From Phycisphaerales bacterium UBA1845 (GTDB lineage: Bacteria > Planctomycetota > Phycisphaerae > UBA1845), in NCBI GenBank assembly GCA_002338715.1, contig DDIR01000057.1, positions 1,491 to 31,989 of the forward strand: 30,499 bases of DNA. The letters run 5' to 3'. This document shows, one piece after another, positions 1 to 30,499 of this stretch. The notes under the pieces are model-generated. The model worked only from the letters and a program-made list of their open reading frames with translations. It had not been told where the DNA came from and searched no databases. Within the stretch, counting starts at the first letter, position 1. Each line of letters starts with the position of its first letter. The position numbers and the translations under genes are program-made.

Positions 1-1128
1 AACCCCAAGCCGGCGCGGATCGTTTTCGCCGGTGGCGGGACCGGTGGGCATTTGTATCCATCGCTCGCGGTGGCAGCGGCTTTGCGCGACGTGCTGCCCA
101 AGGCCCGCTTCAGTTTCTACGCGACGAACCGCAAGGTCGATCAGGACATTTTGTCAGCCGCTGGCGAAACGCTTTTGCCGCAGGCGGTTGCGCCGCTAAC
201 GATGAAGCCGTGGCGCTGGCCTGGATTCTGGACGGCATGGCGAAAGTCGATGAAGGCGTGCTCCGTCGACTTTAAGGGCGATCGTCCCGATTTGGTCGTT
301 GGCAGCGGGGCGTTTGCCAGTGCTCCGGCGATCTGCACCGCGGCTAAGATGGGCATTCCGACCGCACTGTTGAATCCAGACGTCATCCCCGGACGCGCCA
401 ACCGCATGTTGGCCAAGCGGGTGGATTGCGTGCTGGCCCAGTTCGAATCGACACGTCAGCACCTGCCCGACGATGTGCGGGTTGAGGTGGTGGGGTGCCC
501 GGTTCGCAAGGGTTTCGGGCTGATCGAGTCCGATCGCCAATCGATTTATTCGCGCCACGGACTCGACGAACAGCGTCGCACGCTGCTGGTAACGGGGGCA
601 TCATTGGCCGCCCGTTCGATCAACGATGCGATGTGTCGGCTGGCGTCGGATCTGGGCGCCCATGGCAACTGGCAGGTGGTGCATCTGACGGGTCGCGACG
701 ATCTCGACAAGGTTCAATCCGCCTACGCGTCGCATCGGGTTCACGCGTTGTGCCTGGCCTACACGGAGGCGATGTCCGACTTCATGTCGATCGCTGATCT
801 GGTCGTTTCGCGGGCAGGGGCTTCGACCTTGGCCGAACTTCGAGCCGTCGGCGTGCCGGCGATCTTCGTACCGTATCCGCACCATCGCGATCAACATCAG
901 TTGGTCAACGCGATGGAGTTGGTCAACGTCGGTGCGGGGCGCGTTTGTGAAGAATCGGACGATCCGTTGAAGACCGCGGCGAAGCTTCGTGGGTTGCTGC
1001 TGGAGTTGATATCAAACGACCGCGCGCTCGCGACATTCAAAGCCGCTGCCGAGGAGCATAAATTCACAGACGCGGCGCAACGAACGTGCCACGCATTGCT
1101 GGAACTTGCCGGTCTCTGTGAGTTTTGA
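1..1128 (+). CDS. murG: MurG, undecaprenyl-PP-MurNAc-pentapeptide GlcNAc transferase (5' partial)
   Basis: MurG transfers GlcNAc from UDP-GlcNAc to lipid I at the inner face of the cytoplasmic membrane, forming lipid II. The frame is open from the first base, so the true start is upstream of the window. The TTG at 52 is only an internal Leu codon, because the glycine-rich lipid-binding loop GGGTGGHLYPS is encoded just before and across it (31-63). The C-terminal nucleotide-sugar site is clear: SRAGASTLAEL followed by VPYPHHRDQHQLVNA, the family's donor-binding signature (about 804-910). About 375 residues are visible, close to the usual length of around 360. It heads the series murG-murC-murB-ddl-ftsQ, the classic dcw order, so ftsW is expected just upstream. 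The 130-bp gap to murC means the next gene may have its own promoter. Family assignment is secure; only the 5' boundary is unknown. Confidence 0.96.
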   Translation, partial: NPKPARIVFAGGGTGGHLYPSLAVAAALRDVLPKARFSFYATNRKVDQDILSAAGETLLPQAVAPLTMKPWRWPGFWTAWRKSMKACSVDFKGDRPDLVVGSGAFASAPAICTAAKMGIPTALLNPDVIPGRANRMLAKRVDCVLAQFESTRQHLPDDVRVEVVGCPVRKGFGLIESDRQSIYSRHGLDEQRRTLLVTGASLAARSINDAMCRLASDLGAHGNWQVVHLTGRDDLDKVQSAYASHRVHALCLAYTEAMSDFMSIADLVVSRAGASTLAELRAVGVPAIFVPYPHHRDQHQLVNAMELVNVGAGRVCEESDDPLKTAAKLRGLLLELISNDRALATFKAAAEEHKFTDAAQRTCHALLELAGLCEF

Positions 1129-1174
1129 TTCAAGTGAAATTGTCAGGAATACTGGACAACTCAGTTGTTCCATT

Positions 1175-1241
1175 TTGACACGAATGGCCTTAAAACGGTC
1201 AAAGTCAGCGATGAAGAAAACGAGGTATCTATGACGATACC
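1175..1241 (+). promoter_or_regulatory. Possible murC promoter/leader with a small dyad
   Basis: The 130-bp murG-murC gap holds a perfect -35-like TTGACA at 1175-1180. The hexamer 17 bp downstream (GTCAAA, 1198-1203) is a poor -10. Further down, GGTATC (1224-1229) and GATACC (1236-1241) form a 6-bp inverted repeat with a 6-nt loop, ending 17 bp before the murC start. This could be an operator or leader hairpin. It is a weak call made from motif inspection only. Confidence 0.25.
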
Positions 1242-1258
1242 AGATAAGTTGCACTCTA

Positions 1259-2734
1259 ATGAAATCAAACGAATTTCAACCGCCCACCGCGCGGTTGCTT
1301 CACGATCGGAATAACAACGTGCAGATTCAACCCAAGATCGAATCCGAGATGACCCTGGAAGGGCCGCTGGTCGGCAAACGGTTCCACCTCGTCGGGATCG
1401 GCGGATGCGGCATGTCGTCCGTCGCACGCCTGCTGCTCGACTCGGGTGCGATTGTCAGCGGGTCCGACATGAATCCGTTCGGCGGTGCCGGCCTGCTTGT
1501 CGAAGCCGGGGCGACGATTCACATTCCCCATGATGCGAGCCATCTTCCAGACAACGTCGAGTTGGTCGTCCGCAGTGCAGCCGTCCCCGACAGCAATCCG
1601 GAAATCGTTGCCGCCACCTGCAAAGGCATGCGGGTAATTACCTACGCCCAGTTGCTCGGTGAACTAACCCTTTCGCGCAAAGGCGTTTGCATCGCCGGGA
1701 CCCACGGTAAGAGCACCACGTCAGCCCTGACCGCGTACATGATGCGGCATGGCGGGTTGGAGCCGTCATTCGTCGTTGGTGCCGTGTCGGATCAGATGGG
1801 TGGCAGCAGTGGCGTCGGATCGGGCGAGCATTTGGTCGTCGAAGCCTGCGAGTATGGCCGCTCATTTCTGGATCTGCATCCGCACAGCGCGGCGATTCTC
1901 AATATCGAAGCCGACCATCTCGATTGCTTCAGTGACATCAATGATATTCGCGCCGCGTTTGAGGCGTTTGCCGAAAGCGTCTCGAAAGAAGGCGTGTTGG
2001 CCGTCAATTTTGAAGACGACCTGTCGCTGCGATTGGCGATGCGGGCGAAGTGCCGCGTACAGACGTTTGGGTTTACTGCCGGCGCCGATTGGCGGGCGGT
2101 CGATCTTCAAGCGGAGCGCGGTTCGTATTCGTTCACGCTGATGCATGATGGTCGCGTGTACAACGACTGCCGCGTCAAGTTGGCCGGCGAGTACAACGTC
2201 AGCAATGCGCTGGCAGCCGCTGTCCTCGCGCACCATGCCGGTGCGTCGGTTGAATCGATCATCGAAGCGATGGCCACCTTTGAAGGCGTGCATCGAAGAA
2301 TGACATGCCGTGGCACTTGGAAGGGTGCGACGGTTGTCGATGACTATGCCCACCATCCGACAGAAATCCGCGTGACGCTCGATGCGCTGCGCCGCCGCTA
2401 TTCGCCCAAACGCATGTGGGTCGTCTTTCAGCCGCATCAGGCGTCGCGGACCCATCAGTTGATGGAAGGTTTCGGGCGGGCGTTTTCCGATGCGGACGTG
2501 GTGCTGGTGCCTGATATTTACAGCGTGCGGGATTCGCAGGAAGACCTGCAACGCACCGACTCTTCGCGGCTCGTGGAGCGACTGACCAGTGCCGGCGTCG
2601 AATCGCGTTACCTGCCAACGTTTGAAGATGTATGGACGCATCTCGATGGTCATGTCACCGATGGCGACTGCGTGGTCACCATGGGGGCGGGCGATGTTTG
2701 GAAGGTAGCCGACAACCTTGTCAGTCGCGTGTGA
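1259..2734 (+). CDS. murC: MurC, UDP-N-acetylmuramate--L-alanine ligase
   Basis: MurC is the cytoplasmic ATP-dependent ligase that adds L-Ala to UDP-MurNAc, the first step of stem-peptide assembly. The 491-residue product has the Mur-ligase layout. The N-terminal UDP-binding Rossmann segment contains VGIGGCGMSS. The ATP-binding P-loop GTHGKST lies at residues 147-153. The central NIEADHLDCF and the C-terminal DDYAHHPTEI and FQPHQASR motifs are all typical of MurC. The first ATG (1259) gives about 30 residues before the domain begins; an in-frame ATG at 1349 (MTLEGPLVG) would give a length closer to the usual 460-470, so the start is uncertain. The 3' end overlaps the proposed murB start by 17 bp, which suggests coupled translation. 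Confidence 0.96.
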   Translation: MKSNEFQPPTARLLHDRNNNVQIQPKIESEMTLEGPLVGKRFHLVGIGGCGMSSVARLLLDSGAIVSGSDMNPFGGAGLLVEAGATIHIPHDASHLPDNVELVVRSAAVPDSNPEIVAATCKGMRVITYAQLLGELTLSRKGVCIAGTHGKSTTSALTAYMMRHGGLEPSFVVGAVSDQMGGSSGVGSGEHLVVEACEYGRSFLDLHPHSAAILNIEADHLDCFSDINDIRAAFEAFAESVSKEGVLAVNFEDDLSLRLAMRAKCRVQTFGFTAGADWRAVDLQAERGSYSFTLMHDGRVYNDCRVKLAGEYNVSNALAAAVLAHHAGASVESIIEAMATFEGVHRRMTCRGTWKGATVVDDYAHHPTEIRVTLDALRRRYSPKRMWVVFQPHQASRTHQLMEGFGRAFSDADVVLVPDIYSVRDSQEDLQRTDSSRLVERLTSAGVESRYLPTFEDVWTHLDGHVTDGDCVVTMGAGDVWKVADNLVSRV

Positions 2735-3608
2735 CCAACTGATTCAGCACGACGTGCCGCTCGCCGAACGCACCTGGTTCAAGCTGGGCGGAACGGCGCA
2801 GAATTTCTGCGCTCCGAAGGATATCGAAGAGCTTCGCGCCGCACTCAAGTGGGCGGCTGACTCTGGCGCAACGATTCGCGTGCTCGGCGGTGGAGCCAAC
2901 CTGCTGGTTCGCGATGGCAGTGTGGATGGTTTGGTGTTGTCGTTGGAGCGGCCAGGCTTTTGCCACATTGAGATTGACGACGCAAGTGAAATGGACGTCG
3001 CCCACGTTCGGGTTGGTGCGGGCGTGGATTTGATGACGCTGTCGCGCGACTGTTCGCATCGCGGGCTTGCCGGTCTTGAATGTCTCGCGGGGATTCCGGG
3101 GACGATCGGCGGGGCAATCGCGATGAATGCCGGCGGTCGTTTCGGCTGCATCGGCGATGTGGTCGAGCGCGTGCGTTTGATCGATACCAAGGGCGTCATC
3201 GTCGATTGCGATGCCCAGGTGATGCAGTTTGGTTACCGGCGGTCGTCGCTTGGCGGTCGTCTGGTGATTGGAGCAGTACTAAAGCTGCGGCAGGAGGCTG
3301 CGGCTGACGTGAAGAAACGCTTTCAGGACAACTGGCGTTTCAAAAAGGAGTCGCAACCGCTCGCAGCACACAGCGCGGGATGTGTGTTCAAAAACCCCGA
3401 GGGGCATTCAGCCGGTCAGTTGATCGACGCGGCAGGTCTGAAGGGTTTCGGGCGGGGCAAAGCCCGCGTGTCTGAAGTGCATGGCAATTTCATCGTGGCC
3501 GATGAGGGGGCGTGCGCTTCGGAAGTATTGGACGTCATCGAGCACGTACGCGGTGCGGTCGAATCGCACTGCGGAATTAAGCTCGATACGGAAATCGCGA
3601 TTTGGTAG
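2718..3608 (+). CDS. murB: MurB, UDP-N-acetylenolpyruvoylglucosamine reductase
   Basis: MurB reduces UDP-GlcNAc-enolpyruvate to UDP-MurNAc using NADPH and bound FAD. The 296-residue product shows the FAD-binding VLGGGANLLV (about residues 55-64), the GLECLAGIPGTIGGAIAMNAG block, GYRRSS, and the C-terminal catalytic region with SAGCVFKNP and LDTEI. Its length fits the shorter (type II) MurB class. In AGCVFKNP a Cys sits where the E. coli enzyme has its proton-donating Ser; I infer that this Cys takes over that role. No in-frame ATG exists near the beginning. TTG 2718 was chosen because GGAAGG lies about 12 nt upstream (2700-2705); CTG 2739 is an alternative. The gene overlaps the murC 3' end, so it is probably co-transcribed and coupled. 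Confidence 0.95.
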   Translation: MSVACDQLIQHDVPLAERTWFKLGGTAQNFCAPKDIEELRAALKWAADSGATIRVLGGGANLLVRDGSVDGLVLSLERPGFCHIEIDDASEMDVAHVRVGAGVDLMTLSRDCSHRGLAGLECLAGIPGTIGGAIAMNAGGRFGCIGDVVERVRLIDTKGVIVDCDAQVMQFGYRRSSLGGRLVIGAVLKLRQEAAADVKKRFQDNWRFKKESQPLAAHSAGCVFKNPEGHSAGQLIDAAGLKGFGRGKARVSEVHGNFIVADEGACASEVLDVIEHVRGAVESHCGIKLDTEIAIW

Positions 3609-3644
3609 TGACGCTTTCGCTGGATAGAAAGCGACAAAGACGCT

Positions 3645-3651
3645 GAAAGGG
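3645..3651 (+). promoter_or_regulatory. Shine-Dalgarno that selects the ddl start
   Basis: GAAAGGG at 3645-3651 directly abuts the ATG at 3652, too close to use it. It lies 9 nt before the ATG at 3661, so 3661 is the likely initiation codon. Confidence 0.55.
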
Positions 3652-3660
3652 ATGTCAGCA

Positions 3661-4629
3661 ATGAGAAGGGAAACCCGGCCTGTTCGTATTGGCCCGCATA
3701 ATCAATCCGTCCGAGTCAATCATCTGGATATCACGCTGCTGTCTGGCGGTCCGAGTTCCGAGCGCGAAGTGAGTCTCGCGAGCGGGCGAAGCATCGGTGC
3801 GGCGCTTTCGCGCCTGGGTCATCGTGTGTCGATTTGCGATATTTCACCCGACAGAATGTCGGCGCTGGACCGGGCGGCTGACCTTGTGTTCATTGCACTG
3901 CACGGCGAATTCGGTGAAGACGGCAAGCTGCAAGCTGAATTGGAGCGACGGGGTCTTCGTTTCACAGGATCGGGTTCGACAGCCAGTGCGCTGGTGATGG
4001 ATAAGGTACGCACGAAGGGCGCGCTGATCGGCGCAGGTCTGCCCACGCCGCGTTTCGACATCGCCCGCAAGGCCACCCTATCCGAAGTGATTCGACGTTG
4101 GCGTTTGCCCGTCGTGGTCAAACCGGTGTCATCCGGCAGCAGCATCGACGTTTTCTTGGTGCATGAAGGCGATCGTTTTGAAGATGCGCTTCGCAGCGTG
4201 GTGCGAAAGTACGACACGGCCCTCATCGAAGAACTGGTCGACGGTCCGGAATTGACGGTTGGCATTCTTGGCAGCGAAGCGCTTCCACCGATTCAGATTC
4301 GCACCAAACGCGCATTTTATGACTACGAAGCCAAATACATCGACGACGCCACCGAATACAACCTTGACATTGACCTGCCAGCCGACTTGTTGTCGCGCAT
4401 CCAGGCGATGAGCTTAAAAGCCGCAACCGCGCTGGGATGCAGGGACTTCTGCCGTGTGGACTGGATGGTCGACAAAATCACGCACGAGCCATACATCCTG
4501 GAGCTCAACACGATTCCGGGATTTACGTCGCATTCATTGTTGCCAAAAGCCGCGGCGCATTCCGGTATGGCGTTTGACGATCTGTGCCAGGCGATTGTCG
4601 AGTTCGCGATGAAGCGGTCGGGCAACTGA
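3661..4629 (+). CDS. ddl: Ddl, D-alanine--D-alanine ligase
   Basis: This is an ATP-grasp ligase that makes the D-Ala-D-Ala dipeptide that MurF adds to the peptidoglycan precursor. Signatures in order: LLSGGPSSEREVSL at the N-terminal substrate site, ALHGEFGEDG, the ATP-grasp lysine block LPVVVKPVSSGSS, and the C-terminal CRVDWMVDK...YILELNTIPGFTSHSLLPKAA, the family's metal and D-Ala2 binding region. Length from ATG 3661 is 322 residues, normal for Ddl. An ATG at 3652 is in frame, but the ribosome-binding site is too close to it. About 25 residues precede the usual family start, so an internal start remains possible. The gene follows murB after about 50 bp and precedes ftsQ after 53 bp, consistent with one operon. 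Confidence 0.96.
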   Translation: MRRETRPVRIGPHNQSVRVNHLDITLLSGGPSSEREVSLASGRSIGAALSRLGHRVSICDISPDRMSALDRAADLVFIALHGEFGEDGKLQAELERRGLRFTGSGSTASALVMDKVRTKGALIGAGLPTPRFDIARKATLSEVIRRWRLPVVVKPVSSGSSIDVFLVHEGDRFEDALRSVVRKYDTALIEELVDGPELTVGILGSEALPPIQIRTKRAFYDYEAKYIDDATEYNLDIDLPADLLSRIQAMSLKAATALGCRDFCRVDWMVDKITHEPYILELNTIPGFTSHSLLPKAAAHSGMAFDDLCQAIVEFAMKRSGN

Positions 4630-4682
4630 GTTGGCGGCGGTGCATCGTCGTCCGTGTGCCGCGCCCGAAGTCGATATCAATC

Positions 4683-5561
4683 ATGGCCAAGCGTAAGAAA
4701 AAGAACACGGCTCCAATCCGTCGATGGATCGAGGCGCTGAAGAACAACGAGTTTCTTCATCGGTGGCGCCGGCCTTTCGTTGGTTGCGTGCTGATGATCC
4801 TGCTGCTTTCGGCGATCGGTCTGGGCATGCGGCGATTGGAGCGGTACGTCTATTCGGACATCAACAATCAAAAACCCGCACAGATCGAATTTGCCGCGCT
4901 GCCCAAGCATTTGGAAGGCGTCTTTGCGAATGTCGTCGCCGAGTTCGAACACGAACCGTGGATGGACGACAATTTGTGCGAAAGCATTGCCGATCGATTG
5001 CGCAATGTCGCCTGGGTAAAGAAGGTCAACCGCGTCCATCGGTTCAGCGATGGGCATGTCGAGATCGATTGCAGTTATCGAAGTCCGGTGGCGATGGTGA
5101 AAACAACCGGAGGCATGCTGCTCGTCGATGACGAAGGTGTGTTGCTGCCCGGACGCTATGCTCCCGATACGTCGCTCCTGGCGATCGAAGGTGTGGGTAC
5201 GCCCCCGCCCGACCCGGGGCAGCGCTGGGATGCCCCCGAACTGCGGGCGGGCCTTGACCTTGTGCAGATTTTTGAAAACGAACGTTTCGCCAGTCAGATC
5301 ACCGGTGTGTCGGTGAGCAACTACCGCGGGCGACAAGATCGACGTGCAGCCCACATCGAGTTGGCCACCGATCGTGAGGGCAGTCGGATTATCTGGGGTT
5401 CTGCGCCGGGCGAAGAGATCGAAGAAAACTCGCTGGAGCAGAAGGTCAAACTGCTGCGCAACAACTTTCAACGATTCGGTCGCGTGGACGCAAACCGCGG
5501 CGTCATCGACGTATCCGTGTTTCCAGACCGCGTTCTTGCCCAACCAAGCCAGTCCAGTTGA
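4683..5561 (+). CDS. ftsQ: FtsQ/DivIB-type cell division protein (POTRA domain)
   Basis: This is a 292-residue bitopic membrane protein. It has a basic cytoplasmic N-terminus (MAKRKKK, then an RRW/RWRRP region), one transmembrane helix at about residues 33-49, and a periplasmic region starting with a POTRA-like segment (NVAWVKKVNRVHRFSDGHVEIDCSYRSPVAMVKT), whose WVKKV...R.....V.I..R.PVA pattern is typical of FtsQ/DivIB. FtsQ links early and late divisome components. The frame extends upstream to 4584, inside ddl, but the ATG at 4683 gives the natural basic start. Its place after ddl matches the dcw order. Oddly, no ftsA or ftsZ follows, which agrees with what is known of planctomycetes. Identity rests on topology, POTRA pattern and synteny, since primary sequence conservation in this family is low. 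Confidence 0.82.
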   Translation: MAKRKKKNTAPIRRWIEALKNNEFLHRWRRPFVGCVLMILLLSAIGLGMRRLERYVYSDINNQKPAQIEFAALPKHLEGVFANVVAEFEHEPWMDDNLCESIADRLRNVAWVKKVNRVHRFSDGHVEIDCSYRSPVAMVKTTGGMLLVDDEGVLLPGRYAPDTSLLAIEGVGTPPPDPGQRWDAPELRAGLDLVQIFENERFASQITGVSVSNYRGRQDRRAAHIELATDREGSRIIWGSAPGEEIEENSLEQKVKLLRNNFQRFGRVDANRGVIDVSVFPDRVLAQPSQSS

Positions 5562-5677
5562 TGCCGATTTCGAATTTGGTGCGATCGTGTTGTACAATGG
5601 ATTGAAGCGAATCCGCCAATTGAGGAATCTGCCGGATCGGGTGAGACGCCTGCCAATGTCGTATGGGACAAAGTGAC

Positions 5678-6487
5678 ATGAACGAATACGCGAACTACGC
5701 CTCAAAACTGTTCGAAGTCTTCAGACAGCACCTTCCCAGTGAAGTGATGGCCACGCAGTTTCCCGCGGCGATCGTGGCGATCGTCATTGGCGTTGGCGTT
5801 TGTGTGCTGGGTGCGAAACTCGCGCGTTGGCTGATCACGATCATCTTCGCGTCGGCTGGCATGGTCTGCGGATTGGGACTCGGTAAGGCGCTCGGTTTTT
5901 CATCGCCGATTTCCGCGCTTGGCGGTGGGTTGGCGTTGGGCGGTGTCGGTTTTTCGTTGTATCGATTCTGGGTGGGGTTGATGGCCGGCGCGTTTCTTTC
6001 GGCGGTTGCGCTGGGCATCGTGTCGTCACAACTGGCGTTCCCGCATCTTTCCGAATTCGATGAGCTTCAGCGCAGCTCGCATTCGGCTGAAGAAGTGCGC
6101 GACTTCCAACCCGGCCCATCAGATAACGTGCTCGAATCAGGTTGGGACAAACTCGAAGCATACGGCAAGCGATTCTGGGATTATCTCAACCAACAGGAAT
6201 CGTCCATTCGTCTTCAGACGGTGGGTTGGGGCGTTGGTGCTGGTCTTGTCGGCATGCTCATGGGCCTGCTATTAAGCCGGATCACGTTGATCGTATTCAC
6301 CGCAGCATTTGGAACGATCTTGATTTCCGGTGGAATCTATGTGCTGGGCAATCGCATGGGGATGGACATGCTGCAAGCCACCCGCGAACGACCCGCGATG
6401 TCGGGGTTGGCGATCCTCTCCTTCTTCATCGTCTCGATCGCTTTGCAGACCGCACTGACCCGCAAGGAAGCGCCTGCGTCCGAATAG
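5678..6487 (+). CDS. Polytopic membrane protein, unknown function (seven predicted helices)
   Basis: I do not recognise a named family. The 269-residue product has about four hydrophobic segments, rich in Gly and Ala, in the first 120 residues (including FPAAIVAIVIGVGVCVLGAKL). A polar stretch of about 60 residues follows (DELQRSSHSAEEVRDFQPG...), and then three more helices. A position five codons earlier (5663) is also ATG, but neither start has a strong ribosome-binding site. The gene is 116 bp after ftsQ in the same direction and could belong to the dcw transcript. Its helix pattern and the motif G(x)2W/R-L...S.G.V.GL..G resemble the next gene, so the two may be paralogues. It could be envelope- or division-related by position, but that is only an inference. 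Confidence 0.75.
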   Translation: MNEYANYASKLFEVFRQHLPSEVMATQFPAAIVAIVIGVGVCVLGAKLARWLITIIFASAGMVCGLGLGKALGFSSPISALGGGLALGGVGFSLYRFWVGLMAGAFLSAVALGIVSSQLAFPHLSEFDELQRSSHSAEEVRDFQPGPSDNVLESGWDKLEAYGKRFWDYLNQQESSIRLQTVGWGVGAGLVGMLMGLLLSRITLIVFTAAFGTILISGGIYVLGNRMGMDMLQATRERPAMSGLAILSFFIVSIALQTALTRKEAPASE

Positions 6488-6709
6488 CCATGCGGCTTCC
6501 TTAGGTTGCTCCGTTTCATTTCCGACAGACATTTCCACTTCTGTGCAACAACCGTCCGCAGGAAGACCGCGCAGGCATCATCCAAGCCACAGTCAACGCA
6601 TTCCGATAACCAATCTCGGCGACTTCGTGCGTTTGCATTTTGCCCGGGCAATCCCCGCATCGTACGCTTGGGCGCTTGTGTCTATCGATAATAAAAGGGG
6701 ACGACTACC

Positions 6710-7330
6710 GTGTTCTATCTCATTCAAGAATGGATGACGTTTCTGCGCAGCCTTGATGCTGTCGTCGGAATTCCGCTTTGTATGGCGGGTGGTGCACTCG
6801 TCTATGCCGGTTGGCGATTGTGGCCAGCCGTTGCGCTGCTCAGCTTCGGTGTGGTCGGCGGGCTGATAGGACAAACCCTGTCTGATTCCGTTTCGCTTGA
6901 TCTGGTCTGGTTTGGCGGTGGGGCGGTCGCCTTGATGCTGATCGGGTTTCTGCTTTCGCAATTCGCATCGGTCGCGCTGGCTGGAATCATCGGTGGGGCG
7001 GTGACCATGATGATTCTCGAAGTCTTCCGCATGACCGGGCCATTCATGTGGTTGGGCGCGTTTCTGGGATTCGCGGGATGCGGGTCCTGGGCATATGCGA
7101 ACCGCAACCGGGTCATCGCCATCGTGACGTCGTTTGAAGGAGGCGTGCTGTTTATCTCTGGCGCGTCGATCATGGTGCGGGAAGTGACGTGGTTGCACTC
7201 ATTCTTTAGGTCGATGACGGCGGAAAGTCCGTTCATGATCGGGTTCTTCCTGCTGGTACCGACGGCTGTCGGTGTGCTGGTGCAAGCCGCCGACGCCAAC
7301 CGCAGTTCGGCAAAAACCGCTCAGCAGTAG
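6710..7330 (+). CDS. Polytopic membrane protein, unknown function (possible paralogue of preceding gene)
   Basis: This is a 206-residue, highly hydrophobic protein with about seven predicted helices. It begins with a short amphipathic stretch (MFYLIQEWMTFLRSLD), followed by VVGIPLCMAGGALVYAGWRLW and PAVALLSFGVVGGLIGQTL. The GTG start at 6710 is preceded by AAAAGGGG (6693-6700) at a good 9-nt spacing. The 222 bp between it and the previous gene contain no gene I can support. The helix-glycine pattern is similar to that of the upstream membrane protein, but the polar mid-domain is missing. A strong intrinsic terminator hairpin (7399-7438) follows the stop codon. I know of no function for it, and no catalytic motif is visible. 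Confidence 0.72.
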   Translation: MFYLIQEWMTFLRSLDAVVGIPLCMAGGALVYAGWRLWPAVALLSFGVVGGLIGQTLSDSVSLDLVWFGGGAVALMLIGFLLSQFASVALAGIIGGAVTMMILEVFRMTGPFMWLGAFLGFAGCGSWAYANRNRVIAIVTSFEGGVLFISGASIMVREVTWLHSFFRSMTAESPFMIGFFLLVPTAVGVLVQAADANRSSAKTAQQ

Positions 7331-7366
7331 ACGCGACCAGACTAAGTTCCAACAGGCGCGGCGGTT

Positions 7367-7394
7367 TTTACATTCGCGCGCGAAGCAGTACGAT
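7367..7394 (+). promoter_or_regulatory. Candidate sigma70-type promoter before the TIM-barrel gene
   Basis: TTTACA (7367-7372), a 16-bp spacer, then TACGAT (7389-7394). If used, transcription would begin near 7400, at the foot of the terminator-like hairpin, so the hairpin would sit at the very 5' end of the message. This is motif inspection only. Confidence 0.3.
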
Positions 7395-7398
7395 GATC

Positions 7399-7438
7399 AA
7401 CCGGTTCGCCCGACTGTCGGGCAGCCGGTTTTTCTTTT
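7399..7438 (+). terminator. Two-tier intrinsic terminator hairpin with T-run
   Basis: AACCGG (7399-7404) pairs with CCGGTT (7425-7430), and inside it GCCCGA (7408-7413) pairs with TCGGGC (7417-7422) around a CTG loop. TTTCTTTT follows at 7431-7438. It terminates the upstream membrane-protein transcript. It also lies only 16 nt before the start of the next gene, so it could act as an attenuator in that gene's leader. Confidence 0.8.
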
Positions 7439-7454
7439 GTATTGAGGGGCGAAC

Positions 7455-8258
7455 GTGTCTGAACCATCGCGCAAATCCGTCGGTGTTCGGATCGATGATT
7501 TGAAATCGGGTGTGAAGTCGGGCATCCAGATTGCGTCACGAATCGGATTTACCGCCGCTGAGATCGCAGCCGACACCCAAGAAGTCGATCCCCGAGAACT
7601 CGGCGAATCGGGACGACGTCACCTCGCCCGGTTGGTTCGCAGCGGGAACATGACCTTCGCGTCGCTTTCGCACAATGCCAGGTTCGCGGACCTGACCAAC
7701 ATCACCCAACTCGATCGTGCGGTCGACTCCACAAGAGAGGCCATCCGCCTGGCGGCTGACATGGGCGTACCGACGCTTTCAAAAGGTCTCGGTCCGTTGT
7801 GGTCGATCAACGAGCGCGACCGTGAGTCGGTGATCGCGGCATTGCAGGACGTGTCACATTACGCGGAGCGCTTCGGTACAACGCTGGCGATTCATTCGCG
7901 GTTTGGCGGTAGCGATTCGCTGGTCGAGTTGGTCAACAAACTTGCAACGCCCGGCTTGCAGATTGCGATCGACCCAGGCGAGCTGGTCTCTGCCGGCATC
8001 GATCCGTTGGCTGCGATGAATGCCACGGGAGAGCAACTTGCCCTGGCGTACGTTCGAGATGCGCAGGTGGGCACGCCCGAGCATGCGGGGATGGAAGTTG
8101 CGCTCGGGCAAGGGGCGCTGGACGTTGCGGCGTATCTTGCGCACCTTTCGCTTCACAAGAATCTACCCGCACCAATTCTCCGCCGAAGCGACGCAAGCAA
8201 CGCCCCATCGGACATCGCCACCGACAAGCAATACTTATTGGACGCAATGCTCTTCTGA
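7455..8258 (+). CDS. Sugar phosphate isomerase/epimerase-like TIM barrel protein
   Basis: The 267-residue product has the pattern of the xylose-isomerase-like TIM barrel superfamily (AP endonuclease 2-type). It starts on the VGVRIDDLKSGVKSGIQIASRIGFTAAEI strand-helix. A mid-region reads TTLAIHSRFGG and LQIAIDPGELV. A late block has LALAYVRDAQVG...VALGQGALDVAAYLAHL, corresponding to the family's H.KD....G...LG.G..D...Y...L. Several of the acidic and His metal ligands expected in isomerases are not obvious, so the substrate and even catalysis are uncertain. The GTG start has GAGGGGC at 7444-7450 just upstream. The gene begins immediately after an intrinsic terminator, which suggests either regulated read-through or an attenuated leader. 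Confidence 0.75.
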   Translation: MSEPSRKSVGVRIDDLKSGVKSGIQIASRIGFTAAEIAADTQEVDPRELGESGRRHLARLVRSGNMTFASLSHNARFADLTNITQLDRAVDSTREAIRLAADMGVPTLSKGLGPLWSINERDRESVIAALQDVSHYAERFGTTLAIHSRFGGSDSLVELVNKLATPGLQIAIDPGELVSAGIDPLAAMNATGEQLALAYVRDAQVGTPEHAGMEVALGQGALDVAAYLAHLSLHKNLPAPILRRSDASNAPSDIATDKQYLLDAMLF

Positions 8259-8577
8259 TCCAGTCCGTAGGGTGGGCCGTGCCCACCGCCGTTTGAATTC
8301 CAACGACATAGCGGGGACAACCCCCATTTCGTTTCACGTCCCAGAATCATCAAGGTCATCCGCGTTTCCTGCGAGTTCCCCCAATACTTGGCATTCGTCC
8401 GGTTCATATTGCACACTTCGATCGCGGTGGGTGCAGTCAAATTATTAAGCTTGCCTAACCTCGAAAGAGCCTCGATTGAGGCGACGATATCCGAAGTAAC
8501 GGGCCTTGTATGTGAGCAGTTGGCACATGTCCGGGTCGGTTGTTTGGATAAAGATGACTTGATTTGGGAGACGACCT
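8259..8577. other. Intergenic stretch with a GGTGGGC/GCCCACC dyad
   Basis: I see no gene I can support in this 319-bp gap. A 7-bp inverted repeat, GGTGGGC (8271-8277) and GCCCACC (8281-8287) with a CGT loop, lies 12 bp after the TIM-barrel stop and has no T-run. It may be a REP-like element or a Rho-region hairpin. The remainder is presumably the upstream region of the ATPase gene, which has GGGAG at 8566-8570 as ribosome-binding site. Confidence 0.5.
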
Positions 8578-9906
8578 ATGCAAGTGGCCAGCCCACCGGT
8601 AAGACCTTCGCCGCGACAGGCCGAATCGGCGCCCGAACCGTGCAGCGTGCAACGGTTCTATCCGCCGCCGATCGAAGAGTGGCGCGAGACAGGGCTGCCG
8701 GGTACGCTCCTCGAAGCGCTCGTCATCAAGTGCCTGTTCACGTCCGGCGAACAGACGGGTCGCAACGTTTCCAAAGCACTCGCTCTTCCTCCGAAGCCCG
8801 TGCTCGATGTTCTTCAATCGCTTAAGAACGCCCAACTCGCGTACTACAAAGACAGTGCGACGATGGGCGACTTTCAGTATGCACTGAGTGAAGCCGGTCG
8901 CGATCGTGCGCGCAAGCTGCTCGACGAAAGCATGTACGTCGGAGCCGCCCCGGTACCTTTTGAGTATTACGTTGAGTCCGTTTCCGCGCAGTCGATCACG
9001 ACGGAAAAGCCCGGTGTCAAAGAAGTGCAAGCCGCATTCTCCGACGTGGTTATTTCCGACGCGATGCAGCGTCGACTCGGACCGGCGATCAACTCCGGTC
9101 GCGGTCTGTTTCTCTACGGCGCACCGGGTAACGGCAAGACCACGATGGCCGAACGCATCACCCGCTGCTTCGGTTCGCACATCTGGATTCCGCACGCGAT
9201 CTACGTCGATGGCGAGATCATCAAGTTCTACGATCCGCAGAGTCACATCGCCGTCAGCTCCAACGGTCCATCGGTATTGAAGGGCGAAAACTACGATCCG
9301 CGCTGGATCAAGATCGAACGGCCCACAATCATCGTCGGTGGTGAATTGACGATGGAGTCGCTTGAACTGCAGTTTAATCCGTTTACGAAAATCACCGAAC
9401 CTTCGGTACAGCTTAAGAGCAATTGCGGCACGCTCGTGATCGACGACTTTGGCCGTCAGCGGATGGCCCCCGTCGACCTGCTCAACCGATGGATCGTCCC
9501 GCTCGAAAAGCGCTTCGACTACCTTTCGCTGTCGACCGGAACGAAGATCCAGGTACCGTTCGACCAGTTGATCATCTTCTCGACCAACCTCGAACCGCGC
9601 GAGCTCGTGGACGACGCATTCCTTCGACGAATTCCGTACAAGATCAACGTGCTCGATCCACCGGTGGATCAGTATCGCGACCTGATGAAGTTCACGGCTG
9701 ACCTCTTCAACATCGAATACGTGCACGACGTTGTGGAAGACCTGATCGAGCGGCACTACCTTCAGTGCAATCGGCCGCTGCGCTGCTGCCACCCCCGCGA
9801 CCTGTTGCTTCAGATCATCAACATCGCCGCATACAACGAATGCGAAGTGAAGATGACGAAGGAAGCGTTCGACGCTGCGGTCGACAACTATTTCGCCGTC
9901 ATGTAA
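8578..9906 (+). CDS. AAA family ATPase with N-terminal winged-helix-like domain
   Basis: This 442-residue P-loop ATPase has Walker A GAPGNGKTT at residues 181-189, Walker B LVIDDFG at about 286-292 and sensor-1 LIIFSTN at about 331-337, with an arginine-containing segment (DDAFLRRIPYKI) after it. Residues of about 45-115 (LEALVIKCLFTSGEQTGRNVSKALALPPKPVLDVLQSLKNAQLA...) look like a winged helix-turn-helix, followed by a linker. There is no signal peptide or membrane helix, so it is a cytoplasmic ATPase, possibly DNA- or protein-remodelling. The start has GGGAG 7 nt upstream. The neighbour downstream begins within 10 bp but is a secreted protein, so co-transcription says little about partners. 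The specific function is unknown. The ATPase call is secure. Confidence 0.9.
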   Translation: MQVASPPVRPSPRQAESAPEPCSVQRFYPPPIEEWRETGLPGTLLEALVIKCLFTSGEQTGRNVSKALALPPKPVLDVLQSLKNAQLAYYKDSATMGDFQYALSEAGRDRARKLLDESMYVGAAPVPFEYYVESVSAQSITTEKPGVKEVQAAFSDVVISDAMQRRLGPAINSGRGLFLYGAPGNGKTTMAERITRCFGSHIWIPHAIYVDGEIIKFYDPQSHIAVSSNGPSVLKGENYDPRWIKIERPTIIVGGELTMESLELQFNPFTKITEPSVQLKSNCGTLVIDDFGRQRMAPVDLLNRWIVPLEKRFDYLSLSTGTKIQVPFDQLIIFSTNLEPRELVDDAFLRRIPYKINVLDPPVDQYRDLMKFTADLFNIEYVHDVVEDLIERHYLQCNRPLRCCHPRDLLLQIINIAAYNECEVKMTKEAFDAAVDNYFAVM

Positions 9907-9915
9907 CGTTGGGGA

Positions 9916-10887
9916 ATGCTCAGCCAATCGAACCGCCGACCGATCTCGACCGTAATCAACTGCATGATGCGAGCGAGATCCGGTCTTATTCCCATCGTCG
10001 TGGCGTTTGCCTTCTTGGCGACTGCGACGGCTTTTGGACAATCGAAGGGCGATTCGACGCCGCCGACCGGAATCTCCGGTCCAGCGAGCGACCCAGCCAG
10101 TCCGCGAAAGTGGATTCCCTACGCCAAAGCCGACAACAAACGCCTCCCCGAAACATCCGGTATCGTTGCGAGTCGAAAGTACCCCGGCGTGCTCTGGACG
10201 CATGGGGACTCCGGCAACGACCCGAAAATCATCGCCATCGATGTTCATGGGAAGGTGTTGGCTGAGGTGTATATCAGCGGCGCGCCGAACACCGATTGGG
10301 AAGACATTTGCGCCGATGACCAGGGGAATCTGTACATCGGCGACATCGGCAACAACCACGCCATGTTCCCCGCGCGATATATCTACTGCATCACCGAACC
10401 GGACCCGCACAATCCACCAATAGAGCCCATCGCGCCGACGAAACGCTGGCGATTCAAGTATCCGAACAAAGAGCGGTTCGACTGCGAGGCGTTGTTCTGG
10501 TCGGATCGGTCGCTTTATGTGATTGCCAACTTGAAGCCGATGGAGGCGATCGTTTATCGCTTGAGCGAAATCCGCGACGGGCAAATGGAACTCGTACCTG
10601 TCGCCGAGCCGCACCTGCCATTTCCCAATGGTGCGGATGTTTCACCCGACGGAAAGCAACTCGTCATCAGCAGTTACGGTGCGATCAATGTGTTTGACAT
10701 TGAAGTGGCCAATGACAAGGGATTGGTGCTGACGCACGGGCGGTCAATTCGCTATCCAATGAAGAAAGGGGCCATCGAGTCGGTGTGCTTTCTGGATGAC
10801 GATGTGGTTGCCATGTCGGAGCGCGGAAAGCTCTATCGATTGCAGCCGCAAGACTTTGAGTTACAGGTCCGATTCGTCAGCCCGTGA
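9916..10887 (+). CDS. Exported beta-propeller-like protein, unknown function
   Basis: This is a 323-residue product with a long basic N-region, a hydrophobic core (LIPIVVAFAFLATATAFGQ) and likely signal peptidase cleavage after AFG or FGQ. The mature part opens with LPETSGIVASRKYPGVLWTHGDSGNDPKIIAIDVHGKV and continues with TDWEDICADDQGNLYIGDIGNN and GADVSPDGKQLVISSYGAINVFDI. These repeated strand motifs suggest a beta-propeller of the type that opens with SGI.AS....GV.W.HNDSG. The ATG at 9916 is 10 bp after the ATPase stop, but its GGGG is too close to act as a ribosome-binding site. ATG 9964 gives a more standard signal peptide; both are possible. No catalytic motif is recognised. It may bind a ligand or surface polymer, but that is speculative. 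Confidence 0.75.
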   Translation: MLSQSNRRPISTVINCMMRARSGLIPIVVAFAFLATATAFGQSKGDSTPPTGISGPASDPASPRKWIPYAKADNKRLPETSGIVASRKYPGVLWTHGDSGNDPKIIAIDVHGKVLAEVYISGAPNTDWEDICADDQGNLYIGDIGNNHAMFPARYIYCITEPDPHNPPIEPIAPTKRWRFKYPNKERFDCEALFWSDRSLYVIANLKPMEAIVYRLSEIRDGQMELVPVAEPHLPFPNGADVSPDGKQLVISSYGAINVFDIEVANDKGLVLTHGRSIRYPMKKGAIESVCFLDDDVVAMSERGKLYRLQPQDFELQVRFVSP

Positions 10888-10905
10888 ACCGGGTTTGCGT
10901 TCGGA

Positions 10906-11172
10906 CTATTGCCAGGGCTTGATCGTCAGGAGCAGCGTCGCGATCGCAATGATGACACCCAGCGCCGCAAACCACACGCGATACGATTGAAGTCGCACCT
11001 GCCGTTCAGCCGCGGCGGCTGACCGCTCTGCTGGCGTGGGCGAAGATGATGGGGCGGGCGAACCGGCGGAGTTGGCCGTATTCGTTTGGCTGGCTTTGGT
11101 GCGGGCCTTTTCTTCTTTGACCAGAGACTTGGCCAGCTTCTTTTCGATCTTGGCTTGTTCTTTGTCGGTCAC
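10906..11172 (-). CDS. Small tail-anchored membrane protein, unknown function
   Basis: This 88-residue product starts at a GTG (11172-11170 on the minus strand) preceded by GGAAAGG, rather than at the longer open frame to 11220. The first 30 residues are charged (TDKEQAKIEKKLAKSLVKEEKARTKA) and probably helical. They are followed by an Ala/Ser/Pro linker, a basic stretch (RQVRLQSYR), and one C-terminal helix (VWFAALGVIIAIATLLLTI) ending in KPWQ. This gives a single-pass protein with a cytosolic N-terminus. It lies 60 bp downstream of uvrC in the same direction, so it may share that transcript. It converges with the plus-strand secreted-protein gene 18 bp away. No family was recognised. Confidence 0.6.
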   Translation of the reverse strand: MTDKEQAKIEKKLAKSLVKEEKARTKASQTNTANSAGSPAPSSSPTPAERSAAAAERQVRLQSYRVWFAALGVIIAIATLLLTIKPWQ

Positions 11173-11232
11173 GGTACCTTTCCAATCGATGCATGACTTT
11201 GATCGAATTCGAATCACCAACGGCCGGCGGAC

Positions 11233-12615
11233 CTAACCCGAAGATCGCTTCGGTCGAGGCGGGGGGCGTCGGCCTGATTTGATGTCTTCGTCGAACGTTT
11301 TCTTTCTCCGCAGAATATGGTGGTAGTGTTGGGCGAACCGATGCGCTTCGTCGCGCACGCTTTGCAGCAATCGCAGGGCATCGTTGTTGCGGGCCATCCT
11401 GATCGGCGCCGACTGCGCCTGCACGTAAACGAGTTCTTCCTTTTTTGCCAGCGAAAGGACCATCGCTGGTTTCAGGTCCAATTCACCAAACGCTTCCTGC
11501 GCCGCATGAAGCTGCCCCAACCCGCCATCGATCAGGATGATGTCTGGGTACAGTTCCTCGCCGGCAGACGCATAGCGATAGCGCCGCTGGATGACCTCCT
11601 TGATCATCGCGTAATCGTCCTGCCCTTCAACGGTCTTGATCTGAAACCGCTTGTAACCGGCTTTGAATGGCTTGCCGTCGATGAAGCAGACCAACGATCC
11701 AACCGACTGCTCGCCTTGCAGGTTGGCGATGTCGATGCCCTCGATGCTGCGCGGGCGGTTCTCGAGGTTGAGCAGGTCGGCCAACTTGTCCAGCCCCTTC
11801 GCCGGGTCGACGTAGAACGCTTCGATTTGGCGGTCTCGATCGGCATCGCCCGAATCGGATAGCGCCTGGATCGATTTGATGCGATCGCGAATGACGGCAG
11901 CTTCTTCGTAGCGCATCTCAGCCGACGCGCCTTCCATCTCCTTGGTCATCTGGCGGATCAACACCGAACGTTTCGACTTCAGCAGATTCTTCACGCGTTC
12001 AATGTCTTTGCGATACGCGTCCCGGCTGATGAGATCGGCGCACGGCGCGGTGCATTGGTTGATCGCGTGAAGCAGACACGGGCGAAAGAACCGTCGCGAG
12101 TCGTCGTCGGCGCGGATTTCCAATTCGCACGTTCGGAATTTGAAAACTTTCTGAAGCGTGTTGACCGCGTCGCGAATAGCCGCGGAGTTTGTGAATGGTC
12201 CGTAGAGCTTGCTGCCTTTTAGGCGCGGTGTGCGCGTGACAAACACCCCGGGAAAATCGTCGCCGGTCGTGATTTCGAGATAAGGAAAGGTTTTGTCATC
12301 TTTAAGCTGGGCATTGTGCGGTGGTTGAATGTCCTTGATCAGCCGGGCCTCTTTGAGAAGGGCGTCGACTTCGGTTTCGCAATCGAGAAAATCGATGTCG
12401 ACGACCCGGCTGGCCATGTTGGCGATGTCCGGTCCGCGGGTCGTGAGCAGGTCAGCCGACGCCTGGAAGTAGCTCATGACGCGGGACCGCAGGTCCTTGG
12501 CTTTTCCGATATATAGGACCTTGCCTTCGACGTCCTTCATCAGATAGACGCCGGGTGTGTTGGGGAATCTGGCGATCAGCTCCCTGAGGGCAGTGATGCG
12601 TTTCTCATCGCTCAT
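11233..12615 (-). CDS. uvrC: UvrC, excinuclease ABC subunit C, lacking the C-terminal HhH domain
   Basis: UvrC makes both incisions in nucleotide excision repair. The 460-residue protein has an N-terminal GIY-YIG nuclease (TPGVYLMKD...LYIGKAKDLRSRV, residues 20-46). Four cysteines at 163, 180, 188 and 192 match the known Fe-S ligand pattern. The UVR motif for UvrB contact lies at about 222-252. The RNase H-like nuclease domain carries the expected acidic and His residues: D295 in GIDIANLQGE, D333/D334, D363 in LIDGG and H425 in DEAHRFA. Normal UvrC is about 600 residues and ends in tandem helix-hairpin-helix motifs; here the chain stops about 35 residues after DEAHRFA in a basic Pro/Arg tail. 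All catalytic parts are present, so the family call is firm. The missing HhH could change DNA binding or 5' incision. Confidence 0.93.
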   Translation of the reverse strand: MSDEKRITALRELIARFPNTPGVYLMKDVEGKVLYIGKAKDLRSRVMSYFQASADLLTTRGPDIANMASRVVDIDFLDCETEVDALLKEARLIKDIQPPHNAQLKDDKTFPYLEITTGDDFPGVFVTRTPRLKGSKLYGPFTNSAAIRDAVNTLQKVFKFRTCELEIRADDDSRRFFRPCLLHAINQCTAPCADLISRDAYRKDIERVKNLLKSKRSVLIRQMTKEMEGASAEMRYEEAAVIRDRIKSIQALSDSGDADRDRQIEAFYVDPAKGLDKLADLLNLENRPRSIEGIDIANLQGEQSVGSLVCFIDGKPFKAGYKRFQIKTVEGQDDYAMIKEVIQRRYRYASAGEELYPDIILIDGGLGQLHAAQEAFGELDLKPAMVLSLAKKEELVYVQAQSAPIRMARNNDALRLLQSVRDEAHRFAQHYHHILRRKKTFDEDIKSGRRPPPRPKRSSG

Positions 12616-13029
12616 CGCCGGAATTGTAGCAATGAGGCGATTTTTCGGCGAAGGATTGCTGGGTGGGAGATTCGAGGCATTGGATGCCGACGAATATCCG
12701 TCACAGGTTTGCGAATGTTTGGGGGGAACGGAGTCGGACAGGGCTCCTCTTGGAATGAAACAGATTCAATTCGTTTCCGATGCGGGGGCGTTTCGGTTGG
12801 GGCTGATTTATGGACGATCCTGTTAAACATTTGTAGAATGACCGGAATTGTCTGTACAATCGTCTTAGCGTTCACAATGACCGCATGTGTACGTGGCCAG
12901 CATCTCACATCGGTGCTTGAATCGTTCCTCGCTTGGCTGAATCTGCTGATTGAGGTGTTTCGCAAACGCCGTGAAAACTTTTGAGTTGCTGCGTGGCCCG
13001 GAAGCGGTCCACAGCATTTAGAGATCACT
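12616..13029. other. Intergenic region between divergent uvrC and the ROK kinase gene
   Basis: This 414-bp stretch separates divergently transcribed genes, so it should hold both promoters. A 5-bp dyad, ATTGT (12847-12851) and ACAAT (12856-12860) with CTGT between, is a possible operator for the kinase. An ATG frame at 12838-12984 (48 codons) is discussed under rejected items. I see no RNA gene. Confidence 0.45.
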
Positions 13030-14031
13030 ATGTCCCGTCAAATTGCCGTCGGTATCGATCTCGGTGGCACCAATATCGTGACCGCACTCGTCGCCGATGA
13101 CGGTGAGATCATTGCTATCGTCAGTCGGCGGACCGATGCAGCCCGAGGGGCTGAATGCGTCGTTGGCGAGATGGCCGACACCGTCAACAGCCTCATCAGC
13201 GATAATTCCATCGCGCTCGAAGACGTGGTCGGGTTGGGCATTGGCACACCCGGACCGCTTCGACTGAGCAAGGGATATATTCATCGACCCGCCAACCTCC
13301 CCGGCTGGGAGAATGTACCGATCTGCCAGTGGCTTCAGGAAAAGACGCAGCTCCCCGTCCAACTCGAAAACGACGCCAATGCGGCTGCATACGCCGAGTA
13401 CTGGGTCGGCGCGGGTAAGGGAAGCTGTGATTTGGTGACGCTGACATTGGGGACGGGCATCGGCGCCGGCGCGATCATCGACGGCGAGATCTTGCGCGGT
13501 CACTTTGAAAACGCGGCAGAATTCGGTCACACGATCGTCGAACTCGACGGGCGTCCCTGCACCTGCGGGCAGCGCGGCTGCCTTGAGCAATACGCATCAC
13601 CCGGCAACATCGCCAAGTATGCCATCGAACAGATTCGCAAAGGTTCGGAAAGTTCGCTTGGACCGGTATTGAAGGCGAACGGCGCGTTCGATTCGCAGGC
13701 CATTGCGGAAGCGGCTCAAGCGGGCGATTCGTTGGCCGACACGATCTGGGACGAAGCCTGCCGATACATCGCGCTGGCGTGCGTGAATGTTCAGCATGCC
13801 CTGAATCCCGAAATCCTGGTGCTTGCCGGAGGGATGAGCAAAGCCGGCGATTTTCTGCTGGGGCGTGTTCGTCAGCATTTCATTTCGCGGACGTGGAAGA
13901 TTTTCGAAGACAAACCAAGGATCGTGCTGTCCAACCTTGGCAGCAATGCGGGCGTGGTCGGGGCGGCAGGCGTGGCGTGGAAAGCACACCGCAGCGGTGC
14001 GGCATGTCTCAACGCGGCGACGGCTGAATAG
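13030..14031 (+). CDS. ROK family sugar kinase, probably glucokinase
   Basis: This 333-residue cytoplasmic kinase phosphorylates a hexose, most likely glucose, at O6 with ATP. Evidence: the N-terminal phosphate loop GIDLGGTNIVTAL, the catalytic Asp in ENDANAAA (D115), the ATP-site LTLGTGIGAGAI, and the ROK zinc site with H167 and Cys 177, 179 and 184 in the pattern CxCGxxGCxE. EFGHxxVxxDGxxCxCGxxGCLEQYAS is the ROK consensus. Length is usual for bacterial ROK glucokinases. There is no N-terminal HTH, so it is an enzyme rather than a NagC/XylR-type repressor. It is divergent from uvrC and appears monocistronic. Glucosamine-, mannose- or N-acetyl sugar kinase activity cannot be ruled out from sequence alone. 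The product glucose-6-phosphate could feed the fructose-6-phosphate used by GlmS. Confidence 0.92.
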   Translation: MSRQIAVGIDLGGTNIVTALVADDGEIIAIVSRRTDAARGAECVVGEMADTVNSLISDNSIALEDVVGLGIGTPGPLRLSKGYIHRPANLPGWENVPICQWLQEKTQLPVQLENDANAAAYAEYWVGAGKGSCDLVTLTLGTGIGAGAIIDGEILRGHFENAAEFGHTIVELDGRPCTCGQRGCLEQYASPGNIAKYAIEQIRKGSESSLGPVLKANGAFDSQAIAEAAQAGDSLADTIWDEACRYIALACVNVQHALNPEILVLAGGMSKAGDFLLGRVRQHFISRTWKIFEDKPRIVLSNLGSNAGVVGAAGVAWKAHRSGAACLNAATAE

Positions 14032-14071
14032 AGCGCCTTCAATTCAAACGCAGCACCCGGGCAGCGTCGTC

Positions 14072-14091
14072 ATTCCCGCGAAGGCGGGAAT
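14072..14091. repeat. REP-like dyad (ATTCCCGC...GCGGGAAT)
   Basis: This is a perfect 8-bp inverted repeat: ATTCCCGC (14072-14079), a GAAG loop, GCGGGAAT (14084-14091). It lies 40 bp after the kinase stop. Dyads of this CATTCCCGCGAAGGCGGGAATCC type are dispersed in many bacterial genomes between convergent genes. It could also act as a 3' stabiliser or terminator for the kinase mRNA, although no T-run follows. Confidence 0.6.
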
Positions 14092-14240
14092 CCAGGGGCA
14101 AACCGAAGTCAATCCACGTGCGTACTGGCGACCGTGCTGTAGCAGGTAGGCGAGCAAGACGCCGCGCTTGGATTAAGATCGCCCCAGGTCCAGCATTCGT
14201 ATTACATTGCGCTTATTGGATCGAAATCGATCAGGTCGGT

Positions 14241-14723
14241 TTACTCTTCATCGAAGAGCGAACGTTCCCTGAATTCCGACGCCCGTTCCAACAGTTCATT
14301 TCGATCGGGCACCACCTGCGGTTCCATGACGAAATCAGCTGAACGCTCATCGTGAATGTGACCGGGGTACAGAATCTCCGAGAAGAAATCGATGCCCGGT
14401 TTCTGATACCACGGTGATTTGATGTTGTGATGGGTCTTGAGCGTTTCGTATCCCTCAAGCCGCGCGACCACGTCGTAATCGCCATACCACAAGAAGTCCG
14501 TCGAGACGGGTGATCGGCCGATCTCCTCATCATTGAGCCAGATCAAAGCGCCCTGCGGTTCGGTGTTGATGGTGAGCGTTCTGCGCACGCACCCGGTATT
14601 AATGAGCGCGACAATACTGCACGCGAGGATCGCGGCAGTCCGCAGACGCACGGCGTTTAGCGGTCCGCCATGCGGGTGGGAACCGTGAGATGGATGATCG
14701 TTCGAGGTCGTGGTCGGTATCAT
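14241..14723 (-). CDS. PEGA-domain lipoprotein
   Basis: The product is 160 residues from ATG 14723, or 136 from the in-frame GTG at 14651. A hydrophobic stretch (AAILACSIVALINTGC) ends in a Cys at residue 45 that looks like a lipoprotein cysteine, although Asn at -3 is not a perfect lipobox. After it comes a PEGA-like domain: RTLTINTEPQGALIWLNDEEIGRSPVSTDFLWYGDYDVVARLEGYETLK, with the P-x-G-A-x-I/V-x-L-N-G/D-x-x-x-G-x-(T/S)-P core. PEGA domains are surface-exposed beta folds common in planctomycete envelopes. The tail is acidic and probably helical. Neither start has a convincing ribosome-binding site; GTG 14651 gives the tidier signal peptide. Its position 97 bp downstream of the BNR-repeat protein gene suggests co-transcription of two envelope proteins. 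Confidence 0.8.
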   Translation of the reverse strand: MIPTTTSNDHPSHGSHPHGGPLNAVRLRTAAILACSIVALINTGCVRRTLTINTEPQGALIWLNDEEIGRSPVSTDFLWYGDYDVVARLEGYETLKTHHNIKSPWYQKPGIDFFSEILYPGHIHDERSADFVMEPQVVPDRNELLERASEFRERSLFDEE

Positions 14724-14820
14724 GACGAAATGATGCGCGCAAATCGACGCAGCGTCCAGCGCATTTCGATCGACCTGCGTATTTCAGATGCTCACGCCAG
14801 CCGACCGGACCCTTGCGGAG

Positions 14821-16410
14821 TCATCGAGTGCGTCGACGCGATACCGCACCGAGCGATCCTAAGCCCAGCATCATCAACGGGATCATCCCGACCGCACCGG
14901 CACCACATCCGACGCTGCCCCCTGATCCGCCGCTTCCACCACTACCCGAACCGCCAGCCGAGCACACGCTATCGTCACAGTCATCGGGAACACCATCACC
15001 GTCACAATCGCCAACAAAGCGCGACTGCTGGGCGTCGCCAATGCCATCGCCATCGCAATCGGATGCCAGGGCGAAGGGCAGGACGAAGACGTCTTCGTCG
15101 TCACCGGCGCTCTTGGATTGATTCCCCGAATACCAGACCGCCAACCAGCTGCCCGCACCATCCGACGCCAGTTGGACGCCCAGGTCTTCGTTGCTGTCCT
15201 CGTTGGCGTCGGCGTTGAGCGGTTCGGGTTCGTCCCAGGACATGCCGCCATCGCGACTCTGGGCGGCGAGTATGTCGATGTCTTCGCCAAGCAGGCCCGT
15301 CTGCTCCCATGCCACCACCCAGGAGTCTTCCACGCCCGACGTGATCGACGGATTCACACCGACTGCAACCCGCGATGGCGTGGACCAGTTTCGCTCGGTG
15401 CCCACAGCGGTCGACGAATCGGAATTCGATGACCGTGAGACGAACACTTCGCCCGCTTGTGCAAATGCCACCATCCACTGACCGCCTGAGTCGCCGGCGC
15501 TCTGTGATCGGCCGTATGCAACGACCGGACTGGCTGCTCCGGACCCGTTCGACATGTCGGTCGGTTCTGAAAACGTCAATCCGTCGTCGATGCTTTCGGC
15601 GAACACGATTTTTCCGCCCGATGACCAGCTCGCGATCCACTGACCATCACCGTTGGCTGCGATGGTTGGCGTGATGTCACCGGTTCCGTCGAACGGCGTA
15701 AACGAGCCCGCCGAAATCCAGCTTGCACCTCGGTCGATGCTTTGTGCCATCAAGATGACCGTGTCGTTCACCGCATGCGATCCGCCGCCACCTGCGATGT
15801 CCCGGGTTGAAGACCAAAGCAATATCCAAACGTCGCCGTCGGTGGCCAGTGCAACATCATGATCGATCGGCTGAACCGCACCTTCGGCAATGTCCTGTGG
15901 TGGCGTGGCGATGCGAACGGGTTGTCCCCAGGTTTGTCCGTTGTTGGTGCTGCGTGCGACGAGCACATCGCTTGCGGTTCCGCCATGGTCAGCCGACCCG
16001 CTCAGCGGTGAGATCCACGCGACAACCCAGTTGCCCTTGCCGTCGGTCACAATCACGGGGGATTCGTCGTCGGCTCCAGACGTCCGTCCGTCGGTGAGCA
16101 GGGTCGCCGGTGCGCTCCAGGTACGTCCTCCGTCGGCGCTGTTTGCCCAGCGGACTTCGACGCGGTCGTCGTTGTTCGTACCACCTTCCTGAACCGTTTG
16201 CCAGACGGCGACCCAGTTTCCCTTTTGGTCGGTGGCGATGGACGGTTGCTGATCGTTTCCCGAATCGCGGGTGGCGTCGTTGTTTAGAAACTCGAGCGTC
16301 CCCAAAGATGCGTTATTGATCTGTGCGTGCGATGACGGGCCAAAAGCCAACGCGCCCGCAATGAATGCGCAGAATGGGATGACTCGTGAACACTGGGGTT
16401 GAATGTGCAT
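14821..16410 (-). CDS. Exported BNR/sialidase-fold protein with Gly-Cys/TM/Arg C-terminal sorting tail
   Basis: This is a 529-residue protein with a signal peptide (about residues 1-29, ending in SSHA). The body is a run of BNR/Asp-box repeats such as SADGGRTWSAP, STNNGQTWGQP, SIDRGASW, SIDDGLTFSEP and SRDGGMSWDEP, the S-x-D-x-G-x-x-W pattern of a six-bladed sialidase-like propeller. Next come calcium-binding type-3 repeats (DCDGDGIGDAQQ, DCDGDGVPDDCDD) and a Gly/Ser-rich linker. The C-terminus is VGCGAGAVG, a hydrophobic helix (about 506-523) and SRRRTR. That layout matches Gly-Cys/transmembrane/Arg sorting signals described in myxobacteria. Catalytic sialidase residues (Arg triad, Tyr/Glu pair) are not evident, so it may bind rather than hydrolyse. 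It is probably surface-anchored or processed at the envelope. Confidence 0.85.
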   Translation of the reverse strand: MHIQPQCSRVIPFCAFIAGALAFGPSSHAQINNASLGTLEFLNNDATRDSGNDQQPSIATDQKGNWVAVWQTVQEGGTNNDDRVEVRWANSADGGRTWSAPATLLTDGRTSGADDESPVIVTDGKGNWVVAWISPLSGSADHGGTASDVLVARSTNNGQTWGQPVRIATPPQDIAEGAVQPIDHDVALATDGDVWILLWSSTRDIAGGGGSHAVNDTVILMAQSIDRGASWISAGSFTPFDGTGDITPTIAANGDGQWIASWSSGGKIVFAESIDDGLTFSEPTDMSNGSGAASPVVAYGRSQSAGDSGGQWMVAFAQAGEVFVSRSSNSDSSTAVGTERNWSTPSRVAVGVNPSITSGVEDSWVVAWEQTGLLGEDIDILAAQSRDGGMSWDEPEPLNADANEDSNEDLGVQLASDGAGSWLAVWYSGNQSKSAGDDEDVFVLPFALASDCDGDGIGDAQQSRFVGDCDGDGVPDDCDDSVCSAGGSGSGGSGGSGGSVGCGAGAVGMIPLMMLGLGSLGAVSRRRTR

Positions 16411-16758
16411 AGGGTCCTATCCTTCATGATGAACAAAGCGCGTGGGCGCGATGATGGCATCGACCGATTTTTGTCGTTTTGTCCAATGGTTTTTGTGGGG
16501 GGCGCGGCAACGGTTCGTTGATGCCGCGTCTGACTGGAAGTTTACAATTGAGATTGGATGTCAGAGCCCCAGCCATTCAACAGAATGCACCGCGAAGGTC
16601 CGGAAAAAAGTCCTTGGATTGGCGCAGAATCCCGCCCAGGATGGCGATCGATGCCGGCTGAAGTTCGTTCAGCCACACGTCAATAGAAGCGTCCACTGTG
16701 CGACGTCAATAAAACGCGCGCAGTGGACGCTGAATCGTTGATGGTGTGGTCGAGCGGC
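16411..16758. other. Intergenic region with an 11-bp inverted repeat downstream of glmS
   Basis: This 348-bp gap lies between the glmS 3' end and the BNR-protein 5' end, both on the minus strand. AGCGTCCACTG (16688-16698) and CAGTGGACGCT (16721-16731) form a perfect 11-bp inverted repeat with a 22-nt loop, 27 bp after the glmS stop. A 9-bp direct repeat, ACGTCAATA, occurs at 16677-16685 and 16703-16711. No T-run accompanies the stem. No gene was seen. Confidence 0.5.
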
Positions 16759-18594
16759 TTATTCGACCGTGACGCTCTTCGCCAGGTTTCGCGGTTTATC
16801 GACGTTGCATCCGCGCAGGATAGCCGCATGGTACGCAAGAAGTTGCAACGGAATCACGGTCAACAGCGGCTGCAACGGTTCGGGCGTATCCGGCACGCTG
16901 ATGACGTGCTGTGCGAGCTTTGGAACCTGCGTATCGCCTTCGGTTGCAACGGCAATCACATGACCACCGCGCGAGCGAACTTCTTCGATGTTGCTGAGGA
17001 TCTTGCTGTACTGCGATCCCTTGGTGGCGATGAAGACGACCGGCATGCCTTCTGAAATCAGGGCGATGGGGCCATGTTTCATCTCAGCCGCGGGGAGTCC
17101 TTCCGCATGGATGTAGCTGATTTCCTTGAGCTTGAGCGCGCCTTCGAGTGCGACGGGATAGTTGTATCCACGACCGAGATACAACCAGTTTTCCTTTTCC
17201 ATGTTCGCGAGGGCGACGTCTTTGATCATGCTGTTTTGTTCCAGAATCGTCTCGATGTGCCCTGGAATCTTGGTCAGTTCTTCGAGGAAATGATCCAGTG
17301 CACGCTGCGACATGTGACGCCGACGGGCGAGGTAAAGCGTCAGCAGCGTCATGACCATGACCTGACCGGTGAATGCCTTGGTGCTGGCCACACCGGTTTC
17401 CGGTCCGACGTGCAGGTAGATACCGGCATCGGTTTCGCGGGCGATCGACGAACCGACCACGTTGACGATACCGAGCGTGGTCGCGCCGCGCTGTTTGGCC
17501 TCGGAAAGTGCAGCCAAGGTGTCGCTCGTCTCACCACTTTGCGAGACGACAAGCACCATCGTTCCGTCGTTGATGATTGGATTGCGATATCGAAACTCGC
17601 TGGCGTACTCGGTTTCTGCCGGTGTGCGTGCAAGGTCTTCGAGAAGGTATTCGCCGACCTGGGCGGCGTGCCATGCGGTACCACAGCCAGCCAGGATAAA
17701 ACGTTTGGCGCGAACCAGTTCGCGTGAGTAATCGCTAATGCCTCCGAGATAGACGGCGCCTTCGCGAACGTCGACACGACCTTTCATGCAAAGCTCGAGC
17801 ATACGCGGTTGCTCAAAGATTTCTTTTTCCATGAAGTATTCGTGACCGCCCAACTCGATTTGATCGAGCGTCCATTCGACTTCTTCGACGTCCTTGGTGA
17901 CGGGGATGTCGTCGAGTGTGGTGGTGCGGAAACCTTCGGGCGAGATGCGCGCCATCTCGTTGTCGTCAAGGTAGATGACTTGCGACGTGTGTTCGAGGAC
18001 GGCGGCTGCGTCTGAGGCGATGACGTATTCATCCTGACCGACGCCAACGATCAACGGGCTGCCTTTGCGGGCTGCAACAAGAACGCCGGGTTCTTTGGAC
18101 GACATCGCGACGATGCCATAGGTTCCCTGCACGTCGAGCAGGGCGGTGCGAACGGCTTTCTGCAGGTCGTCTTTGTAGTGAAAATCGATCAGGTGGGCGA
18201 TCGTTTCGGTGTCGGTTTCGGATTTAAAGATAACGCCTTTTTGTTCGAGAAAGGTCCGAAGCGATCGGTAGTTTTCAATGATGCCGTTGTGAACGACCGC
18301 GAGGGAACCGTCGGCGCTGCAATGCGGGTGGGCGTTGGTATCGTTGGGGGCGCCGTGTGTTGCCCAGCGGGTATGGGCGATACCGCTGTGTCCGACCATC
18401 GATTCGGCGCCGGATTCCTTGATGATGTGTTCAAGGGCCGAGACCCTGCCAGCCGACTTTCGCGTGATGATCTTGCCATGTCGGTGGATGGCGACACCGG
18501 CTGAATCGTAACCGCGGTATTCAAGCCGCTTAAGCCCTTCCAGTAAAACGGGGAGCGCTTCTTTGCCGCCGACGTATCCGATAATCCCGCACAT
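16759..18594 (-). CDS. glmS: GlmS, glutamine--fructose-6-phosphate aminotransferase
   Basis: GlmS converts fructose-6-phosphate and glutamine to glucosamine-6-phosphate, the committed step toward UDP-GlcNAc. The start is set at ATG 18594, because the next residue is the essential N-terminal Cys nucleophile (MCGIIGYVG). The open frame to 18663 would bury it. AGGGG lies 8-9 nt upstream. The 611-residue length is normal. Domains: class II glutamine amidotransferase (residues 1 to about 230, with RGYDSAG, HTRWATHG and NGIIENY), then two SIS isomerase domains (GCGTAWHAA, SQSGETSDTL, ASTKAFTGQ, AEGLPAAEMKHGPIALI) and the C-terminal DKPRNLAKSVTVE. No glmS ribozyme was recognised upstream. Its product feeds the MurA-MurB-MurC-MurG pathway encoded at the left of the window. 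Confidence 0.97.
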   Translation of the reverse strand: MCGIIGYVGGKEALPVLLEGLKRLEYRGYDSAGVAIHRHGKIITRKSAGRVSALEHIIKESGAESMVGHSGIAHTRWATHGAPNDTNAHPHCSADGSLAVVHNGIIENYRSLRTFLEQKGVIFKSETDTETIAHLIDFHYKDDLQKAVRTALLDVQGTYGIVAMSSKEPGVLVAARKGSPLIVGVGQDEYVIASDAAAVLEHTSQVIYLDDNEMARISPEGFRTTTLDDIPVTKDVEEVEWTLDQIELGGHEYFMEKEIFEQPRMLELCMKGRVDVREGAVYLGGISDYSRELVRAKRFILAGCGTAWHAAQVGEYLLEDLARTPAETEYASEFRYRNPIINDGTMVLVVSQSGETSDTLAALSEAKQRGATTLGIVNVVGSSIARETDAGIYLHVGPETGVASTKAFTGQVMVMTLLTLYLARRRHMSQRALDHFLEELTKIPGHIETILEQNSMIKDVALANMEKENWLYLGRGYNYPVALEGALKLKEISYIHAEGLPAAEMKHGPIALISEGMPVVFIATKGSQYSKILSNIEEVRSRGGHVIAVATEGDTQVPKLAQHVISVPDTPEPLQPLLTVIPLQLLAYHAAILRGCNVDKPRNLAKSVTVE

Positions 18595-18829
18595 GTGTTG
18601 GACCCCTGTTGTCTGAATATGCCTGAAAAGGCAGAGGCAATGACACCAAAACCCCTTGCCCAATGACCCATTATTCGAGAGTTGCCAACGCGTTGCAACG
18701 AGTTGGGCATTCCCTTTAACGTTCTTCGACCAATGAGAGTTCGTCGTGATGCTAAGATCAAAAAGCGTATCAAATCGCGGTGCGGATTACCGTTGTTATG
18801 GGGCCTTGGCAATCGAATTACCTGCTCCG

Positions 18830-18858
18830 ATAATGTTTATAGAAGTTTGAATCGGCAA
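18830..18858 (-). promoter_or_regulatory. Candidate glmS promoter
   Basis: On the minus strand, TTGCCG (18858-18853) is separated by 17 nt from CATTAT (18835-18830), and TATAAA lies within the spacer. This would give a 5' leader of about 230 nt for glmS. It is a motif-based guess. Confidence 0.3.
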
Positions 18859-19124
18859 TTGAATTAATCGACTATTTCGATTCTCATGGAGAAATATTCG
18901 AAGGCGTCGCCCGGTTGGCCGATTTGCCGTCACCGATCGGTGCAATGATGCAGTGGGCGGTTCCACGGTGCAGGGTCGAATTGCAAACGACAACGCCGGA
19001 CCGATTGAGAAAAATTGCGGTGGTTGGTTTTGAAGTTTGGTGGAGTCTGGGTGATTGCGGTCCTACAAGAATATGGGTCAGGTTCGTGCGAACCGGTAAG
19101 TGGCGGGATAAGTATGGGCCGCCC

Positions 19125-19180
19125 TGGTTGGTGGTTGGTGGTTGGTGGTTGGTGGTTGGTGGTTGGTGGCTGGTGGGTGG
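19125..19180 (+). repeat. Eight-copy heptamer tandem repeat (TGGTTGG)
   Basis: Six perfect TGGTTGG units are followed by TGGCTGG and TGGGTGG: 56 bp, exactly eight heptamers. The G strand contains GGTTGGTGGTTGG, which can form two-tetrad quadruplexes. The array lies in the divergent region and about 165 bp upstream of the cyclo-ligase start. Copy number may vary between strains. Confidence 0.9.
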
Positions 19181-19298
19181 CTGCCGGGTGGCTGCATCAA
19201 TCATCAATCGCATGAATTGCCAGTCGCCGCGACATTACCGCGATGGGCTAACGCCCACGCCGCAATCGCGCCGATAGTTGGAATCACTCAGGGCTTTG

Positions 19299-19332
19299 TG
19301 TATCGGGCAACGAGGTGTATCGGGCAACGAGG
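19299..19332 (+). repeat. 17-bp perfect tandem duplication at a ribosome-binding region
   Basis: TGTATCGGGCAACGAGG occurs at 19299-19315 and again immediately at 19316-19332. The second copy contributes to AGGAG (19330-19334), the likely ribosome-binding site for the GTG at 19345. Confidence 0.9.
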
Positions 19333-19344
19333 AGTTGATCAGAG

Positions 19345-19929
19345 GTGAAGAAAGAGCTTCGACAAAAAATACGTCGAATGCTGGAATCGATGCCCCAAGC
19401 GGAGATGGCCGCTAAGTCTGCCTTGGCGATGGATCATTTGACGGGGACCAGCGAGTACGCCCGTGCGCAGATCATCATGGTGTACCTTTCGCTTCCAACA
19501 GAGATTGACACGACCGGTATCGTGCTCCGCGCGTGGCAGGATCACAAGCGCGTCTTGGCGCCGCGCATCAGTTGGGAACAGCGCCGCATGATGCCGACCG
19601 AAATCCGATCGCTGACGAGCGACCTTGTCGAGACGTCGATGGGACTGCGCGAACCGGTCTCGGGGCCACCCATTCCGATTTCGCTGATCGACATGGTCAT
19701 CGTTCCCGGTTTGGCGTACGACACCCAGGGCAATCGTCTGGGCAGGGGGCGGGGATTCTACGACCGATTTCTGGCCCATCCCGAGTTCATGGGCGTGACC
19801 TGCGGATTCTCGTTTGAGGATCAGGTTCTTAAAGAAGTACCAGCCGAACCGCTGGATCGCCCGGTATCGATGTTGGTCACTGACAAAAAAGTCCGGCGAT
19901 TCGCCCGCAGGGCCAAGGCTGCCCGCTAG
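19345..19929 (+). CDS. 5-formyltetrahydrofolate cyclo-ligase
   Basis: The enzyme converts 5-formyl-THF to 5,10-methenyl-THF with ATP, salvaging a storage folate. The 194-residue product has the usual basic start (KKELRQKIRRML), the strand AQIIMVYLSLPTEIDT, the phosphate-binding region DMVIVPGLAYDTQGNRLGRGRGFYDRFL (G133-R141 is GRGRGFYDR, against the family GRGGGYYDR), and GFSFEDQVL...VPAEPLDRPV near the end. Its length is typical. The start is GTG 19345, with AGGAG 10 nt upstream lying in a 17-bp duplicated segment. An ATG at 19378 is possible but would trim the conserved first helix. Downstream, plus-strand transcription could run to the terminator at 20254-20284 and include the structured region before it. 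The enzyme family is certain; regulation is unknown. Confidence 0.93.
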   Translation: MKKELRQKIRRMLESMPQAEMAAKSALAMDHLTGTSEYARAQIIMVYLSLPTEIDTTGIVLRAWQDHKRVLAPRISWEQRRMMPTEIRSLTSDLVETSMGLREPVSGPPIPISLIDMVIVPGLAYDTQGNRLGRGRGFYDRFLAHPEFMGVTCGFSFEDQVLKEVPAEPLDRPVSMLVTDKKVRRFARRAKAAR

Positions 19930-20094
19930 TTTCCCGCATCAGCCACAACTTCACACAACTGAACATGACCGCAACGTTTCGGAAGTGGTACCAATATGGA
20001 GCCGCCAATGCGCGCAATTTCTTTACCGACCTGACCTAAGCGCAATCTCCGGTCGAACGCATTTTTTGGCTGGTATCGCCTGGATTCATTGGGC

Positions 20095-20100
20095 TAGAAT
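20095..20100 (+). promoter_or_regulatory. Candidate -10 element of a small RNA
   Basis: TAGAAT at 20095-20100 is a good -10 match and precedes the structured segment. No strong -35 is seen; TGGTAT at 20071-20076 with an 18-bp spacer is the nearest option. Confidence 0.3.
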
Positions 20101-20284
20101 AGCCGAAAGAGGCATGTCGTCGGGCCCTTAGGCAGCCCGCCCTTTCAGGTCAAATTGAAACAGCAAGAACAAAGGCGCACGTCGTGCATGGTGGCGGGGC
20201 GCCCACTTAAAATCCCATAATCCATCCGTTCCCCCCATCGGATGGAACCCCAAGGCCCGGTCACCCCACCGGGCCTACTTTTTT
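20101..20284 (+). ncRNA. Candidate structured small RNA with C-rich loops
   Basis: This non-coding segment of about 180 nt contains five successive hairpins. CGGGC (20121-20125) pairs with GCCCG (20135-20139). TTTCA (20143-20147) pairs with TGAAA (20156-20160). GGCGC (20174-20178) can pair with GCGCC (20199-20203), competing with an inner GCAC-GTC-GTGC. TCCATCCG (20221-20228) pairs with CGGATGGA (20239-20246) around a ten-base loop containing six C. The terminator is last. The final two loops are C-rich (CCCCCC and CACCCC), as in small RNAs that pair with Shine-Dalgarno sequences. I do not recognise it as 6S, SRP, tmRNA or RNase P RNA. It could instead be a structured 3' UTR of the cyclo-ligase mRNA. 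The 404-bp gap (19930-20333) has no other gene. Confidence 0.45.
20254..20284 (+). terminator. Strong intrinsic terminator (plus strand)
   Basis: GGCCCGGT (20254-20261) and ACCGGGCC (20268-20275) form a perfect 8-bp GC-rich stem with loop CACCCC. TAC and six T follow (20279-20284). No T-run is present for the opposite strand, so it serves plus-strand transcription only and not the convergent arginine deiminase gene. Confidence 0.88.
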
Positions 20285-20333
20285 GTACCCATCGTGTTGC
20301 GGATTGGAATTGCCGCGCGACGTTGCGAATGAT

Positions 20334-21560
20334 TCACTGCGATTTTGCATGGCGTCGGCGTAGCGGCATGGTCATGCACCGCGGACCACCCAATCCGCGC
20401 ACCAGTTCCGAACCTTGGATGTTCAAACATTCGATCCCGGCATCGTTGAGGGCTGCGATGGTGCGCTCATTGCGATCGTATCCGATGACTTTGCGCGGAC
20501 CGACGGCGAAAACGTTGGTGCCATCGGTGCGCTGCTCGCGCGACGCGTAGTGTTCGTCACCGCCAGCCGTCTCGATGATTTTGACCTCCTGACCAAACTC
20601 ATCGCTCAGGATTCTGTGCAGGTTTCGAGATTCGGGTTTCCGGATGACTTCGCCCGGTGCGCCGCTTTCAAATCGCATGATCTCGGAAATACCCTCCATC
20701 ACGCCCGGATACCAGACCACCGTTGCATAATCGACAATCGTAAAGACCGTATCGAGATGCATGAACAAACGCTCGGTGGGAATCGGGATCTCGTAATAGC
20801 GCCGCACCTTGCCAACGTCGAAAGCCTTTTGGGCCAATACTTCGATCGTCTCAGAGCGCGTGCGTTCGCTGGCGCCGACGAGCACCGATTCTTCGTTCAA
20901 GACGATGATGTCGCCGCCTTCAATCGTGAACGGTCGATCTTCGGTCGGGGAGTTGGAACCACCAAATGTGATTCTGTGTCCCGCGAATTTCGGATGGTGC
21001 TCAAAGATCGCGCGGGTCATGATCGTCTCCCGCAAGCGACGAACGTAATGCATCTTGCATGAGATAACCGACTCGCGCACGACGACGGCTGGGTCGCGGG
21101 TGAAATATGCGTTCGGTGTCGGCCCGATCAGAACACCGCCGTTCGGCGACGTTTGTGGAATCCGCTTGCCCACCAGCTTTTGATATTCCTGCACCGTCAA
21201 ACCCGTGAACAGAATTTGCAAAAGTGCGTCATTGGGAATCAGGGATTCGTTCAGCAGATCCGGTGCGATTGCCGGAACGTTCTCCGCCCGGCAGATCGTT
21301 TCGATCAGGATGCGTTTGGCTTCCGGGTTGTCGTTCAGCAGTTCGCCGAGGAGGTGTTCAAGATAGATGACTTCGATGCCCTGGTTCCGCATCGTTTCGC
21401 AGAAGGCGTCGTGCTCTTCCTGCATCCGCCGCAGATAGGGGATGTCCTCAAAGAGGTATTCCACCATGTTGTCGTGCGTCAGGCGGTCGATTTCCGGGCC
21501 CGGACGATGGACCATTACCGCTTCGAGTGGGTCATACTCGTTCAGAATGTTCAGTTGCAC
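20334..21560 (-). CDS. arcA: Arginine deiminase
   Basis: The enzyme hydrolyses L-arginine to citrulline and ammonia, the first step of the arginine deiminase pathway. The 408-residue product shows the guanidino-modifying enzyme fold signatures. The N-terminal block is LNEYDPLEAVMVHRPGPEIDRLTHDN. FTIEGGDIIVLNEESVLVGASERTR carries the catalytic Glu and Asp. MHLDTVFTIVD carries the catalytic His. The C-terminal RGLGGPRCMTMPL has the nucleophile Cys395. Length matches bacterial ArcA. The start at ATG 21560 fits the family N-terminus. No arcB, arcC or arcD lies within the window, so it would act alone or with distant partners. It converges with the plus-strand terminator region. Arginine deiminase is well supported; another amidinotransferase-fold activity is less likely. 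Confidence 0.93.
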   Translation of the reverse strand: MQLNILNEYDPLEAVMVHRPGPEIDRLTHDNMVEYLFEDIPYLRRMQEEHDAFCETMRNQGIEVIYLEHLLGELLNDNPEAKRILIETICRAENVPAIAPDLLNESLIPNDALLQILFTGLTVQEYQKLVGKRIPQTSPNGGVLIGPTPNAYFTRDPAVVVRESVISCKMHYVRRLRETIMTRAIFEHHPKFAGHRITFGGSNSPTEDRPFTIEGGDIIVLNEESVLVGASERTRSETIEVLAQKAFDVGKVRRYYEIPIPTERLFMHLDTVFTIVDYATVVWYPGVMEGISEIMRFESGAPGEVIRKPESRNLHRILSDEFGQEVKIIETAGGDEHYASREQRTDGTNVFAVGPRKVIGYDRNERTIAALNDAGIECLNIQGSELVRGLGGPRCMTMPLRRRHAKSQ

Positions 21561-21816
21561 AATCTAGCCCCTGGGGACAATCGGATCCTTCCGGTGCATA
21601 TCCTATGCAGAATCCAGCCGCATACAATCCGGCTTCTATTGCGGTGTTTGCCCTCAGGCAAGCGCCACCCGATTCTTGAATCGCCAGAAATTCGCATCAA
21701 GTCCTCGAAAAATCGATTTGTGTGAAAGATTGGCGCCCCCTCATGACCAAGTCCGGGTAGCCGAACGTCCGGGCGTTGGGCAACGGATTGGGGCTTTACA
21801 GTATTGGGGGTTGGCG

Positions 21817-22863
21817 ATGCGATTGAACGGTTCGACAATTGGGGCCTCGATGATGACGCTGGTGCTCGGGGTGGGTTATGGAATGGCCCGCGCCGATCAG
21901 CTTTTGATGGAGGATGGCCGCATCCTGACCGGGACGGTATCGCGATCGGGCAGCACCTATCAACTGGTGAATTCCAACGGGACCGCGACGGATTATCCGA
22001 AGGACGAGGTCGACCGCTGGGTGGATGTCGCCGAAGTCACGCCAACCGATGCGCTGGCGATGATCCGCGAACTCAACGATCTGGCGATGCCGGTTTTGAC
22101 CGCGCAGGAACCAGATCAGTTTTCGTTCCTGACCGAGACTTCGTCCTTTTCGAGCGACCGGGCATTCGACTCCGAGTCGTCTTCCGGTTTTGCCAACGGC
22201 CGACTTCGACTGGGACGAAGAAGCAGAAGCAACCTGACCATTTCTGCCGGAATCGAAGCCGATCGATTTTCCGCACGCGATTCGCAGGATGCCGAAACCG
22301 TCGATTCAGTGCGCCGCGACAAGGACATCGACAACGTGTTCATCGATGAGTGGGCGCGCTACACCGCGTTGTTCGCCGCACTGGAAAAGGACCCGCGCTA
22401 TCTCTCGTTGACCGATCGGAGGCGCAACAGCGACTCGCTAGCCGACTATTCGCGACGACCGCCGGAGCAGTTTGAAAGCAGCGCCGACGCACTGCGCAAT
22501 GCACTGGCCAGCGTGCGCGCTTGTCTTAAAGCTGCCGGCGATACGCAGGAGCGAATTCGGGCGATTCCCGTGCAAGCGGTCAACGATGAAGAGGATATCC
22601 AGGACTTGGAGATCCGGTTGGCCGACGCCCGCGCCGACCTCGACCGTGCACCCTTTTCCAAGCGCCTCGAACGGCGAGTGCATAACCTCGAAGACCGCTT
22701 GCGGAAGCGGGTCAGCCGCATCGAATTGGACGCCCAGCGCAATGCCCGCGTGGTCGAGCGGAAGATCAACGACTTCGCCCGCAAGCGGCAGAATGCCATC
22801 AGCCAGTTGCAGGCCGTCGAGACGCTCCTGAACCAGGATGCGCAGGTTGCACCGACGCCGTAA
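21817..22863 (+). CDS. Exported coiled-coil protein, unknown function
   Basis: This is a 348-residue product starting at ATG 21817, with GGGGG (21806-21810) as ribosome-binding site. The frame is open from 21676, but the upstream part has no signal-peptide logic. Residues 1 to about 26 form a signal peptide ending in MARA. The mature N-terminus, DQLLMEDGRILTGTVSRSGSTYQLVNSNGTATDYPKDEVDRWV, is a small beta segment resembling the 'G.v.......y.v....g....p..ev..i' modules found in planctomycete exported proteins. From about 170 on it is charged and helical (DLEIRLADARADLDRAPFSKRLERRVHNLEDRLRKRVSRIELDAQRNARVVERKINDFARKR), a likely coiled coil. No enzyme motif was found. It ends about 100 bp before the tRNA-Ala. 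Confidence 0.72.
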   Translation: MRLNGSTIGASMMTLVLGVGYGMARADQLLMEDGRILTGTVSRSGSTYQLVNSNGTATDYPKDEVDRWVDVAEVTPTDALAMIRELNDLAMPVLTAQEPDQFSFLTETSSFSSDRAFDSESSSGFANGRLRLGRRSRSNLTISAGIEADRFSARDSQDAETVDSVRRDKDIDNVFIDEWARYTALFAALEKDPRYLSLTDRRRNSDSLADYSRRPPEQFESSADALRNALASVRACLKAAGDTQERIRAIPVQAVNDEEDIQDLEIRLADARADLDRAPFSKRLERRVHNLEDRLRKRVSRIELDAQRNARVVERKINDFARKRQNAISQLQAVETLLNQDAQVAPTP

Positions 22864-22964
22864 GGAAGCGGAGAATCGCGGCGAAATGGCCCCGGTGTCG
22901 GTTGACGGATCAACGCATAAACGGTTAAATGCGTAACCGAATTCGGCAAGGGTTCGGGAAATCC

Positions 22965-23037
<73 letters not shown>

Positions 23038-23056
23038 GTTTCATAAACCACGCCGA

Positions 23057-23131
23057 CCCCAAGACTTGGGGGACCTTCCGATTTTCGGGAGCGCGGCCAA
23101 AGACGCAAAATTGCGCGGTGTTACACCGCGC
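23057..23131. promoter_or_regulatory. Two dyads between tRNA-Ala and the integrase gene
   Basis: CCCCAAG (23057-23063) and CTTGGGG (23065-23071) are separated by one base. GCGCGGTG (23113-23120) and CACCGCGC (23124-23131) enclose TTA. They lie 20 and 76 bp after the tRNA end, just before the integrase ribosome-binding site. They are plausible recombinase arm sites, repressor operators or RNA hairpins controlling integrase expression. Confidence 0.5.
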
Positions 23132-23141
23132 TAGCGTATTT

Positions 23142-23146
23142 TGGAG
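23142..23146 (+). promoter_or_regulatory. Shine-Dalgarno that selects the integrase start
   Basis: GGAGG (23142-23146) is 6 nt before ATG 23153. This favours that codon over the TTG at 23141, which overlaps the site. Confidence 0.7.
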
Positions 23147-23152
23147 GTCGCG

Positions 23153-24508
23153 ATGCCCAAGAAATCCATTAAGAAAACCCGTCCACCCGCCTATCGTAAA
23201 CGCAAAGGCTCCACCAAGGCTCTCGTCACGCTGCGCGATGCCGCCACGAAGCGAGCACGTGACTATTGGCTTGGCGAATATGGTTCGCCAGAGAGTCGCG
23301 AACTCTACCATCGCACAATCGCCGCATGGGAGGCCTGCGGAAGACGTTGGCCTGATGTGGACTTGGTCAACGGATGCTCAACTTCACAGGACGGATTGAC
23401 CATCATTGAGGTCATCAACCAATACTGGGGTTGGGCCGAATCGTATTACTCAGCCAGCCACCTTGGCGTGCTTAAACCCGTGCTGCGCTTGCTTCGCAAA
23501 TTCTATGGCATGTCACCGGCAGCGGACTTCGGTCCGAACAAGCTGCGAGCTCTACGCGATGAGATGCTTCGCGGTGACGAAGCAAGCAACCCGCCGCGCG
23601 AGCCATGGTCACGCAACGGAATCAATAAGGCGACGCTACGAATTAGGCATGTCTTCAAATGGGCGGTTGCGCGCGAACTGGTTCCGCCTGGCGTACATCA
23701 AGCGCTATGCACACTCGACCCGCTCAAACGCGGCCGCACATCGGCTCGCGAGAATCCCAAGGTTGCGCCGGCACCGCTACATTTGGTGGAGAGGGCGATG
23801 GAGCAAATGAGCAAGCCGATTCGTGCGTTGGTCGAGTTGCAACTCTTAACCGGGGCGCGCCCAGGCGAATTGCTTCAGTTGCGGCTCACCGACTTGGAGA
23901 CAGACCGCCGCGCGGGCATTTGGACTTACCGCCCGGAAGCGCACAAGAATGCTTACCGCGAGCACGATCGCGTGATCTATTTCGGCCCACGCGCGCAAGA
24001 AGTGCTGCAACCGTTCTTGAGCGATCGATCCACAACAGCCTATCTGTTCAGTCCACGCGACGCGGAAGCGGCCCGGCGAGAAGCACTCTCCGAGAAACGC
24101 ACCACGCCACTTTCATGCGGCAATCGCCCGGGAACGAATCGAAGCCTCGCGCCGAGCCGACAGCCAGGCGAATGCTACACCACCGCCAGCTACCGCCGCG
24201 CCATAACCCGCGCATGCGACGCAGCCTTCCCGCCACCAGTGCCACTGCGCCAGCGCGGCAACGAAACCAAAAAGGAATGGCGAAAACGAATGACGACCAA
24301 GCAGAAAGCAGAGCTGCGCGACTGGCAGCGCGAACATCGCTGGCATCCACACCAATTGCGGCACAACGCGGCGACGCATCTACGACGTGAGTTCGGATTG
24401 GAAGCCGCCCAACTCGCCCTCGGCCACGCCAGCGCCGCCATCACCGACGCGGTCTACGCCGAACGGGACCAGGCCCGGGTGATCGACATCATGCGGCGGA
24501 TTGGCTGA
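23153..24508 (+). CDS. Tyrosine recombinase/integrase
   Basis: This 451-residue site-specific recombinase is probably responsible for integration at the neighbouring tRNA-Ala. Catalytic residues are visible: R236 in LTGARPGELLQL, H400 and R403 in HPHQLRHNAATHL, H425 in ALGHASAAITDAVYAE, and the nucleophile Tyr, probably Y435. The N-terminal half (residues 1 to about 200) is basic and carries the arm- and core-binding domains, with a conserved RHVFKWAVARELVPP helix before the catalytic domain. A positively charged insertion at about 300-390, with RQRGNETKKEWRKRMTTKQKAELRDWQREH, lies between catalytic boxes I and II. The start ATG has GGAGG upstream. Two dyads in the 115-bp tRNA-int gap may be its control sites. 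It marks the left border of a mobile element that continues past the window. Confidence 0.94.
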   Translation: MPKKSIKKTRPPAYRKRKGSTKALVTLRDAATKRARDYWLGEYGSPESRELYHRTIAAWEACGRRWPDVDLVNGCSTSQDGLTIIEVINQYWGWAESYYSASHLGVLKPVLRLLRKFYGMSPAADFGPNKLRALRDEMLRGDEASNPPREPWSRNGINKATLRIRHVFKWAVARELVPPGVHQALCTLDPLKRGRTSARENPKVAPAPLHLVERAMEQMSKPIRALVELQLLTGARPGELLQLRLTDLETDRRAGIWTYRPEAHKNAYREHDRVIYFGPRAQEVLQPFLSDRSTTAYLFSPRDAEAARREALSEKRTTPLSCGNRPGTNRSLAPSRQPGECYTTASYRRAITRACDAAFPPPVPLRQRGNETKKEWRKRMTTKQKAELRDWQREHRWHPHQLRHNAATHLRREFGLEAAQLALGHASAAITDAVYAERDQARVIDIMRRIG

Positions 24509-24648
24509 GGGGGGCAAGGGCGGAGACACAATGGGACTATGGCTTTCTCCTTTACGTTAATGTGACTAGACACCAGTTGAACTTTCCATCAACCGAGTAG
24601 GTTTTCGAGGCTTGGAAACGCTGATTACGCTTTTGCCTCGTAAGCGAA

Positions 24649-24666
24649 ATTCTTCGGCCGAAGAAT
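24649..24666. repeat. 18-bp perfect palindrome downstream of the integrase gene
   Basis: ATTCTTCGG (24649-24657) meets CCGAAGAAT (24658-24666). A 5-bp stem-loop, CGCTT (24629-24633) and AAGCG (24642-24646), precedes it. The palindrome sits between the convergent integrase gene and the minus-strand orphan gene. It could be a protein-binding site or a bidirectional hairpin; the lack of a T-run makes a terminator unlikely. Confidence 0.65.
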
Positions 24667-24745
24667 GCCATGTAGGTGCATCTCAATCACCTGCAACCTA
24701 TGAATGAGACTATCGCTCAGCGCTGACTGAGTTCAGGGGGGCAGG

Positions 24746-25231
24746 TCAGACCGCACTCCGGCCTCGCATAGTCGGCGCATTCTCAAGCACATCTGCAAGG
24801 CGGCGTAAGGACATTGACGTTCTTGGGCATACGTACTTGTAAGCTGGAACTTCGTAACGCTTGCCCGGTCGTACTATCTCGTCGATCAGGTCAGCCAGCC
24901 TGCGAAGTCCGCCCACGTCGGTTATTCGCGTAGATAGCATGAGTCCAGATGCCTCAGTCTTTGCATTACCAGCATCGGCCCACTCCGAGATCAAAGCGCT
25001 CTCCGGGACGCCGCCTCGCAACTCCACGTTGACCATATCGGGCCCGACGACCCGAGCGAAGATCATGCAAAACCAATGAAAAAGGTTGCCTCTGGAGTCG
25101 AAGTCGGTATCGACTCGATCATCTGCGATGAACAGATCACTCTTGTCGAGGTTCTTGATTCGTTTGTCAGAGAAGCCTCCGTACGAATCGAAGAGGTGCT
25201 GCTTAAGGAATGCCATTTCTTTGTGTTTCAT
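24746..25231 (-). CDS. Hypothetical protein of the mobile element
   Basis: This 161-residue product starts at ATG 25231 (MKHKEMAFLKQHLFDS), preceded by AAGGTG about 7 nt upstream on the minus strand. The frame runs further to 25354, but that part is not protein-like. Sequence features: an acidic centre (KSDLFIADDRVDTDFD), a hydrophobic aromatic segment (LFHWFCMIFARVVGPDMVNVELRGG), and a C-terminal half with two LRRLADLIDE/LRRLADVLEN repeats that look like amphipathic helices. I do not recognise a family. It is the only minus-strand gene in the element, facing the integrase, and lies in DNA with more A and T than the host genes. Cargo or regulatory roles are both possible. Coding status is likely but not certain. 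Confidence 0.55.
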   Translation of the reverse strand: MKHKEMAFLKQHLFDSYGGFSDKRIKNLDKSDLFIADDRVDTDFDSRGNLFHWFCMIFARVVGPDMVNVELRGGVPESALISEWADAGNAKTEASGLMLSTRITDVGGLRRLADLIDEIVRPGKRYEVPAYKYVCPRTSMSLRRLADVLENAPTMRGRSAV

Positions 25232-25927
25232 GACGTTCACCTTGCCAGCTATCTCTGTCACAATCGGGCTCAATAAGTCTCTTCTACCTATCCCAAGGTT
25301 GCAACAGTGTATCTGATTGACTGGGCGTACACCCAATCCTGATTCACCAGGCATCGGTGCTGGCGAGCCTCATTCAGCCTGATCAAGTTTGGTGTGAATT
25401 GCAACGAACTCCTTGGACGCGGGAAACGGACTGTCAGTTTATCGGTGCCGCTACGCACCACGGAGCCCCCAACTCAAACTTAAGCACCAGACCATGGCGG
25501 CCAGTACGCAGCCAAACAACCGTGCAAGCTCATTCTTGACAGCTGTTTAAGGTGTGAATAGTTGATTTGAAGTCGGGGCGACTGGATTTGAACCGGCAAC
25601 ATCTGGGGCATGGACCAGCTCTTGAGATTGAGGGGGCATTCCGGTTTCTGACAATGGCCTGCTTCTGAAACCTCAATTGATGGCGGTCGCCGCGAATTTT
25701 GGGATCAACGACGAATAGATGTTGATCCGCTTCGCGAGTTAGCAAATCCCGAGATTCAGAAATTACTTCAAGAAAATCAGAGCGCCGCAAATGCCTGTAT
25801 CCTAGCTATTTAATGCACCTGCGCTTCGATTCATCGCCCACTTACTCGAGTTAGCTAGTTAGCACTTCCAATTCACCCTTAAAACCCGTGCCTCGATTGC
25901 AAGGTTCCGAACAAGGAGCAACAAACG
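25232..25927. other. Sparsely coding, AT-richer stretch within the element
   Basis: I see no protein gene I can support in about 700 bp. Visible items are a tRNA 3'-half-like sequence (25573-25618, minus), GGTTTC (25643-25648) with GAAACC (25667-25672), and a doubled GTTAGC near 25850-25864. The DUF1580 gene's ribosome-binding site (AAGGAGC) lies at the right end. The composition suggests decayed DNA from an earlier insertion. Confidence 0.5.
25573..25618 (-). pseudogene. tRNA 3'-half-like remnant (possible old attachment site)
   Basis: Read on the minus strand, CTGG...CCAG (an anticodon-stem-like pair), a short variable region, GCCGG-TTCAAAT-CCAGT (T arm, one mismatch), CGCCCCG and discriminator A follow one another as in the 3' half of a tRNA. 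No D arm or matching 5' acceptor strand (CGGGGCG) is found upstream. Tyrosine integrases commonly duplicate tRNA 3' ends, so this may be a remnant att site from a different tRNA than the tRNA-Ala at 22965. Confidence 0.35.
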
Positions 25928-26302
25928 ATGCACGAACAAATCGGTGAAAACCCACTCATCACCCTGGCCGAGGCAGCCAAAATCGCGCCTGGGCGTCCGT
26001 CTACGAATTGTGTCTGGCGGTGGTGCAGGAAGGGCGTACTCAGCCGCGGCGGGGAGCGCGTCCGACTGCAACACCAGCGCGTAGGGGGAATGATCTTCAC
26101 CACGGCTGCGTGGCTTGAGGAATTTGGCCGCGCCCTTGCGGAAGCGGACACAAAGTACTTCGAACTGTGCGAAGCCGCTTCAGAAGCGGCCCGGGCCGCA
26201 GAACCGCCGCGTCGCCGACGGTCAAACCGAAGCTCAAACGACGGTCAGCGCCAACGTCAACTTGCCGATGTCGAACGCGAACTGGATGCGGCCGGGTTGT
26301 AG
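25928..26302 (+). CDS. DUF1580-type helix-turn-helix protein, excisionase-like
   Basis: This 124-residue protein has AAGGAGC (25911-25917) upstream of its ATG. The N-terminal part, LITLAEAAKIAPGRPSTNCVWRWCRKGVLSRGGERVRLQHQRVGGMIFTTAAWLEEFGRAL, matches the MerR/excisionase-like winged helix layout of DUF1580, a family known mainly from planctomycetes. It has an AA-x-x-x-P-GRP-x-x-x-x-x-W-RW-C-x-x-G recognition region and a wing before the last helix. The C-terminal 50 residues are charged and Arg-rich (RRRRSNRSS) with a helical end. In the element it sits between the integrase region and the primase gene, where satellites and prophages carry Xis or a replication regulator. It probably binds DNA and may direct excision or control the primase gene 14 bp downstream. 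Family call fairly secure, role inferred. Confidence 0.82.
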   Translation: MHEQIGENPLITLAEAAKIAPGRPSTNCVWRWCRKGVLSRGGERVRLQHQRVGGMIFTTAAWLEEFGRALAEADTKYFELCEAASEAARAAEPPRRRRSNRSSNDGQRQRQLADVERELDAAGL

Positions 26303-26316
26303 GCGGGTTTGAACCG

Positions 26317-29316
26317 ATGGTGGCTGATACGGCGATCCAATTCGATGAAGCGCGCATTCGCACCAACGTGCCCGAAGCACTGCGCGAGCGACCCCAATGG
26401 GTCTGTTGGGGTTTCGTCAAGCGCGGCGACAAGCTGACCAAATGCCCCCTCAATCCAATGAAAGGCTCGAAGGCATCTTCCACCGACCCTTCGACCTGGG
26501 GCACATTCGATACGGCGATCGCGGGCAGTCGCAAGTACGGCAACGGCGTTGGATTCGTGTTTACGGCTGAGGATCCGATTGCAGGCGTTGATCTGGACGA
26601 CTGCATCGATCCACAGACGGGGGACATCAAGGCTTGGGCGCGGGTCATTCTCAACGCACTCGGTAGTTATTCGGAGACCAGCCCGTCGGGTACGGGGGTA
26701 AAAGTGTTTCTGCAGGCGACCAAGAACGGCGGGCGATGCAAAACCGGATACAAAGACGGCGCGATCGAGATGTACGACAGCGGCCGGTTCTTCACGGTGA
26801 CCGGCGCTCGGTGGGGCGAGTATTCCACTGATGTCGAGGAGCGGCAGGAACAATTCGATGCGCTTTATGCCAAGGTGTTTGCCAAACCCGAAAAGATGCC
26901 ACCTGCTTCAAGCGAAACAACCTCGCCCGCCACTCCGACCCTGACCGACGACGAAATCATCCGACTCGCTTGCTCAAGTCGCAAATCCGGAACCAAATTC
27001 AGTGCGTTGTGGGACGGCCGTTGGGAAGAGTATTTCAATTCGGCGAGTGAGGCCGACTCCTCGGTCATCTTCACGCTGGCGTACTACACGAAGGACTCCT
27101 CGCAGCTCGATCGGTTGTTTCGATGCAGCGGGCTGATGCGGCCTAAATGGGATGAGCGGCACGGCGAACAATCCTATGGCGAACTGACGATTGGCAATGC
27201 GCTCCAGCATGTGACCAAGCAGTATCGACCACGCAACGCCAGCGCAAGTTCCAAACGATTGACACCGCAAACGCCCGCGAATACCGGTCGCCCCCAGATC
27301 CAGTTTAATGAGAGGCAACTCCGCGATGTTCGAGACGACGCCGTTGAGGCGATCATCGCAGCGAACGATCCGCCAAAATTGTTTCGGCGAGGGAGCGGTA
27401 TTGCTCGGATAGGGCGAACCCGTGACACCGGCGTCGAGACGCCCTTCATCCAGCAACTGGAGGTTGACGGCCTTCGTGGGGAGCTGACCAACGTTGCGGA
27501 CTGGTTCCAGCTCAAGCACCTCAAGCACTCTGATGTTCTTCAGCCGGACCTGCCGCCGACATCGGTCGCCAAGGACATCCTGGCACTTCCGAAGATCGAT
27601 CTACCGCCGCTTGTCGCGATCGTTACCTGCCCAACGTTTGCGGCGGACGGCCACCTGATTATCGAACCGGGCTATGACGAGTCGAGCGGTCTCTGGCATC
27701 ACGAAACACTCACCGATTTCCCGCCGGTACCGTCAACTCCCTCACAGGCGGATATTGATTGTGCCCGTGATCTACTCCTCGATCTGTTGGCCGATTTCCC
27801 ATTCGTCGACGAGGCCAGTTGTGCGCACGCTTTCGCCTTGATCCTGCTGCCTTTTGTTCGCGCCATGATCGAAGGGCCGACGCCTTGCCATGGAGTCGAT
27901 GCGCCCACGCCGGGTACAGGCAAGGACCTGCTCGTCAAAGTCGCCACCATGCCGGCGCTTGGGTACGAAGTCGGCGCGACCACCGCCGCACGCGATCCGG
28001 ACGAATGGCGCAAGAAGATCACATCCGCGCTACTGAGCGGCACCTCAGTCGTCGTTTGGGGCAACATTGCTCGTCGACTGGACAGCGAACACCTCGCGGC
28101 AGTGCTGACAGATACGGTGTGGCGCGATCGACAGTTGGGCAAGACGCACGAGTTAACACTGCCGAATCGAACGATCTGGGCGGCGACGGGCAACAATCTG
28201 GCATTCAGCAAGGAGATCGCCCGACGCGTCATCTGGATACGGCTCGACGCCAAGGTTGAAGCGCCCGAATCACGCACCGGATTCCGCCACGCCAACCTGA
28301 TCCAGTATGCACGCGATCATCGTACTCAACTCGTTCATGCAGCGCTGACGCTTGTGCAGGCGTGGATTTCAGCCGGCCGCCCGGAATGCACGCAGACGAT
28401 GGGCAGCTACGAGTCCTACACCAAGGTGATGGGGGGGATGTTGGCTGTCGCGGGCATATCCGGCTTCCTCAGCAATGCCGATGGGCTGCGTCAACGTGGC
28501 GACACTGAAACGAGCGAATGGCGCGCATTCGTCCTCGCATGGTGGGAACAGCGTGGCGATGCGTGGGTCGGCGTGAATGATCTCATGGGAATGCTTTGGA
28601 ACGATGCAGGCGAGCGCACCGACCTGCTGCTCAATGTCGTCACATCGGGGAAAGAGCGCGGCGCGCCCACACAGCTTGGGCGTCGCCTGTCGAGCAAACG
28701 CGACACGATCATCGCAGGCTTCTGCATTACCGCGAGCCACGAGAAAGACCGTTGCGGACGGTTGGTATATCGATTGCTGCAAAACAGCGTGCAGACTTCC
28801 GCGTCCGAAACCGAAAGTCTGCAAGAAGTCTGCACTCAAGTCTGCACTTCTAACTCCCATCAAAACAACGACTTAGAGGGAAGTGCAGACTTACGCATAC
28901 TTAATTCTGATCTTAACGCATACGCACGGGCGCGCACGCGCACACGCGCGCATACACATAAGGTGGGTAACGGGAAAAAGTCTGCGAAAGTCTGCACATC
29001 GGCGCAACACTCAACACCACAACAGGTTACGCGTGCATACTTACCTGCAGACTTTGTGCAGACTTCACTCGATCACCTTCCGATGTCTGCAGACCTCGAT
29101 TCAAAGCCGAGTATTCGGTGGTTCACGGGTAACGATGCTGCTGTGTCGCAGAACGTGCGCGAACTGGCGCGTGAGCGCGACGGTTGGACACCTGCTTCGT
29201 GGCGCAACCGACTTCTTCAACTTGCTGACTCGTGCGCAGGCAACAATCCCGAACGCGCCGACGAACTGCGCCAGGCGGCGGCATTGATGTGCAGCGATGA
29301 AGGGAGAATCGCATGA
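26317..29316 (+). CDS. Primase-polymerase/helicase fusion, NrS-1-polymerase-like
   Basis: This 999-residue replication protein starts at ATG 26317; the frame upstream overlaps the DUF1580 gene and is not protein-like. The N-terminal domain (about 1-200) is an archaeo-eukaryotic-type primase-polymerase with GVDLDDCID (D92, D94), SPSGTGVKVF (122-131) and IEMYDSGRFFTVTG (E151). It is followed by a linker and a P-loop domain at about 510-690. Its Walker A is TPGTGKDLL (531-539, Asp after Lys instead of Thr/Ser). At the Walker B position it reads VVVWGN (578-583), where relatives as I recall them have an LLDN-type motif. Sensor WAATGNN and RRVIWIRLD are present. An alpha-helical region, a low-complexity linker (about 825-930) rich in Val-Cys-Thr and Arg-Thr, and a small C-terminal helical domain follow. 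The linker DNA contains the iteron cluster. It likely initiates replication of the element. Confidence 0.85.
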   Translation: MVADTAIQFDEARIRTNVPEALRERPQWVCWGFVKRGDKLTKCPLNPMKGSKASSTDPSTWGTFDTAIAGSRKYGNGVGFVFTAEDPIAGVDLDDCIDPQTGDIKAWARVILNALGSYSETSPSGTGVKVFLQATKNGGRCKTGYKDGAIEMYDSGRFFTVTGARWGEYSTDVEERQEQFDALYAKVFAKPEKMPPASSETTSPATPTLTDDEIIRLACSSRKSGTKFSALWDGRWEEYFNSASEADSSVIFTLAYYTKDSSQLDRLFRCSGLMRPKWDERHGEQSYGELTIGNALQHVTKQYRPRNASASSKRLTPQTPANTGRPQIQFNERQLRDVRDDAVEAIIAANDPPKLFRRGSGIARIGRTRDTGVETPFIQQLEVDGLRGELTNVADWFQLKHLKHSDVLQPDLPPTSVAKDILALPKIDLPPLVAIVTCPTFAADGHLIIEPGYDESSGLWHHETLTDFPPVPSTPSQADIDCARDLLLDLLADFPFVDEASCAHAFALILLPFVRAMIEGPTPCHGVDAPTPGTGKDLLVKVATMPALGYEVGATTAARDPDEWRKKITSALLSGTSVVVWGNIARRLDSEHLAAVLTDTVWRDRQLGKTHELTLPNRTIWAATGNNLAFSKEIARRVIWIRLDAKVEAPESRTGFRHANLIQYARDHRTQLVHAALTLVQAWISAGRPECTQTMGSYESYTKVMGGMLAVAGISGFLSNADGLRQRGDTETSEWRAFVLAWWEQRGDAWVGVNDLMGMLWNDAGERTDLLLNVVTSGKERGAPTQLGRRLSSKRDTIIAGFCITASHEKDRCGRLVYRLLQNSVQTSASETESLQEVCTQVCTSNSHQNNDLEGSADLRILNSDLNAYARARTRTRAHTHKVGNGKKSAKVCTSAQHSTPQQVTRAYLPADFVQTSLDHLPMSADLDSKPSIRWFTGNDAAVSQNVRELARERDGWTPASWRNRLLQLADSCAGNNPERADELRQAAALMCSDEGRIA
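28789..29094. repeat. Iteron-like cluster (about ten AAGTCTGCAC sites) within the primase gene
   Basis: Ten matches to AAGTCTGCAC or its complement GTGCAGACTT are present. Forward sites are at 28815, 28826, 28838, 28978 and 28988. Reverse sites are at 28789, 28883, 29045 and 29056. A palindromic GTCTGCAGAC lies at 29085. Neighbours within each run are 10-12 bp apart, about one helical turn. GCATACTTA also occurs twice (28895 and 29035). The pattern resembles Rep-binding iterons of plasmid and satellite origins. It is encoded as VCT/VQTS-type repeats in the protein linker. Confidence 0.8.
28930..28960. repeat. 31-nt alternating purine/pyrimidine tract
   Basis: From 28930 to 28960 every base alternates purine and pyrimidine (runs of CG and CA/TA steps), a classic Z-DNA-prone composition. 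It lies between the two iteron clusters and is translated as Arg/Ala/Thr/His repeats (ARTRTRAHTH). It may help local unwinding. Confidence 0.85.
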
Positions 29317-29717
29317 GACAGATGCATGTAGATGCGCAACGTCACACGGAAGCAAACTTCCGGAGAATCGCAAACCCGCGAGACATCAGTTTCGAATGCA
29401 ATGGTTCCTTCCTGCGCGAAAACGCAACCGAGCCCCGCGGGAACAACCGCAAGGATAGACCGAGTTTGTTGCGCCTGTCCGGATTTATTCAGAGCGCTTG
29501 GCGCAGGGACCACGGTTGGCACACGGCGCGAACGGGGCGCCCGTGGGACGCGATCGTGGCGATTTGCGCCCACACCACCACGTTACGGCTTGGGCCCAAT
29601 GTGGGCGAACCGTGTGTGACCTTGATTGAGATTACGTGGCGGGGTTTGGCTCTGTCGGAGATTGGATACGGGACCGATGGCGGTCCACAAGAAAGGAGGA
29701 ATTTGAATGCAGATTGA
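29313..29717 (+). CDS. Hypothetical protein, translationally coupled to the primase gene
   Basis: This 134-residue frame has an ATG that overlaps the primase stop (ATGA, 29313-29316) and is preceded by AGGGAG (29301-29306), a strong sign of coupled translation. It ends 11 bp inside the next gene. The product is basic, with many Arg, Asn and His residues, for example MRQMHVDAQRHTEANFRRIANPRD. It contains WRRDHGWHTARTGRPWDAIVAICAHTTTLRLGP, whose GRPWDAIVA resembles short phage-type accessory proteins, but I cannot assign a family. There is no signal peptide or membrane helix. Coding status rests on the ribosome-binding site and overlap rather than on recognised homology. It could be a small DNA-binding or accessory protein of the replication-methylation module. 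Confidence 0.6.
   Translation: MRQMHVDAQRHTEANFRRIANPRDISFECNGSFLRENATEPRGNNRKDRPSLLRLSGFIQSAWRRDHGWHTARTGRPWDAIVAICAHTTTLRLGPNVGEPCVTLIEITWRGLALSEIGYGTDGGPQERRNLNAD
29692..29700 (+). promoter_or_regulatory. Near-perfect Shine-Dalgarno of the ParB-methyltransferase gene
   Basis: AAAGGAGGA (29692-29700) lies 6 nt before ATG 29707 and inside the end of the preceding gene. It fixes the start. Confidence 0.75.
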
Positions 29718-30499
29718 GATGATCGCAATCGACGAAGTCGCCGAGTATGGACGGAATCCACGTATCATCAGCGATGAGGCGGTCGCAGCGGTGGCGCGAT
29801 CGATCGAGTCATTTGGATTCAAGGTTCCCGTGGTTATCGATGCCGACGGAACACTAATCGCCGGCCACACACGTCTGCGTGCGGCCCGCAAGCTCGGGCT
29901 CGCCACGGTGCCCGTAATTCGTGCAACGGATCTGACGTCCGAACAAGTGAAGGCGTTCCGCCTAACGGATAATCAGGTGGCATCGCTCTCGAAATGGGAC
30001 TACGACCTGCTGCCCATCGAACTAGCCGAACTTCAGGACGCCGGGATCGACTGGTCGCTGCTGGGATTCGATGACGATGAACTGGCCAAATTGCTCGGCG
30101 GCGAGATCACGGAGGGCCTGACCGATCCTGATTCAATTCCCGAACCGCCGGACGAACCGATAACGCAGCGTGGCGATCTTTGGATTCTCGGCAACCATCG
30201 ATTGCTTTGCGGCGACAGTTCGTCGGTTGAAGACCTTGATCGTCTACTGGATGGGGCCCCAATCCATCTGGTCAATACCGACCCCCCATACAACGTGCGA
30301 GTCGAGCCACGCAGCAACAACGCCATCGCAGCTGGCGGATCGGGTTTGCCGCATCCGGAATCGAACGGCAAGAAGCGTGGCAAACGCACGCATCACCAGT
30401 CTTTCGATGTTGCACGCCAAGGCGAGAGGAAGCGCACGACACAGAAGATGCGTCCCAAGGACCGCCCGCTCGAGAACGACTTCGTCACCGACGAGGCGT
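29707..30499 (+). CDS. ParB-domain/DNA methyltransferase fusion (3' partial)
   Basis: The frame is open to the window end (264 codons seen). Residues 1 to about 90 form a ParB/sulfiredoxin-like domain: EYGRNPRIISDEAVAAVARSIESFGFKVPVVIDADGTLIAGHTRLRAARKLGLATVPVI, with the GHxRxxAA core at G53-A60. A helical spacer (DYDLLPIELAELQDAG) leads into a methyltransferase beginning ITQRGDLWILGNHRLLCGDSS, then motif IV as TDPPYNV (D192-P193-P194-Y195). Motif IV before motif I indicates the beta class of N4-cytosine or N6-adenine methyltransferases. Such fusions are typical of phages and mobile elements. In this element it may mask host restriction sites or regulate replication. The catalytic C-terminal motifs and the recognition domain lie beyond the window, as does the true end. 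Confidence 0.9.
   Translation, partial: MQIEMIAIDEVAEYGRNPRIISDEAVAAVARSIESFGFKVPVVIDADGTLIAGHTRLRAARKLGLATVPVIRATDLTSEQVKAFRLTDNQVASLSKWDYDLLPIELAELQDAGIDWSLLGFDDDELAKLLGGEITEGLTDPDSIPEPPDEPITQRGDLWILGNHRLLCGDSSSVEDLDRLLDGAPIHLVNTDPPYNVRVEPRSNNAIAAGGSGLPHPESNGKKRGKRTHHQSFDVARQGERKRTTQKMRPKDRPLENDFVTDEA

Follow-up and report, generated by a model that had tools for sequence, protein, structure and literature searches.

A probable replication origin of mirror-ordered iterons inside the primase-helicase gene of an integrated phage or phage-like element

Introduction

The stretch of DNA analysed here (30,499 nucleotides, called the window) carries a primase-helicase gene with an array of short repeats in the 3' part of its reading frame. 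What is the function of such an array inside a gene? A sequence-only reading had proposed that this part of the gene doubles as a replication origin. Judged from sequence comparison, an integrated phage or phage-like element very probably (about 0.88) has its replication origin at positions 28789-29096 and reads it with the product of the gene that the origin interrupts.

The primase-helicase gene and its surroundings

The following features were placed on the gene.

26317..29316, plus strand: primase-helicase gene, 999 aa (ORF, PF22763, PDB NrS-1 match, whole-model fold matches)
28573..28782, plus strand: winged-helix region, residues 753-822, proposed iteron reader (model; weak matches; covariation)
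28681..28683, plus strand: codon of residue 789 (Arg), co-varying with iteron base 2
28753..28755, plus strand: codon of residue 813 (Cys) in the wing, co-varying with iteron base 6
29149..29286, plus strand: C-terminal three-helix domain, residues 945-990 (model)

The domains follow each other as primase-polymerase with helix bundle, SF3/D5-like helicase, winged helix, a linker encoded by the putative origin, and C-terminal domain. The NrS-1 helix-bundle domain PF22763 was matched at residues 244-305 (E 1.5e-21) and the NrS-1 primase structure (PDB 6k9a) with an E-value of 5.2e-40; both the primase and the helix bundle are of the NrS-1 type. Searches of the whole model with Foldseek returned NrS-1 CTR, the SaPI5 primase-helicase, AsfvPrimPol and poxvirus E5/D5 at identities of 9-13%. 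A match to the protein or to part of it was present in 68 of the 397 genomes of the class.

The structure model had a mean pLDDT of 79, and residues 824-940 were almost wholly below 50. The modelled winged-helix region comprises helices 753-760 and 783-793 and wing strands 802-810 and 816-822, and gave weak matches that included Fur/Zur, ArsR and PadR winged-helix proteins. In the model, the array falls between this region and the C-terminal domain, inside the stretch of very low confidence. The linker encoded by the array is probably disordered, and the gene may tolerate the origin because it encodes such a linker. A fold search with the isolated tail gave weak matches and nothing stronger. 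Stretches resembling the C-terminal three-helix domain were found on other proteins.

A tRNA-Ala gene (22965-23037) and an integrase (23141-24508) are located upstream of the primase-helicase gene, which is consistent with an integrated element. Downstream of the gene, an ORF starts at 29707 and is open at the window end. Terminase families were searched for in 11 virus records; 5 of these had matches, all of them weak and some on helicase-like frames. In the Rfam search of 22500-30499, the tRNA alone reached the gathering score and no other RNA element did; a reading of the array as an RNA element was dropped on this result.

The iteron array

The motif scan with AAGTCTGCAC yielded 12 matches at two mismatches or fewer within 28789-29096, of which 6 were exact, 3 had one mismatch and 3 had two. 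One further degenerate iteron was added by a matrix scan.

28789..28798, minus strand: iteron 1, exact (motif scan)
28815..28824, plus strand: iteron 2, one mismatch (motif scan)
28826..28835, plus strand: iteron 3, exact (motif scan)
28838..28847, plus strand: iteron 4, exact (motif scan)
28883..28892, minus strand: iteron 5, exact (motif scan)
28893..28902, minus strand: iteron 6, degenerate, AAGTATGC core, in the GCATACTTA repeat (matrix scan; exact site there in L009)
28903..28977: central spacer, 75 bp, GC 0.56
28930..28960: 31-nt alternating purine/pyrimidine tract, Z-DNA-prone core
28978..28987, plus strand: iteron 7, two mismatches, exact 8-mer core (motif scan)
28988..28997, plus strand: iteron 8, exact (motif scan)
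29033..29042, minus strand: iteron 9, degenerate, AAGTATGCAC, one mismatch, in the second GCATACTTA copy (motif and matrix scan)
29045..29054, minus strand: iteron 10, one mismatch, exact 8-mer core (motif scan)
29056..29065, minus strand: iteron 11, exact (motif scan)
29083..29092, plus strand: iteron 12, two mismatches, overlapping a reverse match at 29087..29096 that also has two (motif scan)

With 28893 counted as a site and the overlapping pair 29083/29087 as one, the strand order is one minus, three plus, two minus, core, two plus, three minus, one plus, that is, six sites in each of two mirror-image halves around the 31-nt tract. Spacing is 24, 11, 12, 47 and 10 on the left and 10, 47, 12 and 11 on the right, followed by the overlapping pair at 29083; steps of 10-12 bp correspond to about one helical turn. 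The plus site corresponding to iteron 12 stands 25 bp past the last minus site in L003-L006, L008-L010 and L012, and for the window itself the matrix scan listed the reverse match alone near 29083. The same scan gave one stray near-match to the left of the array.

Several details of the sequence-only reading were confirmed: the alternation at 28930 is exact over 31 nt, the ORF ending at 29316 reads through the array in frame, the palindrome corresponds to the overlapping forward and reverse matches, and GCATACTTA is present at 28895 and 29035, both copies being degenerate iterons. Its count of ten copies holds if near-copies are included and fails for exact ones. The mirror symmetry of the whole had been overlooked.

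The exact 10-mer AAGTCTGCAC occurred 15 times genome-wide, with 6 copies in the array, 3 in a truncated second copy (contig C36) and 6 scattered. As a control, the pattern read backwards occurred 11 times in the same genome.

Constraint at the DNA level

Synonymous recoding was performed 1000 times. The window has 9 exact 8-mers, whereas its recodings had 0.65 on average and never more than 3, and the commonest 8-mer of any kind in its recodings reached a mean of 2.31 and a maximum of 5. Recoding was computed for 15 of the 17 listed in-gene loci (L116 and L043 were left out); there, 6-12 exact sites were counted, the recoded sequences averaging 0.15-1.07 with maxima of 2-4. At every one of the 15, the site count was higher than that of the commonest 8-mer in any of the 1000 recodings. 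The array is beyond chance. Of these 15 loci, 13 have sites in all three frames, as does the window, and L004 and L072 have them in two. As the window word is one DNA word present in three frames and on both strands, different peptides are encoded by it.

Arrays in relatives

Relatives with 44-69% helicase identity carried an array at the same place, with spacing largely kept and a word that was mostly different, many sites being altered together between relatives. The words were as follows.

AAGTCTGC: window, L002
AAGTCTGCC: L003, L004
AGGTATGC: L005, L006, L008, L012
AGGTCGGC: L009
AGGTCTGT: L010
AGGTCTGC: L014
AAGTCGGC: L016
GAGTCGGC: L020
GAGTCTGCG or AAGTCTGCG: L072

L007 (65% identity) is an exception; its ORF ends early and an array was not found near the ORF end. 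Distances between 8-mer starts in L009 are 24, 11, 12, 47 and 10, then 104 across the centre, then 10, 47, 12, 11 and 25, with the strand order given above for the window. The right half (9-10, 47-48, 12, 11 and 25 in gene orientation) was kept in L003-L006, L008-L010, L012, L014 and L016. All sites of the left half are present in the window, L006 and L009, and one is missing in L016; the outer sites of this half vary in number or orientation in L003, L004, L005, L008, L010, L012 and L014. The inner part of the layout was kept in L020.

A helicase hit was obtained at 56 distinct loci, 38 of which have an 8-mer in at least 5 copies in a 420-bp span near the end of the ORF. On a tree of 36 loci (L043 and L044 left out by hand), the array lies wholly in the gene in 17, straddles the stop codon in 6 and follows the gene in 13, the straddling and following arrays belonging to more distant relatives. 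ORFs were placed for 40 of the 56 loci, and distances to residue 822, the end of the winged helix, are given for the 31 with at least 5 sites. For 20 of the 21 loci with an in-gene or straddling array, the first exact site was located -4 to 28 bp from this residue (208 bp in the exception, L111); for 10 downstream loci the distance was 54-269 bp. The stop codon was 15-576 bp from the residue across the 31 loci. In the in-gene and straddling groups the site distance is steady and the stop codon variable; the putative origin therefore stays behind the winged helix.

The in-gene state versus the others needs 3 changes on the tree, of which the starred branches force 1, and long branches meet there; so one to three captures of the origin into the gene may have occurred. 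In L043 and L044 (helicase identity 23%), an array is followed by a similar C-terminal domain, which in L044 is encoded by a separate ORF.

Covariation of the protein with the iteron word

Residue 789 lies in the recognition helix (QLGxRL). In 33 of 33 rows, it was M or I with G at iteron base 2, and R, K, H or Q with A at this base; several of these rows are one element seen twice, and base 2 of protein-only rows was inferred from Lys or Arg in the linker. On a tree built without winged helix and linker, 7 changes were counted for residue 789 and 7 for base 2, and independent pairs on the starred branches agreed in 6 of 6 cases (sign test, p 0.03). A scan of 724 columns in 26 rows, after 7 near-duplicates had been dropped, found 4 columns that fully predict base 2 (789, 830, 888 and 923). 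Residue 789 was the sole one outside the linker; by coordinates, the codons of linker columns 888 and 923 belong to iterons 7 and 12.

Residue 813 in the wing was K, R or H in all 6 rows with G at base 6 and never in the other 20 (row count, n=26; P0018, with mixed peptides, was counted as T). For base 5, eight columns fit fully and the base is A in just 4 of 26 rows (the AGGTATGC kinds), so no conclusion was drawn. Across relatives, the presumed reading residue and the site copies change together.

These comparisons favour what the sequence-only reading had expected of an origin, namely copies conserved as DNA with a motif that varies per element: position and much of the spacing were kept, the word differs and recoding destroys the sites. 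Its proposal that the 3' part of the gene doubles as the origin gains support as well, as the word tracks a recognition-helix residue and like arrays stand 3' of the gene in relatives.

The alternating core

The 31-nt alternating run is the longest of the 30.5-kb window, the next having 14 nt. In 27 of the 38 loci with an array, the longest alternating run of a 3-kb frame fell inside the array (4.4 expected by length share); these loci include near relatives (L005/L006/L008/L012, L095/L096 and L100/L104). The array was without the longest run in 11 of the 38, among them L020, L024, L031, L043, L110 and L111 (runs of 6-8). The spacer had a GC content of 0.53-0.75 in close relatives, and of 0.39 and 0.37 in L043 and L044, where the alternating tract is missing. 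Among known elements, the phage A2 array has two 11-nt TA-rich runs tied with one elsewhere, the NrS-1 array a 9-nt run that is not the longest of NrS-1, and the pWTY27 array a 12-nt run; runs longer than 5 were absent from PSA.

The core as a by-product of the RAHAHA peptide was rejected, mainly as the tract is also found beyond the primase stop codon: the longest array run lies there in 19 loci, and in 13 of these 19 it is the longest of the 3-kb frame. The tract is therefore more than a by-product of the window peptide. Against recoding alone, the length of the longest run gave P <0.05 in 4 of 9 loci (window, 0.018; L003, L004 and L010) and did not reach this level in L005, L006, L008, L012 and L014. 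A general hairpin at the core was also rejected, strong z values being confined to few of 12 folded loci (L006, -6.5; L008, -5.6; pWTY27, -4.4; window, -1.2; the other eight, -0.8 to -2.6). The tract may form Z-DNA or melt.

Interpretation of the array

Iteron arrays can also act in regulation or partition, and the array might be an operator or a partition (parS-like) site for the primase or another protein of the element, with the origin elsewhere. The ORF at 29707 follows it, and in L050 the protein encoded at a comparable position has matches to ParB-like and DNA methyltransferase families. This was considered improbable since the array word tracks a residue of the primase-helicase itself, symmetric halves around a core suit an origin, a like region is required for replication in pWTY27 (passages of PMC3583192), and no second array was pointed to among the most repeated words listed for the 20-kb stretches of L047 and L050.

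A relic, that is, a former origin now unused and drifting inside the gene, would agree with the degenerate sites of the window and with an element that may be a fixed prophage; with the sites and much of the spacing kept across relatives, and the sites co-varying with a protein residue over 7 changes, it appears very improbable. Hardly any credence is left for repeats of the protein level, e.g. a Cys-containing VCTQVC linker kept for peptide function. Translation does run in frame through the array, and a linker is present in the in-gene relatives too, but this reading was rejected as contradicted by the different peptides from three frames and both strands, by the loss of the array on synonymous recoding and by arrays at or beyond the stop codon in relatives; confidence of the linker model is also very low.

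For a replication origin read by its own gene product, the following course is proposed. The winged helix (residues 753-822), just upstream of the linker, would bind the iterons, and on each side of the core the six mirror-oriented iterons would load one SF3-type hexamer. Torsion would open the alternating core or alter its form, after which bidirectional replication would be primed by the primase domain. Tentatively, and at less than even odds, the window may represent a family of phage or mobile-element origins in which a conserved alternating core (mostly CG/CA) forms Z-DNA under torsion and opens instead of an AT-rich region, each six-site half takes one hexamer, and, in this clade, the origin lies inside the initiator frame.

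If an in-frame origin is true, key and locks would evolve and travel as one piece of DNA. The relatives would form a natural series of one gene with reading residue and target sites in about 7 matched changes, by which the initiator-origin specificity of primase-helicases becomes testable on natural pairs. The recurring GC-rich alternating core would be a testable case for non-B DNA at origins without an AT-rich opening region, and the sixfold halves predict the loading of two hexamers.

Comparison with known systems

Titles and abstract starts in the literature listings contained no origin inside a primase-helicase gene and no Z-DNA-prone phage origin, which is no proof of absence; the lambda ori in gene O was present.

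For its replication, pWTY27 depends on repAB together with an iteron region of 300 bp, which RepA binds in EMSA and footprint assays; replication is bidirectional (passages of PMC3583192). A pWTY27 gene (621-2237), beside the iteron region, was matched at 33% identity by tblastn (720-2066 of the record) and is taken to be repA. The 8-mer scan found GTGGGAAC nine times just past this gene. The two systems share a homologous helicase, and pWTY27 has oppositely oriented 8-bp iterons directly 3' of it; unlike in the window, the array is described as non-coding in those passages, the primase is a separate protein and the word is GTGGGAAC.

In the phage A2 record, the annotated rep_origin overlaps the primase end and contains the A2 array. 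A study of 2000 reportedly dealt with this origin; our literature search on it gave no paper. In Listeria phage PSA, 5 copies of AACTATCCA stand just after the primase. NrS-1 shares the PF22763 helix bundle, the primase fold and an SF3-like helicase (passages of PMC7102993). It differs in its size (718 aa) and in its array, 11 copies of AAGTGTAAC just after the primase gene that overlap an annotated small ORF, with a core AT-rich by eye.

The pRN1 protein is likewise a primase-SF3 helicase with a C-terminal winged helix, and its origin is located 3' of the gene; the passages of PMC4234260 on this origin describe a stem-loop, without iteron structure. In lambda, as in the window, the iterons lie inside the initiator's own coding sequence (gene O). 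The lambda ori differs in that it has four iterons of 19 bp, all to one side of an AT-rich stretch, and in that a helicase is recruited with the help of P (passages of PMC4488673). In the window, the central spacer, the part compared, has a GC content of 0.56, and the protein has its own helicase fold.

PICI origins lie 3' of the initiator gene and have an AT-rich region with a set of iterons on either side (passages of PMC6092414). According to passages of PMC7581432, the C-terminal domain of SaPI Rep reads the origin directly downstream, apparently as two hexamers, and that of Cch2 binds Cch2's putative origin. The window likewise has two iteron sets around a core of about 80 bp and an initiator helicase with a C-terminal DNA-binding domain, predicted here, and the SaPI5 primase-helicase is a structural neighbour of its protein. 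That residues 789 and 813 co-vary with the word suggests that this domain may bind the iterons, as in PICI/SaPI. Unlike these origins, the window array is 6+6 mirror-symmetric with a GC-rich alternating core, and lies inside the ORF, directly 3' of the winged-helix part. As both the AT-rich centre and the position after the gene are lacking (spacer GC 0.56; 0.53-0.75 in close relatives), it was not filed as a PICI/SaPI origin; by analogy, it may work like one.

Array halves and central spacer

An AAC ... GTT-like element, recognised by eye, recurs in the window at about 28849-28881 and 29001-29033, lying in each array half between the group of three iterons and the group of two. This element is perhaps a second contact site. 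In the central spacer between the array halves, the core opens with TTTTCCC and closes with GGGAAAA at two related loci (L005 and L006), and similar, imperfect ends were seen at a third (L008). The core ends of L005 and L006 are possibly inverted primase start sites.

Related genes and proteins

A further primase-helicase, 66% identical across residues 316-894, is encoded in the same genome as the window (G000:C36; loci L002 and L053). Its array is built on the word of the window, AAGTCTGC, and the copy is interrupted by the end of the contig. Stretches resembling the C-terminal domain (residues 927-998) terminate proteins of 193-258 aa at three loci (L040, L041 and L042). These proteins were without a match to the helicase, and their N-terminal part presumably resembles a docking domain.

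Downstream of the primase-helicase gene, an ORF (29707-30499) is still open at the window end. The protein encoded at a comparable position in the relative L050 matches ParB-like and DNA methyltransferase families.

In phage NrS-1, which has a related primase-polymerase, the annotated gene 29 (ORF29; L059, 8164-8565) runs across the phage's own iteron array; this annotation possibly does not represent a genuine gene.
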